A stretch of 64,000 bases of DNA from Streptomyces aquilus (GTDB taxonomy: Bacteria > Actinomycetota > Actinomycetes > Streptomycetales > Streptomycetaceae): NCBI RefSeq assembly GCF_003955715.1, contig NZ_CP034463.1, positions 124,001 to 188,000 on the forward strand, given 5' to 3'. The translations under genes were made by a program, and so were the position numbers. Below the pieces are notes generated by a model. It was not told the DNA's origin and did no database searches. It saw only the letters and a program-made list of their open reading frames with translations. This document shows, in pieces, positions 1 through 64,000 of the stretch. Positions within the stretch are counted from its first letter, which is position 1, and every line of letters starts with the position of its first letter.

Positions 1-269
1 CCGGAGGCCCGCTCACCCGGGGGCCCAAGCGCTGGGACCTGGAGCGCCAGGTGCGGCTCATCGCCGGAGTTCTCGTCCTGGTGACCGGCGTCGCGGGCCT
101 GTTCGTGCCCGGACTCCATCTGATCGGCACGGCAGCCGGCGCGGGACTCACCATCGCCGCGCTCACCAACACCTGCGCCATCGGCATGCTGCTGTCGAAG
201 CTGCCCTACAACCGCGGCCCGCGCACCGACCTCGACACCGTCGTCACCGCCCTACGAGGCACGACATGA
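1..269 (+). CDS. Rhodanese-DUF2892 protein, C-terminal part (5' end outside window)
   Basis: The reading frame is open to the left edge, so the start lies outside the window. The visible part matches the C-terminal half of the complete rhodanese-DUF2892 protein at 48672-49259. Both have an RQVR motif, then two hydrophobic segments, then a TNTC or TDTC motif followed by a KLPYNR or KLPHNR motif. The DUF2892 part is a two-helix membrane anchor, which in this family holds a rhodanese domain at the membrane for sulfane-sulfur transfer. The stop overlaps the start of the TauE/SafE exporter gene by four bases (ATGA), so the two are probably co-translated. A rhodanese domain upstream is inferred from the paralogue, not seen. 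Confidence 0.75.
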   Translation, partial: GGPLTRGPKRWDLERQVRLIAGVLVLVTGVAGLFVPGLHLIGTAAGAGLTIAALTNTCAIGMLLSKLPYNRGPRTDLDTVVTALRGTT

Positions 270-1243
270 TCGCCGTCGTCATCGCCGCGTCCCTGCTCAT
301 CGGCGTCAGTCTCGGCGTACTGGGCGGCGGCGGGTCCATCCTGACCGTGCCCATCCTGGTCTACCTGGCCGGAATGGAGACCAAGCAGGCCATCGCCACC
401 TCGCTGTTCGTCGTCGGCGTCACCAGCGCCGCCGGAGTCGTCTCGCACGCCCGCGCCGGACGCGTCCGCTGGCGCACCGGGCTGCTGTTCGGTCTGGCCG
501 GCATGACCGGCGCCTACGCGGGCGGACGGCTCGCCGCGTTCATCCCCGGCGGCGTCCTGCTCGTCGCCTTCACCCTCATGATGATCGCCACCGCCGTCAC
601 CATGATCCGTGGTCGCCGCCAGGCGCCGAAGAAGGCCCACCACGAACTGCCAGTCCCGCATGTCCTGCTCGACGGCATCGTCGTGGGACTGGTCACCGGG
701 CTGGTCGGCGCCGGTGGCGGCTTCCTCGTCGTTCCCGCGCTCGCCCTGCTCGGCGGGCTGCCGATGACCGTCGCGGTCGGCACCTCACTGCTGGTCATCT
801 CCATGAAGTCCTTCGCCGGGCTGGCGGGATACCTCGCGAGCGTGCACATCGACTGGGGCTTCGCCGCCCTCGTCACCGCGACCGCCGTCGTCGGCAGCCT
901 CATCGGCGGCCTGCTCGCCGGGCGCATCCCGCAGGACGCGCTGCGCAAGTCCTTCGGCTGGTTCGTCGCCGTCATGGGCGTCTTCGTCCTCACCCAGCAG
1001 GCCGACGCCGGCCTCCGCCACACCCTGCTGACCAGCCCCTGGACCTGGGTTTCCACGGCCGCGGCGGCGGGGATCGCCGTCAGCCGGTACATGCTCGGAC
1101 GCTCCGGACGAACACCGGCGCGGGGAAGGGCGAACGACGCCCCGGACGCGTCGGCCGACGAACCCGAACCCGTGGTCTCGCTCACCGTCCGTGCCGAGAC
1201 CGTACGCGGCAACGGCACCACCGCGTCGCCGCAGGACGCCTAG
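266..1243 (+). CDS. TauE/SafE-family sulfur-anion exporter
   Basis: A 325-residue membrane protein of the sulfite exporter TauE/SafE family, which moves small sulfur compounds such as sulfite or sulfoacetate across the inner membrane. The sequence shows the duplicated layout of the family. Glycine-rich GGGGS near residue 20 and GAGGG near residue 150 each open a block of about four membrane helices. Roughly the last 45 residues form a charged cytoplasmic tail. Its ATG lies inside the stop of the rhodanese-DUF2892 gene, indicating a two-gene unit. A second, shorter TauE/SafE gene (248 residues) lies at 49648-50394 next to a second rhodanese-DUF2892 gene, so the pair occurs twice in this window. 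The actual substrate cannot be read from sequence. Confidence 0.9.
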   Translation: MIAVVIAASLLIGVSLGVLGGGGSILTVPILVYLAGMETKQAIATSLFVVGVTSAAGVVSHARAGRVRWRTGLLFGLAGMTGAYAGGRLAAFIPGGVLLVAFTLMMIATAVTMIRGRRQAPKKAHHELPVPHVLLDGIVVGLVTGLVGAGGGFLVVPALALLGGLPMTVAVGTSLLVISMKSFAGLAGYLASVHIDWGFAALVTATAVVGSLIGGLLAGRIPQDALRKSFGWFVAVMGVFVLTQQADAGLRHTLLTSPWTWVSTAAAAGIAVSRYMLGRSGRTPARGRANDAPDASADEPEPVVSLTVRAETVRGNGTTASPQDA

Positions 1244-1804
1244 ACGGTCGATGAAGATCTTGGTGAGGGGCAGCTGCGGGGGGCGCACTCGGACGGAATC
1301 CACACCTGGACAAGGGTCCGCCCGGTCGGAGGCGAGCACGGTCGGTGCGTCGGCGACGGTGGGGAGACAGCGGTCGGACACGAGCCGTCTCCAGCATGGC
1401 TCATCATCTGAACACGCAAGTAAGCACCGTAGAGCGCCCGACCGGAATCCTTGAAAGTCTCTCAGTCGACCGCCGACACCTCGACGGCAAGCGCTCAGGT
1501 ACCTGTCGTACGAGCCCGAACGATGCCTCATCGCTGCTGTCGGCGCTCGTCGCGCCACCACCATGACCAGCTCCGGCTTCGCACCGGCTGAGGATCAGCC
1601 CTGACCACCGCCTGCCACACCGGGTCGGGGGACATCGAGCAGGACGTCGTCGGCAGACAGGCCGGACACCGCGGCGTGCCGGAGCGCGGCCGACGTACAC
1701 GGGCACCGCTCGTGCGGTTTGACTCCGAACGACCAAAGGACTAAGGACTGTGGATACCGGCCTCCTCCGCGACGTGCCAGGTCTCGGACTCGCGCACTCT
1801 GTGC
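1244..1804. other. 561-bp stretch without an identifiable gene
   Basis: Several overlapping open frames exist on both strands, but none has a ribosome binding site, recognisable motif or domain. The composition is somewhat less biased than in neighbouring genes. It may contain decayed coding sequence. No promoter, hairpin or repeat could be identified with confidence. Confidence 0.5.
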
Positions 1805-2332
1805 TCAGACACCCCACGATGGCAGGAGCAACAGCCTCGGCCTGATCCCCGCGATGGGGCCGGAAGGAGCTCGCGCAGCGGGTGAGTCTCGGGGCGCGGT
1901 CAGCTCGGCCCACCGCACGCTCCGACTGCGCTGGGCGCGGCTACCGCACCGTGTGGAAAGGGCGTTGACGATTTCAAGGCCGCGGCCATGTTCCTCGGGG
2001 TCCTTGTACCCCGAAGACAAGTGGGCATGACAGGCCCGGCCCGAGTCGGTGACCTCGATCCGCACGATTCGGCACCCCTCGGCGACCGGAACGGACAAAC
2101 GGAGGTAGGCGGGCGGCAGTGCGTGGCAGAGAGCGTTCGTGGTGAGTTCGGACATCACCACGAGCGCGTCCTGGACGGTGTCCTCGGGCAGGTCCTCCGC
2201 TTCGAGGATCGTGCGCGCGCGGTGACGCATCGATCGAACGGCCTCGGGCGTGGGCAGCACCATGAAAACGTGTTCGCTGATGGTGGGAGGGTCAAGCGTC
2301 GTGGGCTTTCGCTCTTCGGCCGAAGCATTCAT
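1805..2332 (-). CDS. ATP-binding protein, anti-sigma regulatory factor type (HATPase_c)
   Basis: A 175-residue soluble protein with the single HATPase_c_2 domain typical of Streptomyces anti-sigma or regulatory ATPases (RsbW/SpoIIAB-like). ATP-site motifs are visible: N-box ELTTNA at 62-67, VTDSG at 94-98 and GRGLEIV at 116-122. The ATG at 2332 was chosen because GGAGG precedes it at about ten bases; upstream in-frame starts lack such a site. About 45 residues after the ATPase core are Arg/Ala/Pro-rich and resemble no domain. Such proteins usually bind a sigma factor or anti-anti-sigma factor, but no partner gene is adjacent, so its target is unknown. Confidence 0.8.
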   Translation of the reverse strand: MNASAEERKPTTLDPPTISEHVFMVLPTPEAVRSMRHRARTILEAEDLPEDTVQDALVVMSELTTNALCHALPPAYLRLSVPVAEGCRIVRIEVTDSGRACHAHLSSGYKDPEEHGRGLEIVNALSTRCGSRAQRSRSVRWAELTAPRDSPAARAPSGPIAGIRPRLLLLPSWGV

Positions 2333-2533
2333 GATGGGCCACCTCCTGGGGTGGTGTGCTGGTTTGCGTTGTGCGGGAACGGTGTGGAGGAAACGCTGGC
2401 ATTCGCCACCGGTGCCTTGCGGGTAGCCATAAAACTGGCGGCCGACGTGGTGTGGCGGTGATCGCATGCCAGCAGGAGTCACTGGTCTGAAGTGTTGTGA
2501 AGGGATCGACCAGACGGCTGTCGTTGATGCCTG

Positions 2534-3712
2534 TCACAAGCGACGGAACAGGGCGGCAAGGGCTTGCCCACCACCAATGCACAGTGTGACGACGCCGAGT
2601 TCGAGGTCGCGGCGAACCAGATCCTGCGCAATCCGCAAGGTCAAGATCGCACCGGTGGCTCCGACCGGATGGCCGAGCGCGATGGCACCGCCATAGGGGT
2701 TGACTCGTGCGGGATCGAGCTTCGCGTCGCGTATGCAGGCGACAGCTTGCGCTGCGAAGGCCTCATTGACCTCGAACACATCGATGTCAGAGGGTGTTGT
2801 GCCGGTCTTCTTGAACAGCTTGCGCAGCGCCAGAACGGGGGCGTAGCCCATCAGTTCGGGTTCCAGTGCCGCCGCCGCGACGGCTTCCAGTGCAACCAGT
2901 GGGCTGAGCCCGCGTGTGATCGCTGCACTTTCACGGGCGACCACCAGCGCGGCGGCGCCATCGTTGATGCCTGAAGAATTGCCCGCAGTGACGGTGCCGC
3001 CGGCACGAAAAGCCGGCCGGAGCGTGCGAAGGGTCGCGAGAGACGTTCCGGGCCTGGGGTGCTCGTCCTGGTTGACGATCTGTGTCCTGCGGCCTGTGAT
3101 CTCGACGGGAACGATCTCGTCGGCGAAGACACCGCTCGCTGAGGCGGCGGCGCATCGGCTCTGCGACTCGACGGCGAACTCGTCTTGCTCCTGCCGTGAC
3201 ACGTTGTACTTCTCGGCTACGTTTTCGGCGGTGATTCCCATGGGGATGTTGTGAAAGGGGTCGGTCAGCATCATGAGCGTGCCGTCGGCGAGCTCGCGGT
3301 GTCTCAGCCGGTAGCCGCTGCGGGCGCCGAAGTCGTAGAACGGCATGCGCGACATCGACTCGTCCCCGCCGGCGAGCGCGATCTCGGCGTCGCCGCAGCG
3401 CAACTGCATCGCGGCCGACCACACTGCCTGCAATCCTGAGCCGCACAGTCGGTTGACTGTGTACGCCGGCACATGCGTGGGCAGACCGGCAGCCAGGGCG
3501 ACGCGGCGGGCGTTGAAGGTGTCGGCGCCGACCTGGCCGAGGCAGCCCATGACGACCTCGTCCACCTCGGCGGGATCGACGCCGCTGCGACGCAGCGCCT
3601 CGCGAGCGGCCGTTGCTCCGAGCTCGTGGGCGGGTACTGGGCTCAGGGTGCCGCCGAAACTTCCGACGGGAGTGCGTGCGCCGTTCAAGATGACGATCCG
3701 CTCGTCCTGCAT
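2534..3712 (-). CDS. Acetyl-CoA acyltransferase (thiolase)
   Basis: A 392-residue thiolase that would cleave a 3-ketoacyl-CoA with CoA to give acetyl-CoA and a shortened acyl-CoA, or run in reverse. The catalytic set is complete: nucleophilic Cys90 in NRLCGSG, the VNEAFA motif, His348 in GHPVGATGA and Cys378 in LCIGGG. The ATG at 3712 follows AAAGGAGG closely and lies 29 bases after the stop of the acyl-CoA synthetase gene, so it is the last gene of the minus-strand operon running down from 11699. With the synthetase and SDR next to it, it forms a beta-oxidation-like arm. Length and motifs fit a degradative thiolase. Confidence 0.92.
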   Translation of the reverse strand: MQDERIVILNGARTPVGSFGGTLSPVPAHELGATAAREALRRSGVDPAEVDEVVMGCLGQVGADTFNARRVALAAGLPTHVPAYTVNRLCGSGLQAVWSAAMQLRCGDAEIALAGGDESMSRMPFYDFGARSGYRLRHRELADGTLMMLTDPFHNIPMGITAENVAEKYNVSRQEQDEFAVESQSRCAAASASGVFADEIVPVEITGRRTQIVNQDEHPRPGTSLATLRTLRPAFRAGGTVTAGNSSGINDGAAALVVARESAAITRGLSPLVALEAVAAAALEPELMGYAPVLALRKLFKKTGTTPSDIDVFEVNEAFAAQAVACIRDAKLDPARVNPYGGAIALGHPVGATGAILTLRIAQDLVRRDLELGVVTLCIGGGQALAALFRRL

Positions 3713-3741
3713 GGCGCCTCCTTTCCGGGGACGGATCCGGT

Positions 3742-5394
3742 TCATGCGGTGCGGGTCGAGGCTCGGAGGGCCGTCTTCGACAGCTTGCCTGTGCCGGTTT
3801 TCGGCAGGGTGGTCATGAAGACGAACTCATCGGGCAGCCACCACTTCGCCACCAGGGGAGAGATGTGCCGCAGCAGGTCCTCGGCGCTGGTGGTACTGCC
3901 CTCGCAGAGGGCGACGTAGGCGACGGGTCGCTCGGTCCAGCGCGGGTCAGGTCGGGCAATCACGGCGACTTCGACGACGTCGGGATGGGAGGCGATCGCA
4001 GTCTCCAGCTCGACCGAGGAGATCCATTCACCTCCGGACTTGATCAGATCCTTCATCCGGTCCACGAGCCGGAGGTAGCCGTCGGCATCGATGGTTGCCA
4101 GATCGCCGGTGCGCAACCATCCGTCTTCGGTGAAGCTGTCATCTGCCTCGACACGGAAGTAGCCGTCCGCCACCCAGGGACCGGCGACCTGCAGTTCGCC
4201 GACGGAGTGGCCGTTACGGGGCAGCTTCTCACCGGTCTCGATGTCCAGCAGCCGCATGCTCACCAGCGGGAGCGGCTGCCCCTGGGCGGCACACACAGCG
4301 ATTTGCTCCTTGGCGCTGAGCCGCCGGTGCTGGCTGCGAGTGCCGCCGATGGCGCCGACCGGGCTGACCTCGGTCATCCCCCACGAGTGTGTGATGGGCA
4401 CACCGACGGCAGTGCGATAGGCCTCCGACAGCGAGTCCGGGACTGCGGACCCACCGCCCAACAGGAACCGCACGGCGCTCAGGTCGTGAGCCGAGAGCTC
4501 AGGAGTCAGGCTGGTCCATACAGTCGGGACTGCTGCGGCGATGCTCACCCGCTCGGTCTCCATGAGCCGGAGCAGATGCCCGGGCTCAGCTGACGGTCCC
4601 GGCAGCACGAGCGAGGCCCCAGCCATCATTGCGCCGTAGGGCAGACCCCAGGCGTTGGCGTGGAACATCGGCACGATCGGCATGACGACATCGTTCTCGC
4701 TCAGGCCGATGAAGCCGGCCGCGAGGGTGCCCAGGCAGTGCAGGACCGTCGAACGGTGGCTGTAGAGCACGCCCTTGGGCGGTCCGGTGGTACCGGAGGT
4801 GTAGCACAGGCCTGAGGCGAGGTGCTCGTCTGCGAGCGTGAAGGCCTGCTCGAACGAGCCCGTGAAGGCATCAGCGCTGGAGATCAGTTCGTCGTAGTCA
4901 CAGATGCGCGGATCCGAGGGGATCGCGACGTCGCTGCCGTCGGGGAGTACGACCCAGTGCCGCACCCTTGGCATCCGCTCGACGCTGGGCCAGATCCGTG
5001 GCAGCAGCGCCCGGTCGACGAAGACCACGTCGTCCTCGGCATGGTTGACGATGAACTCGATGTGTTCAGCGCTGAGCCGGATGTTGATGGTGTGCAGGAC
5101 CCGCTTGGTGGCCGGCACCGCGAGATAGAGCTCGAGATGGCGCCGGTTGTTGCTCGCGAAGGTTGCGACCCGGGCACCGCGGGGCACTTGAAGCCTTTCC
5201 AGCACAGTGGCGAGGCGCCGAGCATGGTCGGTGACATCGGCGTAGGTGAGTTGCTCGCTGCCGGAGCTGACGACGAGCTTGTGGGAGTAGAGCAGCTCGG
5301 CGCGTTCCAGGATGTGGGGGATGGTCAGTGGACGCGGCTGCATGAGTCCCGTCATGGCCTCGTCGAGGCCGATGTTGTCGTCCGGGTTCAGCAT
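3742..5394 (-). CDS. AMP-binding acyl-CoA synthetase
   Basis: A 550-residue member of the ANL superfamily that would activate a carboxylic acid to its CoA thioester via an acyl-adenylate. The P-loop-like motif YTSGTTGPPKG is at 198-208. The adenine-binding SWGMTE motif and the hinge region GDLATID are present, and the catalytic lysine is Lys537 in GTGKLSK. The overall pattern resembles medium/long-chain fatty-acid CoA ligases. The ATG overlaps the stop of the SDR gene by seven bases, showing translational coupling. About 180 bp of this gene's 3' part recur, diverged, at 53873-54054 inside a plasmid-derived scar. The substrate is unknown; the sugar-type importer upstream suggests an acid produced after a lactonase step. 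Confidence 0.9.
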   Translation of the reverse strand: MLNPDDNIGLDEAMTGLMQPRPLTIPHILERAELLYSHKLVVSSGSEQLTYADVTDHARRLATVLERLQVPRGARVATFASNNRRHLELYLAVPATKRVLHTINIRLSAEHIEFIVNHAEDDVVFVDRALLPRIWPSVERMPRVRHWVVLPDGSDVAIPSDPRICDYDELISSADAFTGSFEQAFTLADEHLASGLCYTSGTTGPPKGVLYSHRSTVLHCLGTLAAGFIGLSENDVVMPIVPMFHANAWGLPYGAMMAGASLVLPGPSAEPGHLLRLMETERVSIAAAVPTVWTSLTPELSAHDLSAVRFLLGGGSAVPDSLSEAYRTAVGVPITHSWGMTEVSPVGAIGGTRSQHRRLSAKEQIAVCAAQGQPLPLVSMRLLDIETGEKLPRNGHSVGELQVAGPWVADGYFRVEADDSFTEDGWLRTGDLATIDADGYLRLVDRMKDLIKSGGEWISSVELETAIASHPDVVEVAVIARPDPRWTERPVAYVALCEGSTTSAEDLLRHISPLVAKWWLPDEFVFMTTLPKTGTGKLSKTALRASTRTA

Positions 5395-6146
5395 CGGGGA
5401 CCACCCGCGACATAGAGGGTCTGACCGGTGGTGAAGGAAGCCTCGTCCTTGACGAAGAAGGAGGCTGCCGCGGCGATGTCCTCGACCGTGCCCGTGCGGC
5501 CGACCGGGATGTCGCCGGCGAACTCGGCCAGGAGTTCCTCGTACGACTTGCCCATGCGTGCCGCGGTGGCCTCGAGCATGTCGGTGGCGATGAAGCCGGG
5601 GGCAATCGCGTTGACGGTGATCCCGAAAGGCCCGAGCTCAATGGCGAGGGTTTTGGTGAAGCCCTGCAGACCGGCCTTGGCCGCCGCGTAATTGGCCTGA
5701 CCGCGGTTGCCCAGGGCCGAAGTGCTCGACATGGAAACGATCCGTCCCCATCGCTCCTGAACCATCCAGCGCTGTACCGCCCGGCTCATCAGGAAGCTTC
5801 CACGGAGGTGGACACTCATCACGCTGTCCCAGTCCGCGGTGGTCATCTTGAACAAGAGGTTGTCGCGAGTGATGCCGGCGTTGTTGATCAGGATCGTGGG
5901 TGCGCCGAGCCTGTCGGCACACTTCTGGACCGCCGCGTCGACAGCCGCCTCTTCACTGATGTCGGCTCCCAGCGCGATGGCGGAGCCGCCGGCAGCGACG
6001 ATGGCGTCGACCACCGGTGTGCAGGAGGCGGCGTCGAGGTCGACCACGGCTACGCGGTGGCCGTCTTCAGCGAGGCGTCGGGCAACGGCTGCACCGATAC
6101 CGCGGGCGGCTCCGGTCACGATCGCGACGCGGGACTGGTCAGGCAT
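5388..6146 (-). CDS. SDR-family oxidoreductase (FabG-like)
   Basis: A 252-residue classical short-chain dehydrogenase/reductase. The cofactor motif TGAARGIG is at 11-18, NNAG near 88-91, serines near 140-143, and the catalytic YxxxK is Tyr153/Lys157. An aspartate after the second strand (VVDLD) suggests preference for NAD(H), though this is a weak indicator. Proteins of this type are often annotated as 3-oxoacyl-ACP reductases. Next to an acyl-CoA synthetase and a thiolase it more likely oxidises a 3-hydroxyacyl-CoA or another secondary alcohol of the same pathway. It lies 82 bases after the SMP-30 gene stop, the widest gap in the operon. Confidence 0.88.
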   Translation of the reverse strand: MPDQSRVAIVTGAARGIGAAVARRLAEDGHRVAVVDLDAASCTPVVDAIVAAGGSAIALGADISEEAAVDAAVQKCADRLGAPTILINNAGITRDNLLFKMTTADWDSVMSVHLRGSFLMSRAVQRWMVQERWGRIVSMSSTSALGNRGQANYAAAKAGLQGFTKTLAIELGPFGITVNAIAPGFIATDMLEATAARMGKSYEELLAEFAGDIPVGRTGTVEDIAAAASFFVKDEASFTTGQTLYVAGGPRC

Positions 6147-6228
6147 GGGTGTCTCTTTCGGTCAACGGATACTCCCGAAGTACGGCACGAGTTGATGCCC
6201 GGATGGGGAGTGATCAGGGGTATGAGGG

Positions 6229-7077
6229 CTACGGTCGGCCGGGGACGTCCACGCGGACGGTCTCGATCCAGCCCTGCCGTTCCTCGGTTTCCGCGGGCTG
6301 CCAGCTGTTGGACGTGAGCAGATAGAGGCTGCGCCCGTCGTGGCCGCCGAGTACACAGTCAGCCGCGCAACGGCCCGGCACGTCGACGACATGGGTGACC
6401 TCGCCGCCGGCCAGGACGCGGATGAAGCGACCGTTCACGATGCATGAGACCCACACACCGCCCTCGACATCGACGCACAGGCCGTCGGGCGTGGAGCCGG
6501 CGGGCAGCGTGGCCCACAGACGCTTCCCGCTCAACTCGCCGTCCTCGCCGATGTCGAAGGCAGTCAGTCGTGCTGCCCAGGTCTCGGCCACTACGAGCGT
6601 CCTGGTGCCGGGGAGGATCACTGAGCCGTTGGGGAAGACCATGTCGGATTCCGCCACGCACACCTCCCCCGCTGGTGAGATCGCGAAGAGGGGGCCGGGT
6701 TCCTGCGGCGCGCCGGCGTACAGGTCGTAGCCGAACCCTCCGAGGTAGGCGGTGCCGGACTCGTCGACGACCATGTCGTTGACCGGTGCGTCCGTCATCG
6801 CGGACAGATCGGCGTGGATGCTCTGACCGCCGTTCAGGTCGACCTTGAGCACGACTCGGCGCAGCATCGAGCTGATCAGCAGTGATCCGTCGGCCAGCCA
6901 GCCGAGGCCGGAGGGCTGGTCGTCGATGCGGGTGACGACTTCCGGCAGCTGGTCGCCGTCCGGATCGACGCGGAAGACCTCGCCGGTGTGCATGTCGGAG
7001 AACCAGAGTCGGCCGTCGTGCCAGCGGCCTCCCTCGGGGAAGCGGAAGCCCGTATAGAGCCGGGTGGGTGTGGTCAT
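6229..7077 (-). CDS. SMP-30/gluconolactonase/LRE-family protein
   Basis: A 282-residue beta-propeller of the SMP-30/gluconolactonase family, which uses a divalent metal to hydrolyse sugar or other lactones. Family marks include the early FPEGGRWHDGRLWFSDM block, with the metal-binding Glu near residue 13, repeated GG/PDG turns, and DGLCVDVEGGVWVS in the later part. The ATG at 7077 overlaps the permease stop (ATGA) and follows AAAGG; a longer upstream frame only overlaps the permease gene. Its place directly after importer genes suggests that it opens a lactone formed from, or identical to, the imported substrate before the acid is activated by the CoA ligase. Confidence 0.87.
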   Translation of the reverse strand: MTTPTRLYTGFRFPEGGRWHDGRLWFSDMHTGEVFRVDPDGDQLPEVVTRIDDQPSGLGWLADGSLLISSMLRRVVLKVDLNGGQSIHADLSAMTDAPVNDMVVDESGTAYLGGFGYDLYAGAPQEPGPLFAISPAGEVCVAESDMVFPNGSVILPGTRTLVVAETWAARLTAFDIGEDGELSGKRLWATLPAGSTPDGLCVDVEGGVWVSCIVNGRFIRVLAGGEVTHVVDVPGRCAADCVLGGHDGRSLYLLTSNSWQPAETEERQGWIETVRVDVPGRP

Positions 7078-8117
7078 GATGCGACCTTTCTCGAGTCGGT
7101 CGGCCTGGTGCGTTCCGCTGAGCGGCGTGAGTGCAGCCTGACGGAGGTCCGGGTCCAGGCCCGGCGTAGACCCGGCGCTTCGACGGCGACGATGAGAACC
7201 AGCAATGCGGCGTAGAAGAGCTGGGCGAGGTAGCCCTGCAGGCCGGCAGCAGTGACGATCTGGGCGAGCAGGGACACCGTCAGTGCGCCGGCCAGGAGGC
7301 CGACGACAGTGCCACGACCGCCGGCCAGCGAGACCCCGCCGAGCAGCGCGCCGACAGCGGCCAGGATCAGCGGCTGGGTTCCAGGATCGGGGTTGGCCGC
7401 GCCCAGGCTGAAGTTGAGCAGGGCGCCGGAGGCCGCGGCAAGCACACCCGAGGTGGCGAACAGGCCGATGAGCAGGCGGTCGGCGCGCACCCCGGAGACC
7501 CGGCTGGCCCGGCGGTCCGATCCGATGGCGCGGACTTCTCGTCCCCAGCGTGAGCAGCCGAGGATCAAGCCGATGACCACGAAGGCGGCGAGCGCGAGCA
7601 GGCTTCGGGGCGAAAGGATGACGGCGATCTGCCTGTCGACCCACAGGGTCACCGAGATGTTGTCGTAGGTCTTGCTCAGTCCGCCGGAGATCGACTTGGT
7701 CAGCCCCAGGAGCGCGATGTAGGTCCCCAGGGTGACCGGCATCGAGGAGATGTTGAACCGGGCGACGAGGGCGCCTTGGACAGCGCCGATCACGGCGCCG
7801 GCCGCGAGGGCGACAGCTATGCCGGTGGCCCAATGGGTGCCGCCGTACTGCACCGCGAGCATGCCCCCCAGGGCGTAGGTGCCGACGATCGAGAGGTCGA
7901 ACTCTCCGGCGAACATCGTGAGCCCCAGGCCCAGCACCAGTGGGGCGAGGCGTGCGAAGAACTGCAGTGCGTTGAAGGTGTCGAAGGCCAGTGGCGGCCC
8001 GCCCGCGTAGACGGGGAGCGCCAGGTAGGCCAGCAGGGCGATGCCCAGTGCGCTGGTCGGCAGCAGGCGCTCAGGTCGGCTCAGGAAGGCCCGGGCGATC
8101 CAGGGTCGGGACATCAT
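7074..8117 (-). CDS. Ribose-type ABC transporter permease 1
   Basis: A 347-residue, highly hydrophobic permease of the BPD_transp_2 (RbsC/XylH) family with about eight to ten membrane helices. The central FAGEFDLSIVGTYALGG segment is the family signature, in which related proteins have the GxxDLSVG type motif. The ATG at 8117 overlaps the stop of the second permease gene by four bases. It pairs with the other permease to form a heterodimeric channel energised by the double ATPase at 9091-10626. The C-terminal tail is basic. The substrate is not predictable; related systems import pentoses, autoinducer-2, rhamnose or other small polyols. Confidence 0.9.
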   Translation of the reverse strand: MMSRPWIARAFLSRPERLLPTSALGIALLAYLALPVYAGGPPLAFDTFNALQFFARLAPLVLGLGLTMFAGEFDLSIVGTYALGGMLAVQYGGTHWATGIAVALAAGAVIGAVQGALVARFNISSMPVTLGTYIALLGLTKSISGGLSKTYDNISVTLWVDRQIAVILSPRSLLALAAFVVIGLILGCSRWGREVRAIGSDRRASRVSGVRADRLLIGLFATSGVLAAASGALLNFSLGAANPDPGTQPLILAAVGALLGGVSLAGGRGTVVGLLAGALTVSLLAQIVTAAGLQGYLAQLFYAALLVLIVAVEAPGLRRAWTRTSVRLHSRRSAERTRPTDSRKVAS

Positions 8118-9094
8118 CGGGCTCCTTGGCGAGATCGGAGGTGGACCACGACCACGATGGCGAGCACGATCAGTCCCTTGACCATGACTTGTGCCCCGGT
8201 GCTGTAGCCGCGCAGCAGCAGGACGTCGGAGAGGGCGGCGATCAGCACGGCTCCGCACAGTGTGCGAACTGCTGAGCCGCTGCCTCCGGCGATCGGGGTC
8301 CCGCCGGCAAGTACAGCGGCGATCGCGTCGAACGTCAGGGTGCCTCCGAGGTTGATGTTTGCAGTGGTGTTGAAAGCGCCGCTGAAGGAGGCCGCGACCG
8401 CGAACAGGGCGCCGGCCAGAAGCCAGGCGATGGTGATGGTGCGTCCGACGGCAAGGCCGGCCGCAGTGGCCGCACGCCGGTTCGCACCCGTGAGATACAG
8501 CGTCCTGCCGAAGCCTGATCGGCGGAGCAGAAGCTCGAGCAGGACGGTGAAGGCCACGAGTACGTAGACACTCGACGCAATGCCGCCCGGCGTCGCATTG
8601 AGGTGGATGTAACCCGCGCCGTGCGGAGCAACCGAGGTGCCTCCGGTGACCCACGTCGCCACGCCGACCAGAGCGAAGCCGGCCGCGATGCTCAGCACGA
8701 TGGGGTTGGCCTCGCCGTACCCGACTGCCAAGCCTTGCAGCGCGGTGATCGCCGCGCCGGCGGCGAGCGTGACCAGCAGTGAGGGAACCAGCCCCCACGA
8801 CTGGGTCGCGAGGAACACCATGGCGCACACCGAGGCGGTCTCGGAGATCGCGAGGGAGACCGACGTTCCGGCGATCACGATGAGGGTCAGGCCGAGAGCG
8901 GCGATGCCGACGAGGCTGGCAGAGGTGAGAACCGCACGTAGGTTGTCGAAGGTGTAGAAGCGGTGCGTTGCCGCGCCAAGGACCAGAAGGGCGACGAGCG
9001 CAAGGGCGGCGACAGCATCGCTCCAGGCGGCTGCGCGCCGGGGGCCTCCCGTGGCTGTGTCCGCGGTGTCCAGGGGTGTCTGCACAGTGCTCAC
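8114..9094 (-). CDS. Ribose-type ABC transporter permease 2
   Basis: A 326-residue permease of the same family as its downstream neighbour, with about eight to ten hydrophobic segments and the signature VIAGTSVSLAISETASVCAM in place of the usual GxxDLSVG loop. A GTG start at 9094 is chosen because it overlaps the ATPase gene stop (GTGA), repeating the coupling pattern of this operon. Two non-identical permease genes argue for a heterodimer, as in autoinducer-2 and some rhamnose or erythritol importers, rather than the RbsC homodimer. Confidence 0.88.
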   Translation of the reverse strand: MSTVQTPLDTADTATGGPRRAAAWSDAVAALALVALLVLGAATHRFYTFDNLRAVLTSASLVGIAALGLTLIVIAGTSVSLAISETASVCAMVFLATQSWGLVPSLLVTLAAGAAITALQGLAVGYGEANPIVLSIAAGFALVGVATWVTGGTSVAPHGAGYIHLNATPGGIASSVYVLVAFTVLLELLLRRSGFGRTLYLTGANRRAATAAGLAVGRTITIAWLLAGALFAVAASFSGAFNTTANINLGGTLTFDAIAAVLAGGTPIAGGSGSAVRTLCGAVLIAALSDVLLLRGYSTGAQVMVKGLIVLAIVVVVHLRSRQGAR

Positions 9095-10626
9095 CGGGCG
9101 CCTCCCACCTCGTGCACGGCGGTGCCGTGGGTCATCTCGAAGAGCAGCGCGTCCCCGGAGGTCACGCTGTCGTGCCGGGCGACGACCTCGCCCTTGTGAA
9201 GCGTGACGACGACGTCGGCGAGTTCGACGAGCTCGTCGAGCTCGGTGGACGCGAACAGGACCGTCATCCCAGCGGCGGCGGCTTGGCGGACGAGCCGGTG
9301 GATGGCCGCCCGCCCGCCGACGTCCACGCCGCGGGTGGGTTCGTCCAGGAGCAGCACCTTCACGTCCGGGCGTCCGAGCGCCCGCGCGACGAACACCTTC
9401 TGCTGGTTGCCACCGCTGAGATCGCCGACCGCGACCCCCAGGCGCTCCTGGAGTCCGCAGGACGCCGCGAGCCGGCGTTCGCATGCCCGCCATGCCCGGC
9501 TACGGATCGCGCCGACGCGTGTGAAGGCCGGGATCCTCGTGGCCATGAGGTTCGTGCCGACGGGACGCCGCAGGAACAGGCCCTCGGACTTGCGGTCGTT
9601 GGAGGCGAACGCGATGCCGCCGTTCGATGCGGCAACGGGATCCCCGGCAGTCAGATGCCGTCCGCCGACGCTGACGCGCCCGCGCATCGCCGGCTCAAGA
9701 CCTGCTATGCCGCGCAGCACCTCGGAAGCACCTGACCCCACTTGGCCGGCAAGGGCGTAGACAGTCCCGGCATGAGCCTCGAGGGACAGGCTCTCGAACC
9801 GTCCGGGCACAGCGATCGCGTGGAGTCGCAGAGCTACGTCGCCGACCTCCGCCGGCCGCTTGGGACTGTTCTCCGGCGCCTCGCCGAGGATGTGCCTGAT
9901 CAGGCTCTGGACGGTGAGTTTCGCCGTGTCGGCCACGGTCACGACGCGGCCGTCGCGCATGACCGTCACCCGGTCACACAGCTGGAGCACCTCGCCGAGC
10001 CTGTGGGAGACGAAAAGCACGGAGCAGCCCGCGGCGGTGACGCGGCGTACGGCGGTATAGACCCGTTCGCTCTCGACATCGCTGAGCGTCGCGGTCGGCT
10101 CGTCGAGGATGACCACACGGGCACGCTGCCCCACGGCCCTGGCGATTTCGACCAGTTGTCGCTCGCCGAGTCCCAGCGAGCGCAGTGGCTGGTCGGGGTG
10201 CACGTGCGCGAGGCCCATCTCGTCGAGCATGGCGCGGGCACGAGCCCGTTCCTGCCGACGCCGGTAGACCCACCCGGCGTTGCGATCGCCGAGAAAGAGA
10301 TTCTCGGCCACCGTCAGCGCCGGCACGACGCTGAGCTCCTGGTCGACCAGCGCAATGCCCGCCAGCTGAGCGCTGCCCCTGTTGCGCAGCTGGACGACCT
10401 CGCCTTCGATGCTGATGGTGCCGGCCTCGGGGCTCTCCTGTCCCGAGAGCATCTTGACGACCGTGCTCTTGCCCGCGCCGTTGTGCCCGCACAAGGCGTG
10501 CACCTCACCTGCCCGAAGCGTGAGGTCGGCGCCGTGCACGGCCACCGTGTCGCCGTAGGTCTTGCGCAGACCTGTGACGCGCACGAGCGGAGGGTCGGCC
10601 GGAGAGTCGTAAGGCTGGGTGCTCAT
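9091..10626 (-). CDS. Double-domain sugar ABC transporter ATP-binding protein
   Basis: A 511-residue fusion of two ABC domains (RbsA/XylG/MglA type) that powers the importer. The N-terminal domain is canonical: Walker A GHNGAGKS at 47-54, signature LGLGERQ and Walker B VVILDEPTA. The C-terminal domain has a degenerate Walker A (GQVGSGAS, lysine lost) but keeps LSGGNQQK and LLLDEPTRG. This asymmetry is typical of the family, where the second site hydrolyses ATP poorly. The ATG at 10626 overlaps the stop of the binding-protein gene by four bases; a start four codons upstream is less likely. Confidence 0.93.
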   Translation of the reverse strand: MSTQPYDSPADPPLVRVTGLRKTYGDTVAVHGADLTLRAGEVHALCGHNGAGKSTVVKMLSGQESPEAGTISIEGEVVQLRNRGSAQLAGIALVDQELSVVPALTVAENLFLGDRNAGWVYRRRQERARARAMLDEMGLAHVHPDQPLRSLGLGERQLVEIARAVGQRARVVILDEPTATLSDVESERVYTAVRRVTAAGCSVLFVSHRLGEVLQLCDRVTVMRDGRVVTVADTAKLTVQSLIRHILGEAPENSPKRPAEVGDVALRLHAIAVPGRFESLSLEAHAGTVYALAGQVGSGASEVLRGIAGLEPAMRGRVSVGGRHLTAGDPVAASNGGIAFASNDRKSEGLFLRRPVGTNLMATRIPAFTRVGAIRSRAWRACERRLAASCGLQERLGVAVGDLSGGNQQKVFVARALGRPDVKVLLLDEPTRGVDVGGRAAIHRLVRQAAAAGMTVLFASTELDELVELADVVVTLHKGEVVARHDSVTSGDALLFEMTHGTAVHEVGGAR

Positions 10627-11699
10627 GCGTGGCTGCACTGGACGGCGTACTGGTCGACGTTGGCGGCGGTGATCCGCTCTTCCTTGACGGTCTGCTTCCG
10701 CGGAGGATTCTGGCCGCTGAGGTACTTCAGGACGTAGGCCGCCGTCTGGTTCGCGATGGTGCCGGGATCCTCGGTCGCCGTGCCGTAGAGGGTGCCCTGC
10801 TTGATCGCGTCGATGCCGGCCTTGAAGCAGTTGCTGCTGGTGACGATCAGACCGTTCTTCCCGCCGACCGCGCAGCCCGCCTGCTTGGCCGAGGCGATGA
10901 CCGGGAGGGCCATGTAGTCCGCCATGCCGTAGGCCGCCTGGATGCCGTCGCAGCTGTGCTTCGCCAGCAGCTGGGTCGCGATCTGGCCGGACAGCGTGGG
11001 GTCCCAGTTGCCGTCCTGGGTTTCGATCACCTTGTACCTGGGAGCGGTCGCCATCTCGGCGCTGAAGCCTTGCATACGATCCTGGGTCACCAGCGAGGAA
11101 GCGGTGCCGGTGACGACGACCACGTTGCCGGAGTTGCGCCCCTGAGCCTTGAGGCCCTCGATGATGTTGTCGGCAGCGGCCTTGCCGAGTGCGACGTTGT
11201 CGCTCACCACCTGAAGCACGTCACCGTCGACCTTCGGGTCGGGGCGGCCGTCGAAGACCAGCACAGGTACACCGGCCTGCTTCGCCTTGGCGATCGGAAC
11301 CGCCATCGACTTGGTGTCGAGCAGTGCGGTCACAATGAGGTCGGGCTTGTCCGCGATCGCCTGGTTGAAGTTCTGTACCGCGGTACCTGCGTCCATCGTG
11401 GTCAGGTCCTTGAGCTTGACGTCGGCGGCCTTGAGCTTCTTCTCGAAGACGCCGTTGAAGTACGCAGCCCACTGGTTGGTGTCGCCGTAGCCGATGAAGT
11501 CGACGGTCTTCCCTGCGGCATTGCCGCTGTTGCCCGCGCCCGACGATCCGGCGGCTGTTGACGATGAGCTGCTGCAGCCGGTGGCCAGTGCCGCCATGGC
11601 AACCAGAGATCCAGCCAGAGCGATCTTGTTGACCCGTCGCCGGCCGGTCTTTCTGAGAGTGGTCTTCCCGCCTGTGGCCAGGCGCGTTTCAGGCTTCAT
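10623..11699 (-). CDS. Sugar-type substrate-binding lipoprotein
   Basis: A 358-residue periplasmic-binding-protein type 1 (Peripla_BP_4) lipoprotein that captures the substrate outside the cell for the importer downstream. A basic N-terminus and hydrophobic stretch lead to a lipobox ending at Cys42 (LATGC), followed by a Ser/Gly-rich linker. The ligand domain begins around residue 65 with IGYGDTNQWAAYF. GAGGAG precedes the ATG at 11699. It is the first gene of the eight-gene operon, with about 160 bp separating it from the divergent GAF/PucR regulator, the most likely controller. Confidence 0.9.
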   Translation of the reverse strand: MKPETRLATGGKTTLRKTGRRRVNKIALAGSLVAMAALATGCSSSSSTAAGSSGAGNSGNAAGKTVDFIGYGDTNQWAAYFNGVFEKKLKAADVKLKDLTTMDAGTAVQNFNQAIADKPDLIVTALLDTKSMAVPIAKAKQAGVPVLVFDGRPDPKVDGDVLQVVSDNVALGKAAADNIIEGLKAQGRNSGNVVVVTGTASSLVTQDRMQGFSAEMATAPRYKVIETQDGNWDPTLSGQIATQLLAKHSCDGIQAAYGMADYMALPVIASAKQAGCAVGGKNGLIVTSSNCFKAGIDAIKQGTLYGTATEDPGTIANQTAAYVLKYLSGQNPPRKQTVKEERITAANVDQYAVQCSHA

Positions 11700-11858
11700 G
11701 GTCTCCTCGCAAGCACCTCGATGTGTCTTCCGTCATGCGTCACATTAGGTAGAGTTCCTTCAGCAGCAGAGGTATGAAAAATCCACTCCTACGCGCCATG
11801 TGGTGCATGTTTCCAACACCACTCCATGACGGCGGTGTGACGGGAGGATGTGAAGCAG
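11700..11858. promoter_or_regulatory. Divergent promoter region of the importer operon and the GAF/PucR regulator
   Basis: This 159-bp gap separates two divergently transcribed units and contains the least GC-rich DNA of the neighbourhood (around 11740-11790, with runs of A and T). Promoters for both directions should lie here. No clear -10/-35 pair or palindrome could be assigned by eye. The regulator's own GGGAGG site is at 11842-11847. Confidence 0.5.
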
Positions 11859-13649
11859 ATGACGTCGACAGCGTCGCCCTTTCCCGCCGACGAGAGCTCG
11901 CAGGCCTATCACCTCCGGCGCAAGCGGGAGCTCTCGTCGCTCTATGCGACCGCCAGATCACTGACTGCGCTGGGCGAGCTCGACGACGTGCTGCGGTCGA
12001 TCGTGCGCCATGCCCACGGATTGATCGGCACGGACTTCACGTACCTGTCCCTGCTCGGCCCCGACAATGCGCTGTCGGTCCGCGCCTCGGAAGGCACCAT
12101 CTCCGCCGACTTCCTGGCCGCCGGCATTCCTCCCGGCACCGGACTCGGAGGGCAGGTGATCGGGCGGCGCAAGCCGATCTGGGTCAGTAACTACCTCGTC
12201 GCCGACGATCTCCATCACGTTCACGAATTCGACGAACTCGTCGCACGAGAAGGCCTGGTCGCGCTGCTCGGGGTGCCCTTGCTCGTCCGCGGTGAGGCGG
12301 TCGGCGCGCTGTTCGCCGCCGACCGCTCGGAGAGGTCGTTCAGCTCGGAAGAGATTGCGCTCTTCAGCGCATTCGCGGATCACGCCGCGATCGCGCTCGA
12401 CAACGCCCGTCTGTACGACCAGAGCCGCGCCGCCCTCGAGAAGCTGCAGTCGGCCTACCGGGTCATCGAAGAGCACGTTGCCACGATCGAACGCTCGCAA
12501 GCCGTTCACGAGGCGCTCACCGACGTCGTCCTCACCGGCGGTGGACCGAAGGACGTCGCCCGCCACCTGGCCGACCAGATGGGTGGCACGGTGATCTTTC
12601 TCGGTCGCGACAACACACTGTTGGCGAGCGCAGGCGTCGACCAGACCCTCCAAAACAGCGGCGATGCGGTGTGGCCCGGGATCAAGCAAGCCCTTGAGGG
12701 CGCGCGTCGCACGGGACGATGCGTGACCCAGCAAGACGCATCCGCCACGCACAGCGTCGCCGTCGTCCAGGCCGGAGACAGCTACCTGGGAGCTCTCGTC
12801 TGGAGTCAGCCCGCCAGCCCGAGTTCGGCTGACTTGCGCATGCTCGAGAGAGCCACACACATCGTCGCTCTGATGATCCTGAAAGAGAACGCGGTCGCCG
12901 ACGCGGCCGAGCGGCTGAGCGGTGAATTGATGACAGAGCTGCTGGTCAACAGCCCGTCCGTCAGCGCAGCTCAACGGGCACGTACACGCGCGCGCGGCAT
13001 CGATGTCGACGCGCTCAACCTCCTCGTGGTCGCCGACTCCACGACGGCTGCCACTATTGAGCTGTCACGCCAACTCCACGCATACGCACACAGCCACGCG
13101 GGCCTGGCCGGTGAGTACCTCGGCCGAGCCACGATGCTCCTGCACGCTGAAGACGTCGACGAGGCTGTCGCCAGCGCACACCGTGCCATCCGCCAGCAGC
13201 TCGACCGCGACGTCAATCTCATAGGTGAACATGTTCAGGGCCACGACTGGGCCCGCGCATTCACGACGGCGAGCCGGTGCCTCGATCTTGCACTCGCTCT
13301 GGGTAAGACCGACCACAGCGCCACAACGAGTGACTATGCGCTCTACTCGCTCCTCTTCGCCCCTGACCGCCTCAATGAATTGGACCGCTTCATCTCAGCC
13401 ACCATTGGTCCCCTCCTCGCATACGACGCTCAACGCTCGACCGACCTTGTCACTACTGCTGTGACCTACTTCGCGAACCGTGGAGGCCTGGCTCAGACCG
13501 CACGGGCCCTCCAGGTCCATCTCAACACGCTGCTCAAGCGCCTGGACCGCATCGACCTCGTACTGGGCAGCGGTTGGCGGGGACCGGAGGCGCTCGACAC
13601 CCAACTCGCCCTCCGCATGCACCAACTGCGCGTCTCCGTAGGCGTTTAG
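11859..13649 (+). CDS. GAF-domain transcriptional regulator with PucR-type C-terminal HTH
   Basis: A regulator of about 596 residues. A GAF sensor domain (about 25-185) begins after LYATARSLTALGELDD and includes the GLGGQVIGRRKPIWV segment typical of small-molecule-binding GAFs. A short coiled linker follows, then a middle region and a C-terminal PucR-type helix-turn-helix ending in RALQVHLNTLLKRLDRI. Proteins of this build activate adjacent catabolic operons. An ATG at 11859 lies 11 bases after GGGAGG; the in-frame GTG at 11850 is only two bases from it and is less likely. It is divergent from the eight-gene importer operon and probably senses its substrate or a breakdown product. Confidence 0.88.
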   Translation: MTSTASPFPADESSQAYHLRRKRELSSLYATARSLTALGELDDVLRSIVRHAHGLIGTDFTYLSLLGPDNALSVRASEGTISADFLAAGIPPGTGLGGQVIGRRKPIWVSNYLVADDLHHVHEFDELVAREGLVALLGVPLLVRGEAVGALFAADRSERSFSSEEIALFSAFADHAAIALDNARLYDQSRAALEKLQSAYRVIEEHVATIERSQAVHEALTDVVLTGGGPKDVARHLADQMGGTVIFLGRDNTLLASAGVDQTLQNSGDAVWPGIKQALEGARRTGRCVTQQDASATHSVAVVQAGDSYLGALVWSQPASPSSADLRMLERATHIVALMILKENAVADAAERLSGELMTELLVNSPSVSAAQRARTRARGIDVDALNLLVVADSTTAATIELSRQLHAYAHSHAGLAGEYLGRATMLLHAEDVDEAVASAHRAIRQQLDRDVNLIGEHVQGHDWARAFTTASRCLDLALALGKTDHSATTSDYALYSLLFAPDRLNELDRFISATIGPLLAYDAQRSTDLVTTAVTYFANRGGLAQTARALQVHLNTLLKRLDRIDLVLGSGWRGPEALDTQLALRMHQLRVSVGV

Positions 13650-14252
13650 AACTGGTCTGCCTCGTGGTCGCGTGTCAGGCGGAGGTGCGGCATCAGCCAG
13701 CCGCAGGTCCGCTCTAGCTGTTTGCCCGCGTCGATGCCCTGCGTCCTGGCGGGCACGGAAGTGGAGTCCTTGACGCTACTGATGGGGACGCTTACCAGAG
13801 TGATGGTCTGCAGCGGAAACCAGTGGAAGTCCCGGTGCGGGAAGAGGGCTACGGAGCCACCGGAGACGGCAGGGCCGAATACCCCTCGAAGACTGCAGCG
13901 GCCGCATGCCTCAGCAGGAACTGGGGCTCATGCTTGGCCGGCAGCGGGCACGGCTGTCACGTCAGCTGATGGCTGTACGCGCTCACTTCTGCCCTCCGTC
14001 GTTCTCCGCCCAGACCCGGCGCGTCCAGGTCCAGCAGCCGTGGCAGGGCACAGACCGCGAGGGCGCCGGCGAGTGAGCTCTTGCGACCGAGCACGATCAG
14101 GTCGTTCCGAGCGCCAGGGACGGCGCCGCGGCTGCCCTAGGTGGGGCTGCAGCGCGGAAGGACGGGAAGCGGGCGCACAGCGCGTCGCAGGTCGAGAGGG
14201 CAAGCGGTCGCCGGAAGCCGCACCAGACCATGCCCAGTAGGGCGGTCCGTGC
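13650..14252. other. 603-bp stretch without an intact gene
   Basis: No open frame here has a credible start, domain or codon pattern. The left part could be decayed coding sequence on the minus strand. The right part leads into the 3' remnant of a D-amino-acid deaminase-like gene at 14253-14397. No terminator-like hairpin was recognised after the GAF/PucR regulator. Confidence 0.5.
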
Positions 14253-14397
14253 TCACGGGACGGGAACGGTCGTTCCGTGGTCACCAGCCACCTCCGACAC
14301 CAGGTGGAGCATGTTGACGCGTTCGCCCAGTTCGCCCGCCTCGGCGTGGCGGAACCACACATGCTCCCCCAGTCGCAGTCCGTGCGCCTCGTTCCCG
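14253..14397 (-). pseudogene. C-terminal remnant of a DSD1-like amino acid deaminase/aldolase
   Basis: On the minus strand, just past the AraC gene's stop, one frame reads LRLGEHVWFRHAEAGEL followed by GERVNMLHLV and runs to a stop at 14253. The metal-binding end of D-serine deaminase/D-threonine aldolase-like (DSD1 family) PLP proteins has this form: a glycine, a VWFRHAKAGEL-like block, then the final strand. Only about 45 residues remain, there is no start, and the conserved final threonine-tyrosine-arginine motif is absent. It is a gene scar; identification rests on this single motif block. Confidence 0.4.
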
Positions 14398-14400
14398 GGT

Positions 14401-15357
14401 TCAGCTGGTGAGCGGGCGCGTCTCTCCGGGCGTGCAGCCGAAACGACTCCGGAAGACCCGGGTGAAGTGGGCTTGGCTGGCGAAGCCCCAGCGATGGGCG
14501 ACTTCGGCGATCGTCAGATGGCGGGAACCAGGCTCGGCGAGCACCTGCCGGGCCTTGCCGAGCCGCTGTTCGAGTATGTATCGGGACGGGCTCACCCCCG
14601 TCGGCTGGAAGATCCGGCTGAGGTGCCGCGCGGACACTCCGATCGCCTCCGCGACCAGACCCGGACTCAGCCCGGGATCGGCAAGGTGCCGGGCTATGTA
14701 GTCCTTGGCCACCGCCAGTTGGGAGAGCATGGCGGGCGACGCCGAGCCGCCCAGCCTCGGCGCGGCCAGCGTACGGACGAGGTCCAGCACGGTGGCCTCG
14801 GTGCTGACCGAGTCCTCACCTCCCTGCCCCGCAACCCAGTCGGCCAGGACTGCCTCCAGCGCCGAAGCCTGGGCACCTTCGGTGGCCGACCCCCTGCCGA
14901 GCAGTATCGGTGCGGACACCTCGCCCGGGGCGCACTGCGCGGCGAACACCTCACGCGGGATGTCCACCAGCAACTGACGCATGGGAGAAGGGAATCCGAA
15001 CAGATAGGGCCGCCTCGTGTCATAGAGAATCAGGTCGCCCGTCTGCAGGGTCACGCAGCCGCCCTCGTGGAAGAACACTCCGCTGCCTGCCATCAACAAC
15101 GTGACAAAGATCGAGTCCTTCGGCAGGGCCTGGCAGGTCCGTGGGGTCCGTTCGATGACATGCTCGTTGCCGGCGATCTCGGCCAGTCGCAGGTCGCCCA
15201 GCTCGACATTCGTCTCCGTGGCCAGCAGGCCCTCCCGCGCGTACGACGAGCACGTCAAGCCCACCAGAGCCTGGCGGTTGTGTTCCTCCCAGAAGTCGAT
15301 GCGGTCCGCCGGATCGACCGACTGCGTGGACACGCGGGAGACGATAGGCAGGTTCAC
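14401..15357 (-). CDS. AraC-family transcriptional regulator
   Basis: A 318-residue regulator with an N-terminal AraC_binding_2-type sensor region (about 15-200, starting DRIDFWEEHNRQAL) and a C-terminal double helix-turn-helix. Typical HTH elements are AVAKDYIARHLADPGLS, the ISARHLSRIF-like recognition block (VSARHLSRIFQ) and the signature IAEVAHRWGFASQAHFTRVF. The GTG at 15357 was chosen because AAAGGAG lies six bases upstream; the open frame extends further but with non-coding character. The dehydrogenase-MFS-cupin operon on the same strand, 462 bp away, is the most plausible target. Relatives regulate aromatic or amine catabolism. Confidence 0.88.
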   Translation of the reverse strand: MNLPIVSRVSTQSVDPADRIDFWEEHNRQALVGLTCSSYAREGLLATETNVELGDLRLAEIAGNEHVIERTPRTCQALPKDSIFVTLLMAGSGVFFHEGGCVTLQTGDLILYDTRRPYLFGFPSPMRQLLVDIPREVFAAQCAPGEVSAPILLGRGSATEGAQASALEAVLADWVAGQGGEDSVSTEATVLDLVRTLAAPRLGGSASPAMLSQLAVAKDYIARHLADPGLSPGLVAEAIGVSARHLSRIFQPTGVSPSRYILEQRLGKARQVLAEPGSRHLTIAEVAHRWGFASQAHFTRVFRSRFGCTPGETRPLTS

Positions 15358-15819
15358 CTGAATCTCCTTTCCAGCCCGCGTCTCCCTGACGACTGTGGTG
15401 CAGGACTGTTCTGCCCTGGCGACGGGGAGTCGATGCGGCCGCTGGGCTGGGCCTCGTGCTCTGACGTGAGGGGCCGTCGGAGGTGCCTGGTGCTGTCTCC
15501 CGGCGAGAGTACCGCTGGTGTGCTGCCACGTCACGGTCGCGCCCACCATGGCGGGGGGCCGTCCGCGGTCGGTGAGAACGACGCCTGCCGACATGCCGAG
15601 GAGTGCATGGGCAGCCGTCGTCCTCCTCGTCGTCGCGAGGGGCGGCGGGTGTGTGCGAGGAGCAGACCACGGGGTGATCTCCGGCACCCGGTCGAGCCCG
15701 TCCCAGTGGGACCGCACGAGCAGACCGGGGCAGGAGCCCGTGGCGGCCGAGCCTGGCATCGACGCGTTCACGCGGGTGCCGTCCGTCGTGTGCTCGGCCG
15801 CCCGGGACCGGTTTCAGCC
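15358..15819. other. 462-bp intergenic stretch with a small palindrome
   Basis: This region between the AraC gene start and the dehydrogenase gene stop has no supported gene. A 13-bp palindrome, GTCCCAGTGGGAC, lies at 15700-15712 and could be a protein-binding site, but it is far from any start codon. The rest shows no feature I can support. Confidence 0.4.
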
Positions 15820-16974
15820 TCAGCACCTCCTCCGGCTGTCCGAGGTGGCAGGCGTCGCGGTTCCGGCTGATGCCGCGCAGGAGACGAGGCGGTCACGGCG
15901 TGCGGCGGGGTCGACAAGTATCTTGACCTGGTCCCCCGCACCGCGCATCAGTGTCTCGAAGCCCTGGGCGACCAGGCCTTCCAGGGCGATGGTCGAGGTG
16001 ATGACCGGTGTCAGGTCCAGCCCCCGCTGCGCGACGAGCCGGATGAGTTCCGGATAGGTGTCGCGGTAGCCGACGCTCGCGACGATCGACTGCTCGTTGT
16101 TGACCAGCGCGAACGTGTCCAGGGACACCTCCGGGGCCAGGCCGACGAGGACGACCCGGCCGCCACGCCGGGTCGCGGCCAGACAGGTGCGCAGGGCGCT
16201 CTCGGAGCCCACCACCTCGAACGCGACATCCACGCCCTCGCCGCCGGTCAGCTCGCGGATGCGCTCCCCGGCGCCTCCCTCCAGGCCCGCGTCGATCAGA
16301 TCGGTGGCGCCGAGACCGGCCGCGAGTTCCAGGCGAGCAGGCGCGACGTCGACGGCGACGATGCGCCGCACGTCGCGTTCCCGGGCGAGCCGGACGGTGA
16401 GCAGGCCGACCGGGCCCAGGCCGACCACCGTCACGGTCTCGGGGGTGGCCCCGGCACGCTGCAGCGCGTGCAGGGCGACCGAGGCCGGTTCGAAGAGCGC
16501 GGCCTGCTCCAGCGACACGTTCTCGGGAAGGCGGTGCGCCATGTAGGCGGGGATGGCGGCGTACTCGGCCATGCCTCCGTTCCCCATCAGTCCGGCGAAC
16601 CCGAAGTGCCGGCAGATGTTGTACTCACCGGCCCGGCACCGTGCACACTCCCCGCACCGGTAGTTCGGTTCGACCGCCACCCGGTCACCGACCGTCAGGT
16701 GGGTCACCGACGCCCCGAGCGCCACCACCGTGCCGCAGAACTCGTGGCCGAGGACGAGCGGGGCTGTCGCACCTGAGCCCGGATGCGGCTCCGCTACGGG
16801 GATGGCGTGCGGGCCGTCGGCGTACTCGTGCAGGTCGCTGCCGCAGATGCCGCAGTAGGCGACCTCGATGAGTACCTCGCCGTGCCCGGGTGCGGGGACG
16901 TCCACCTCGGCTATGCGGACGTCCCTGGCTCCGTACCAGACAGCGGCCTGCATCCGCCGCGTGTCGGCGCTCAT
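15820..16974 (-). CDS. Zinc-dependent alcohol dehydrogenase (2,3-butanediol/polyol type MDR)
   Basis: A 384-residue medium-chain dehydrogenase. The catalytic-zinc motif YCGICGSDLHEY (Cys44) and GHEF give the active-site ligands. CGECARCRAGEYNIC supplies the four-cysteine structural zinc site, and VVGLGPVGLL is the Rossmann nucleotide-binding turn. It would oxidise a secondary alcohol or diol with NAD(P). The ATG at 16974 overlaps the MFS transporter stop (ATGA), so it is the last gene of a cupin-MFS-dehydrogenase unit. About 25 C-terminal residues are Arg/Ser/Ala-rich and extend beyond the usual end of the family, possibly a 3' drift of the stop. Confidence 0.9.
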   Translation of the reverse strand: MSADTRRMQAAVWYGARDVRIAEVDVPAPGHGEVLIEVAYCGICGSDLHEYADGPHAIPVAEPHPGSGATAPLVLGHEFCGTVVALGASVTHLTVGDRVAVEPNYRCGECARCRAGEYNICRHFGFAGLMGNGGMAEYAAIPAYMAHRLPENVSLEQAALFEPASVALHALQRAGATPETVTVVGLGPVGLLTVRLARERDVRRIVAVDVAPARLELAAGLGATDLIDAGLEGGAGERIRELTGGEGVDVAFEVVGSESALRTCLAATRRGGRVVLVGLAPEVSLDTFALVNNEQSIVASVGYRDTYPELIRLVAQRGLDLTPVITSTIALEGLVAQGFETLMRGAGDQVKILVDPAARRDRLVSCAASAGTATPATSDSRRRC

Positions 16975-18312
16975 TCGGCCGCTCCCGCCACCACTGCGCC
17001 CGAGCCGACCACGGCCGCGGCCCGCTCGGCCCGTCGGCGCAGCACCCGCGGAGCGGTCTCCCGCAGGCCGAGAGAGAGCAGGACGACCACGACAGCTCCG
17101 CCGGCGGAGATGAACATCGCCGTCTGCAGGCCCCAGACGTCCGATGCGCGCCCGGCGATCACCGGGGCGAGGAAGCCGCCGGCCAACTCGCCCACTCCCA
17201 TGACCAGCCCGAGTGCGGTGGCCAGCGCGCCACGGGGGACCGTCTCGGCGGGGATGGTGGCCATGAGCAGGGTGAAGCAGCCCAACCCGGTGTAGGTGAG
17301 CACGACGACCAGGCCCAGCACCACCGGATCGCTGACGTAGACCACCGCGAGCGGGCACAGGGCCGCTGTCGCCGAGAAGGCGATCATGGTCGGCTTGCGG
17401 CCGATGCGGTCGGAGACGGCCGGGGTGAGGAACCCCCACAGCACCCACCCCACCCCCAGACAGGTCATGACGCCGCTCATCGTGCTCGGGGAGAAGTCCT
17501 TGACGGTCAGCAGGTACGACGGGGTAAAGGTCACGATGACGATGAACCAGGTGAGGTAGCAGCATGCGGCCGCCATGCACAGGACGATGTTGCGATGTCC
17601 CAGAACCTCCCGCACCGACAGCTTGGGGCCGGCTGTCGTCTCAGGGATGACCTCGGCGGCGAGCTGGGCCGGGCCGCCGGGCGGTACTTCCCTGACCGAC
17701 TTCGCGATCCAGACCGCGATGAGCAGACCTGGCACGATCGTCAGGAGCAGGGCAGTGCGCCAGCCGTGGAGCTCGGCGATCCACACCACCGCCAGGGGGG
17801 GCGAGGATCCCGCCCATCAGACCGGCCGACGAGCCCTGGAGCAGCCCCATGTTGAGCCCGCGCCGGCTGTCCCGGGACGCCTCCACCATCAGCGACTGGG
17901 CCAGCGGCAGCACGGCACCCTCCGCCATGCCCATCAGGGCCCTGGCGACGAGCAGACCCAGGAAGCCGGTCATCAGCCCGCCCGCCGCGGAGAAGCAGGA
18001 GAAGAGGACCACCGCGGCGATCAGAATCGGTTTGCGTCTGCCGAGCTTGTCCGACAGACGGCCGGCGACCAGCCCGGACAGTGCCCACGTGAGGGCCAGC
18101 ACTCCGGACAAGGTGCCCAGTTCGGTGTTGGAGAGGTGGAAGTCCTCGGCGATGTACGGGGCGAGGAAGGGCAACGCCTGGCGGTCGAAGAAGACGAACC
18201 CGAAGGCCAGGAAGAGGATCAGCAGCAGCCGGTTCTCATAGCGGTGTGCTGCGCTGTCGGTGGCCGCGGACGCTTCTGCGTCGGGCCGCACACGAGTACG
18301 GATACGTGACAT
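16971..18312 (-). pseudogene. MFS transporter interrupted by a frameshift in a 7-C run
   Basis: A major-facilitator transporter (ACS/anion-cation symporter style) read in two frames. The 5' part starts at the ATG at 18312 with FGFVFFDRQALPFLAPYIAE and the GRLSDKLGRRKP loop, and reaches GLMGGILAP. The 3' part resumes at VVWIAELHGWRTALLL and runs to 16971. The break falls at seven consecutive G on the plus strand (17795-17801). Removing one restores LAPLAVVWIAE and a single frame of about 446 residues. This could be a true inactivating or phase-variable slip, or an assembly error. The cupin and dehydrogenase genes on either side are intact. In the family the substrate is usually a carboxylate or aromatic acid. 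Confidence 0.8.
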
Positions 18313-18342
18313 CGGAACCTCGTTCGGAGCGGCGGGACCGGG

Positions 18343-18876
18343 TCACCGGAAGAGCGAATTGACGTAGTCGGCACCGATGCCGACCTTGTCGTAGTGGTTC
18401 CTGCACAGCTCGATGTAGTCGTGGACATCGAAGTAGCCGGTGGTTCCGCCGTCCTCGTCCAGCCAGATCAACGGACCCTTGACGATGAAGAACGCCTTCA
18501 TCGGCTCGTCGCTCTCGTAGGCGACCAGCGTGTGTCCCTCGCCCGGCGCCTCGTAGACGAAGTCACCGGCCCGCGCGGTCCACGGCCGCTCCAGGTAGCC
18601 CCACTTACCGGAGATCGTGTACGCGAACACCTCGTGCGGGTGGTAGTGCCGGTTGACGAGTCCGGCCTGCCTGGCGCAGAGGATGTCGGCCCATGAGTTG
18701 TCCTTGACGTTGATCCACAGCGGGCGTGAGCCGACGGTCTCGCTGAGCGGTGCGTAGTACCGGTCGTCGTCGGTGGCCACCTGGGACAGATAGACCTCCG
18801 GCTGCGCGTCGGGCTTCACCGCATCGGTGATCGGCTTGAGGCCCTTCCAGAATTCCGACCTGGCTTCCTCGGGCAT
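18343..18876 (-). CDS. Cupin protein, 2,4'-dihydroxyacetophenone dioxygenase-like
   Basis: A 177-residue single-domain cupin. The metal-binding motif HYHPHEVFAYTISGKWGY (around residue 95-112) and the later GEGHTLV supply histidine and glutamate ligands for iron. The protein resembles ChrR-like cupins annotated as 2,4'-dihydroxyacetophenone dioxygenase, which cleaves an aryl ketone to 4-hydroxybenzoate and formate. Similarity at family level does not prove that substrate. AAAAGGAG precedes the ATG. It is the first gene of the minus-strand unit with the MFS transporter (30-bp gap) and alcohol dehydrogenase, consistent with uptake and oxidation of an aromatic or carbonyl compound under AraC-type control. 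Confidence 0.8.
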   Translation of the reverse strand: MPEEARSEFWKGLKPITDAVKPDAQPEVYLSQVATDDDRYYAPLSETVGSRPLWINVKDNSWADILCARQAGLVNRHYHPHEVFAYTISGKWGYLERPWTARAGDFVYEAPGEGHTLVAYESDEPMKAFFIVKGPLIWLDEDGGTTGYFDVHDYIELCRNHYDKVGIGADYVNSLFR

Positions 18877-19203
18877 GTTCGGCTCCTTTTCGTCGAGGTG
18901 GCCGACAGTGAACCCTCAGAGCCGTGGCCAGGTCTTTCCCGTGGCAGACATGGCGGATTGCCTGTTTGGGACATGCGCCCCGCCATGGCGGCGAGTGCGC
19001 GGCGGCGGGCCGGCTCCCCCGCCCACTCGCCGGCGTGTCATACCTGAGGCGTACCGGTGACCGACGACGAATGGCACCGCCGTACCACTCAGGCGCCCAA
19101 GTGCCCCCCGTGGTCCCAGGGCCCTGGCCGGCGGCGCTTCTAATGTCGACCGCACAGGCCGCGGACCTCGCCCGGCCCAGTCCCAGAGGAAAGGCCCGCA
19201 CCC
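18877..19203. other. 327-bp divergent intergenic region
   Basis: This region lies between the cupin gene (minus) and the ABC exporter ATPase gene (plus) and should contain promoters for both. It is GC-rich and shows no palindrome or promoter that I can assign. A purine-rich AGAGGAAAGG segment at about 19187-19196 is the ribosome-binding region of the ATPase gene. Confidence 0.45.
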
Positions 19204-20133
19204 ATGATCGAAGCGCACGAGCTGACCAAACGCTACGGCGACAAGACCGTCGTCGATGCGTTGAGTTTCGTCGTCAAGCCCGGCGAGGTCACCGGCTTCC
19301 TCGGGCCCAACGGTGCCGGCAAGTCCACGACGATGCGCATGGTCGTCGGCCTGGACACCCCCACCAGGGGCACGGTCACCGTCAACGGGACGTCCTACGC
19401 GAGGCACGCGGCACCGCTGCACGAGATCGGCACCCTGCTGGAGGCCAAGTCCGTGCACCCGGGCCGCAGCGCGTTCAACCATCTGATGACCCTTGCCCAC
19501 ACCCACGGCATCGCGCGCCGCCGAGTGGACGAGGTCATCGAGCTGGCCGGACTCGCCAGCGTGGCCGGCAAGCGCGTCGGCGCCTTCTCGCTCGGCATGG
19601 GCCAGCGACTGGGCATCGCCGCCGCACTCCTCGGCGACCCCGCGATCGTCATGCTCGACGAGCCGGTCAACGGCCTCGACCCCGAGGGCGTGCTCTGGGT
19701 GCGCAACCTGCTGCGCGACCTGGCCGACGAGGGCAGGGCGGTGATGCTGTCCTCGCACCTGATGAGCGAGACCGCGCTGATCGCCGACCACCTGGTGATC
19801 ATCGGCCGTGGGCGGCTCCTCGCGGACACCACCGTCGACGACTTCACCCGGGAGGCGAGCGGCGGAGGCGTGAAGGTCGCCACCGCCGAGGCCGCCAGGC
19901 TGCGTTCACTGCTGGCGGGCCCGGGCGTGACGATCTCCTCCTCGTCCGCCGAGGAGCTTTTGGTCTCCGGGCGTGACGCCCGGGAGATCGGGCGGATCGC
20001 GGCCGAGCACGGGGTCGCGTTGTACGAACTCACCCCACAAGCCGTCTCGTTGGAGGCGGCGTTCATGGACCTGACCAGGGACGTCGTCGAGTACCAGAGC
20101 CACCCGGCCGAGACCGAGCGAAAGGCAGCCTGA
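19204..20133 (+). CDS. ABC exporter ATP-binding protein
   Basis: A 309-residue ATPase of the daunorubicin/bacitracin-resistance (DrrA/BcrA) type. Walker A GPNGAGKST lies near residue 36-44. The signature is degenerate (FSLGMGQRL), as is common in this group, and Walker B is IVMLDEPVNGLD. The C-terminal extension of about 80 residues fits DrrA/BcrA proteins. It overlaps the permease gene by one base (TGATG) and heads a four-gene plus-strand unit with permease, sensor kinase and response regulator. The likely role is energising export or removal of a drug, peptide or lipid that the kinase senses. Confidence 0.92.
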   Translation: MIEAHELTKRYGDKTVVDALSFVVKPGEVTGFLGPNGAGKSTTMRMVVGLDTPTRGTVTVNGTSYARHAAPLHEIGTLLEAKSVHPGRSAFNHLMTLAHTHGIARRRVDEVIELAGLASVAGKRVGAFSLGMGQRLGIAAALLGDPAIVMLDEPVNGLDPEGVLWVRNLLRDLADEGRAVMLSSHLMSETALIADHLVIIGRGRLLADTTVDDFTREASGGGVKVATAEAARLRSLLAGPGVTISSSSAEELLVSGRDAREIGRIAAEHGVALYELTPQAVSLEAAFMDLTRDVVEYQSHPAETERKAA

Positions 20134-20966
20134 TGACGGTCACCGAACTCTCCCCCACCGGGACCCATTCCCGGGCCTACAAGGTCACCGGTCCGCGGGT
20201 GCTGCGCGCGGAGTGGGCCAAGTTCTGGTCGCTGCGCTCCAGTTGGATCACCCTCGCCGTCGCCGTGGTCCTGCTGGTCGCCCTCGGCGCGATCGCCTCC
20301 GCCACCTACAGCCCCGACGCGACCACGCAGAGCGGGCCGCCCGGCCCCCGCTCCGGCGAACAGGACGCGGTCAGCCTCGCCCTGCTCGGGGTGACCTTCG
20401 CGTCGCTGGCCGCCGGCGTGCTCGGTGTCCTGCTGTCGGCCGGCGAGTACACCACCGGCATGATCCGTTCCACTCTCACCGCCGTCCCTCGCCGGCTGCC
20501 GGTCCTGTGGTCCAAGTCCGCCGTGATCGGCCCCATCACCTTGGTCCTGACGACGCTCGCCGCCCTGGCCGCGTTCCAGTTGGGCACCCTGGGCCTGGAC
20601 GGCGAGAGGATCGCCCTGTCCCTGGGCGGCGACGGTGTACTGCGCAGCCTGGCCGGAGCCGGCCTCTACCTCGCCTTGGTGGCTGTCGCGGGTGTCGCCC
20701 TGGGCATGTTGCTGCGCTCCAGCGCCGGCGCGATAGCGGTCCTGGTCGGCGTCCTGCTCATCCTCCCGGGCCTGGCCTCGCTGCTGCCCGACTCCGTCCA
20801 CGACCACATCAACCCCTACTTCCCCAGCAACGCCGGCTCGGCGATGTACGCCCTGCACCAGTCCTCCGACGCCCTCTCCCCCGCCGCAGGACTCGCCGTC
20901 TTCGCCGGGTGGGTGGCCCTCGCCCACGCCGGAGCAGCCTGGCGGCTCCTCAAGAGCGACGCCTGA
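20133..20966 (+). CDS. ABC-2 type exporter permease
   Basis: A 277-residue membrane protein with six hydrophobic segments (the first around residue 40-60 and the last near the C-terminus) and the ABC-2 pattern SAGEYTTGMIRSTLTAVP after the second helix. It forms the channel for the ATPase encoded immediately upstream. The stop of that gene overlaps this start, so the two subunits are made in equal amounts. The C-terminus ends ALAHAGAAWRLLKSDA, as in many Streptomyces ABC-2 permeases. Confidence 0.9.
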   Translation: MTVTELSPTGTHSRAYKVTGPRVLRAEWAKFWSLRSSWITLAVAVVLLVALGAIASATYSPDATTQSGPPGPRSGEQDAVSLALLGVTFASLAAGVLGVLLSAGEYTTGMIRSTLTAVPRRLPVLWSKSAVIGPITLVLTTLAALAAFQLGTLGLDGERIALSLGGDGVLRSLAGAGLYLALVAVAGVALGMLLRSSAGAIAVLVGVLLILPGLASLLPDSVHDHINPYFPSNAGSAMYALHQSSDALSPAAGLAVFAGWVALAHAGAAWRLLKSDA

Positions 20967-20991
20967 GCGGCGGTGCGAGACAGTGGGGATC

Positions 20992-22302
20992 ATGAGACAG
21001 GCCCCCGCGACCACCGCCCGGGTGACGGCCACCGCGCCGTCCCCCGGGCTCGCCGATGTCTGGGCGCACCCGCTTCTGCGCTGCATACTGCAGGGTCAAA
21101 GCGTCCGACAACGGCTGGACCAGCGACATCCGTGGGTGCTCGACACCGCGGTCGTCCTCGCCGTCGCCCTGCTCAGCCTTCCCGACCTGCTCTCCTCCAG
21201 CCGCCACGGCCCTTTCGGGGACCCGACCGAGCACAGCCACTGGCCCGTCCCGGTACGGGTCGCCTTCACCGCCGCGCTCGTCGTACCCCTGTGGTGGCGC
21301 CGCAGGACCCCGGCCGTCACCTACGGGGTGATCTCCGCGGTGTTGCTTGCTCAGTGGTCGTTGGGCGTGTGGCAGCAGACCGGCATGGCCGCGCTCGTCG
21401 CCCTCTACAGCCTGGCCCTGCACGGCTCACTGCGCGTGCTCGCCTGGGGCGCCGCGCTCACCGCGGCCGAACTGGTCCTGGCGGTTGGACTGCTGGCCCC
21501 CGTCAAGCACCCGCTCCTCGGCCTCTTCTTCCTGATGGGCACGACGACGGCGGCCATCGCCATCGGCCTGACGTTGCGGATCCGCCGCCTCTACCTGGCC
21601 GCTCTGGAGGACCGGGCCACGCGCCTGGAGATCGAACAGGACCAGCGTGTCAGGCTCACCACCGCCGCCGAACGCACCCGCATCACCCGCGAGATGCACG
21701 ACATCATCGGCCACAACCTGTCCGTCATGGTCAGCGTGGCCGACGGCGCCGCCGCCCTCGCCACCAACCGCGGCGAGACCACCGCCGACGCCCTGCGGAT
21801 TCTCGCCGACACCGGTCGCCAGGCGATGAGCGAACTCCGGCGGGTCCTCGGCGTGCTGCGCGAGGACCAGGACGACGAACGGCTGCTCGGCCCACAGCCA
21901 CGCGTCCATGACCTGGACCCGCTGCTGACGCGGGTGCGCGCCGCGGGGCTGCCCGTGACCTACCGGACGACGGGCGATCTCGACGCCCTCGGCAGCGGTG
22001 TTCAGCTCACCGTGTACCGCATCGTCCAGGAAGCCCTCACCAACTCCCTCAAGCACGCCGGCCCGGGCGCCACGGCCGACGTCACCGTCAACAGGGACAG
22101 CGCCACCGTGCACGTCAAGGTCACCGACAGCGGCACAGCCGCCGCCGGGGCGCGGTCCGGCGACGCCGGACACGGTCTCGTCGGTATCCGCGAGCGGGCC
22201 GCCATGTACGGCGGCACCGTCTCCGTCGGCTCTCCCGCCGCCGGCCACGGCTGGGTCGTCGACGTCGTCCTCCACGTACCTGCAGGAGATCATCAGCCAT
22301 GA
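20992..22302 (+). CDS. Sensor histidine kinase (NarL/LiaS type)
   Basis: About 436 residues: four or more N-terminal membrane helices (roughly 45-185), then a HisKA_3 domain with the phosphorylated histidine in REMHDIIGHNL, and a HATPase_c domain with VQEALTNSLKHA and GHGLVGIRERAAMYGG. There is no large extracellular sensor domain, as in LiaS/BceS-like intramembrane kinases that watch an associated ABC transporter. An in-frame GTG at 20983 is an alternative start; neither has a strong Shine-Dalgarno. The stop overlaps the response-regulator start (ATGA). Confidence 0.92.
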   Translation: MRQAPATTARVTATAPSPGLADVWAHPLLRCILQGQSVRQRLDQRHPWVLDTAVVLAVALLSLPDLLSSSRHGPFGDPTEHSHWPVPVRVAFTAALVVPLWWRRRTPAVTYGVISAVLLAQWSLGVWQQTGMAALVALYSLALHGSLRVLAWGAALTAAELVLAVGLLAPVKHPLLGLFFLMGTTTAAIAIGLTLRIRRLYLAALEDRATRLEIEQDQRVRLTTAAERTRITREMHDIIGHNLSVMVSVADGAAALATNRGETTADALRILADTGRQAMSELRRVLGVLREDQDDERLLGPQPRVHDLDPLLTRVRAAGLPVTYRTTGDLDALGSGVQLTVYRIVQEALTNSLKHAGPGATADVTVNRDSATVHVKVTDSGTAAAGARSGDAGHGLVGIRERAAMYGGTVSVGSPAAGHGWVVDVVLHVPAGDHQP

Positions 22303-22967
22303 CCACCGTCCTCATCGCCGACGACCAGCCCCTGCAACGCATGGGCGTGCGCATGCTGTTGGAGGGCACTGCCGGCCTGACCCCCGTCGGCGAAGCCGCA
22401 CACGGTGCCGAGGCCGTCCGCATGGCGGCCGAACTCCGCCCCGATGTCGTCCTCATGGACATCCGCATGCCCGGCATGGACGGCATCGAGGCGACCCGCC
22501 GGATCGTCGCCGCGGGCGGCCGCACCCGCGTCCTCATCGTCACCACCTTCGACCTCGACGAGTACGCCTACGACGGCCTGCGCGCCGGAGCCGGCGGCTT
22601 CCTGCTCAAGGACGCCCGCCCCGAAGAGCTCGTCGCCGGCATCCACGCCGTCGCCACCGGCGACGCGGTCGTCGCCCCCCGCCTCACCCGCCGCCTTCTG
22701 GACGCCTACACGCACCACGTACTGGCTCCCGCAGATACCGCCCCCGCCGAGGACCCCCGCCTGAAGGCTCTCACCGACCGGGAACGTGAAGTCCTCGTCG
22801 CCATCGGCCAGGGCTGGACCAACGCGGAGATCGCCCAGCGCCTCGTCCTGACTGAATCCACCGTCAAAAAGCACGTCGGCCGCGTCCTCGCCAAGATCGG
22901 CGCACGCGACCGCATCCAGGCCGTCATCACGGCGTACGACACCGGGCTGGTCAGCGCGAAGTCCTAG
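22299..22967 (+). CDS. LuxR-type response regulator
   Basis: A 222-residue response regulator. The receiver domain has acidic residues at DDQ (8-10), the phosphorylated Asp54 in LMDIRMPG and a conserved lysine in LLKDARPEELV. The C-terminal LuxR helix-turn-helix is LTDREREVLVAIGQGWTNAEIAQRL with TVKKHVGRVLAKIGARDR. It is the partner of the kinase just upstream and probably controls the exporter genes. Its stop codon TAG lies in a CTAG tetranucleotide that now abuts an IS982 insertion; the protein appears full length, so the insertion spared the gene. Confidence 0.94.
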   Translation: MTTVLIADDQPLQRMGVRMLLEGTAGLTPVGEAAHGAEAVRMAAELRPDVVLMDIRMPGMDGIEATRRIVAAGGRTRVLIVTTFDLDEYAYDGLRAGAGGFLLKDARPEELVAGIHAVATGDAVVAPRLTRRLLDAYTHHVLAPADTAPAEDPRLKALTDREREVLVAIGQGWTNAEIAQRLVLTESTVKKHVGRVLAKIGARDRIQAVITAYDTGLVSAKS

Positions 22968-23941
22968 ACGAGTAGTTCCGATTACGGGGTTCTCAGACGT
23001 AGGGAGGGTGTCCAACATCGGGTTGTGACGACCGATTTAGACACCCTCTTGACGGCACTGTACGTGCATGTCGATGACCGTTTGAAGACCCCGCGATGGC
23101 GCGGGCGTCCGCCGCGCCTGACTGATGCCGAGTTGGTGACCCTGGCGGTGGCCCAGGCCGTGCTGGGCTTCCACTGCGAGGCCCGCTGGCTGCGCTTCGC
23201 CCACGCCCACCTGCACGGGATGTTCCCCTGCCTGCCCCAGCGGCCCGCCTACAACAAACGGCTGCGAGCTGCTCTGCCCCTGGTCAAGCGGGCCATCCGG
23301 TCGCTGGCCGCAGACAGCGACCTGTGGCTGGACGATGTGTGGATCGTGGACTCCACGCCCGTTGAGTGCGCCCGCTCCCGCGAGACCGTCAAACGCTCCG
23401 ATCTGGCCGGCTGGGCCAACTACGGTTACTGCCGCTCCCACTCTCGGTTCTACTGGGGCCTGAAGCTGCACCTGGTGTGCACGCCGGCTGGCCTGCCCGT
23501 CACCTGGACCCTGGCCGACCCGAAGATCGACGAGCGGCAGGTCCTGGCCGCCCTGATCGACAACGAACCCGAACTGTCCGTCGCCCGGCCGGGCCTGCTG
23601 ATCCTGGCCGACAAGGGCTACATCGCCGCCGAACTCGACCGCTTCCTCGCCGCCCGCGGCATCAGTCTGCTGCGCCCCTCTTATCGCAATCGCGGCACCC
23701 CACAGCCCGCAGAAGCCCTGCTCAAGACCGTGCGGCAGCTGATCGAGTCAGTCAACGACACCCTCAAAGGCCAACTCGACCTCGAACAACACGGCGGCCG
23801 CACCGTCGAAGGCGTCGGTGTCCGAGTGGCTCAGCGGATCCTCGCGATGACCTGCGCGATCTGGCACAACCGCACCATCGGCGCACCCATCACCAGGTCA
23901 CTGATCGCCTACGACCACTGAGCCACATCGGAACTACTCGT
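22968..23941 (+). mobile_element. IS982-family insertion sequence
   Basis: A 974-bp element. Left and right ends carry an inverted repeat whose shared core reads CCTAGACGAGTAGTTCCGAT when the flanking CTAG is included (left 22963-22982, right 23927-23946). CTAG occurs directly on both sides (22964-22967 and 23942-23945), consistent with a short target duplication or with a palindromic target. One transposase gene fills the element and is intact. The exact outer boundary is uncertain by a few bases because CTAG is itself palindromic. Confidence 0.8.
23025..23921 (+). CDS. IS982-family transposase
   Basis: A 298-residue DDE transposase. The N-terminal block LTDAELVTLAVAQAVLGF and the mid-protein IVDSTPVECARSRETVKRSD, containing the first catalytic aspartate, are typical of IS982. 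GLLILADKGYIAAELDRFL holds the second aspartate, and the C-terminal helix with LIESVNDTLKGQLDLEQHGG holds the glutamate. The frame is complete from GTG to stop, so the element may be active. Confidence 0.92.
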   Translation: MTTDLDTLLTALYVHVDDRLKTPRWRGRPPRLTDAELVTLAVAQAVLGFHCEARWLRFAHAHLHGMFPCLPQRPAYNKRLRAALPLVKRAIRSLAADSDLWLDDVWIVDSTPVECARSRETVKRSDLAGWANYGYCRSHSRFYWGLKLHLVCTPAGLPVTWTLADPKIDERQVLAALIDNEPELSVARPGLLILADKGYIAAELDRFLAARGISLLRPSYRNRGTPQPAEALLKTVRQLIESVNDTLKGQLDLEQHGGRTVEGVGVRVAQRILAMTCAIWHNRTIGAPITRSLIAYDH

Positions 23942-24934
23942 CTAGGTGTACTGCCCAGGGATGTTGGTCAACCTGGTGATGGGTGGTTTGCCGCCGGTCG
24001 CGGTGTGGGGGCGGTGGTGATTGTAGTGATGGAGCCAGGCCGGCAGGGCTTTGCGGCGGGCTGACTCGCTGGCGTAGAAGCGTCCCAGGGCCCAGCCGTC
24101 GGCGAGGGTGCGGTGGAAGCGTTCGACCTTGCCGTTCGTCTGCGGCCGGTAGGGCCGGGTCTTCTTCGGCGTGATCCCGAGCTCGGCGCAGGCCCGGGAC
24201 CAGTGCCGGGAGCGGTAGGCCGAGCCGTTGTCGGTGAGGACCCGCTCGATGCTCACCCCACGGGCGGCGAACCAGTTGACCGCCCGGTGCAGGACACCGA
24301 CCGCGGTGGCGGCTGTCTCGTCGTCGCAGATCTCGGCGTAGGCGACGCGGGAGTGGTCGTCGACGACGGTGTGGACGAACGCGGTCCCGAGCAGGGGGCC
24401 TCGGTACTTGTTGCGGGGCCGGTCGGGTGTTGCGGCACGGTTTGTGCGGCCCTGGACGCGTCCGACGTAGCGCCAGCCGCCTCCGTCGGGCACGTTGCCG
24501 AGTTTCTTGACGTCGATGTGGAGCATCGCGCCGGGGTGATCGTGTTCATAGCGGCGGACCGGCTCGCCGGTGACGCGGTCGATGTGGGACAGCCGGTTGA
24601 TCCGGCACCGGGTCAGGACCGCGTGGACGGTCGAGGCGGGCATGCCCAGCCGTCCGGCGATCTGGACCGGGCCCAGCCGCTGCTTCCAGCGCAGGTGCAC
24701 GATCCGGCGGACCTGCGGGTGCGGAGTTCGTGCGGGACTGCGGTGAGGCCGTGAGGACCGGTCGAGCATCGCGGCCTCACCGGCCTCGGCGTAACGGTCA
24801 GCCCACCTCTTGGCGGTGGGCCAGGACACGTCATAGCGCTCGGCTGCACGGGCGATGGGCCACCCGTCATCAACGATCAGACGCGCCAGGCGCAGACGGG
24901 CACGAGGCGTCAAAGCAGCGTTAGCGTGAGACAC
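23942..24934 (-). CDS. IS481-family transposase
   Basis: A 330-residue transposase with an N-terminal HTH (LARLIVDDGWPIARAAERYDV), a short linker and an rve integrase core: HIDVKKLGNVPDGGGWRYVG, VVDDHSRVAYAEI, LTDNGSAYRS and a glutamate in TNGKVERFHRTLADGWA complete the DDE triad. The GTG at 24934 has AGGAGG seven bases upstream. Its TAG stop (23944-23942) is not inside the element but is formed by the flanking CTAG target site, so the insertion site completes the gene. Confidence 0.93.
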   Translation of the reverse strand: MSHANAALTPRARLRLARLIVDDGWPIARAAERYDVSWPTAKRWADRYAEAGEAAMLDRSSRPHRSPARTPHPQVRRIVHLRWKQRLGPVQIAGRLGMPASTVHAVLTRCRINRLSHIDRVTGEPVRRYEHDHPGAMLHIDVKKLGNVPDGGGWRYVGRVQGRTNRAATPDRPRNKYRGPLLGTAFVHTVVDDHSRVAYAEICDDETAATAVGVLHRAVNWFAARGVSIERVLTDNGSAYRSRHWSRACAELGITPKKTRPYRPQTNGKVERFHRTLADGWALGRFYASESARRKALPAWLHHYNHHRPHTATGGKPPITRLTNIPGQYT

Positions 24935-25058
24935 GAAGGCCTCCTGGTTGGCGGAGCGGTTCCTCGACAGCTCCACTCCACAACCGGAGGCCTTCACCCG
25001 TCACGCGATTCAGACGGTGTCAGAGCACAAACTCGACCAACCTGCCTGAGCAGTACAC
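23946..25058 (-). mobile_element. IS481-family insertion sequence in a CTAG target
   Basis: A 1113-bp element bounded by inverted repeats: left GTGTACTGCCCAGG, right (reverse complement) GTGTACTGCTCAGG, with further similarity to GTTGGTC inside. CTAG directly flanks both sides (23942-23945 and 25059-25062), matching the known preference of IS481 for NCTAGN sites. It lies immediately after the IS982 element, whose right flank supplied the CTAG, so the two insertions are stacked. Confidence 0.85.
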
Positions 25059-25063
25059 CTAGC

Positions 25064-25089
25064 ACAGCCGTCGGGGCGCCGACGGCTGT
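25064..25089. terminator. Transcription terminator, 11-bp perfect stem
   Basis: Inverted repeat ACAGCCGTCGG (25064-25074), GGCG loop, CCGACGGCTGT (25079-25089). A competing longer-range pairing CGTCGGGGCG/CGCCCCGACG overlaps it. It lies directly after the CTAG at the outer end of the IS481 copy. Deleting both insertion sequences would place it right behind the response-regulator stop codon, so it is probably that operon's original terminator. It may also serve the convergent GH43 gene. Confidence 0.8.
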
Positions 25090-25142
25090 TGCCGGCAGCG
25101 CCCCGACGACCATGGGGGAATGTGCAAAACGAGGTGTACGTC

Positions 25143-26576
25143 TCAGACGACCATCCACTGCTGGTTGGTGGAGCCGGCGACGCACGTCGCCTGGTCCAGA
25201 GCGGCGCCGTTGGTGGTCGATGCCCCGGCCACCTCAAGGCACTTGCCGCTGTTGGCGTTGGAGAAGGTGACGTAGCCGCCGATCACGGCCTGTCTCGTCC
25301 ACAGCTGATTCGCGGACGCGGTGCAGGTGGACTGGACGGCGACCGCGCCGTCCGCGGTGGCGGCACCGGAGATCTGCAGGCACTTACCGCTGTTGACGTT
25401 GACCAGTTCGTAGTGGGAGCCGACGGCGGTAGGCACCCACTGCTGATTGGTTCCGGAGTTGCAGTTGCCGGAGTTGACCGCCGCCCCGTCCGCTGTGCTG
25501 AGGTACCAGACGTCGGCGCACTTGGCGCTGTTGCGGTTCATCAGGTGGTTGTTCGGGGCACCGAGTGGACTGGCGATGACGGGCCAGCCGTTCGCGAAGG
25601 TCACCTGGCGGATGTCGAGGGTTTCCTGCCCGGAGTTGTCTCCGTCGTAGTAGTGGTAGGCGAGGAACTTGGAGGTGCCGTCGTCGTAGGCATCGGCACC
25701 GCCTGCGGCCACCTTGGGATAGGCGCCGGTGAGGACGGTGGTTCCGCCGCCGGAGGCCATGTCGGTGCCGTTCTGGTCGAGGTAGGGACCGGTGATGCTG
25801 GTGGAGCGGCCGACCACCGTGTAGTAGGTGCTGTTGACCCCGCTGCAGCACAGGCCCTTGGAGCCGAAGAGGTAGTAGTAGCCGCCGTTGAGGATGATCG
25901 TCGGGTTCTCGATGCCGACGGCGATGTGCCAGAGGTTGTTGTCGGTGGTGGAGAGCTTGCCGGTGGACTGGTCCAGGACGTGCATGTAGGTGCCGCTGCC
26001 GGTCCAGGAGCCCCAGGAGATGTAGAGCCGGCCGTCGGGACCCCAGTCGACGTTGGGGTCGATCGGGTAGTTGACGTCCGTGACCATGCCCTGGTCGGTC
26101 CACGGGCCCTCGATGTTCGTGGCCGTGGCGACGCCCATCACCGCGTAGTTCGAGCCCCAGAGCGAACCGGCGTAGTACAGGTGGTAGCTGCCGTTGAAGT
26201 ACTTGATGTCCGGGGCCCAGATGTTCGGCGGGGTCGAGCCGAGCTTGGCGGTGATCCAGGAGGGGGTCGACGACCACACGTTGCCGACCTTGGTCCAGCC
26301 CGTCGCCGCGGTGCCGGTACAGGTCTTCCGGATGGTGATGGAGCCGCTGGGGTTGAGCGGATCGTTCTCGAAGCCGGTGGAGAAGCCGTAGTAGCAGCTG
26401 CCTACTTTGATGACGCTCGGGTCGTGCATACGGATGTCACCGCTGAGGGCTTGCGCGGGTGATGCGGTGACCAGGCCGAGAACGGTCATGAGGGCGACCA
26501 TTATCGTGGCGAGGACAGGGCGCCCGTGCGCTCTGCGCATCCCTGGGGCGTGCTCTCCTGTGTGATGGTCGGTCAC
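25143..26576 (-). CDS. Secreted GH43 arabinanase-like hydrolase with C-terminal ricin-type lectin domain
   Basis: A 477-residue exported enzyme. A basic start and hydrophobic stretch end at SPAQA (about residue 43), a signal peptidase I site. The catalytic domain (about 46-335) is a five-bladed GH43 propeller: MHDPSVIKVGSCYYGFSTG carries the general-base Asp, NIWAPDIKYFNGSYHLYY and YPIDPNVDWGPDGRLYISWG follow, and the GIENPTIILNGGYYYLFGS block provides the acid Glu. It resembles arabinan endo-1,5-alpha-L-arabinosidases. The C-terminus is a CBM13/ricin-B trefoil with three QxW-type repeats (NQQWVP, NQLWTR, NQQWMVV). The GTG at 26576 has AAAGGAG upstream. It is the last gene of the sugar-importer cluster. 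Confidence 0.9.
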   Translation of the reverse strand: MTDHHTGEHAPGMRRAHGRPVLATIMVALMTVLGLVTASPAQALSGDIRMHDPSVIKVGSCYYGFSTGFENDPLNPSGSITIRKTCTGTAATGWTKVGNVWSSTPSWITAKLGSTPPNIWAPDIKYFNGSYHLYYAGSLWGSNYAVMGVATATNIEGPWTDQGMVTDVNYPIDPNVDWGPDGRLYISWGSWTGSGTYMHVLDQSTGKLSTTDNNLWHIAVGIENPTIILNGGYYYLFGSKGLCCSGVNSTYYTVVGRSTSITGPYLDQNGTDMASGGGTTVLTGAYPKVAAGGADAYDDGTSKFLAYHYYDGDNSGQETLDIRQVTFANGWPVIASPLGAPNNHLMNRNSAKCADVWYLSTADGAAVNSGNCNSGTNQQWVPTAVGSHYELVNVNSGKCLQISGAATADGAVAVQSTCTASANQLWTRQAVIGGYVTFSNANSGKCLEVAGASTTNGAALDQATCVAGSTNQQWMVV

Positions 26577-26675
26577 GCGATACTCCTTTGTGTCGCTGTA
26601 GTGATGGCACCGACGTGCGGTCTGCTTGGCCCTTTGAGACGCGATGAGCCGGTCAGTCGCGTTCCCGGACGGCCG

Positions 26676-29285
26676 TCACCCACCGGTGGAGCCGGCCGCC
26701 GGTCGCGAAGAAGTGGTGGTTCCGGCCGCCAAGGCGGTCACCGTCCCGTCAGGCCACTCGATGCGCCCGGTCGCGCCGGTGGGCACCGTCGTCTCCACGG
26801 TGAGCTCCGTCTCCGCGAGCTCCCATCGGATCGCCACGCGGCCGTACGGCGACTCGTGGGTGGCGCTCGCCCAGGTGATGCCGCCACCCGGCCGTGGGCG
26901 GAAGACGACCTCGCGATAGCCGGGTGCGCTCGCGTCGAGCCCGGCGACCGTGGTGTGCAGCCACTGGGCGACGGCGCCGAGGGCGTAGTGGTTGAACGAC
27001 GTCATCTCGCCCGGGTTGACGGTGCCGTCGGGGAGCATGCTGTCCCAGCGCTCCCAGACGGTGGTGGCGTCGTGCTTGAGCGCGTAGAGCCATGAGGGGC
27101 ATTCCTGCTGGAGGAGCATGGCGTACGCACTGTGGTGGTGGCCGGTTGCGCTCAGCGCGGGTGCCACCAGCGGTGTTCCGACGAAACCGGTCTGGATGGT
27201 GTGCCCGCCCGCGGCCACCAGTTCGGCCAGACGTCGGCCGGCGGAGGCCCGGGCCGCCGCATTCGGAAGGAGGTCGAACTGGAGGGCGACGGCATACGCG
27301 GTCTGCGTGTCGCTGGTCATCAGGCCGTCCGGACGGACGTATTCATCGCCGAACGCCTGCCGGACACGATCCGCGAGCTGCTGGTAGCGGCGGCGTTCGT
27401 CCCCACGCCCCAGGACAGCGGCCATCCAGGCAACATGCCGCAGGGACCATGCGTAGTACGCCGTGGCGATGAGGTGGCGGTCGGTACGACCGGCGCCGGG
27501 GTCGTCCGGGGGCGCGAACGGGTCGAGCCAGTCGCCGAGCTGGTACCCGCGGTTCCACAGACCCGACGCGTCGGCGAGGGCGGTGACGAGATCGACCCAT
27601 CGCCGTGCACTGTCGTACTGAGCGGCGAGGAGACCGGTGTCGCCGGAAGCCCGGTACAGATCCCACGGCGTCAGCGCCACGACATCGCCCCAGCCGGCGC
27701 CCGGCCGGGCCGGCGTCCACTGCTCACCGCCCGGTATCTCGGGGACGTACCAGGGGACCGTCCCGTCGTCGTGCTGTTCCACGGCCACGTCGCGCAGCCA
27801 GGACGTGAGCATGCCGTGGCAGTCGTACAGGAACGCCGCGGTGGGGGCGAAGATCTGGATGTCACCGGTCCAACCGAGCCGCTCATCACGCTGCGGGCAG
27901 TCGGTGGGGATGTCCACGAAGTTGCCGCGCAGGCTCCACACCACGTTCTGGTGCAGGCGGTTGACCTGGTCGTTGGAGCATTCGAACCAGCCGGTCCGTG
28001 CCATGTCGGTGTGATAGACGCGGGCGACGATGGCACGCCCAGGGAAGCCGCCTCCGCGCCAGCCGGTGATCTCCGCGTACCGGAATCCATGGAGGGTGAA
28101 CCGCGGCTCCCAGGTCTCGGGGCCGCCGCCGCGCAAGGTGTAACGGTCCGTGGACGCGGCGCCGCGGAGGGGGCGCACGCACAGTTCGCCGTCCTGGAGC
28201 ACTTCCGCGTGGCGGATGACGAGCGTGTGCCCCGCCGGGCCGGAGACCGTGATACGGACCCGGCCGACGAGATTCTGCCCGAAGTCCACCAGGAGCCGGT
28301 CGGCGTCCAGGGCGGTCACCAGCACCGGCGCGATCTCCTCGGTGCAGCGCACCGGCGGGCCGGTGGGAGCGACCAGGGTCGCCGGGTCTCGTGCCACGAT
28401 GTCCACCAACGACCAGTCGCCGTCGTCGAATCCGGGGCTCGACCAGCCGGGCCGTTCCTGCCGGGCGTCGAACGTCTCACCATCGAGCAGTCCGGAGGAG
28501 AGGATCGGCCCCCGGCTGGCCCTCCAGGACGGGTCGCTCGCGACGACGGTGACCGTCCCGTCTCGGTGGACGACCTCCAACTGGGCCAGGAGCGCGACCC
28601 GGTCGCCGTAGAGATCGGCATGGCCGCCGCCGAAACCGAGGCGTCCCCGGTACCAGCCGTCGGCCAGCCAGGCGCCGATCGCGTTGGCCCCGGCGTTCAG
28701 GTGGTCGGTGACGTCGTGGGTCTGGTAGCGCAGCCGGTGGTGGTAGCTGGTCCATCCGGGGGCGAGCGCGTGGTCGCCGACCCGGCGGCCGTTGATCTCG
28801 ATCTCGTACAGGCCATGGGCGGTGACGTACAGACGGGCGCGCTCCACGTCCCCGCGGATGGTGAACTCCTTGCGCAGCAGGGGTGGACGGCGCTCAGCGC
28901 TCGGCGGTCGCGATCCATCCGGCTCGTGCGGCGAGATCGCGCGGGCCGTCCAGTCCGTCGGCGCGAGCAGTCCCGTCTCTATGCGCAGGGGCGGACTCCA
29001 GTCGCCGGCGACCTGGTCGGCCCCGCGCACCCGCACCCGCACCTCGCACATTTCCCGGGGCGCCAGTGGCTGCAGCGGCCAGGGGACGAGTACGGAGTCC
29101 TGGGAGATCACCCAGTCCGAACGGTGCCTCCCGTCGGAGCGGACGGCTTCGACCTGGTAAGCGTGCTGTCTCCAACCGGTGGTCGCCGTGGTCTTCCAGG
29201 AGATCCGGGGCGCGGCTTCCCCGATGCCGAACGGTTCCCGGTGGTGCTCCGCCGCTACATCGGCCACCGTCGGTATCCCCGTCAT
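26676..29285 (-). CDS. GH78 alpha-L-rhamnosidase
   Basis: An 869-residue glycosidase without signal peptide, so probably cytoplasmic. An N-terminal Fn3-like region precedes the rhamnosidase N domain (RLYVTAHGLYEIEINGRRVGDHALAPGWTSY region), the concanavalin-like domain and the six-hairpin catalytic domain. The catalytic block FVDIPTDCPQRDERLGWTGD contains the acidic residues, followed by WLRDVAVEQHDDGTVPWYVP and the C-terminal SFNHYALGAVAQWLHTTVAG. It releases alpha-L-rhamnose from oligosaccharides imported by the neighbouring ABC system. The ATG at 29285 overlaps the permease stop (ATGA). Together with the arabinanase it points to rhamnogalacturonan or decorated pectin. Confidence 0.93.
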   Translation of the reverse strand: MTGIPTVADVAAEHHREPFGIGEAAPRISWKTTATTGWRQHAYQVEAVRSDGRHRSDWVISQDSVLVPWPLQPLAPREMCEVRVRVRGADQVAGDWSPPLRIETGLLAPTDWTARAISPHEPDGSRPPSAERRPPLLRKEFTIRGDVERARLYVTAHGLYEIEINGRRVGDHALAPGWTSYHHRLRYQTHDVTDHLNAGANAIGAWLADGWYRGRLGFGGGHADLYGDRVALLAQLEVVHRDGTVTVVASDPSWRASRGPILSSGLLDGETFDARQERPGWSSPGFDDGDWSLVDIVARDPATLVAPTGPPVRCTEEIAPVLVTALDADRLLVDFGQNLVGRVRITVSGPAGHTLVIRHAEVLQDGELCVRPLRGAASTDRYTLRGGGPETWEPRFTLHGFRYAEITGWRGGGFPGRAIVARVYHTDMARTGWFECSNDQVNRLHQNVVWSLRGNFVDIPTDCPQRDERLGWTGDIQIFAPTAAFLYDCHGMLTSWLRDVAVEQHDDGTVPWYVPEIPGGEQWTPARPGAGWGDVVALTPWDLYRASGDTGLLAAQYDSARRWVDLVTALADASGLWNRGYQLGDWLDPFAPPDDPGAGRTDRHLIATAYYAWSLRHVAWMAAVLGRGDERRRYQQLADRVRQAFGDEYVRPDGLMTSDTQTAYAVALQFDLLPNAAARASAGRRLAELVAAGGHTIQTGFVGTPLVAPALSATGHHHSAYAMLLQQECPSWLYALKHDATTVWERWDSMLPDGTVNPGEMTSFNHYALGAVAQWLHTTVAGLDASAPGYREVVFRPRPGGGITWASATHESPYGRVAIRWELAETELTVETTVPTGATGRIEWPDGTVTALAAGTTTSSRPAAGSTGG

Positions 29286-30178
29286 CCCTTCACCGCCCCG
29301 GCGGTCAGCCCCTTGATGATGCGCTGGTTGATCAGCAGGTACAGCACCAGGGCGCCTACGACGTTGATGCTGATCGCGGCGAACAGCGGTCCGTAAGCCG
29401 TCTCCCCGTACTGGCCGGTGAAGTTGAGCAACCCCACCTGAATGGTCCGCAGTTCGTCGTCCGTGGTGAAGGTCAGCGAGACGAGCAGGTCGTTCCAGAT
29501 GAAGAAGAACTGCACCAGCGCGACCGTGAGGACCGCGTTGCGCACGACCGGGAACCCGATCCGCCAGAAGGCGGTGAGCATGCCGGCCCCGTCGAGGGTT
29601 GCGGCCTCGAACATTTCGCGAGGCACTGCCCGGAAGTAGGTGGCCATCATGAAGACGGTCAGAGGCAGACCGACCGCGGTGTAGGTGATGATCAGCGGCC
29701 ACATCGTTCCGGACAGCCCGGACTGGAAGTACACCCGGAACAGGGGCAGCAGGATCATCTGGCTCGGCACCATGATCCCCACCAGGAAGACCAGGAGGAC
29801 CTGGTGGCGGCCACGCCAGATCATGACTTCGAGGGCGAAGCCCGCCGCGGTGCCGAGCACGATGGTGAGCGCGAGGGAGGGGACCGAGGCCAGGAGGCTG
29901 TTGCGGATGTACAGGCCAACATGGCCAGTCGTCCAGGCGTCGGCGTAGTTGTTCAGGTCCCACCTCCCGGGCAAGGACCAGGCGGGGTCGTTGACGAACT
30001 CCGACTGGGTCTTGAAGGAACTGATCAGCAACCACGCCAGAGGCGCCAGCTCGACGGCGACCAACAGGGCGACGAGCAGGTTGCGTATCAGCCGCCGGGC
30101 ATACCGGGGCCTTCGAACGGTGGCCGGCGGCAGGCTGGGCAGGAGCTTCCGCGGCGGTGCCGTCATGGTGTCGGTCAT
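29282..30178 (-). CDS. Carbohydrate ABC transporter permease, MalG type
   Basis: A 298-residue inner-membrane protein with six predicted helices and the conserved EAA loop (EAATLDGAGMLTAFWRIGFP) that contacts the ATPase. An N-terminal segment rich in Pro and Arg precedes helix 1. It pairs with the MalF-type permease six bases upstream. No ATPase gene is present in the cluster; like most Streptomyces sugar importers it probably shares a general MsiK ATPase encoded elsewhere. Confidence 0.92.
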   Translation of the reverse strand: MTDTMTAPPRKLLPSLPPATVRRPRYARRLIRNLLVALLVAVELAPLAWLLISSFKTQSEFVNDPAWSLPGRWDLNNYADAWTTGHVGLYIRNSLLASVPSLALTIVLGTAAGFALEVMIWRGRHQVLLVFLVGIMVPSQMILLPLFRVYFQSGLSGTMWPLIITYTAVGLPLTVFMMATYFRAVPREMFEAATLDGAGMLTAFWRIGFPVVRNAVLTVALVQFFFIWNDLLVSLTFTTDDELRTIQVGLLNFTGQYGETAYGPLFAAISINVVGALVLYLLINQRIIKGLTAGAVKG

Positions 30179-30184
30179 GGAGGT

Positions 30185-31069
30185 TCAGCCCTTGGTCAGG
30201 TCGCGGCGCGAGAAGCGGAAGATGACGAGCGTGACGCCGAGGCAGACGACGGTGAGCAGCGAGGCGATGGTGCTGCCGTAGCCGTAGTCGCCGTAGGAGA
30301 ACGCGGTGCGGAACATGTAGAGCGTCAGCGGCGTCGTGTCGCTGCCCGGTCCGCCGTTGGTCAGTGCGAGAACCGAGTCGAACACCTTGAGCGTGCCGTT
30401 GATGCTGAACACGACCGACGACAGCAGCACCGGCGCGGACAGCGGGAGCACGATGTGCCGGATCAGCCGCCAGCCGGTGGCGCCGTCCAGCCGCGCCGAC
30501 TCGAGCGTCTCGTCGGGGATGTCGACCAGTCCGGCGAAGATCAGGACGCCGTAGAAGCCCATGGAGCGCCACACGTCCATGACGACGAGCACGACGAACG
30601 AGCCGCCGGCGCTCGCGAACCAGTCCCCGTGGTGCAGACCGAGCCCATCGAGGGCGGCGTTGGCGAGGCCGTTCTGCGGTGCGACGGCGAACAGCTTCTG
30701 GAACATCAGGGCCACGGCGACCGTCGGCAGGATGACCGGGAAGAACACCAGCGTGCGCACCACGGCGGAGGACTTGCGCAGGACGAACACGTAGAGCAGA
30801 GCGAGCAGGTATCCGCAGAGGACCTGACCGATACTCACGGCGATCGCGTACTTGAAGGTGAACCACAGGGCCGAGTGCGCCTGCGAGTCATGCCACAGCT
30901 TCTCGAAGTTGCCGAACCCCCCGAAGGTGAAGCCTTCGATGACGTTGCCCTTGAAGAAGGTGTAGCCGAGGGACCAGCCCATCGGCACCAGCATCACCAG
31001 TGTGTACACCAGCAGCGCCGGGCCCAGCAGGACGGCAAGGGCACGGCGGTCTCCCAGAACTGAACGCAT
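30185..31069 (-). CDS. Carbohydrate ABC transporter permease, MalF type
   Basis: A 294-residue permease with six hydrophobic segments and the EAA-type loop ESARLDGATGWRLIRHIVLP. ALTNGGPGSDTTPLTLYMF near the C-terminus is typical of MalF/UgpA relatives. It lies between the binding-protein gene (about 50 bp upstream) and the MalG-type gene. It forms half of the membrane channel for oligosaccharide uptake. Confidence 0.92.
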   Translation of the reverse strand: MRSVLGDRRALAVLLGPALLVYTLVMLVPMGWSLGYTFFKGNVIEGFTFGGFGNFEKLWHDSQAHSALWFTFKYAIAVSIGQVLCGYLLALLYVFVLRKSSAVVRTLVFFPVILPTVAVALMFQKLFAVAPQNGLANAALDGLGLHHGDWFASAGGSFVVLVVMDVWRSMGFYGVLIFAGLVDIPDETLESARLDGATGWRLIRHIVLPLSAPVLLSSVVFSINGTLKVFDSVLALTNGGPGSDTTPLTLYMFRTAFSYGDYGYGSTIASLLTVVCLGVTLVIFRFSRRDLTKG

Positions 31070-31118
31070 GACGGCTCTCTCACGAAGGGTTCGGTGCGGA
31101 TGGCGGCGACGCGCGGGG

Positions 31119-32420
31119 TCAGCCGTTGTCGAGGTCGGTCTGGATCTTCTGCATGAAGTCCTTGGCCGACAGGGAGCCGGTGACGAGGGGCGCGGCGTTC
31201 GTCTGGCTGGTCTCCGTGGCCTTCGTGTTGAACAGCGCCTCGAACCACAGGATGCTGGTCGTGGTCTTGCTGATGGTGTCCTGGACCGTCTGCGTGAGCG
31301 GGGGCAGGCTGCCGGTGTCGCCGTGGGGCTTGAAGCCTGAGACGGTGCCCTGGTCCTTGAGGGAAGCGGCGCCGTAGTTCTTGGTGATGCAGGACAGCCA
31401 GTCGCCGACCTTGGCGTCGTAGGACTTGGCGGAGACGGCGACGGGGAGACCGACGTTGGCCGGGATCTGGTCCGCGCTGCCCTTGCCGCCGGCGACGGTC
31501 GGGAACGACATGAAGCCGACGTTGTCCGCGCCGATCGTGTTCTTGGTCTTGTCGTTGAAGTCGCCGAGCGCCCAACTGCCCATGTAGAACATGGCAGCCT
31601 TGCCGGTGAGGAACTGCTGGGTCGCGGTGTCGTAGTCGATCGAACCGACGCCCTTGCCGAAGTAGCCGGCCTTGCCCAGGTCGGCGATGGCCTGCGCGGC
31701 CTTCACGTACGGAGGGTCGGTCAGTCTGGCCTTGCCGTCCGCCACCGCCTGCAGGGCGTCCGGGCCCAGTTCACGGTAGAGGTAGCCGCTGACGAGGCGG
31801 GTCAGGGGCCAGCCGTCCTTGCCGTCAGCCGCGAACGGGGTGATGCCGGCGCCCTTGAACTTGGCTGCCGCTGCGACCAGTTGGTCGTAGGTCGCCGGGG
31901 TGGTGAGGTGATGGTCGGCGAAGAGCTTCTTGTTGTACCAAATACCCTCGATGTTGAACTGGTAGGGCATGACATTGAACTTGCCGTACAGGTTCTCCAC
32001 GGTCTTGATCGCCGCGGGCTGGAGGTCGTCCCACACGCCGAGGTCCTTCAGCGTCTTCTCCAGGTCCAGCACCTGGCCGGCCTTGTCCAGGGTCTTGGTG
32101 AGCTGCGGGGTGCCACCCGCCGCGAACTGCACCGGCAGGGCGTTCTGCCCGGCGAGAAGCTGGACCTTCTGGTCGACGTTGCCGATCGGGAGCGTCTGGA
32201 TCTTCAGCGGCAGCGCCTTGTTCTGGGCCGCGCACGTGCCCTTGCTCAGGGCGGTGAGCTCCTCCTGCACGATGTGGTTGTCGTCGTTGATGGTGAGGCT
32301 GAAGGCCTTGGCGTCGCCGCCCCCGACCGTGCCCCCGCCGCCGCAGGCGCTCAGGAGCAGGCTCGAGGTGGCGGCAGCCGCCAGGACGGCGATACGGCGG
32401 GTTCTGAGGATCTTGTGCAC
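31119..32420 (-). CDS. Extracellular sugar-binding lipoprotein (SBP_bac_1)
   Basis: A 433-residue solute-binding lipoprotein. The basic N-terminus and hydrophobic core lead to the lipobox LLSAC with Cys26, then GGGG and a linker. The body has family blocks such as NIEGIWYNKKLFADHHL and AAMFYMGSWALGDF. It captures the oligosaccharide outside the cell. The GTG at 32420 has GAGGAG five bases upstream, better than an ATG six codons earlier. A LacI-type palindrome lies 25 bases ahead of the start, so transcription is probably repressed by the adjacent LacI protein until an inducer is present. Confidence 0.92.
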   Translation of the reverse strand: MHKILRTRRIAVLAAAATSSLLLSACGGGGTVGGGDAKAFSLTINDDNHIVQEELTALSKGTCAAQNKALPLKIQTLPIGNVDQKVQLLAGQNALPVQFAAGGTPQLTKTLDKAGQVLDLEKTLKDLGVWDDLQPAAIKTVENLYGKFNVMPYQFNIEGIWYNKKLFADHHLTTPATYDQLVAAAAKFKGAGITPFAADGKDGWPLTRLVSGYLYRELGPDALQAVADGKARLTDPPYVKAAQAIADLGKAGYFGKGVGSIDYDTATQQFLTGKAAMFYMGSWALGDFNDKTKNTIGADNVGFMSFPTVAGGKGSADQIPANVGLPVAVSAKSYDAKVGDWLSCITKNYGAASLKDQGTVSGFKPHGDTGSLPPLTQTVQDTISKTTTSILWFEALFNTKATETSQTNAAPLVTGSLSAKDFMQKIQTDLDNG

Positions 32421-32444
32421 AGGTGCTCCTCGGCGCACAGGGCG

Positions 32445-32458
32445 TTGAAACGCTTCAA
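32445..32458. promoter_or_regulatory. LacI-type operator of the oligosaccharide importer operon
   Basis: TTGAAACGCTTCAA, a near-perfect palindrome with the central CG and TGAAACG half-sites typical of LacI/GalR-family operators. It lies just upstream of the binding-protein start. A close variant occurs in front of the lacI-type gene itself (33867-33880), which supports both as sites of that regulator. Confidence 0.8.
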
Positions 32459-32724
32459 TAGGGAGTAGCCGGGAACCTACGACCCCCCTCTCCGTGTGTC
32501 AAGGAGCTGTCACGGATGTTTCCGAACCGTGTTTGGGCGTTCCGGAAGGCCCGCCCGAGGCCAGCACTCCCCGCACGAGACGAGAAGACAGGCGGCTACC
32601 GCAGGGTTTCGCGATGCAAGAGGCCGTGCGAGAAAGGCGGATCCGGAAGACCCCCGCAACCTGAGGTGCCCAGAAGGCCACGGCGACCGGCGGACGCGCG
32701 GCCCCTCCGGCGAGCAGGGCTGGA

Positions 32725-33771
32725 TCAGAGCGGCGCGCTTGCGCGGACGATCAGCTCCGGTTCCAGCACGACAGTGGCATGGCGATGCCGCTTGCCCGCG
32801 GACACCTCGTCCATGAGCAGCCGGATGGCCTCCTGACCCATCATCCGGCCCGGCATGTCCACGGCGGTCAGCGGCACGGCCGCGGCACCGGCCGCGCGGT
32901 TGTTCTCGCAGCCGACGACCGCGACCCGCTCGGGCACCCGGATCCCTGCCACGGTGTGCAGTTCATGGATGATGGCGTTGGCCAGCTCATCGGTGACGAC
33001 GATCAGACCGTCCGGCACATCGCGGGAGGTCCGCCGCGCGAGATCCCGCCCGACCGCATGCCCGTGCGAGGCGGTCAGGCCGACGCTGTCGATCTCCTCG
33101 AGCGTGACGCCGCCGCCCGCCTCCTCGACCGCCGCACGTACACCCCGGCGCCGGTCACGTACGGGCTGGTAATCGTCGTGTGCGACCACAAAAGCCAGCC
33201 GCGTGCGGCCGGTGTCGATGAGATGACGGGCCGCCAGATAACCCACATGCTCGTTGTTGACCAGCACGGAACAGCAGGTCCCCGGCCTGGGAGCGTAGTT
33301 GAGCAAGACGACCTGACGCCCGTGCGAACGGATCCGGGCGATGCCGACCGTGGAGTCCTCCATCGGAGCCAGCAGCACGCCGGTGACCCTGGACTCGTCG
33401 AACAGGTCCAGGTAGTCGTCCTGGAGCTTCATGTCGCACGCCGTGTTGGCCAGGAGCAAATGCTGGCCGGCCGCGCGGGCGGCCTCCTGCGCACCGTGCG
33501 CCATGTCGATGAACAGGGAGTTCTCGATATCGGCGAGCACCATGCCGACGCTCTTGGTCGAGCCGGACACCAACGACCGCGCGGCGTCGTTACGCACGAA
33601 TCCCAGTCGACTGATCGCCTCCCGGACTCGCTCCGCCGTCGCCGGGCTCACCTTCGCCGGATGGTTCAGCACATTGGAGACGGTTCCCAGCGATACCCCT
33701 GCGGCATCGGCAACGTCCTGCATGCTCGGACCGGCATGCCGCTGCACTGCTCGCGGACGGGCGGTAGTCAC
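32725..33771 (-). CDS. LacI-family transcriptional repressor
   Basis: A 348-residue regulator with an N-terminal helix-turn-helix (MQDVADAAGVSLGTVSNVLN) and hinge, followed by a periplasmic-binding-like ligand domain (VGMVLADIENSLFIDMAHGAQ onward) that ends near ELIVRASAPL. The GTG at 33771 has GAGGAG four bases upstream. It lies upstream of, and on the same strand as, the importer/rhamnosidase/arabinanase operon and most likely represses it. An operator-like site upstream of its own start suggests autoregulation. The inducer is probably a rhamnose- or arabinose-containing sugar. Confidence 0.93.
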   Translation of the reverse strand: MTTARPRAVQRHAGPSMQDVADAAGVSLGTVSNVLNHPAKVSPATAERVREAISRLGFVRNDAARSLVSGSTKSVGMVLADIENSLFIDMAHGAQEAARAAGQHLLLANTACDMKLQDDYLDLFDESRVTGVLLAPMEDSTVGIARIRSHGRQVVLLNYAPRPGTCCSVLVNNEHVGYLAARHLIDTGRTRLAFVVAHDDYQPVRDRRRGVRAAVEEAGGGVTLEEIDSVGLTASHGHAVGRDLARRTSRDVPDGLIVVTDELANAIIHELHTVAGIRVPERVAVVGCENNRAAGAAAVPLTAVDMPGRMMGQEAIRLLMDEVSAGKRHRHATVVLEPELIVRASAPL

Positions 33772-34486
33772 AGCGCTCCTCGACCTCGGTCTTCGATCCG
33801 TCCCAGGACCGCACAGCCCCCAGCGAGCAGGCCGTCACGGACAATCGGCAGAATACATGACGCGCGTTGAAACGCTCCAAGATCGACGTGAGCTGGCTCC
33901 CCCGAGCACGCCGCGCTGCGACCTGATAACAGCAGGCCACAGGCTGAGGTGCACACGCGTTCAGGACGCGCATCGCCGCCCTGCCCTTGACTGCTCACCT
34001 GAAGAGTGCCAGGCTCTCGACATCCGCCTGATTGAAGCGCATCAATTCCTGGATCTCGCGCGGCACGGCTCCGCAGGCGGCAGCCGCCCGGCAGCTCGCA
34101 CCGGATATTGCCTATGACCCGCGGCCCCCGTCGAAGGAACGCACCGCGGCGGTACGGCGGCGTCCCGCTCATAAGTGCCGCGCTCGGGCACAGGCGGGTC
34201 GGCGGACAGGGGCCGGGTCCGACCCCGGTGACTGCGCCCCCTTGCGTACCCATGCCTCCTGACCTGGAGTCGAGTGGGCTGGGCTCGGGGAGGGCCGCCA
34301 CGCCCGGGACTACGAACGTCTTCCCCAGCACAGCGCAGCCCACCTGAACTGGGCACTCATCACCCTCATGGGCAGGCGACCGACCCGGAAAGAGCCCGCC
34401 CCCGGCTGGACGAGGAAACCTGCGCCGACAGCGTGAACACGCGGTGAGAGCCGAGCATGTCAGTACCAACTGGCAGGATCCGCCGC
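33772..34486. other. 715-bp stretch upstream of the LacI gene
   Basis: No gene is supported here. It contains the lacI operator at 33867-33880 and a weaker look-alike, TTGAAGCGCATCAA, at 34032-34045, 262 bp before the LacI start. Open frames on both strands are Arg/Pro/Ser-rich and lack domains. The right end leads into the SMI1/KNR4 gene. Confidence 0.45.
33867..33880. promoter_or_regulatory. Operator-like palindrome upstream of the LacI-family gene
   Basis: TTGAAACGCTCCAA differs at one position from the palindrome in front of the importer operon (TTGAAACGCTTCAA). It lies 96 bp upstream of the regulator start, consistent with negative autoregulation. Confidence 0.7.
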
Positions 34487-35068
34487 ATGACTTCCTCAAT
34501 ACCTGAGTCCTGGACCCGCATCGAGACGTGGCTCGCGAACAACGCGCCGCGCACGTTCGCCGAACTGGCGCCCCCCGCCGAGCGCGCGACGATCGCGAGG
34601 GCAGAAGAGGCCATCGGCCTGGCCTTCCCCCCTTCGCTGACAGAGTCACTCCTTCGCCATGACGGCACAGCGGACGGCGTCCTGTTACCACCGTTTTGGA
34701 TGATGCTGAGCACGCGGCACATCGTCGACGCCTGGACGAGTCGGACCGACATCCACGGCCCGGAACGGCCAGATGCCGAGACGGGCGATCCCGAGCGCGA
34801 GTACGGGCCATGGTGGCACCGTCAATGGATCCCGTTCGCCACAAACGGCGCCGGCGACCACCTGGTGGTCGATCAGCGTCCGACACGCCAGCGCGGACGG
34901 ATCGGAGCTGCTGACCACGAGGTTGGCTGCCACTTCAAAACACACCCGATGTGGACCTCTCTGCCACAGCTACTTGACATGACGGCCACGGCAATCGAGA
35001 CCGGCGGTCTTCTGGACTGCTACGAACGAGTCGTCATCGATGAGCGAGAGTTGACTTGGGAGTTTTGA
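34487..35068 (+). CDS. SMI1/KNR4-family protein
   Basis: A protein of about 193 residues with the SMI1/KNR4 (SUKH) fold. An N-terminal WTRIETWLANNAPRTF helix is followed by the typical block ERATIARAEEAIGLAFPPSLTESLLRHDG. The centre WIPFATNGAGDHLVVDQ and a later strand complete the domain. Bacterial SUKH proteins are often immunity proteins for contact-dependent toxins or nuclease toxins, but no toxin gene is adjacent, so this copy may be an orphan immunity gene. An ATG ten codons upstream (34457) is an alternative start. Confidence 0.82.
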   Translation: MTSSIPESWTRIETWLANNAPRTFAELAPPAERATIARAEEAIGLAFPPSLTESLLRHDGTADGVLLPPFWMMLSTRHIVDAWTSRTDIHGPERPDAETGDPEREYGPWWHRQWIPFATNGAGDHLVVDQRPTRQRGRIGAADHEVGCHFKTHPMWTSLPQLLDMTATAIETGGLLDCYERVVIDERELTWEF

Positions 35069-35149
35069 CCGGACGCTGAGCAAGTTCAAGAGCACTCATC
35101 TCTTTCAGAGCGGCCTCTGATCGGGTGACGGGCGAGTGTCCCGCAACGC

Positions 35150-35213
35150 ACGAGGCTCCTGTGCCGTTGAGAGAGGCGTTCGACGTCTCAACTCATCAGC
35201 GCAGGAGCCTCGT
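35150..35213. repeat. Inverted repeat (15-bp arms) ahead of the IS5 remnant
   Basis: ACGAGGCTCCTGTGC at 35150-35164 and GCGCAGGAGCCTCGT at 35199-35213 form a hairpin with one mismatch and a 34-base loop. It ends at the start of the transposase remnant at 35213, so it is probably part of the terminal structure of that insertion sequence. It could also act as a terminator shielding the transposase from outside transcription. Confidence 0.55.
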
Positions 35214-35790
35214 TGGTTCCCTATCCTGCCTCACTCGACCTACCTCACGCCCTGGTCGAGTGGGTCACCATGCTCATCGTCACCCGTGAGGGTGACCGCC
35301 GCTGCAAGCTCCCGCCCCATCAGCGTGCTCTCGTCGCCTTGATCTACCTTCGCCGGCACGACACGCTCACGCAGATCGCCGCCGGCTTCGGCATATCTGT
35401 CGGCACCGCCCACGCCTACGTCACCACCGTCGTCGGCCACCTTGCCCGGTGGGCGCCCGGCCTGCTGCGGGCCCTGCGGGAAGCCGGGCCGACCTCTCCC
35501 AAAAAAACCGACGTCACGGCGTGAACATGCAGGTCATCGCCGATCCCGCGGGCAGGCTGCTGCGGATCTCGCCTGCACTCCCGGGCCGCACCCACGACCT
35601 GACCGCCGCCCGTACCCACCGCATCATCAGGATCCGCGAACGCCAAGGCGTGCCTGTACTCGCCGACCGGGCTTACATCGGGCCCAGCTCCTGGGTGACC
35701 ACGCCGATCAGACGGCTCCCGCACCAAGAGCTCAACCCGACACAGCGGACAATCAACCGGGCCCAATCAGCGGCACGAGCACCGGTCTAA
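35213..35790 (+). pseudogene. IS5-family transposase, internally deleted and truncated
   Basis: The N-terminal part ([37 protein letters not shown]) is a typical HTH of a DDE_Tnp_4 IS5 transposase. After LREAGP the region that should carry the first catalytic Asp (an LDGT-type motif) is missing. The catalytic part resumes in another frame ([44 protein letters not shown]) and breaks off at AARAPV, before the final catalytic glutamate. It is therefore inactive, with an internal deletion, a frameshift and a lost 3' end. Confidence 0.85.
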
Positions 35791-35912
35791 TGAAGCATCG
35801 CGAGACCGTAGTCCTGGCGAATCTTCCGTCGGGCCCGCTGCAGCCCCAACCGCATGACGGTGAGCTTTCGAACTCGCCCGAGCACCAGCAGCGCGGCGTG
35901 CGGCCGTGGCGG

Positions 35913-36578
35913 TCACCGGGGACGCGTCTGGGTGACACGCCACAGGCGGCGGGGCAGTTCGCCCTCCTCGAAGGCGTGGACTTCGTCGAGCGTCCAGCCG
36001 TCGGCGAGGGAGTCGACGAGGTGACGGGGGAAGAAGTGCACGGCGAAGCCGCCGTGTTCATAGATGTCGTCGCCGTGCGCGGTGCCGTCGCCGTAGTGGG
36101 TGTCGCCGGTGTGGCGGACCGTGTAGACGAAGACCCCGCCCGGGCGCAGGACACGGCGCACTTCACCGACGGCCCCGTGAATCTCCTTCGTGGACAAGGC
36201 CATGCACAGCAGCATGTGCGCGAAGATGGCATCCACGGAGGCGTCGGGAAGCGGCAGCGGTTCGCGGACGTCGTGCACCGCGGTGGTGACGCGCTCGGCG
36301 ACCTCCTGCGTGCGGGCGGCCTCCTTGAGCTGTTCCAGGCCGGTGTCGCTGAAATCGGTGGCCTGGACGGCGAAGCCTTCGCGGGCGAAGTACAGGGCAT
36401 CACGGCCGTGGCCGGCGCCGAGTTCCAGCACGTCTCGAGCCCCGTGGGCGTGGAACACCGCGGCGGCGTGAACAGCCGCGGCGGAGGGCGCCTGGCCGTA
36501 CATGCCGGGGTGGGCGGCGTAGGTGTGCTGCCAATGGTCCTGCTGGGTGGAGGCGAGATCGCCGTCGTCTCGGTGCAT
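35913..36578 (-). CDS. Class I SAM-dependent methyltransferase
   Basis: A 221-residue methyltransferase with a single Methyltransf_11/25-type Rossmann domain. SAM-binding motif I is VLELGAGHGRDALYF, an acidic residue follows in QATDFSDTGLEQL, and DAIFAHMLLCMALSTKEI and RVLRPGGVFVYTVRH follow as motifs IV-VI. The ATG at 36578 was chosen for GGGAG at six bases; the longer open frame upstream lacks homology. The substrate is unknown. Some relatives next to heavy-metal genes are called tellurite-resistance-like methyltransferases, and a CDF/ArsR metal pair lies just upstream on the same strand. Confidence 0.85.
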   Translation of the reverse strand: MHRDDGDLASTQQDHWQHTYAAHPGMYGQAPSAAAVHAAAVFHAHGARDVLELGAGHGRDALYFAREGFAVQATDFSDTGLEQLKEAARTQEVAERVTTAVHDVREPLPLPDASVDAIFAHMLLCMALSTKEIHGAVGEVRRVLRPGGVFVYTVRHTGDTHYGDGTAHGDDIYEHGGFAVHFFPRHLVDSLADGWTLDEVHAFEEGELPRRLWRVTQTRPR

Positions 36579-36763
36579 GGCCTCTCCCGCCGAAGCTCCT
36601 GCTGGGGTCTGTGTCTGTCGCCGCCACAGATCCTTCCACGCCAGGCCGGTGGGCTCAGGCGACGGGCCCGGCAGGGCATGACACGGGCAGCGAGTGGCGC
36701 CGGGATTCCGCTCGGCCGGCAAGGAGGCGAGAGCTGCGTGCCACGGTGGTCCGGCACGCTGGG

Positions 36764-37468
36764 TCAGCAGCAGGTGCAGCCAGGCTCGCAGCCGCAGGCG
36801 ACAGCCGCTGTGACGGTGTGCGGGAGCGGGCCCGAGGGGACACAGCAGCCCTTGCCCTGCCAGGCGTCACGGCCTTCCTTGACCGCGATGGCGGCGATCA
36901 CGAGGGCGGCGATGGGGTCGGCCCAAGACCAGCCGAACAGCAGGTTCGCCAACAGTCCCACCAGCAGCACGACGGACAGGTAGGTGCACAGCAGGGTCTG
37001 TTTGGAGTCGGCGACCGCGCTGGCGGAGCCGAGTTCCCGGCCGGCGCGGCGCTGGGCGGCGGACAGCAACGGCATGACCGCCAGGGACAGGGCGGCGAGC
37101 ACGATGCCGGGCATCGAGTGTCCGGCTTCGCCGGTTCCCATCAGCGCGCGGACGGAGTCGACCGTGACATACGCGGCGAGGGCGAAGAAGGAGGCTGCGA
37201 TGATCCGCAGCGTGCGCTGTTCCCGGGCCTGCCGGGTGGCGTGGTCGCGGGCGGAGAACTGCCAGGCGACGGCTGCGGCGGAGGAGACCTCGATGACGGA
37301 GTCAAGGCCGAAGCCGATCAGCGCGGTGGACGAGGCGAGGGTGCCCGCCGTGAGAGCGACGATCGCCTCGATGACGTTGTAGGTGATGGTCGCGGCGACC
37401 AGCAGGCGTATTTGGCAGGTCAGTGCTTCGCGGCGGACCGGGCTGGGGCCGAGGGATGTCGCGGTCAT
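36764..37468 (-). CDS. Cation-efflux (CDF-type) transporter with Cys-rich tail
   Basis: A 234-residue membrane protein resembling the transmembrane part of cation diffusion facilitators: about six helices, a conserved aspartate in GFGLDSVIEV and a second acidic pair near SWADPIA. It lacks the usual cytoplasmic C-terminal domain and instead ends in a short cysteine-rich tail, CGCEPGCTCC, likely to bind thiophilic metal ions. It begins directly after the stop of the ArsR-type regulator gene, so the two form one operon for metal export (cadmium, lead or zinc). Confidence 0.85.
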   Translation of the reverse strand: MTATSLGPSPVRREALTCQIRLLVAATITYNVIEAIVALTAGTLASSTALIGFGLDSVIEVSSAAAVAWQFSARDHATRQAREQRTLRIIAASFFALAAYVTVDSVRALMGTGEAGHSMPGIVLAALSLAVMPLLSAAQRRAGRELGSASAVADSKQTLLCTYLSVVLLVGLLANLLFGWSWADPIAALVIAAIAVKEGRDAWQGKGCCVPSGPLPHTVTAAVACGCEPGCTCC

Positions 37469-37804
37469 TCAGCAGCAGCCCTTCTCGTCGGCGTCCGGGC
37501 AGGTGCGGTCGGCCGCGACGGCGACGACGACGGTGCGCAGGACGTCCAGGGCATGTCCGAGGCGTTCGTCGACGAGCTCGTAGCGGGTACGGCGGCCGTC
37601 GGGGACAGCGACGACGAGGCCGCAGTCACGCAGGCAGGCCAGATGGTTGGACAGCCGGCTGCGGGAGACACCGATCCGGTCGGCCAGGTCGGCGGGGTGA
37701 GCCGGGGCATCCCGCAGAGCCAGCAGCAGTTGGCAGCGGATCGGGTCAGCGAGGGCACGGCCGAAGCGCGCGAGCACCTCGACCTCAGGAGCGAGAGTCA
37801 GCAC
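37469..37804 (-). CDS. ArsR-family metal sensor, CmtR-like
   Basis: A 111-residue winged-helix repressor. The recognition helix region SRSRLSNHLACLRDCGLV carries the two cysteines spaced CxxxC that in CmtR bind Cd(II)/Pb(II), and the C-terminus adds further cysteines (TCPDADEKGCC), matching the third CmtR ligand. Metal binding releases it from DNA. It starts with GTG at 37804 and is followed without a gap by the CDF transporter gene. A perfect palindrome lies 26 bp upstream of its start and is the likely operator. Confidence 0.9.
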   Translation of the reverse strand: MLTLAPEVEVLARFGRALADPIRCQLLLALRDAPAHPADLADRIGVSRSRLSNHLACLRDCGLVVAVPDGRRTRYELVDERLGHALDVLRTVVVAVAADRTCPDADEKGCC

Positions 37805-37821
37805 ATCACCACAGTACAGAT

Positions 37822-37847
37822 ATTCATGAATTCAGGTACTCCTGAAT
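37822..37847. promoter_or_regulatory. Overlapping palindromes, probable ArsR/CmtR operator
   Basis: ATTCATGAAT at 37822-37831 overlaps ATTCAGG-TACT-CCTGAAT at 37830-37847, the latter a perfect inverted repeat with 7-bp arms. This AT-rich island sits directly upstream of the regulator start in otherwise GC-rich DNA, in the position expected for an autoregulatory site. Confidence 0.7.
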
Positions 37848-37865
37848 CCTTAGACTTGTGCGGAG

Positions 37866-38262
37866 CGGTTGACTCATGGGCCCCCGGCGCCGGGCCGGAC
37901 AGGTCGAGTACCGCGAGATTGCGCTCGACACCGGCGATGGGCAGGCCGAACAGGTCACAGAGGCGCCGCCGGTCGCCGGTGGCGAGGACCTCGTCGACGA
38001 TGCGGTCCTCGCGCAGGGCTCGCGCCGAAACGCCCAGAAGGCTCGCGGCCCAGACGTTGGCGGCCGGGCCGGGCCGGTGTGCGTAGCGGTCAGCACGTTG
38101 ATGAACAGGTGCGGGTTGACGGTGCGCGGCCAGCCCCTCGCGCGCAGATCCAGAGAGGCGTAGAGCCGGTTCGTACAGGTTCGGCGAGCGAGGTGACCCG
38201 CTTGCCGAGGTGCAGCCGGCCGCCGTACAGGCCGGTGAGCAGCAGCGCTGTCATGTCTGACC
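37866..38262 (-). pseudogene. Remnant of an integrase-like (phage/plasmid recombinase) gene
   Basis: Three minus-strand frames must be combined. The first reads GRLHLGKRVTSLAEP, the second YASLDLRARGWPRTVNPHLFIN, the third SLLGVSARALREDRIVDEVL then DLFGLPIAGV. This order (strap, RRWPxTxNPHLFIN block, then a short helical end with LRxDRxxDEA) is what I recall of Streptomyces integrase-like proteins lacking the final catalytic part. At least two frameshifts and no start make it non-functional. A further possible remnant on the plus strand at about 38254-38460 (VLRQLVRKDWKGLP) could not be assigned. Confidence 0.5.
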
Positions 38263-38470
38263 AGCGACAGGCCCCGTCCCCCGACCCGGACGGCGAGGCC
38301 CCCGACCGCGCCCTGACCCTCGCCGTGCTGCGCCAGCTGGTCCGCAAGGACTGGAAGGGCCTGCCCCCAAGACCCGCTCGTCGCGCTGCCCCGGGACGCG
38401 GAGGGGAACCTGTTCGCGCCGTTCGCCAGCGCGCGACATGCCCAGCAGTACGTGCACAACACGCCCAGGG

Positions 38471-38800
38471 TCAGCGGTCAACCTTCACGTAGTCGGTGGA
38501 GAGGCGTCCGTAGCGGTCGGTCCAGATGACGCCCTCGACATAACCAGGGCCTACCCACGTGGGCCACGTGTGGTAGTAGGTGTGTCCTGCCGTCATCGAG
38601 ATATTCGGTGAGACGTGGTCGTCCTCCCCAGGAGCCTGCCAGGCGAGATGGCCGTAGACGGCCGGCCCGCCCGTCTTTGTATAGATCACCTGGATGGCGC
38701 CCTGTTGGTTGACGGGCGTAACCGCGATGCACAGACGCCCGTTGCTGAGGTCCTTGCACTTGTCGACCGCATGCGCAGGGCTGACCCCAAGGGAGAAGGC
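38471..38800 (-). pseudogene. 5'-truncated secreted-type small protein
   Basis: A minus-strand frame open from about 38800 reads DKCKDLSNGRLCIAV, QVIYTKTGGPAVYGHLAW and later TAGHTYYHTWPTWVGPGYVEG to a stop at 38471. Codon usage is convincing and the cysteine-bearing, aromatic-rich style resembles small secreted Streptomyces proteins. There is no signal peptide, and the frame opens just after the terminal bases of the glycosidase remnant. The original 5' end was probably lost when that sequence was joined here. No named family was recognised. Confidence 0.5.
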
Positions 38801-38806
38801 TCAGGG

Positions 38807-40400
38807 TCAGCTATAGACGGTCAATTCTGCAATTGACCACCAGTTACTCGCGACATTGGCCGTGTTGACAATCCTGACGTAGCGGGCCGTCTGGGTCGAG
38901 AAGGAGATCAGCTCGACTCGCTGGCCTTCCTCTATGGAAGAGACCTTGGTCCAGTCGGTTCCGTTCGTGGAGACGTAGACGTCCGCGCTTCGCGCGTAGT
39001 CGCCGGTGTTGCTGCCGACATCCAGCAGGATCTTGTCGAACGTCTGGGGCTGCTGCATGTCGACCTGGATCCAGAGACCGTCGTACTGGCCCCTTCCGGA
39101 GCTGTACCGGGTGCCGGGATCGCCGTCCAGCATATTGGCGGGACCGTCGTCGTACGGGCTTGTGTCGGAGGTCGTAGCGGTCCAGCCCGTGCGCGACAGC
39201 GCGGGGCCCAGCTCTATGACGTCGAACGGAGCTCCACCCGCGTCCGCTCCGCCGGCGCCGTTCACCGAGACCTTGTACGTCCCTGCTGGAAGGCTGCTCG
39301 GCACGTACGCGCTGATACTCGTGTCCGACCAGCTGGCGACTTCAGCGAAGAGCTTGCCGAAACGCACGGTACCCAGCCCCTGCGCGTCGCCGAAGTGAGC
39401 ACCGCTGATCGTGAACTTGGCGCGCGGTACGCCTTGCTTCGGCTTCAGGCTTCCGAAGACCGGTGCGGGGAAGCTCGACAGCTTCTGCGTGGTGAACATC
39501 GCCGACGTTCCGCTCGGCAGGGTGTAGGTGTACGAGCCGTCGACGGACACCGGGAAGCTCCGGCTGCCGGCGGTGCCGTTGAACGCCACGGTGACCTGCT
39601 CCCCCTCCGGACTGGTCCAGGTCTTCAGCTGAAGGCCCTTGGGCACCGCTGTCGGAGCTGCGATCGAGCCGGTCCACCCGAGGATCCGTAGACGTTGATT
39701 TCGGCGATGCTCCACCAGAAACCGGATGCCGCGACGCACACGATGCGAATGTACCGAGCCGTCCGGGTCGGCAACGTGACGGCTGTCTTCCCTATGTTCC
39801 CGCTGCCGTTCGCAACCGCGCCGCCCCAGTCGGCCCCGTCGTCCGAGACGTATATCTGGTACTTGGTGACGTAGTCGAAGGAGTTGCTTTCCCCGGTGGC
39901 GAAGACGATCTTGTTGAAGCTCGTCGGGCTTCCCAGATCGACCTGGAACCAGGCGCCGCTGGTTGTCCCCTGACCGAGATTCCACCGGCTGTTGATGTCG
40001 CCGTCGAGCGCGTTCGAGGCAGCACCCCAGTCCGGGCTCGACGAGGCCGTGGCGGTCCACTTGCCACGGCTCAGTGACGTTCCGGGCGTCTTGATGGACG
40101 CTCCGATCGGCAGGGAGTACGTGAGCAGCTTGCTTCCGGTGCGGACGGCGTTGTGGTACTGCAGGAGTGCCGGGTCGTACGTGACCGTCATCGGCCCCAG
40201 CCACGACTTGAACGTGAAGTCATGGGTCGGGTCGAAGACATTGGTCGCCGCGGGGGTCCCGCCGCTGCGCACGCCCGCGTAGGTGAACGTGACGGCGTCG
40301 CCGGCGTTCAGGGTGTAGTCGAAGGACTGCGTCCCGTCCGCCGCGCTGAAGTTCTTCGCGGCGCTACCGGAGTTGTACGCGATGAGGACCTTCGAGCCGG
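38807..40400 (-). pseudogene. C-terminal part of a GH30-like glycosidase with two discoidin (F5/8 C) domains
   Basis: From about 40400 the minus strand reads TTGSKVLIAYNSGSAAKNFS and GDAVTFTYA, as at the beta-sandwich end of GH30-type glycosidases. An F5/8 type C domain follows (WTATASSSPDWGAASNALDG to WWSIAEINVYG), then in another frame a linker, an IPT-like segment (FTISGAHFGDAQGLGTVRFG) and a second F5/8 C domain ending ASNWWSIAELTVYS at 38807. The frame changes near 39680. The catalytic domain is missing; its place is taken in frame by an IS3 transposase fragment. Neither an export signal nor an active site remains. Confidence 0.75.
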
Positions 40401-40900
40401 TGGTCAGCGCCGCGGTGGGCGAGGCGTCGATGGACCAACCCACCGCGCGTCGCGAGAAGGTGTCCAGGACGACCGCGCAGTACACCTTGCCCTCAAAGGT
40501 TGGTGCTCGGTGATGTCGACGACCCGCAACTGGTCCCGGGCGTGGCGGGTGAGGTTCCGCTCCACCAGGTCGGCGACGGAGGCGGTGCCGTGCTTGGTGC
40601 GGGCGCGCCGGTTGCCGGGCAGGCCGGCGCGCTGCTTCAGCAGCTCCACGGTGCCGTGGCTGACATGGATGCTCAGGCCCGGGCGGAGCTCGGCGTGCAC
40701 CCGGCGGGTGCCGTAGGTTCCGCGGGATGCGGCGTGGATGCCCACGATGGCCTCGGTCAGTCAGGCGTGCTCGACCAGGCGGTTCGACGGCGGCCGGTGT
40801 TGCCAAGCGTGATACCCGGACTCTGTGACATGCAGCACCGGGCAGGCCAGCTGCACCGGCAGCAGCTGTGTCGGCGGCCAGTAGGAACTCCCCACGTATG
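40400..40900 (-). pseudogene. IS3-family transposase (OrfB) fragment fused to the glycosidase remnant
   Basis: Minus-strand reading: LPVQLACPVLHVTESGYHAW, an in-frame stop, then IVGIHAASRGTYGTRRVHAE, ARTKHGTASVADLVERNLTR, RVVDITEH, a single-base frameshift near 40497, and FEGKVYCAVVLDTFSRRAVG WSIDASPTAALT. The first catalytic Asp (VDITEH) is present, but everything beyond the second Asp is absent. The sequence passes without a stop into the GH30 remnant at about 40400, so one insertion end or a recombination event joined them. Confidence 0.75.
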
Positions 40901-40982
40901 GCCAGCTCGATTCCCCAACTTACAGTCACACTCAGTAGCCTCGGTCCTGGCTCGGAGACCTGGCGTATGAGGGGTTGTGATC

Positions 40983-41528
40983 GTGGCACGTACCTGGCTG
41001 TCCATCCGGGTGGAGTTGGTCTCCGGGCATGGTGCGGACCTGTGGCCTCGCCCCGGCCGTGTCTTCGCCGCCGCACGCTCGCACTCCTTCGCCCAGTTCG
41101 CGGCAGCCATCGATCTCGCCTTCGGCCGCTGGGACTTGGCCCACCTGCACCTCTTCACTTTGTCCGATGGTGCTCGGGTCAGCCCCCTGGACTGGTGGGA
41201 CGGCGAGGCCCCGGACGGCACCGTGGACGGCCATGCCATCAAGTTGAGCAGGCTGCAGGCCGGCGAGCAGTTCGCGTATGTCTTCGACATGGGCGACGAC
41301 TGGGCCCATCTGTGCACGGTGGCGGAGAGGCGTATCGATCCCCTCGACGAACTCGGTGAGGCGCCCGACCGCCCGGTTCCCTACTGGGGCTGGGGCAGCC
41401 TCCCGGACCAGCACGCACGCCGCTGGGACGGGGACGACGGGGAGTCGCCGATGCCGAAGCGCCCAGCCCGCGGGCTCAGCGACCTGCCTCCGATCCTGCC
41501 GTGGTGGGGTGAGCGCCGCCGAGGGTGA
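40983..41528 (+). CDS. Plasmid pRiA4b ORF-3 family protein
   Basis: A 181-residue protein of the PRiA4_ORF3 family. Family blocks include VFAAARSHSFAQFAAAIDLA, a WDLAHLHLF strand, IKLSRLQAGEQFAYVFDMGD and DWAHLCTVAE. The function of the family is unknown; members occur on plasmids and in actinomycete genomes, sometimes near IS1096-type elements. GAGGGG lies seven bases before the GTG at 40983; the GTG at 40977 is too close to it. It sits between an IS3 fragment and an orphan set of IS21-like end repeats, so it may have arrived with mobile DNA. Confidence 0.8.
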   Translation: MARTWLSIRVELVSGHGADLWPRPGRVFAAARSHSFAQFAAAIDLAFGRWDLAHLHLFTLSDGARVSPLDWWDGEAPDGTVDGHAIKLSRLQAGEQFAYVFDMGDDWAHLCTVAERRIDPLDELGEAPDRPVPYWGWGSLPDQHARRWDGDDGESPMPKRPARGLSDLPPILPWWGERRRG

Positions 41529-41542
41529 TCTCACGTTGCGTA

Positions 41543-41630
41543 CACGAAGTGGCCGCCAGTGGGGAATCGAAGTGGCCACGGTGGGGAGATGCAGTGGCCG
41601 CGAGCGGGGAAAACGAACTGGCCGCTGACA
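41543..41630 (+). repeat. Tandem imperfect repeats resembling an IS21-family end
   Basis: Four copies of a 22-25 bp unit with core (A/C)TGGCC followed by G-rich spacer: CGAAGTGGCCGCCAGTGGGG, CGAAGTGGCCACGGTGGGG, GCAGTGGCCGCGAGCGGGG and CGAACTGGCCGCTGACA. Multiple terminal repeats of this style are transposase-binding sites in IS21 elements. No istA or istB gene remains next to them. Confidence 0.55.
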
Positions 41631-41834
41631 AGCTGCTCACGGGCCATCACGCGGATGGCTTCGAAATGCCTTTGGGGGAGGTCACCGCACCGAGCAGTTC
41701 GGCAGCCCGGCGGCGGACGGCCAACTCGGCCTCCAGCCAACCTTGCGGCAGAGCTCGGGCGGATGGCTGCGGGGCATCAGGGCCTCCGAAGGCTGCTGGA
41801 TCGTCAGTCGTCCAGCAACCCGAGCCATCAGACC

Positions 41835-41987
41835 CGGGACAAGCCAGTCTGGCGGCAGCTGAACCGGCAGGGCCAGAGAGTTGCCCGCCGCACGGGCGAG
41901 CGTCTGATGCGCGAGATCGGCATCGCCGACGCCGTCCACGGCAGGAAGGTCGTCGCCGCCATGCCGGACCCGACGGCGGGTCGGGCA
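41835..41987 (+). pseudogene. IS3-family transposase fragment (about 50 residues)
   Basis: Reads KPVWRQLNRQGQRVARRTGE then RLMREIGIADAVHGRKV and ends in a PDPTAGRA motif. This is the HTH_21-like segment of an IS3 OrfB (normally KVWRQLNREGIxVARCTVERLMRELGL) up to the linker before the DDE core. Both ends are lost. It differs from the other IS3 copies in the window. Confidence 0.7.
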
Positions 41988-42232
41988 GCTCCCTTCGCCT
42001 TCGTCGAGCATGCGGCGTTCCCTGATGTACGCCCCGGCGCGGTCGAGGTTCTCCCGCACGATCTCGTCGTCCGCGTTGCTCTCGCCGCCCCGAGGCTGCG
42101 CTCGCGGCAGCTTGGACGTTCTCGGCCCCTTGGTGGATGCGTAGCCCGCCGTCGCCGAAAGGGTTGCCGGGGCGGCGTTCGGGCCGGCAGTGAAGCAGTC
42201 GAGAGATATGCCCAGGCTGGCTTAGACCTGCC

Positions 42233-43021
42233 TCATGCTGTCTCCTCGGCGGTGAAGAACTCGATCAACGCGGGAGCGAGAACGCTGGGGTCGACATCGT
42301 GGTCCTGACCGTCGAGCGTGCCGTGCTGGCCGGGCAGGGCATGAGCACCGGCCCGGATCCAGCCGTCGCTCGCGCCGCCGTCCAGCACGAGCAGCCGGTC
42401 GGCCAGGGTGTTCCATCCCTCGGCCGGCAGCGGGCGTCCGGACATGGTGTCGCCCATGACGGCGCCGTCGTACGGCAGCGTGTGGGCGACTGCTTCCATG
42501 TCGGCCCAGAACGGCGCGTGCCGCATTCCGGCGACCGCCTCGGCCGGGACACCGACGGCCTGGGTCAGGAAGTAGGCGACCGCGTCGCCGCGGGCGTCGT
42601 CCCCTACGAGGCCGGTGAGGTGTTCGAGGTAGTCGTCAGGGATCGGGGGACGGCTGTCGTCGACCACGAACGGCGGTTCGTACACCGAGAGCCGGGAGAT
42701 CGAGCTGCCTCGGACCGCCGCCCGCAGGGCGAGGACGGCACCGGACGACATGCCGTGGACGAACGCGGTTCCGCCCGCGAGGTCGATCAGGGCGTCCAGG
42801 TCCTCGACCTCGCGCTGGACGTCGTGCGGGGCGGTGTCACCGCTGTCGCCCCGGCCGCGGCGGTCGTAGGTGATGACGTCGAAGTGCTCGGCGAGCAGCG
42901 TGGGAAGCTCCCCGAAGTCGCCGCGCCGCTGAAAGGCGCCGCCGACAAGCACCAGGGCGGGTCCCCGGCCGGTTCGCTCGTAGGCGATGGCGGTGCCGTC
43001 GTGCGAGAAAACCTTGCCCAT
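42233..43021 (-). CDS. Alpha/beta hydrolase
   Basis: A 262-residue alpha/beta-fold hydrolase. The oxyanion-hole region is VLVGGAFQRR, the early strand-turn VITYDRRGRGDSGDT is typical of the family, and the nucleophile elbow is GMSSG. Acid and histidine are near the C-terminus (ALPGQHGTLDGQDHDVD). It probably hydrolyses an ester or lactone of unknown identity. It is divergent from a TetR gene, with a palindrome between them, and so is the likely target of that repressor. GGAGACGGA precedes the ATG. Confidence 0.87.
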   Translation of the reverse strand: MGKVFSHDGTAIAYERTGRGPALVLVGGAFQRRGDFGELPTLLAEHFDVITYDRRGRGDSGDTAPHDVQREVEDLDALIDLAGGTAFVHGMSSGAVLALRAAVRGSSISRLSVYEPPFVVDDSRPPIPDDYLEHLTGLVGDDARGDAVAYFLTQAVGVPAEAVAGMRHAPFWADMEAVAHTLPYDGAVMGDTMSGRPLPAEGWNTLADRLLVLDGGASDGWIRAGAHALPGQHGTLDGQDHDVDPSVLAPALIEFFTAEETA

Positions 43022-43082
43022 TGGATCCGTCTCCGCTCATGTCGACGGGGCGTCCACCCGCCCCCATGGGAACTGGACGGTA

Positions 43083-43102
43083 CAGTACCCATGCGGGTAC
43101 TG
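43083..43102. promoter_or_regulatory. Perfect palindrome, probable TetR operator between divergent genes
   Basis: CAGTACCC-ATGC-GGGTACTG, 8-bp arms, with related half-sites on both sides (ACGGTACAGTAC before, CTAGTACTGT after). It lies midway between the hydrolase and TetR starts. Its core GTACCC-N4-GGGTAC also resembles the sulfur-regulon palindrome further right in the window, but the extended symmetry and position fit the TetR protein better. Confidence 0.7.
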
Positions 43103-43144
43103 GTCCGTCTAGTACTGTTCGTCGAGAGGGAGAAGGGGAGGGCC

Positions 43145-43783
43145 ATGGAGACGACGCAGCCGGAAGGGCGCTCGGCCCGCAAGCGCCAGGCGATCCTGGA
43201 GGCGGCCACGACGGTGTTCCTGAACAAGGGATACCCGGGCACGAGCATGGACGAGGTCGCCGCCCTGGCCTCGGTGTCCAAGCAGACGGTCTACAAGAAC
43301 TTCACCGACAAGCAGCGCCTGTTCACCGAGATCATCCACGGCGGCCTCGACCGCATCGACGAACTGTTCAGCGACGTCACGGGCTCACTGGCCGCCACCG
43401 AAGACCTGGACAAGGACCTCGCCGCACTCGCCCGGCAGTTCGTCATCATCCTCACCCAGCCCCGCCTGCTCCAACTACGCCGTCTGGTCATCGCCGAAGC
43501 CGACCGATTCCCCGAACTCGGCCGTACGTACTACGAGCGCGGCCCCGAACGCGTCCACACCCTCCTCGCCGAGAGCTTCGGCCGCCTCGCCGAGCGCAAG
43601 CTGCTGACCCTGGACGACCCGGCCCTCGCAGCCAACCACCTCACGTGGCTGATCACCTCGATCCCTGTCAACAAGGTCATGTTCTGCGGCTCGGGCGAAC
43701 AGTTCACCCGAGCCGAACTCGACCACTACGCCGATGAAGCGGTACGGGTCTTCCTCGCCGCCTACCGTCCGGCATCCGCCTGA
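43145..43783 (+). CDS. TetR/AcrR-family regulator
   Basis: A 212-residue repressor. The N-terminal HTH reads AATTVFLNKGYPGTSMDEVA with SVSKQTVYKNFTDKQRLF. The C-terminal ligand domain has the TetR_C-type DLAALARQFVIILTQPRLLQ region. The ATG at 43145 is preceded by GGGAGAAGGGGAG. Divergent transcription from the hydrolase gene across a palindrome suggests that it represses both genes and responds to the hydrolase's substrate or product. Confidence 0.92.
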   Translation: METTQPEGRSARKRQAILEAATTVFLNKGYPGTSMDEVAALASVSKQTVYKNFTDKQRLFTEIIHGGLDRIDELFSDVTGSLAATEDLDKDLAALARQFVIILTQPRLLQLRRLVIAEADRFPELGRTYYERGPERVHTLLAESFGRLAERKLLTLDDPALAANHLTWLITSIPVNKVMFCGSGEQFTRAELDHYADEAVRVFLAAYRPASA

Positions 43784-43950
43784 CGAAGGACGCGCCGACA
43801 GCGATCCCTACTTGCGAAAGCGGGGAATCCGCCGGCGCATCCACGACAAGCCGGTCACCTGCTGAACGCGCTCTCTCCTGAGCAGGGACTGTCAGTGCCC
43901 GATGCCGACCAGGCCTATCGCCAGCCTGTTTGCCTGGGCAATGCCCCAGA

Positions 43951-44676
43951 TCACTCTGTCACGGGCAGGCACTCGGCGAGCAGGTCGAGGACGTCGCGCC
44001 AGGCTCGCTGTGCGTGCTGTGGGTGGTAGCCGACGCCGGGGACCGTGGGGTGGTCGACCGGTGGGTGGTGGAAGGCGTGCAGGGCGCCTCCGTAGACCAC
44101 GAGGCGCCAGTCGACGCCTGCGGCCCGCATCTCGGCGATGAATGCCTCCCGTTGCGCGGGCGGCATGATCGGGTCTTCCGACCCGACCCCGGCCCACACC
44201 GGGCAGCGGATGCGCGCCGCCTCGCCCGGTCGGCCCGTGGTCAGCGCATTGACTGTCCCGATCGCGCGCAGGTTGACGCCGTCGCGCCCGAGTTCCAGCC
44301 CGACGGCGCCTCCGGTGCCGTAGCCGACGACGGCGATCCGGTCGGGGTCGGTCCGCGGTTCGGCGCGCACCACGTCGAGCGCCGCATGACCGATGCCACG
44401 CATCCGGTCGGGGTTGGCGAGCAGCGGCATGCAACGGGCCAGCATCTCCTCGGGGTCACCCAAATAGCGCCCGCCGTGAAGGTCGAAGGCCAGCGCTACG
44501 TATCCCCGCTCGGCGAGAGCATCGGCCCGGCGGCGCTCGACGTCGCTGAGACCCATGCCTTCTGGTCCGAGCAGCACCGCGGGCCGGCGGTCGACACCGG
44601 CCGGGAGCGCGAGGTGCCCGATCATCGTCAAACCGTCGGCCGGATACTCGACCCGACGCGTCGTAATCGTGGTCAT
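43951..44676 (-). CDS. Dienelactone-hydrolase-like protein with altered nucleophile elbow
   Basis: A 241-residue alpha/beta protein of the dienelactone hydrolase family. Family blocks are RPAVLLGPEGMGL near the start, ALAFDLHGGRYLGDPEE, GVGSEDPIMPPAQREAF with the acid residue, and YGGALHAFHHP with the histidine. The elbow, usually GYCxGG with nucleophilic Cys, reads GYGTGG, so the nucleophile position appears to be Gly with Thr next to it. It may be inactive, use another residue or have a non-hydrolytic role. The ATG at 44676 is preceded only by a weak site. No operon partner is evident. Confidence 0.8.
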   Translation of the reverse strand: MTTITTRRVEYPADGLTMIGHLALPAGVDRRPAVLLGPEGMGLSDVERRRADALAERGYVALAFDLHGGRYLGDPEEMLARCMPLLANPDRMRGIGHAALDVVRAEPRTDPDRIAVVGYGTGGAVGLELGRDGVNLRAIGTVNALTTGRPGEAARIRCPVWAGVGSEDPIMPPAQREAFIAEMRAAGVDWRLVVYGGALHAFHHPPVDHPTVPGVGYHPQHAQRAWRDVLDLLAECLPVTE

Positions 44677-45253
44677 GAGACTGGACCGTAGTGATCGTCG
44701 AGCCGGTCCGGCCGGAGTTCTGCCGCTGGCAGAACAGGGCGGGTATCCCTCTGAAATACGGCGCGGCCTCACAAGTACGCCAGCAACAAGAACCGTCCCA
44801 AGCCCCGTCCCCACGGCAGCGCAGTCGGTATCGTCCCGTTGCCCCTTTGGGGAGCATCTCGGTCACACCCGCATGACAGGCGGGGGTCCCTGAACTCGTC
44901 CGCGCAGAGCACCCTGCCGTCCACCAACGCAAAGGTTCCTGCGACTGAGCGGCCAGAAATTCGCGAACCCACCTGTCTCACCCGGCGGCCATCCCGACCC
45001 CCGGCGAGAGCCCGTCGCCTACACCCGGCTCGCCGTCGACAGCATCCAACGCGGCATCCGCTACAGCGAACTCGGCGGGACCTGACCTCGTCGCCGTCCG
45101 GGCCGCTCCGCGAGATCTACGACGAGAACCAGCCGCAGTCGGTGTGTGCCGTCGTCAGATCGTGGGCGCGGCCGGGCAGCGGGTGTGCTTGTCGGCCGTT
45201 AAGGGACCCGGACAAGGGGGTGCCTCGCAGCATCGCGGGGCACCCTGCGATGC
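44677..45253. other. 577-bp stretch without a supported gene
   Basis: Short plausible coding fragments occur on the plus strand (for example one reading EPVAYTRLAVDSIQRGIRYS to a stop at 45083) but have no start and no recognised family. A hairpin with arms GGGTGCC (45218-45224) and GGCACCC (45239-45245) lies near the right end and could terminate transcription toward or from the SQR-like remnant. Confidence 0.45.
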
Positions 45254-45314
45254 CTACCGTTGGCTTGGTACAGCACCTGCGGTGGGCAGAGCGGCAACGG
45301 CCGTGATCCAGTCG

Positions 45315-45792
45315 GCGCTCAACCGGGCGCACGCCGTCAGACGGCCGCCCTCGAAGCGTTCCAGCACGTCGCGCAGACCGACGGCGCCGGGCAGGTCGTA
45401 GAAGGGGAAGACCTTCTCGCCCCAGCCGGGGCCGGTCAGCCCTTCGGTCTCCTCCGGCAGCAGCCTGGCCCCGGTGGCGACCACGAGGACGTCGTACGTC
45501 AGCCGGGTGTCACCGGTGAGGTGCCACGGTCCGCGCGTCCAGGTCGACCCGGTCGATCCGCGCCTGCTTGTCGTCGACGGCCGCGTCCAGCTGCCGGGGA
45601 CGGGAACGCAGCAGGTGATGCGGCTGGGGCCAGTCCGAACGGCGCGAACAGCAGGCCGGGCAGGTAGAGGTGATCGTCGTCCTGGTCGACCACGGTGATC
45701 CGGTGCCCGCTCTGGCCGTGTGTGCGACACAGTCGGTTCGCCGTCATGGTGCCGGCCGTTCCGCCACCGAGAATCACGAGGTGTTTGCCCAT
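45315..45792 (-). pseudogene. Sulfide:quinone-oxidoreductase-like flavoprotein, frameshifted and truncated
   Basis: The ATG at 45792 opens with KHLVILGGGTAGTMTANRL, the FAD-binding GxGxxG turn, then ITVVDQDDDHLYLPGLLFAP, typical of SQR-like NAD(P)/FAD oxidoreductases. After that the frame shifts at least once. Recognisable pieces follow in other frames (QARIDRVDLDARTV; YDVLVVATGARLLPEETEGL; GWGEKVFPFYDLPGAVGLRD), ending at about RFEGGRL. The second half of the enzyme, including the expected redox cysteines, is missing. In sulfur-detoxification regulons SQR converts sulfide to sulfane sulfur. Here it is dead although CstR-type operators remain upstream. Confidence 0.8.
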
Positions 45793-45850
45793 GCCCCCAC
45801 TGTCGTGCGGACGATGACGGCCAGGCATGGGGCCGCTGGTCCCCATCCGA

Positions 45851-45866
45851 GTACCCACCCGGGTAT
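45851..45866. promoter_or_regulatory. CstR-type operator, copy 1
   Basis: GTACCC-ACCC-GGGTAT. First of six copies of the pattern (A/G/T)TACCC-N4-GGGTAT in 6.4 kb. It lies 59 bp upstream of the SQR-like remnant's start and about 200 bp upstream of the OsmC gene on the other strand. Confidence 0.75.
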
Positions 45867-45926
45867 GCCCTCCCCCGGGCCCCTCGGCCCCAGGATCCAT
45901 GTGCCTGCCATGACCGCCCTGATAAA

Positions 45927-45942
45927 ATACCCAGCAGGGTAT
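45927..45942. promoter_or_regulatory. CstR-type operator, copy 2
   Basis: ATACCC-AGCA-GGGTAT, inside an AT-rich patch (GATAAAATAC) between the SQR-like remnant and the OsmC gene. It is the better placed of the two sites to control the plus-strand OsmC/PLP-enzyme operon. Confidence 0.8.
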
Positions 45943-46066
45943 AGCGCCGCACCATTGGGCACGTGGGCCGAACGGCCCCCGGCGCGCCCCGTCGGCCCCT
46001 CGCCCCGTCCCGCGCTCAGCGGTCGACTGGAGTCCGGAGCAGACGACACCAGAGAGGGGCCCGGCC

Positions 46067-46519
46067 ATGACCGGCAGCACACCTCAGACCCTCGGTACGA
46101 GCCACCCCCAGTCCGTGGACGTGCATCGCCTGGAGGTCGTTCACGTCGAAGGCGACGCATACACCGTGGACGTCCGCGAACACCACCTCGATGTCGACCA
46201 GCCCCTGGAGGCGGGCGGCACGGACACCGCACCCACCCCCACCGAACTCTTGGCGGCCTCCCTGGCCACCTGCGTGGCGTTCTACGCGGGCCGCTACCTC
46301 CACCGGCACGGTCTGCCCCAAGCCGGCCTGCGCGTCCGCACCGAGTTCACCATGGCACCCGACCGCCCGGCCCGGGTCGCTTTCCTGCGCCTCGTCGTCG
46401 TGCCGCCGCCGGAACTGCCCGAGCAGCGGCGCGCGGCCCTGCTGGCCGTCGCCTCGCGCTGCACGGTCCACAACACCCTCCACCAGCCGCCCGAGATCGA
46501 CATCGAGCTGACGCCATGA
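46067..46519 (+). CDS. OsmC-family protein
   Basis: A 150-residue OsmC/Ohr-fold protein. The central helix TPTELLAASLATCVAFYAG carries the first conserved cysteine and SRCTVHNTLHQPP the second. In OsmC/Ohr enzymes such a pair reduces organic hydroperoxides, and some relatives in sulfur operons are thought to act on persulfides. The gene is flanked upstream by CstR-type operators and overlaps the PLP-enzyme gene (ATGA), so it belongs to the sulfur regulon. A role in handling persulfides is inferred from context. Confidence 0.88.
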   Translation: MTGSTPQTLGTSHPQSVDVHRLEVVHVEGDAYTVDVREHHLDVDQPLEAGGTDTAPTPTELLAASLATCVAFYAGRYLHRHGLPQAGLRVRTEFTMAPDRPARVAFLRLVVVPPPELPEQRRAALLAVASRCTVHNTLHQPPEIDIELTP

Positions 46520-48210
46520 GGACGACCTCGGCGCCGACCGTGCCGGCGCTCCTGGATCGCATCAGAGGCGGCCTCATCGGCGACGACGAGGTCCTGGAGG
46601 GCCCCTACGGCCCGAACCGGATCGTCTACGCCGACTACACCGCATCCGGACGCTCCCTGGACTGCGTCGAGGACTTCGTGCGCGAGCAGGTGCTGCCGCG
46701 CTACGGCAACACCCACACCGAAAGCTCCAGCACCGGGCTGCAGACCACCCGGCTGCGCGAGGACGCTCGCCGGATCATCCGGGACGCGGTCGGCGGCACC
46801 GAGCGCGATCTGGTGATCTTCTGCGGCTCCGGGGCCACCGCGGCGGTCAACAAGCTGGTCGGCATCCTTGAGCTGCGCCGTCCGGACCGGCCGGCGCCGG
46901 ACGAGCGGCCGGTGGTGTTCGTGGGTCCGTACGAGCACCACTCCAACGAGCTGCCCTGGCGCGAGTCCATCGCCGAGGTCGTGGTCATCGACGAGGACGC
47001 CGACGGCCACATCGACCTCACCGAACTCGAAGCGGGGCTACGGCGGTACGCGGACCGGCCGCTGCTGATCGGCAGCTTCTCCGCCGCGTCCAACGTCACC
47101 GGCATCCTGACCGACACCGACCGCATCGCGCGCCTGCTGCACGCGTATGGCGCGCTGTCCTTCTGGGACTACGCGGCGGCGGCACCGTACGTCCCGATCC
47201 GGGTGGCCGAGAGCTCGCCGGGGGCCGGGGACCACAAGGACGCGCTGTTCCTGTCCCCGCACAAGTTCGTCGGCGGTCCGCAGACCCCGGGGGTGCTGGT
47301 CGTCCGGCGCGAGCTGGTGCGCAACCGGGTGCCCACCGCGCCCGGCGGCGGCACGGTCGCCTTCGTCGACCCGTTCGGCCACCGTTATCTCGACGACCCG
47401 GTGGCCCGGGAGGAGGGCGGCACCCCCGCGATCGTGGAGTCCATCCGGGCCGGACTGGTCTTCGCCCTCAAGCAGGCGGTGGGAACCGAGACCATCCAGG
47501 CCGCGGAGGAACGCCACTGGCGGCGCGCGCTCGCGGTCTGGGAGGGCAATCGCGGCATCGAGATCCTCGGCGACCATCACGCCCGCCGGCTGTCCATCGT
47601 CTCTTTCCGGATCCGCTACGGAGAGCACGCCTATCTGCACCACCACTACGTCGTGGCCCTGCTCAACGACCTCTTCGGCATCCAGGCCCGGGGCGGCTGC
47701 TCCTGCGCGGGCCCTTACGGCCACCGCCTGCTCGCGATCGACGCCCCCACTTCCCACGCCCTGCTCGACGAGGTCGTGCACGGGTGCGACGGCATCAAGC
47801 CCGGCTGGGCCCGCGTCAACTTCAACTACTTCATCAGTGACACCGTCCGTGATTACCTCATCGACGCCGTCGGCCTGATCGCCACCCATGGACATCGGCT
47901 GCTGTCCGACTACCGCTTCGACCCGCACACCGGGCAGTGGCGCCATCACAGCGGCCCCGCCGACGCTCCTCTGCGGCTGACCGACGTCCGCTTCGGCGCC
48001 GACGGGCGGATCTCCGCTTTGGCTGCCCGCCATCGCCGACTGGGCGAAGAGGCGCTGGCCGGTCAACTCGCCCGTGCCCGCGCGGTACTGGCCACTCGTC
48101 CCGACCGGCTCGACGACGGCCCCACCGGGCTGCCGGCCGACTTCGAGCGCATGCGCTGGTTCCCGCTCCCGCCCGCCTGCGTGGAACAAACCCGCACCGG
48201 CAGCGGTTGA
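46516..48210 (+). CDS. Class V aminotransferase-fold PLP enzyme (cysteine-desulfurase-like)
   Basis: A 564-residue PLP enzyme. The N-terminal part has YADYTASGRSLDCVEDFV and the NTHTESSSTG block of class V lyases. The phosphate-binding region is IFCGSGATAAVNKL, the Schiff-base lysine lies in LSPHKFVGGPQTPG, and a cysteine-bearing loop GIQARGGCSCAGPYGHRLL corresponds to the catalytic-Cys region of desulfurases. About 90 extra residues follow the usual end. The ATG overlaps the OsmC stop. It may take sulfur from cysteine or a related donor, or transfer sulfane sulfur. The exact reaction is not known to me. Confidence 0.87.
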   Translation: MRTTSAPTVPALLDRIRGGLIGDDEVLEGPYGPNRIVYADYTASGRSLDCVEDFVREQVLPRYGNTHTESSSTGLQTTRLREDARRIIRDAVGGTERDLVIFCGSGATAAVNKLVGILELRRPDRPAPDERPVVFVGPYEHHSNELPWRESIAEVVVIDEDADGHIDLTELEAGLRRYADRPLLIGSFSAASNVTGILTDTDRIARLLHAYGALSFWDYAAAAPYVPIRVAESSPGAGDHKDALFLSPHKFVGGPQTPGVLVVRRELVRNRVPTAPGGGTVAFVDPFGHRYLDDPVAREEGGTPAIVESIRAGLVFALKQAVGTETIQAAEERHWRRALAVWEGNRGIEILGDHHARRLSIVSFRIRYGEHAYLHHHYVVALLNDLFGIQARGGCSCAGPYGHRLLAIDAPTSHALLDEVVHGCDGIKPGWARVNFNYFISDTVRDYLIDAVGLIATHGHRLLSDYRFDPHTGQWRHHSGPADAPLRLTDVRFGADGRISALAARHRRLGEEALAGQLARARAVLATRPDRLDDGPTGLPADFERMRWFPLPPACVEQTRTGSG

Positions 48211-48225
48211 ACCGAGCAGACGCAG

Positions 48226-48241
48226 ATACCCCACCGGGTAT
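48226..48241. promoter_or_regulatory. CstR-type operator, copy 3
   Basis: ATACCC-CACC-GGGTAT, between the PLP-enzyme stop and the thioredoxin start, immediately before the GGAGTGGAGGG ribosome-binding region. It suggests an internal sulfur-controlled promoter for the thioredoxin gene. Confidence 0.8.
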
Positions 48242-48261
48242 ACAGGAGTGGAGGGAAACCC

Positions 48262-48633
48262 ATGCCGACCGTCGAACTGACCAAGGACAACTTCGAGGAG
48301 ACCGTCACCGGCTCCGACATCCTGCTGATCGACTTCTGGGCCGCCTGGTGCGGACCGTGCCGGATGTTCGGCCCCGTCTATGACAAGGCGTCCGAGCGCC
48401 ACCCGGACATCGTCTTCGGCAAGGTCGACACCGAGGCGCAGCCCGAACTCGCCGGCGCCTTCCGGATCTCGTCCATCCCCACCCTGATGGCCGTCCGCGA
48501 CCGGACCGTCCTGTACTCGCAGCCCGGCGCACTACCGCCGCAGGCGCTGGAGGAACTCATCGGGAAGATCCGCGCCGTCGACATGGGCGACGTGCGCCGG
48601 AAGGCCGCCGCGGGCTCTGCGGAGGCGAGCTGA
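48262..48633 (+). CDS. Thioredoxin
   Basis: A 123-residue thioredoxin with the active site WAAWCGPCRMF (Cys30 and Cys33), the usual RISSIPTLMAVRD cis-proline block and a short C-terminal extension. It reduces disulfides and, in this setting, probably persulfides on rhodaneses, OsmC or the PLP enzyme. GGAGTGGAGGG precedes the ATG, and a CstR-type operator sits just upstream. It converges with the rhodanese-DUF2892 gene. Confidence 0.93.
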   Translation: MPTVELTKDNFEETVTGSDILLIDFWAAWCGPCRMFGPVYDKASERHPDIVFGKVDTEAQPELAGAFRISSIPTLMAVRDRTVLYSQPGALPPQALEELIGKIRAVDMGDVRRKAAAGSAEAS

Positions 48634-48671
48634 CGCCCGGGAAGTATGAAGGGCGCCCCGGAACGTCGGTG

Positions 48672-49259
48672 TCAGCGACTGCGAAGAGCGGCGAGCGCGG
48701 CGTCGAGGTCGGCCGCGCGCGGGCGGTTGTGCGGCAGCTTGCCGAGCACGACCGCCATGCCGCAGGTGTCGGTGAGAGCGGAGAAGACCAGCCCGCCCGC
48801 GACTCCGGCCGAGATCAGCAGGAGGGCCGGATGCAGGAGCAGGCCGAGGACGAGACCGAGGAGCACCAGGGCGCCGGCCGCGAACCGGACTTGGCGTTCC
48901 ATGCTCCAGCCGGAACGGGTGTCACAGGCCGCCGGTGTGTGCAGATCGTGCCCCTCGGCAGCCCAGGCTCCGGTGCCGCCGGCGAGGGTCGCCGTGGTGA
49001 CGCCCTGCTCGGCCAGCAGCTTGCAGGCGTTCTCCGAGCGGGCGCCCGAGGCACACACGACGAGTACGTCGCCCTGGCCGGCCGCGTGCCGTATCTCCGG
49101 CAGCGCCCGCCGGACGTGGTCCAGGGGGATGTTGAGGGCGCCGGGCAGATGGCCCGAGGCGTACTCGGCGGGCGTGCGCACGTCGATGACGGTCAGCTCG
49201 TGCAGCCGCGTGCGGGCCTGGTCCGTGCCGAGGGCGACGGGAGCGGGGGTGTTGGTCAT
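48672..49259 (-). CDS. Rhodanese-DUF2892 membrane-anchored sulfurtransferase
   Basis: A 195-residue protein. An N-terminal rhodanese domain (LTVIDVRTPAEYASGHLPGA; active loop VVCASGARSEN with the persulfide-carrying Cys) is followed by a DUF2892 part with two hydrophobic segments and the TDTCGMAVVLGKLPHNRP motif. It moves sulfane sulfur, probably at the membrane. It is divergent from the CstR-type gene across one operator, so the sensor likely represses this gene and itself together. It is a paralogue of the partial gene at the left edge. Confidence 0.92.
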   Translation of the reverse strand: MTNTPAPVALGTDQARTRLHELTVIDVRTPAEYASGHLPGALNIPLDHVRRALPEIRHAAGQGDVLVVCASGARSENACKLLAEQGVTTATLAGGTGAWAAEGHDLHTPAACDTRSGWSMERQVRFAAGALVLLGLVLGLLLHPALLLISAGVAGGLVFSALTDTCGMAVVLGKLPHNRPRAADLDAALAALRSR

Positions 49260-49277
49260 GACAGATGTGATCCTTAA

Positions 49278-49628
<351 letters not shown>

Positions 49629-49647
49629 TCGCGCATCCGGCACCCCC

Positions 49648-50394
49648 TCAGACCAGCGCGTCGATCAGCATGAAGGCCGCCACGGCCAGCAGCACCAGTG
49701 CGAAGATCCGCTGCAGCGCTCGCCCGGAGACCTTCACGGCCAGCCGCTTGCCATCCCAGGCACCGAGGATCGCGGCCCCGACGAACGGGCCGACCACCGC
49801 CCAGTCCAGCGTCTCGACCGTGCCGGCCCGGGTCGACAGTGCGGCCAGCGAGTTGACGGTGATGACCAGCAGGCTGGTGCCCACCGCATCCCGCATCCGC
49901 ATGCCCAGCACCCCCACCAGTGCCGGTACGGCGAGGAAGCCGCCGCCGACACCCAGGACACCGGTGACCGTACCGAGGCCGGCACCGGCCGCAGCCGCCC
50001 GCCCCGGCCGTACCGTCACAACGCCCTCCGCGGCCGGCCCGGACCGCAGCATGCGTACGGCGGCCGCTCCCGCGACCACGCCGAACGCGGCCGTGAGCAC
50101 GCCCGCCGGGACGCGTCCGGCGAGCGCGCCGCCCAGCATCGCCGGGCCGATCCCGGCCGCCGCGAACAGCAGCCCGGTACGCCAGCTCACGTGCTCGTCG
50201 CGGGCGTGCGCGACCAGCGCGGTGACCGAGGTGAGCGTGACGATGACCAGACTCGCGGTCGTCGCCCCGACCGGGCTGAAGCCGAGCAGGTAGATCAGCG
50301 CCGGGACGGCCAGGACACTGCCGCCGCCCCCGAGCGCACCGAGCGCCAGACCGATCACGGCCCCGGCGCCCAGGGCGAGCAGGAGAGCGCTCAC
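49648..50394 (-). CDS. TauE/SafE-family exporter
   Basis: A 248-residue membrane protein with the two-fold repeat of the family (GALGGGGSVLAVPALIYLLG and GVLGVGGGFLAVPALVGVLG) and about eight helices. It probably exports sulfite or thiosulfate made by sulfane-sulfur oxidation. The GTG at 50394 overlaps the rhodanese stop (GTGA), so it is the last gene of the unit MBL-rhodanese, rhodanese, TauE. It converges with the sensor gene, separated by 19 bp. Confidence 0.9.
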   Translation of the reverse strand: MSALLLALGAGAVIGLALGALGGGGSVLAVPALIYLLGFSPVGATTASLVIVTLTSVTALVAHARDEHVSWRTGLLFAAAGIGPAMLGGALAGRVPAGVLTAAFGVVAGAAAVRMLRSGPAAEGVVTVRPGRAAAAGAGLGTVTGVLGVGGGFLAVPALVGVLGMRMRDAVGTSLLVITVNSLAALSTRAGTVETLDWAVVGPFVGAAILGAWDGKRLAVKVSGRALQRIFALVLLAVAAFMLIDALV

Positions 50395-50777
50395 GCGACC
50401 GTGCCGTTCCGACCATCCGCGTCGACCACCGGCAAACCCGCCTTGGCCCACTCCCGCATCCCGCCGACCACGTCGACGGCCTCCGAGCCGCGGGCGACGA
50501 GCAGTTCGGTGGCCTGCCGGGAGCGGTTGCCGGAGCGGCAGATCACGATCAGGGGCCGCGCCTGCGCTGGTGCGGGCAGCCCCGCCCCGGCGGCCAGCGC
50601 CGACAGGGACAGGTGCACGGCGCGCGGCGCATGGCCCGCCTGCCACTCGTAGGGCTCACGCACGTCCAGCAGTACGGCGTCACCGCCGCCGTCGGCGTTG
50701 TCGTGCCCGGTGCGCGCGGCTGCCTCCTGCACACTTACGCGCCCCGGGCCGCTGCGGGCCCGTCGGAAGATGCTCAT
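50391..50777 (-). CDS. Single-domain rhodanese
   Basis: A 128-residue rhodanese: AVLLDVREPYEWQAGHAPRA, then the active loop VICRSGNRSRQA with Cys80 as persulfide carrier, and VDVVGGMREWAKAGLPV near the end. There is no signal peptide. It lies 69 bp downstream of the MBL-rhodanese gene and overlaps the TauE gene, fitting the sulfide/persulfide detoxification operon. It would shuttle sulfane sulfur between the dioxygenase-type enzyme and acceptors. Confidence 0.92.
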   Translation of the reverse strand: MSIFRRARSGPGRVSVQEAAARTGHDNADGGGDAVLLDVREPYEWQAGHAPRAVHLSLSALAAGAGLPAPAQARPLIVICRSGNRSRQATELLVARGSEAVDVVGGMREWAKAGLPVVDADGRNGTVA

Positions 50778-50846
50778 CTCGGTTTCTGGCTCCTGTTCGT
50801 CACGTCGTCAGGGAAGATCGGCAGGCCCCCGCGGCGGCCTGCGCCG

Positions 50847-52202
50847 TCAGGGGGTCCGCAGGACGAGTCCCGCCTTCTCGGCCGCGTCGAAGGAGTCGTC
50901 CACGGCGACGACGTCACGGCCTGAGGCGTCCAGCAGGGAGGCGGCGATCGCGGCGCGCATCCCGCCCGCGCAGTGCACCCACACCTGCCCGTCGGGAACC
51001 TCGTCGAGACGGCGGTGCAAGGTGTGGACCGGGATGTGCACCGAGCCCTCGACATATCCGTCGGCCCGCTCCGACGTCCGGCGCACGTCCAGGACGACGA
51101 CGTCCGCGCCCCGTTCCGCAAGGTCGGCGAAGGTGCCCCTCCGGAAGGCGGCCGGCGCCTCGCCCTCGCGCACCCAGTCGGCCGGGCCGCCCGTGGCCGC
51201 GGCGGCGGGGCGGTCGATACCCACCCGGACCAGCTCCCGCTGCGCGGCGGCGAGTTGCGCGGGCGACTCGGCGAGCAGCGTGACCGGCTTGCCCCATGGG
51301 ATCAACCAGGCCAGATACGTGGCGAGCTGCCCCTCCGCCTCGAAGTTGAAGGACCCGGAGACGTGCCCGGCGGCAAACGCGACCCGGTTGCGCAGATCGA
51401 CCACCCACTCCCCCGCGTCCAGCCGCTCGGCGATCTCGTCGCCGTCCGCGACGGCGGGCGGGGTCAGGTCGACGGGCGCGGGTCCGGCAGCGTTGGCCGG
51501 GCCCATGTGCGTGTAGTAGGCGGGCACGTCGTCCAGGCCTGCCAGCAGATCGGCGACGAAGCTGTCGACGTCCCGGGTGAGCGCCTCGTTGGACACCTTC
51601 TCCTTGCCGATGGTCGTGTCGCTGCCCTCGGCCTGGGAGGACGAGCAGAAGCTGCCGAAGCCGTGCGTGGGCAGTACGGCGGTGTCGTCCGGGAGTTCGG
51701 CGGCCAGCCGGTGTGCGGACGCGTGCTGGGCACGGGCCAGCCGCTCCGTCAGCCGCGGCTCGACCAGGTCGGGCCGGCCGACGCTGCCGATGAGCAGGGA
51801 CCCGCCAGTGAACACGGCGACCGCCGCGCCGTCCGCCTCCAGTACGTAGGAGGTGTGGTGCGGGGTGTGACCGGGGGTGGCCAGCGCGCGCAGCGCCAGG
51901 CCGCTGTCCAGGGCCGTGACATCACCGTCGCGCACAGGTGTCCGCTCGAACGACACCCGCGCCCCGGCCGGCACGAGGTAGTCCGCGCCCGCGATCCGGG
52001 CGAGCTCCAGGCCGCCGGTGACGTAGTCGTTGTGCACGTGCGTCTCGACCACGTGCGAGATCCGTACCCCGCGCCGTGCGGCCGCCGCGATCACCTGATC
52101 GACGTCGCGGGGCGGGTCGACCGCGACGGCCGTCCGCTCACCGCCGGCGAGATAACCACGGTTGCCGAGCCCGGACACCTCGATCGTGTCGACGAAGAAC
52201 AC
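50847..52202 (-). CDS. MBL-fold / double-rhodanese protein (persulfide-dioxygenase type)
   Basis: A 451-residue fusion. The N-terminal metallo-beta-lactamase domain has THVHNDYVTGG near residue 55 (HxHxD with Tyr where many family members have His), TPGHTPHHTSYVLEA, and LLIGSVGRPDLV, as in ETHE1/CstB-like persulfide dioxygenases. Two rhodanese domains follow. The first (VVDLRNRVAFAAGHVSGS) lacks a catalytic Cys; the second has HCAGGMRAAIAASLL with one. It should oxidise a persulfide to sulfite and transfer sulfur. Two tandem CstR-type operators lie 25 and 60 bp upstream, so it is probably strongly induced by sulfane sulfur. Confidence 0.92.
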   Translation of the reverse strand: MFFVDTIEVSGLGNRGYLAGGERTAVAVDPPRDVDQVIAAAARRGVRISHVVETHVHNDYVTGGLELARIAGADYLVPAGARVSFERTPVRDGDVTALDSGLALRALATPGHTPHHTSYVLEADGAAVAVFTGGSLLIGSVGRPDLVEPRLTERLARAQHASAHRLAAELPDDTAVLPTHGFGSFCSSSQAEGSDTTIGKEKVSNEALTRDVDSFVADLLAGLDDVPAYYTHMGPANAAGPAPVDLTPPAVADGDEIAERLDAGEWVVDLRNRVAFAAGHVSGSFNFEAEGQLATYLAWLIPWGKPVTLLAESPAQLAAAQRELVRVGIDRPAAAATGGPADWVREGEAPAAFRRGTFADLAERGADVVVLDVRRTSERADGYVEGSVHIPVHTLHRRLDEVPDGQVWVHCAGGMRAAIAASLLDASGRDVVAVDDSFDAAEKAGLVLRTP

Positions 52203-52226
52203 GCTGTGCTCCCTTCCAGTGAAGAA

Positions 52227-52242
52227 TTACCCCGGGGGGTAT
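52227..52242. promoter_or_regulatory. CstR-type operator, copy 5
   Basis: TTACCC-CGGG-GGGTAT, 25 bp upstream of the MBL-rhodanese start. With the sixth copy 35 bp away it forms a tandem pair serving the divergent MBL-rhodanese operon and the DUF302 remnant. Confidence 0.82.
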
Positions 52243-52261
52243 GTTTTCGACGGTAGCACAA

Positions 52262-52277
52262 GTACCCCGGGGGGTAT
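52262..52277. promoter_or_regulatory. CstR-type operator, copy 6
   Basis: GTACCC-CGGG-GGGTAT, nearly identical to the fifth copy and on the same helical face (35-bp centre-to-centre distance). It lies about 100 bp before the DUF302-like start on the plus strand. Confidence 0.82.
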
Positions 52278-52377
52278 TTTCAAGGGCGGGAAAAGCCCGA
52301 CCGCGCCCTACGAGTACCTCGCACAGGGCCGGACACTCGTCCCACCCCGTTCAAGCCACCGGGAAGGGGCCTTGCCC

Positions 52378-52518
52378 ATGCGCTACGACCGCACAGTCCG
52401 CCTCGACACCGACTTCGCCACCCGTGAGGCCGGCGTCCTTGCGCAGGTGCGTCAGGCGCACGGCGAGCGCTTCACGGGCTGCCTGAGCGCTGGAGGAAGG
52501 AGAGGCGGGCCTGGGTGA
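52378..52518 (+). pseudogene. DUF302-like gene reduced to its N-terminus
   Basis: The ATG at 52378 opens with MRYDRTVRLDTDFAT, the usual beginning of actinomycete DUF302 proteins, but after about 15 residues the sequence changes to unrelated REAGVLAQVRQAHGERFTG and stops after 46 codons. DUF302 proteins are about 125-130 residues long and occur in sulfur and CsoR-type operons. The upstream tandem operator suggests the lost gene was part of this regulon. Confidence 0.5.
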
Positions 52519-52525
52519 GGGCGGG

Positions 52526-53057
52526 TCAGACGGTGTACTTCTGGTGGTCGACGGCACGCTCCCGTACGGCCTCGAAGGCGTCGGAGCAGAGCTTGACCGC
52601 AGCATGGTCCTCGCCGAATTCCTTGGGCGGATCCGCCCGATCGCCGTCCCCGGTGAAGATGCTGAACTGAACCAAGCGGTCGTCGAAAAGCCAGGAGTCG
52701 GCCCCCGGCAGAACGGTGTCCACGGCCCGCCGGCGAGGCAGCCGCGCACCGAATCGCCCGCGTCGTCGTTCAGCGGGGTGGCAGCGGCTCCCACCGGATG
52801 CAGTCCGTCACGGGCTCAGACACGACCCGGGCCCGGCGCATCACCACACCACGGCCGACAGCCTCCCGTACAGTGCCCAGCCAGCCGGGCCACCACCGTG
52901 CCGTCGGGTCGAGATCGACATGGCTGGTGCGCTTGACCTGCTCGAACTCCTCGACCTCGGCACCGACGCCGTACCCGTCACGCATCTCCAGATGCACCGC
53001 GCTGCGGCGCGTACCAGCCAGCAGCTCAGCGAAGCTCGGCACGCCGTTCTGCGACAT
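52526..53057 (-). pseudogene. DUF6879-family protein, frameshifted
   Basis: The ATG at 53057 starts MSQNGVPSFAELLAGTRRSA with VHLEMRDGYG and REAVGRGVVMRRARVVSEPV, the N-terminal two thirds of a DUF6879 protein, then stops near 52770. In other frames the protein continues (TPLNDDAGDSVR; RLPRRRAVDTVLPGADSWLF; FDDRLVQFSIFTGDGD; KLCSDAFEAVRERAVDH) to 52526. At least two small frameshifts between 52740 and 52790 break it. DUF6879 genes normally follow an XRE-type HTH gene in Streptomyces; none is present. Confidence 0.8.
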
Positions 53058-53344
53058 CGCACGCCTCCCTCAGAATCGGCACCGGGCGGGCAGGGCTGCG
53101 GATCACCGTCTCATGGGCGGGGAGATTCCCACCGCGTGACCGGCGACCCGCTCCGTACCGCGCCCCCCGGTGTTGGGGTCGATCCCGATGAACTGCGGGT
53201 CCACGATGCCCTTCCGGATCAAGCGGGTTGCGTGTTCTTGCGTGCGGCGGTTCCGAAGGGTGCGGAGGTCGTCAACGGCGCGGTGCGGGTTCGAGGCGAC
53301 ATCGGCTCGAAGCCGCGCGGTACGGGACGCACCCCGCTCGACGG
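53058..53344. other. 287-bp stretch, unassigned
   Basis: A plus-strand frame reads GVDPDELRVHDALPDQAGCV and FLRAAVPKGAEVVNGAVRV, which has protein-like character but no start and no recognised family. It is probably a further fragment of the plasmid-derived scar that continues to the right. Confidence 0.4.
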
Positions 53345-53870
53345 CTACCGGCGCTGCCGTTGCTCAGGCAGCGTAGCCACCGCTGGAGACTGATTGCCGC
53401 GTGCTTCGGCGTCGGCGAGAACGGTGGCGAGCGCCGACCAGTCCGGGTAGGCGAGGATTCGTTCCGCGTGGTCAGGGACTGCTGCTCGTATATCGCTGGC
53501 CAGCACGCGGCGGGCTTGATCCCTGAGCTGTCGGGCTGTGAGTTCGGCGAGCGTCGGAGCACGTGCTCGGTCTGCGGCCGTCTGCAGGTGCTGGACGGCC
53601 TGGCGGGCAGCTTCGGCCTGGTGGGCGTGGCGCTTCGCTTCGCGCCAACGCCCGGCCACGATGGTCGTCCAGACGCAGGCTGCGACCAGGGGGCCACTGC
53701 ATTGCCGTGGGGGCCGCTGGCGGTGTGGACGATGTAGCGGGCCGCGCTGCGCAATGCGTGAGCAGCACGGACTTCCGGCCGTACCTGGGATTCTGGGCTC
53801 GGGCGAACGCCTTGGAGGCGGCCCGGAGTTCGGTGCGCAAGGGGTCGGGGGCTTTCTGGGCGGTGGCTTC
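53345..53870 (-). pseudogene. C-terminal remnant of a plasmid relaxase/mobilisation protein
   Basis: The minus strand reads, in shifting frames, PDPLRTELRAASKAFARAQN, then VAGRWREAKRHAHQAEAARQ AVQHL, ARQLRDQARRVLASDIRAAV and PDHAERILAYPDWSALATVL to a stop at 53345. The alanine- and glutamate-rich coiled part ending in a PDHAERIL-type block is what I know from the C-termini of Streptomyces relaxase/MobA-like proteins. The nuclease domain is absent. Upstream it is joined to a piece of acyl-CoA synthetase. Confidence 0.6.
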
Positions 53871-53872
53871 CA

Positions 53873-54054
53873 GATCCTCGGCACCGGTCGCGCTGCCCTC
53901 GCACCGAGCGACGTAGGCAACAGGTCTCTCGGTCCAGCGCGGGTCCGGTCGGGCGATCGCGGCGGCTTCGACGACGTCGGGGGGCGAGGCGATCGCAGTC
54001 TCGAGCTCGACCGAGGAGATCCATGCGCCTCCTGACTCGACCAGATCCTTCACG
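53873..54054 (-). pseudogene. Duplicated fragment of the acyl-CoA synthetase gene
   Basis: This 180-bp piece encodes VESGGAWISSVELETAIASP then PDVVEAAAIARPDPRWTERP VAYVARCEGS and corresponds to 3887-4067 of the intact synthetase gene (SGGEWISSVELETAIASHPD and so on). At DNA level most positions agree, with scattered changes. It covers part of the C-terminal ANL subdomain only and is flanked by relaxase and RHH-like debris, so it is a diverged copy of this gene or of a close relative. Confidence 0.8.
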
Positions 54055-54059
54055 GCGAC

Positions 54060-54143
54060 ATCGTCACCCTCGCTCTCGACGCCCTTCTGCGAGCCAAGGG
54101 CTACCCGACCGACCTCAACCCCGCCAAGGCGCAGCCGTCGTGA
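54060..54143 (+). pseudogene. Short C-terminal remnant, plasmid RHH/regulatory-protein-like
   Basis: A plus-strand frame reads VTLALDALLRAKGYPTDLNP AKAQPS and stops at about 54143. A final helix of form VTLALxxLLxxKGY is common at the ends of small ribbon-helix-helix or MobC-like plasmid proteins. Nothing upstream is preserved. The assignment is tentative. Confidence 0.3.
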
Positions 54144-54808
54144 ACGGTGAGCACACCGCATTCGCTCGGTCTTCGCTCACCTTCATCCAGCCTCCTCCTG
54201 CTCGCCGGATGCGTCCCAACGGGCCTGGTCTCCTGTTCAGCCACCCCTTATGAAACCGTGCCCGGCCTGGCCGCGCCCTACGTCCGGCGCTGGGAGATCG
54301 AGTCCGGCACATCAGACCTGTGCCACCTGCCCGGCCGCGTCCGCAGGCCCCGCCTGCCGCGTTCACGCAGGACACCCAGCACCGTTGCGGCGCACTGCAT
54401 TTCGCATACCTCCCGGTCTTCGGGTGTCCGAACCACCTGGCCCCCTTCGCCCTGCGGACGGCTTTCCCGCCCTCCCTGGCCGGACGTTGCTCCGGCGACT
54501 ACTACGGGGCCTCCGTCGCCATAGGACTCGCGTCCCGTAGGCGATCCCACGTTCGTCTCTGTTGTACGTCATAGCGCGACGTAGGCGTCCCACTCATCTC
54601 CTTGAATACCCTCGCTGGGCATCGCCCCGCGCTCCGGAGGTGCACCGGCCAACTATAGAAACCTGAACCTGGTGCAGAACGCGGTGCCGGTTACAGCTGC
54701 CTTTCCGGCGGATGGGAAATTGCATCTGCTGGAGATTGGGCTTCAAACAATTCAGTCTTCGCCATATCGCGCGGGCCACCCAGCGCACCGTCCCTGACAA
54801 CTGGGCCC
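54144..54808. other. 665-bp stretch of unassigned DNA left of an IS3 element
   Basis: No intact gene. A plus-strand piece at about 54245-54300 reads VPGLAAPYVRRWEIES, similar to the YHxRWEIE motif around the catalytic Glu of IS4-type transposases, but it is too short to be sure. The part from 54590 to 54800 is lower in GC than its surroundings, hinting at foreign origin. No structured RNA was recognised. Confidence 0.4.
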
Positions 54809-54848
54809 TGAGCTGCCCCGAGTTTCGTAGAGTCCGATCTTGATTGGT

Positions 54849-55617
54849 TCAGGCGGACTGCGGGGTTTGCTCCTGGCTGCGCCAGAAGGCTTCCTCGTAC
54901 TCGGCCGGCGGCACGTAGTCGAGCGCGGAGTGAAGACGTTCTTCGTTGTACCAGGTGATCCACTGGAAGATCGCCCGCTCGACCTGGTCGACGTCCTTCC
55001 CCGGTATACCGAATTGATACGTATTGCGACCCGCGATCGCTGTGGTGTATCAGTCCGGAGTCCTTCTTGATCCGGCGCCGCCAGAGCGCCATCTCCAGGG
55101 CTTCCAGAGGGAGTTCGGTCCGCATGTGGTTCGCGACCTGCCAGCCGACTATCATCCGCGAGTACACATCCAGAACGAACGCCACATACGCCCATCCCGA
55201 CCAGGTGCGGACATACGTCATGTCCGCCACCCACAACTGATCGGGCCGGGAGGCGGTGAAGTCGCGGTCGACCAAGTCCGGCGGACGCGGCGCCGACGGT
55301 TCCGGAATCGTGGTCCGACGCCGCCGGCCACGGATGACGCCCTCCAGGCCCAGTTCGGCCATCAGCCTCTCGACGGTGCAGCGGGCCACCCCGTGGCCCT
55401 TGCGCCGAAGCGCGCGGGTGATCCGGCGGGCGCCATAGGTGCCGCCCGACTCCGCGTGGACCTCCTCGATCAGCGGCATGAGCTGCTCGTTCCGGAGCCG
55501 GCGGGCCGACTTCGGCCGCTTCTTGCGAGCGAAGTACGTCGACGTCGACGGCGACAGCTCCAGCACCCGGCAGACGGGATCGACCCCAAGGCCCCTCTCG
55601 CGCAGGTGGTCGATCAC
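54849..55617 (-). pseudogene. IS3 transposase OrfB with internal deletion
   Basis: It starts with IDHLRERGLGVDPVCRVLEL and has the HTH_21 segment, the catalytic VADMTYVRTWSGWAYVAFVL and the second-Asp block LIHHSDRGSQYVSIRYT. The stretch carrying the catalytic Glu (normally a GDSYDNALAE-like motif) is then missing, and the end continues in another frame (DQVERAIFQWITWYNEERLH, PPAEYEEAFWRSQEQ). The deletion junction lies near 55015. Loss of the DDE glutamate makes it inactive. Confidence 0.85.
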
Positions 55618-55925
55618 CTGCTCGGCCTCGTCCGGGGACGGTCGATCTCCTGGGCAAAAAACACCGAGGCAGCTTTCAGGATCTCGTTCGCCCGCCTCAA
55701 CTCCGCTACCTCTTTCCGGAGTTGCTTCAACTCGTCCAGCCCGGCGGTGGTGAGCCGGTCGTCCCGCTCGCCGCGGTCGGCCTCGGCCTGGCGGACCCAG
55801 CCTCGCAGGGCTTCCTTGTGGATGCCGAGGTCCTTCGCGACGTGCGCGATCGGGCGGCCGGTGGTGCGGACCTCGCGAATCGCGCGCTCGCGCAGTTCGT
55901 CCGGATATTTACGGGGTGCTGCCAT
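55614..55925 (-). CDS. IS3 transposase OrfA (HTH subunit)
   Basis: A 103-residue protein: MAAPRKYPDELRERAIREVR, then the HTH region PIAHVAKDLGIHKEALRGWV and a leucine-rich coiled coil LKQLRKEVAELRRANEILKA ending at FFAQEI. OrfA binds the element ends and is normally joined to OrfB by a -1 ribosomal frameshift in the short overlap (55614-55617). It is intact, but OrfB is not. Confidence 0.88.
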   Translation of the reverse strand: MAAPRKYPDELRERAIREVRTTGRPIAHVAKDLGIHKEALRGWVRQAEADRGERDDRLTTAGLDELKQLRKEVAELRRANEILKAASVFFAQEIDRPRTRPSR

Positions 55926-56093
55926 GGTGCTGGTGGATCTCCTTCGCCAGGACCGTAACCCTGGCATCAGGGACTCCACAAATCTCAGTACAGCTCACCC
56001 GGTCACTGGTTTCCTGACATGCTTTTGTCCCCTCTGCCTTTCGGCATCAGGTAAGTCATTAGCCCAGGAACCTCCCTCCGAGTTCCTCCCGGC

Positions 56094-56848
56094 TCAGCCG
56101 GGGATACAAACAGGGCGCCTCGTGGCGCACAACGTCCGCTCGACGACCCAGCGGAAGCTGCCCAGGCCGGTGCCGTGTTGTTGCCCGCGTGCGGCGATGA
56201 CGGGGCGGATGCCGCGCTGCCACAGCAGCCGCCGGTACTTGTTGTGGTCGTAGCCGCGGTCGGCGAACAGCATGTCGGGCCGGCGTCTGGGCCGGCCCAC
56301 GACGCCGGCCACGGCCGGGACCTTGTCCAGCAACGGCAGCAGCTGGGTGACGTCGTTGCGGCTGCCGCCGGTCAGCGACACCGCAAGCGGAATGCCCTGT
56401 GCGTCGGTGAGGACGTGGTGCTTGCTGCCCGGCCGTGCGCGGTCGACCGGGCTGGGACCGCTTTTGGGCCGCGCCGGGCCGCCCGCACGTGAGAGGAGTC
56501 GATCACCGCCCGCGACCAGTCCAGCTTCTTCGCCGACCGCAGCTTTCTCAGCAGCACCAGGTGCAGCTGATCCCACACGCCCGCCTCGTTCCACGCCGCC
56601 AGGCGACGCCAGCAAGTCATACCCGAGCCGAAACCCAGTTCCTGGGGCAGGTACTCCCACTGGATCCCGGTATGCAGCACGAACAGAATCCCGCACAGGG
56701 CCTGCCGGTCCGGAACCCGAGGCCGGCCCGCCACCAACTTCGGACCCGGTTCGGGCAGCAACGGCTCGATCAACGACCACAGTTCATCCGAGACGATCCA
56801 CGGCCTCGGCTGGTGCTTCCCCACGACCGAACCAACGAACCACCGCAC
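56094..56848 (-). pseudogene. IS5-family (IS427-like) transposase, two-frame and 3'-truncated
   Basis: The ATG at 56848 opens a frame with WIVSDELWSLIEPLLPEPGP, GRPRVPDRQALCGILFVL and the first catalytic Asp in AVIDSSHVRA. The second part lies in another frame (PGSKHHVLTDAQGIPLAVSL; DMLFADRGYDHNKYRRLLWQ; FRWVVERT with the Glu). A frame change around 56430-56480 may be the programmed frameshift of IS427-like elements. The 3' end, after VERT, does not continue as AWLHxFRRL and runs into unrelated codons, so the copy is truncated. Its other end (about 56886) cuts the caspase gene. Confidence 0.75.
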
Positions 56849-56886
56849 CGACAGTCACATGATCAACCGACTTCTGTTAGGACCTC

Positions 56887-57939
56887 GAAGAGCGCGTGGC
56901 GCCTGCACCTCTAGTGCTGGCTCCGTCGCTGGTGCGTCGGTCGGTAGGGTCTCCGGCACCTGCGCGGCTGGGATCTCGGGAATACGTGGTGAAGACGCCT
57001 GCATCCTCGCCCTCGCCGCGGACGACACGAGTCGGCTGTCGTCTTCCGTGAGTCACTGGTACTCGCTGGTGACACGCCGCCGTACGGGGTCGTTTCCGAT
57101 CCGGTACAGGTGATCGAGTGCGTCCAGGGCAGCGAGCCGGCCGACGGCGATTGGGCTGTTGAGCGAGTGACGCAGATGAGTTGGCAGGGACCAATTGACG
57201 TTCCGGGCGATGATGATACGGCCCTCGATGTTGTCCTGCTTCTTCGGGCGTTGCTGGGGTATCTCGTCGACGACACGGTCGTGGACGTAGCCGTACAGCT
57301 CGTCGAGGGTGATGTCTCCGTCGCCGTCGAGACCGGCGCTGCCGTCCCGCAGTCCGTCTACCAGGTAACGGTTGAACACCGACTGTGCGGCTGTGCCGTG
57401 TGGCTGGTTCCCTTCGAAGGAGTGAAGGAGTACTGGGTGGCGTCGGACGCGGTCAGCACCGTCCGTCCCCGGCCCTGGAACCGTTCCAGCGCGTGTACGT
57501 CGGTGTCGGTCTTCGCGAGGCGCCCGGCCGGGAAGGCGCCGCTGTAGCAGCAGTCGAGGACCAGTACCTTCTGCCAGGACATGCAGCCGGACATGGCCTG
57601 GTCGATCTGCTCGGCGGGCAGCGACGTGAGCAGCGGGCTGTCGCGCCGGATATTGGTCATCGCCAGATACAGGCGGCCGTCGTCGTCCTTCAAGGCGTGG
57701 CCGGTGAAGTACAGCAGGGTGAGGTCGTCACGCCGCCGGTCGCGGTAGAGGCCGGCGATGGCCTCGCCGCCCCGGTAGTGCGGCTCGTTGATCAGCGTGG
57801 TGACCTCGAAGCCCGCGATGTCAGGGTCCTGCAGGACGGCCGCGAAGGCCCCCGCGTCGTGGGCCGGCGCGGTCAGTCGCCTCAGCCCGTTGGCCTGGTA
57901 GTCGTATGTGGCGATCAGCAGCGCCAGCCGGCGCCCCAT
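56887..57939 (-). pseudogene. Caspase-family conflict-system protein, triply disrupted
   Basis: The ATG at 57939 begins a caspase-like peptidase: RLALLIATYDYQANGLRRLT, catalytic His81 in LLYFTGHALKDDDGRLYLA, and catalytic Cys131 in VLVLDCCYSGAFPAG. At 57416-57431 an 8-bp unit (GAAGGAGT on the plus strand) is tandemly duplicated. Removing one copy restores SFEGNQPHGTAAQSVFNRYL and the rest of the domain (DGDGDITLDELYGYVHDRVV). A later TGA interrupts EYQ/LTEDDSRLVSS, and the 3' end is cut by an IS5 element at 56886. Such caspases act with EACC1 partners in NTPase-type conflict or suicide systems. Confidence 0.85.
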
Positions 57940-57941
57940 GG

Positions 57942-58195
57942 CTACCCGCCGCTGTGGCGACGGATGTAGGCGCTGACCAGCTCGCGCCGCTCGTCGGCCG
58001 AGGCCTGCTCGAGTTCGATCGTGTCATGATCGATGGTCAGCGAGACGCGATGCCGCGCAGACTGCCGGCCGAGCCAGTCACGCAGCATCTCGACGAGTGC
58101 GGTGAGTACTCCAGCGGACGCGCTTAACGCCACGACGACTGCCCCCACCGTGACCGCATCGGCACCTTTGGCGCCGTCGGGTTTCAGGTTCCCCC
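57942..58195 (-). pseudogene. EACC1 (effector-associated constant component 1) protein, 5'-truncated
   Basis: The minus-strand frame reads GAKGADAVTVGAVVVALSAS, LTALVEMLRDWLGRQSARHR and VSLTIDHDTIELEQAS, ending HSGG at 57942, two bases before the caspase start. This is the C-terminal two thirds of EACC1, a small membrane-associated component found beside caspase or other effectors in actinomycete conflict systems. The expected N-terminal strand region is missing, the sequence losing similarity at about 58195. A GTG at 58148 could give a 68-residue shortened product. Confidence 0.65.
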
Positions 58196-58250
58196 AACAA
58201 TGGCCACGCTGGGCAAGAGATTGGGTGCCTCATCTGCTGTGCTTGACTTC

Positions 58251-59489
58251 ATGACGCCAAGTTCCACTCCCGCGCCGGACGCGCCCCGATCGCCCACGCA
58301 CCGCAGCCCACTGCGCAGGCTCACTGCCCGTGACCGCGGTGAGGTACACCGATCCGCCACTCAGCTGGAGCTCTTCTTCGACCTGTGCTTCGTCGTGGCC
58401 ATCGCCCAGGCGGGCATCCAGTTGGTGCACGCGGTCGCCGAGGGTCATGCGGGCGAGGGGATCCTCAACTACGCACTGGTGTTCTTCGCCATCTGGTGGG
58501 CGTGGATGAACTTCACATGGTTCGCCTCGGCCTACGACAACGACGACGTGCTCTACCGGATCGTCACGCTGATCCAGATCGCCGGTGTGCTGGTGCTCGC
58601 GGCCGGGGTCTCCCGGGCGTTCGAGGACCACGAGTACCAGGCGGGGGTGGCGGGCTATGTGATCATGCGGCTCGCCTCGGTGTCCCAATGGCTGCGCGTG
58701 GCGAGGGCGACTCAGGGCAGGGAGCGCAGGGTGGCCCTGCGGTACGCCGGCGGCGTCGTGCTGTGCCAGATCGGCTGGCTCAGCCTCCTGTTCTTGCCCG
58801 AGGACACCCTGGTCGCGGTGTTCGTGGCGATGGCGGTCCTCGAGATGTGCGTCCCGGCGTACGCGGAGAAGGTCCAGCCGACGTCCTGGCACCCGCGCCA
58901 CATCGCCGAGCGATACGGGCTGTTCACGATCATCGTGCTCGGCGAGACCATCGCGGCGGCCACAGTCGCCGTGAAGACGGGCATCGACGAGCAGGACGCG
59001 CTGGGCGAACTGCTGCCGATCGCCGCAGGCGGGCTGCTGATCATCTTCGCCGCCTGGTGGATCTACTTCGCGGTGCCGATCCACGGTCATCTGAGATCCA
59101 ACAGGCAGGCGTTCCTGTGGGGTTACGGCCACTACGTCGTCTTCGCCTCGGCGGCCGCGATCGGCGCGGGTCTGGAGGTGGCGGTCGAGCAGTCCGTGGG
59201 CAAGGCGCATATCTCGACGCTGTCCGCGTCGGCGGCCGTGGCCCTGCCGACGGCGCTGTATCTGCTCACCGTCTGGGCACTGCACTCGCGTTACTTCAAG
59301 GTGGGCATCGCCCAGCAGCTGGTACTGCCGACCGCGGCGCTGCTGGTGCTCTGCTGCATGTTCCTGGGCGAGTGGGCGGTGCTCTCGACCGGTCTCGTCT
59401 GCGCGCTGACGGTGGTGACCGGCGAGACACTGACGGCGCGCACGACGGCCCGGGAGCGCGAGACGGCGGTGGGAGCGCCGGTCGCCTGA
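58251..59489 (+). CDS. Low-temperature-requirement A (LtrA) family membrane protein
   Basis: A 412-residue membrane protein with about eleven hydrophobic segments. The conserved opening RSATQLELFFDLCFVVAIAQ is the LtrA signature, followed by WWAWMNFTWFASAYDNDD and ERYGLFTIIVLGETIAAATV. The molecular role is unknown; the name comes from Listeria growth in the cold. An in-frame ATG at 58200 is an alternative start; neither has a good ribosome-binding site. Its promoter region coincides with the point where the EACC1 gene is truncated. Confidence 0.88.
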   Translation: MTPSSTPAPDAPRSPTHRSPLRRLTARDRGEVHRSATQLELFFDLCFVVAIAQAGIQLVHAVAEGHAGEGILNYALVFFAIWWAWMNFTWFASAYDNDDVLYRIVTLIQIAGVLVLAAGVSRAFEDHEYQAGVAGYVIMRLASVSQWLRVARATQGRERRVALRYAGGVVLCQIGWLSLLFLPEDTLVAVFVAMAVLEMCVPAYAEKVQPTSWHPRHIAERYGLFTIIVLGETIAAATVAVKTGIDEQDALGELLPIAAGGLLIIFAAWWIYFAVPIHGHLRSNRQAFLWGYGHYVVFASAAAIGAGLEVAVEQSVGKAHISTLSASAAVALPTALYLLTVWALHSRYFKVGIAQQLVLPTAALLVLCCMFLGEWAVLSTGLVCALTVVTGETLTARTTARERETAVGAPVA

Positions 59490-59510
59490 CCGGCCCGGTC
59501 CGGACGCGAC

Positions 59511-59553
59511 CGGCCCCACGACAGTTGACGCTCTGACAGATGTCGTGGGGCCG
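59511..59553. terminator. 13-bp perfect inverted repeat after the LtrA gene
   Basis: CGGCCCCACGACA (59511-59523) and TGTCGTGGGGCCG (59541-59553) form a perfect stem with a 17-base loop, 21 bp after the LtrA stop. It looks like a strong intrinsic terminator, although the loop and right arm also encode the first codons of the peptidase remnant that follows. Confidence 0.65.
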
Positions 59554-59945
59554 CGGGGGGCACGCGACGCGTACCGGCAACGGTGGGCTCACCGGCACCA
59601 CGGTGGTGCCGGCGCCCGAGGGCGGTGCCGTCGCCGCGGTGGACGTGCGCGGCGGCGGGCCCGGCACCACGGAGACTGACGCGCTCGATCCGCGCAACCC
59701 GGTGCAGAAGGTCGAGGCGATCGTGCTGACCGGCGGCAGCGCGTACGGGCTCGACGCGGCGTCCGGGGTGACGGCCTGGCCGGAGGAACAGCGACGCGGG
59801 GTGGGGGTGGATCCGGCGCATGTCGTGCCGGTGGTGCCCGCCGCCTGTGTCTTCGACCTCGGCCGCGGCGGCGACTTCCGGGCCAGGCCGGACGCGGCCA
59901 CCGGACGGGCCGCGGTCGAGGCGGCCGCGGCGAGCGAGGCGGGCT
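59519..59945 (+). pseudogene. P1-family (S58/DmpA-like) peptidase, N-terminal fragment
   Basis: Codons ACG ACA GTT GAC GCT CTG ACA from 59519 correspond to the usual MTVDALTD start, with the initiation codon changed from ATG to ACG. A frame change in the G run at 59554-59560 follows, then GHATRTGNGGLTGTTVV, AVDVRGGGPGTTETDALDPR, EAIVLTGGSAYGLDAASGV and VVPAACVFDLGRGGDFRARP. This is the first half of the peptidase. The second half, with the autocleavage nucleophile, is replaced by part of an esterase gene. It cannot be functional. Confidence 0.75.
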
Positions 59946-60749
59946 CCTCCGTCCCCCTGCCCACGGCGCGCACCGCGGGCACGGACCTCGCGGGAAAGGT
60001 CGGCTGCGGCTCGGCCCGCGACGTGTTGACCTGCCTGCGGCGCGTGCACGTCTCTCGTCTGCTCGCGGCTCAGGACACTGATCAACAGCCCGCGTACGGC
60101 ACCCCTTTGCTGCCCGGTGCCCCCGCGGCAGCGCTCGCCACCGGCCGCTTCCACCGCGTGCCCGTGCTCATCGGCAACAACCACGACGAGGGCAACGGCT
60201 GGGCCGCCGGCATCGTCCAGGCAGGCAACCCCGTCACCCCCGACACCTGGTCCCGACATCGCGGCCACCTTCTTCCCCTCCCCGGGGCAGGCGAAGGCGA
60301 TCGTCCGCGAGTACCCGGTGCACCGCACCGACGGAGGCCCGGTGTTCGGCGCAGTCATCGGCGACGCGAACTTCGCGTGCCCCACCGCGCGCACCAACAA
60401 CCTGCTCACCACCCAAGTGCCCGTGTGGTGCTACGAGTTCGCCGACGAGCACCCCCCGCCGCTCGCCCCGGGCACACCGCCGTTCCCGCTCGGCGCACCG
60501 CACGCGAGTGAACTGCCCTACCTGTTCGACCTCGGCGGCCGCCCCCGCGACCTGACTGCGGCACAGCACCGGCTGGCCGACACGATGATCGACTACTGGA
60601 CCCGCTTCGCCCGCACCGCCGACCCCAACGGCCCATCCTCTCCCCACTGGTCCCGGCACACGGTGCTGTCCCTGGCCCCGGACCACATCCTCCCCACCCG
60701 CACGACACAGACCCACCACCACTGCACGTTCTGGAACACCCTCGGATGA
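59946..60749 (+). pseudogene. Type B carboxylesterase, C-terminal fragment fused to the peptidase piece
   Basis: From about 59970 the frame of the peptidase piece continues as an esterase: GKVGCGSARDVLTCLRRVHV, then GRFHRVPVLIGNNHDEGNGW (the acidic-residue region of the COesterase fold). After PVTPDT one extra base near 60250 shifts the frame, and the protein resumes as PDIAATFFPSPGQAKAIVRE, ACPTARTNN, SELPYLFDLGG and DYWTRFARTADPNGP to a stop at 60749. The GESAG nucleophile region is missing. Chimera formation plus frameshift make this a clear pseudogene. Confidence 0.75.
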
Positions 60750-61173
60750 CCGCGGACAGCTCTGGGCCCGCCGACCACGCCGACGGAGCCTTAGCTTGAC
60801 CGAGCCGGACATCTTGGATGGTCGGGCTGGCCTCCCGACACACCCAGCTCGTCCAACCGCTGGTCTAGTTCGGCGAACAAGGAGGTGAACTTGCGCATGA
60901 GGTCGTGATCGACATGGCGCAGGACAAGAGTCCGTGGACAACTCGACAGCGCACAACACAAGTGGGACGGCCTACCGGGCACTCGTGGGCCGATGACCGC
61001 GTGCTGATCCGTTCCCGTGCCGGCGGTGACCTGACCGGAGCTTCTCCCGAGATCCTTCTCGAACCGCCGGACGCCACCACTTGCCATCGGCCGACGACCC
61101 CCATATTGTCGTACGTACGTAAGACATACGACCGTAAGACATACGGACGTACGTCAAACCAAGGGAGCTCGTG
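60750..61173. other. 424-bp intergenic region upstream of the SDR gene
   Basis: It holds the direct and inverted repeats at 61108-61155. A minus-strand frame around 60800-60920 (LMRKFTSLFAELDQRLDELG) has protein-like character but no recognised family or ribosome-binding site. The rest is featureless. Confidence 0.45.
61108..61155. promoter_or_regulatory. Direct repeats GTAAGACATACG within a larger inverted repeat; probable TetR operator
   Basis: GTAAGACATACG occurs at 61119-61130 and again at 61134-61145 (15-bp period). The outer parts GTCGTACGTACGT and ACGTACGTC form arms of an imperfect inverted repeat. The block ends about 20 bp before the SDR start. A TetR gene follows the SDR gene, which makes it the likely binding protein. 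Confidence 0.65.
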
Positions 61174-61989
61174 ATGGCGACAACTCGGCCGGTAGCGCTC
61201 GTGACAGGTGCCTCATCAGGGGTCGGCAAGGAGACGGCCCGCGCCTTCGCCGCGGCGGGCTTCGAGGTGATCGGAACCGCCCGCAACACCGCGCGGGTCA
61301 CCGCGCCCGCCGGGGTGACCTACCTCGACCTCGACGTGACCAGCGACGAATCGGTCGCCTCCGTGGTCAAGCAGGTGATCGACCGGTTCGGGCGCATCGA
61401 CGTCCTGGTCAACAATGCCGGCGTCGGCGCCAACGGCGCCGCCGAGGAGTTCTCCGTCGCCCGGACGCACGAGGTCTTCGACGTCAACGTCTACGGCATC
61501 ATGCGGATGACCAAGGCGGTTCTGCCGCACATGCGCACCCAACGGCGCGGACGCATCATCAACGTCTCCTCCCTCAGCGGGTTCGTCCCCAGCCCGTTCA
61601 TGGCCATCTACACCTCGACCAAGCACGCGGTCGAGGGCTACTCCGGGTCGCTGGACCACGAGGTCCGCGAGCACGGCGTGCGGATCCTGCTCGTCGAGCC
61701 CGGCCCGATCAACACCCCCTTCGGGGACCACAGCGTGCAGGGCGACACCCCACTGGCGCTCTACGCGTCGGGACGGCGCACCTTCGACGAGGTCCTGGCG
61801 AAGAACACCAGCAGCGGCGACGATCCCGCCACCGTGGCCAAGGTCATCGTCGCTGCGGCCACCGACAAGAAGCCCAAACTTCGGCGCACCGCCGGCACGA
61901 CGGCCGCAAGCATCAGCGTGTTCCACCGCGTCCTTCCGGCCCGGATCTTCGACCGCATCGTCCGCAGGTTCAACCGGATGCCGAACTGA
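61174..61989 (+). CDS. SDR-family oxidoreductase
   Basis: A 271-residue classical short-chain dehydrogenase/reductase: TGASSGVGKETARAFAAAGF for the cofactor turn, NNAGVG, SSLSGFVPSPFMAIYTSTKHAVEG containing the catalytic Ser, Tyr and Lys, and a variable C-terminal half. GTARNTAR after the second strand has an arginine suited to NADP(H). GGGAG lies six bases before the ATG at 61174. Upstream repeats and the downstream TetR gene suggest an inducible two-gene detoxification or metabolism unit. The substrate is unknown. Confidence 0.9.
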   Translation: MATTRPVALVTGASSGVGKETARAFAAAGFEVIGTARNTARVTAPAGVTYLDLDVTSDESVASVVKQVIDRFGRIDVLVNNAGVGANGAAEEFSVARTHEVFDVNVYGIMRMTKAVLPHMRTQRRGRIINVSSLSGFVPSPFMAIYTSTKHAVEGYSGSLDHEVREHGVRILLVEPGPINTPFGDHSVQGDTPLALYASGRRTFDEVLAKNTSSGDDPATVAKVIVAAATDKKPKLRRTAGTTAASISVFHRVLPARIFDRIVRRFNRMPN

Positions 61990-61999
61990 CACTCACCTT

Positions 62000-62264
62000 T
62001 CGCCTGCCCGAACCCGTCCGACAACGACGGCGCGTCTTCGGCGCGCTGATCGCGGATGCGGCGGAGAAGGACAACACCCCCGCCGCCATCGCCCAGGTGA
62101 TCGTCACCGCGGCCAGCGCGAACGGCCTTGCCTCACCCTCCACCACAGCCGTTCGCGGCGACCGCCTGTACATCACCGGCGGCAGGGTCCCCGAGCCCCA
62201 CGACCCGAAACTGCGGGCTGCCGGGATCGACTTCCCCGCACTTCTTGCAAGCGCCGCCCACTGA
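62000..62264 (+). pseudogene. Unassigned coding remnant between SDR and TetR genes
   Basis: A plus-strand frame without a proper start reads VFGALIADAAEKDNTPAAIA, QVIVTAASANG, RGDRLYITGGRVPEPHDPKL and IDFPALLASAAH before a stop at 62264. The segment around NTPAAIAQVIVTAAS resembles the helix near the end of the adjacent SDR (DDPATVAKVIVAAATDKKP), so it may be the tail of a second SDR-like gene. No start codon or motif allows a firmer call. Confidence 0.4.
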
Positions 62265-62324
62265 CCCCCCAGGACAGCGGCCGGGACACCCGCCCCGGCC
62301 GCCGCCGCGATGGAGGAACGCCTC

Positions 62325-62912
62325 GTGCGGTACCCGAAAGAACACAAACACCAGACCCGGCAGCGGATCATCGCGACGGCCGGCCGCCGACTCAAGCAGG
62401 ACGGCATCGACGGCTCCGGAGTCGCGACCCTCATGAAGGACGCGGGGCTGACCAACGGCACTCTCTACGCCTACTTCACGTCCAAGGACGACCTCGTCGC
62501 CACCGCGGTCGCCGACCAGATGCGCGCCCAGCACGAGAACATCGTCGCGCAGGCGGCCCCCGGCCGCGCCGGACTCGAACAGATCATCCGCTGGTACTTT
62601 TCCACCGACCAGCGCGACGACATCGAAGACGGCTGCCCCAACGCCGCCCTCCTCGCCGAGATTGCACGCTCCACGGACACGACCAGGCAGGCATACACCC
62701 AAGGGGCACTGACCCTCATCGACGGCTTCGCCGCCCGCCTGGCACCCCACGACCCGCCCTCGGCACGCCTGAAGGCACTCAGCCTCCTCGGCATGATGGC
62801 CGGCACGGTGCAGCTCTCCCGCGCCCTCACCGACCGGCAACTCGCCGACCAACTCCTTCAACAGGGCAGCCGCAACGCCCTCGCACTGATAGATGCCGAA
62901 CAGCACAACTGA
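62325..62912 (+). CDS. TetR/AcrR-family regulator
   Basis: A 195-residue repressor. The N-terminal HTH begins RYPKEHKHQTRQRIIATAGR and includes VATLMKDAGLTNGTLYAYFT. The C-terminal TetR_C domain contains DDIEDGCPNAALLAEIARS and LSLLGMMAGTVQLSRAL, typical of the YxxxGCP-type redox or quinone-responsive TetR relatives. The GTG at 62325 has GGAGG eight bases upstream; an ATG at 62310 overlaps that site and is less likely. It probably represses the SDR gene upstream through the repeats at 61108-61155. Confidence 0.9.
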   Translation: MRYPKEHKHQTRQRIIATAGRRLKQDGIDGSGVATLMKDAGLTNGTLYAYFTSKDDLVATAVADQMRAQHENIVAQAAPGRAGLEQIIRWYFSTDQRDDIEDGCPNAALLAEIARSTDTTRQAYTQGALTLIDGFAARLAPHDPPSARLKALSLLGMMAGTVQLSRALTDRQLADQLLQQGSRNALALIDAEQHN

Positions 62913-63189
62913 GACGCCATCCGCGCACCGATCAGAAGCTGATCAGGTCGGCACCCAGGATCTCTTCCACGACGAAGACGTCGAGAGCGCGCGTCGGTTC
63001 AGCGACAGCGACGTCCCTTGCCATCTCGACGTCATCCCCGTCGCCTTCCACGCCTTCGACCTCGTGTTCCTCAAAGCCGAAATCGCGCGGGAGTTCAGGC
63101 GCCGACAGGCACGAGCGCTGAAGAACGCGATGCGAGACCGCCCGAAACGGAAGGCAGTCCGACACGCAGATCACGGAGAGGTTTTCGTC
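62913..63189. other. 277-bp stretch, possible short minus-strand fragment
   Basis: A minus-strand frame from 63174 to 62932 ends in VEMARDVAVAEPTRALDVFV VEEILGADLISF, which has a natural protein-like finish but no start signal or recognised family. It may be the end of a decayed gene cut by the IS5 remnant. Confidence 0.35.
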
Positions 63190-63600
63190 CTCACGGCGGC
63201 AGCAACAGGACCGGGCGGCAGGTGGTGCCCGGACACCATCTGCGGAGTCGTCGAGGCCATCGTGGTGGTCGGTCGGCCTCTGCCAGGCAATCGCAACGAC
63301 TGCCGGGCCTGGTCAGAGTCCGGTGCGAAGGCCGCCGTCGGCAACACGAGGACCATCGCCGATGGCGGCTATCCCGATCCCGGGCTCGTCATGCCGCACC
63401 GCCGCCGCACGGGCGAGGATCCACCCGACTGCAAGCAGGCACACAACAAGTCCCATAAGCAGGTTCGCGCCCGTGTCAAGCACGTCTTCGCCCGGATGAA
63501 GACCGGGAAGATCCTGCGCGACTGCCGCCCGAAAGGTGATGGTGTGCAACACGCGATGCATGGCATCGCCCGGCTGCATCACCCCACCCTCACCGCTTGA
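63190..63600 (+). pseudogene. IS5-family transposase, C-terminal remnant
   Basis: It reads VVEAIVVVGRPLPGNRNDCR, AWSESGAKAAVGNTRTIADG GYPDPGLVMPHRRRTGE and HNKSHKQVRARVKHVFARMK TGKILRDCRPKGDG to the stop at 63600. These are the second catalytic Asp and the RARVEHxFARMK block of a DDE_Tnp_4 transposase; the catalytic Glu position (RVEH) reads RVKH here. The N-terminal HTH and first Asp are absent. Inactive. Confidence 0.8.
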
Positions 63601-64000
63601 CCAGCCCCTGACGCAGGCAAGCGCCGCGGTCGGCAGAGGTGCCCTCGCCAGTCGTGGCCTTGCTGGCTGGCTGCATGGACCTGCTGGCCCGCCCGGCCGC
63701 TCTGCGTGGCGCCGGCGGCAAGCCGCCCGCCGGTGCGGATGTCGGCCTGCTGCCGGCGGATTCGTTGGTCGCGGTGACCGTGTTCGCGAGCATCGACGCG
63801 CCCTCGATCAAGGTTCCGATGTTGTTCGGCCCGATGGCTCCCACCCCGGCCGCGGTCACTTTCGCGCAGACGGCGGCCGTAGCCCGGATCACGACGCCCT
63901 CAGCGCGGCCTTCGCCCAGGCGGGATCGTGTCCCCCCTGGTCCTCGGCTGGATCGTGGACAGCGCGGCGAGCGTCACGACGCCGACCCTGCATTCAGCTC
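63601..64000. other. Right edge of the window, gene debris
   Basis: No intact gene. Near 63925-63980 the plus strand reads PLVLGWIVDSAASV, like the end of an MFS transporter helix (PLVxGWIxD), but with a frameshift and no flanking context. A frame around 63760-63890 (SIKVPMLFGPMAPTPAAVTF) is unassigned. The sequence may continue into a gene outside the window. Confidence 0.35.

Follow-up and report, generated by a model that had tools for sequence, protein, structure and literature searches.

The locus described here is very probably an enlarged version of the ScCsoR/CstR sulfane-sulfur regulon of Streptomyces. It lies in the window, a 64,000-nt stretch of the Streptomyces aquilus chromosome (10.39 Mb, one contig, C1 below). 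A regulon of this kind is already known; judged by homology and conservation, the one in S. aquilus would have the same function and is larger and more scattered than that published for S. coelicolor. Beyond the published circuit, the same predicted operator core precedes a type III sulfide:quinone reductase (SQR), an OsmC-like protein with a SufS-like PLP enzyme, and a thioredoxin. The features of the locus, in window coordinates, are:

45332..45792, minus strand: broken type III SQR gene, located with the intact paralog (C1:968312-969550) as tblastn query
45851..45866, no strand: predicted operator GTACCCACCCGGGTAT, ~60 bp before the start of the broken SQR gene (45792)
45927..45942, no strand: predicted operator ATACCCAGCAGGGTAT, ~125 bp before OsmC
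46067..46519, plus strand: OsmC-like protein, 150 aa (PF02566)
46516..48210, plus strand: class V aminotransferase / SufS-like cysteine desulfurase homologue (the PLP enzyme), 564 aa (PF00266)
48226..48241, no strand: predicted operator ATACCCCACCGGGTAT, 20 bp before thioredoxin
48262..48633, plus strand: thioredoxin (WCGPC), 123 aa (PF00085)
48672..49259, minus strand: rhodanese with a YgaP-like membrane domain (rhodanese-TM), 195 aa (PF00581 and PF11127)
49309..49324, no strand: predicted operator GTACCCCTAGGGGTAT, between the divergent CstR (plus) and rhodanese-TM (minus) genes
49341..49628, plus strand: CstR/ScCsoR-type repressor, 95 aa, GTG start at 49341 (PF02583)
49648..50394, minus strand: TauE/SafE sulfite exporter (PF01925)
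50391..50777, minus strand: rhodanese, 128 aa (PF00581)
50847..52202, minus strand: MBL-rhodanese fusion, putative type III persulfide dioxygenase (PDO), 451 aa (PF00753 and PF00581)
52227..52242, no strand: predicted PDO-proximal operator TTACCCCGGGGGGTAT, 26 bp before the PDO start
52262..52277, no strand: predicted PDO-distal operator GTACCCCGGGGGGTAT, 61 bp before the PDO start and 35 bp beyond the proximal site
52378..52518, plus strand: DUF302 gene remnant, ~15 native residues followed by unrelated sequence

An earlier note on this DNA had placed sites of the form (A/G/T)TACCC-N4-GGGTAT at these six operator positions, and we found every one of them there. It had also assigned the sites to gene starts, which holds for thioredoxin, OsmC (at ~125 bp), the sensor with its divergent rhodanese, and the PDO, but the first and last assignments had to be corrected. 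The site at 45851, given to OsmC, instead faces the broken minus-strand SQR gene, which had been missed; those at 52227 and 52262 are paired sites of the PDO unit, and their proposed link to DUF302 is positional only. From its placement, the operator at 49309 can serve both CstR and rhodanese-TM. The PDO gene, as the first gene, the rhodanese gene and the TauE gene likely form one unit, read leftwards from the paired sites. The ATACC-n6-GGTAT-type core of the ScCsoR operator is present at the sensor's own promoter and at the pdo and rhod promoters; both end bases are matched in two of the six sites, and G or T replaces the first-base A in four. When up to one mismatch was allowed, TACCC-N4-GGGTA occurred seven times in the window, each time exactly, versus a mean of 0.65 in shuffled windows, and 0 of 100 shuffles reached seven. 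The seventh core, GTACCCATGCGGGTAC at 43085-43100, ends in C and therefore falls outside the pattern of the earlier note. It lies within a longer palindrome between the gene for an AefR-like TetR regulator (43145, plus strand) and an alpha/beta hydrolase gene (minus strand); it is therefore probably a TetR operator, and we consider it unlikely to be a CstR site.

The sensor is a member of PF02583 (85.8 bits; cut-off 22.8). Cys37 and Cys66 are its only cysteines, equivalent to those of ScCsoR and identically numbered (PMC7533328), and Gly62 occupies the position of the metal-ligand histidine. All three residues, together with a total of exactly two cysteines, were found in 80 of 80 relatives (the best 80 of at least 536), which bears out the two-cysteine, no-histidine CstR pattern recognized earlier. 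These residues bear on the alternative of a copper-sensing CsoR with the sites as its copper operators. Copper CsoR shares the family PF02583, the ScCsoR site is itself reported to resemble CsoR and RicR sites (PMC7533328), and the best NCBIfam match of the window sensor is RicR, below the cut-off (47 vs 175 bits). However, Gly62 replaces the ligand histidine in the window protein and in all of these relatives, so that the Cys-His-Cys pattern is missing. The only other PF02583 match in the genome, a RicR/CsoR-like protein at C1:5144377, does have the Cys-His-Cys pattern of copper CsoR and fits RicR far better (140.4 bits, also below the cut-off of 175), and the operator-linked proteins scanned included no copper-related family. 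On the residues and on this separate protein we rejected the copper identity, which we regard as extremely improbable. From the residues, the operator, the target genes and the conservation of the operator we infer that the window sensor is of the CstR type, a well supported assignment that upholds the earlier proposal of a CstR-type reactive-sulfur regulon.

Among the genes of the locus, the 564-aa PLP enzyme, whose gene overlaps the OsmC gene by 4 bp, and the SQR remains were both absent from the earlier note. What is left of the broken SQR gene matches residues 1-54, 56-89 and 97-153 of the 413 of SQR, spread over three frames, and tblastn with the intact paralog found no SQR homology beyond residue 153. 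The PF11127 membrane domain of rhodanese-TM is presumably what had been called DUF2892. The domain make-up of the PDO is that of ScPDO (PMC7533328). The DUF302 remnant noticed previously is real, in that Pfam finds DUF302 at the equivalent place in a relative locus (L016) and an ORF with the same MRYDRT start is present there in 9 of the 38 rows compared. About 2 kb to the right of the remnant lies a transposase-like ORF (54691-55617, minus strand; rve and HTH_21 domains), which we take to be of the IS3 type.

The earlier note had asked for a genome-wide motif scan, which yielded four more exact cores at sulfur loci outside the window. The genome contains 16 exact TACCC-N4-GGGTA cores versus 9 for the reversed pattern, and three sulfur loci account for 10 of the 16, with six cores in the window, three in a second cluster and one at C1:969609. 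The second cluster, consisting of rhodanese and SQR genes followed by PDO, rhodanese-TM and TauE genes, begins 3.6 kb to the left of the window, and its tail forms window positions 1-1243:

1..269, plus strand: 3' end of the second-cluster rhodanese-TM gene (C1:123688-124269)
266..1243, plus strand: second-cluster TauE (PF01925)

The cores of this cluster, at C1:120408, 120464 and 122178 (spanning C1:120408-122193), are all to the left of the window. Compared with their window counterparts, its PDO is 34% and its rhodanese-TM 42% identical, and its SQR shares 32% identity with that of the 969-kb locus; the cluster is therefore not a recent duplicate. Directly before it are a response regulator gene and a HAMP histidine kinase gene (L003:6255-8427; C1:118255-120427), the 3' end of the latter being overlapped by the first operator of the cluster. 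The YrkD cluster of B. licheniformis likewise has a two-component system, NreBC (PMC9918477).

In the 969-kb locus, an intact type III SQR gene (C1:968312-969550) faces a gene for an OsmC protein 71% identical to that of the window. At C1:969609, the intact SQR gene is preceded by a predicted operator with the same 16 bases as GTACCCACCCGGGTAT before the broken one. The intact SQR scores 551.4 bits against NF049943 (cut-off 525), in keeping with a type III SQR; the name of this model refers to a selenoprotein subtype, but the SQR frame contains no internal stop.

The remaining six of the 16 exact cores are found away from the sulfur loci. As regulon members we rejected those at 227205, 4433940 and 5346026, all inside predicted ORFs, and that at 7520319, between two ORFs that we recognized as presumably rpsO and pnp. 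The core at 4199907 (TACCCCCAAGGGTA, C1:4199906-4199921; L005:3907), upstream of an ORF that looks to us like a universal stress protein, was likewise rejected. The same 14-mer was found in six other genomes among the matches listed, of which G013, G093, G114, G115 and G119 are outside the 119 CstR-positive genomes described below; this core is possibly a conserved site of another regulator.

The conservation of the operator was followed in related loci. A contig scan gave at least 592 matching stretches, at least 536 of which encode a CstR relative, and the best 80 loci, chosen by similarity to the window CstR, were kept (1.458 Mb). In these best 80 of at least 536 loci we counted 244 exact TACCC-N4-GGGTA cores versus none of the mirrored control; 218 of the 244 are no more than 200 bp away from the start of a query gene type, and 26 were assigned to no gene. 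Among the loci that contain the start of the respective gene, a core precedes CstR in 77/80, PDO in 41/41, rhodanese-TM in 48/54, SQR in 8/8, OsmC in 7/9, thioredoxin in 11/12, Rhod2 in 7/7 and PDO2 in 9/10 (with a PDO2 query missing a few N-terminal residues). Within units, the inner genes seldom have one: TauE 2/22, Rhod 3/36, PLP enzyme 1/10, SQR2 1/8 and RhodTM2 0/6, with TauE2 left out of the counts. Many cores before first genes and few before inner genes is the contrast predicted by an operator role, in rows that are not independent because the 80 loci were picked by CstR similarity and their genes are mutual neighbors. No other query gene was near CstR in 19 of the 80 loci. Exact cores were missing in 3/80 cases for CstR, 6/54 for rhodanese-TM, 2/9 for OsmC, 1/12 for thioredoxin and 1/10 for PDO2; the three CstR cases (L050, L076 and L091) have degenerate forms. 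The two commonest distances of the PDO-assigned sites (n = 82) are 26 bp (22 sites) and 61 bp (18 sites), as in the window, while the thioredoxin sites lie 22-23 bp upstream in 10 of 11 cases and the SQR sites 58-59 bp upstream in 8 of 13. The site is clearly set off from its flanks in 13 thioredoxin promoters and less clearly in the CstR, PDO and PDO2 promoters, where unequal promoter lengths account for at least part of the difference.

We also surveyed 199 Streptomyces genomes, counting a genome as CstR-positive when it had a relative with E <= 1e-20. CstR relatives are present in 119 of them, some at only 60-70% identity. With kinship ignored, exact cores average 8.13 per genome in those with a CstR relative (n = 119) versus 3.90 in those without (n = 80), and the reversed-pattern control hardly differs (7.41 vs 7.04). 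Since the reversed pattern outnumbers the pattern itself in the CstR-lacking genomes, it cannot serve as an exact background. Given the shortness of the core, the 6 of 16 that lie elsewhere in S. aquilus and the average of 3.90 in CstR-lacking genomes, a lone core proves nothing for an individual site. The additions to the published circuit are rare in this sample: with S. aquilus counted, the PLP enzyme was found in 8 of the 199 genomes (one copy interrupted by stops and one partial) and type III SQR in 10. A core precedes the type III SQR gene in 9 of these 10 genomes, L109 being the exception with none. In G104, G080 and S. aquilus, the core-preceded SQR gene is at least 0.8 Mb away from the only CstR match listed.

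These data bear on how far the regulon extends, since CstR could control only PDO, TauE, CstR and rhodanese-TM, with the SQR/OsmC and thioredoxin sites belonging to another regulator or being relics. Those four are the only targets shown in S. coelicolor (as described in PMC7533328), the window SQR gene is broken and the OsmC site is ~125 bp upstream. Against this, the same core recurs at conserved distances before thioredoxin and SQR genes, and SQR genes remote from CstR still have cores before them. We consider a CstR restricted to the four published targets improbable and favor the enlarged regulon.

The sites, their conservation, the residues of the sensor and the gene families can be read from the DNA itself; for the binding of CstR to such sites and its release by persulfidation we draw on the S. 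coelicolor work (PMC7533328). There, ScCsoR (SCO0620) has the operator ATACC-n6-GGTAT, the residues Cys37 and Cys66, and the targets pdo, tauE, csoR and rhod; its DNA binding is released by polysulfide, both cysteines are needed, and persulfidation of Cys37 frees it from DNA (PMC7533328). By analogy, reduced CstR of S. aquilus would occupy ATACCC-N4-GGGTAT-like palindromes near start codons, thereby repressing itself, rhodanese-TM, PDO-rhodanese-TauE, thioredoxin and the OsmC-PLP enzyme pair, as well as the rhodanese-SQR / PDO-rhodanese-TauE cluster left of the window and the 969-kb SQR/OsmC pair; we infer that it acts on all ten sites. A rise in persulfide or polysulfide would lead to persulfidation of Cys37 (with Cys66) and take CstR off the DNA. 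SQR would convert sulfide to persulfide, the rhodaneses and thioredoxin would move sulfane sulfur, PDO would oxidize it to sulfite, and TauE would export the sulfite; the order of this pathway and the parts played by OsmC, the PLP enzyme and thioredoxin are presumed.

The S. aquilus regulon resembles the ScCsoR circuit (PMC7533328) in its CsoR-family Cys37/Cys66 sensor, operator type, two sites before pdo, site between csoR and rhod, pdo-tauE unit and predicted autoregulation. The published circuit, similar in 16 strains examined more closely, has four genes at one locus, and its lack of SQR is stressed; the discussion of that paper sets a sulfane-sulfur circuit, with an autoregulated repressor and no SQR, against SQR-containing circuits (PMC7533328). 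In contrast, S. aquilus, judged by its sequence, adds SQR, OsmC, the PLP enzyme, thioredoxin, an extra rhodanese and a second PDO/SQR/TauE cluster, distributed over three chromosomal loci. Because SQR here carries the same operator, the line between sulfane-sulfur and sulfide-oxidizing circuits (SQR and PDO) is blurred.

The cst genes of S. aureus form a single operon, and the earlier note was right that the present regulon is wider than the staphylococcal one. However, a Streptomyces ScCsoR with the same operator type was already published (PMC7533328), and the YrkD cluster already includes thioredoxin, SQR and PDO (PMC9918477). In B. licheniformis MW3, the CstR-type repressor YrkD likewise stands over rhodanese, PDO, TauE, thioredoxin and SQR, but in a single 11-gene cluster in which NreBC amplifies sqr-pdo, and the gene list given there has neither OsmC nor a class V aminotransferase (PMC9918477). 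CstR of S. aureus and Enterococcus faecalis is also a two-cysteine CsoR-family persulfide sensor over sulfurtransferases, in E. faecalis within a single operon with RhdA, RhdB and CoAPR (PMC9405070); CstR forms sulfur bridges between its cysteines, whereas ScCsoR is reported with Cys37-SSH only (PMC7533328). Thermus thermophilus TTHA1953 is similar as a CsoR-family repressor that uses cysteine chemistry and has a sulfur regulon located apart from its own gene, with a thioredoxin (SoxW) among the members, but it differs in its DNA motif and in controlling Sox genes (PMC10318464). The titles and abstracts of the open-licence literature searched gave no description of the extended Streptomyces regulon. 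This regulon offers concrete, testable targets for a sulfur sensor that is already known, in bacteria that produce antibiotics; higher actinorhodin production and faster sporulation in response to sulfane sulfur are reported for such bacteria (PMC7533328).

The PLP enzyme resembles SufS-type cysteine desulfurases over residues 21-404 (PDB matches), while its score against TIGR01979 (SufS) is 121.1 bits, below the cut-off of 475.1. H142, D218, K250, C395 and C397 are invariant in 24 aligned sequences, that of the window included. K250 and C397, which we take to be the PLP lysine and the catalytic-position cysteine, correspond in position to the HK and HCA motifs of SufS-type chains, and C397 sits in an invariant GGCSCAGP; in the DGAQ stretch, the glutamine of 8d8s is alanine in the window enzyme. 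A C-terminal extension of ~150 residues follows, and the predicted structure is of low confidence (mean pLDDT 46.7, pTM 0.47). One in-frame TGA was reported in eight PLP-enzyme matches, and from inspection of three of these eight loci we rejected a selenoprotein: the stops of L126 and L130 align at 560 and 556, the natural C-terminal end, and L131 has no stop inside the aligned 8-556.

Of 246 genomes surveyed across the class, 72 contain the family, two of these being Streptomyces. A TACC-N6-GGTA site was absent from the flanks (~1.5 kb or less) of 28 PLP-enzyme loci from outside Streptomyces, and we rejected a link to CstR at these loci. The link thus appears to be particular to Streptomyces, and the OsmC-PLP operon looks like a Streptomyces recruitment. 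Outside Streptomyces, an OsmC piece is found near the PLP enzyme in L135 and a thioredoxin in L133; in the latter (L133:225-2888), the PLP-enzyme relative is followed by DUF3039 and then by a thioredoxin 59% identical to that of the window, hinting at a PLP-thioredoxin link without CstR.

Among the papers listed in searches of the open-licence literature, we found none tying this cysteine-desulfurase-like enzyme to persulfide stress. As a speculative extension that we consider rather doubtful, a minority of Streptomyces might have placed SQR under CstR to give a full sulfide-to-sulfite circuit, together with an inducible OsmC/SufS-like PLP/thioredoxin relay. The PLP enzyme of this relay would not supply Fe-S clusters but take sulfane sulfur off cysteine persulfide or polysulfide and pass it to thioredoxin, which would release sulfide to SQR and PDO.

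Among plasmid records, 446 of 72,556 matched CsoR-family relatives of the window sensor, 24 of them from Streptomyces; one example is NZ_CP108841.1 (H1), and the best plasmid relative, from Streptomyces chartreusis, is 82% identical.
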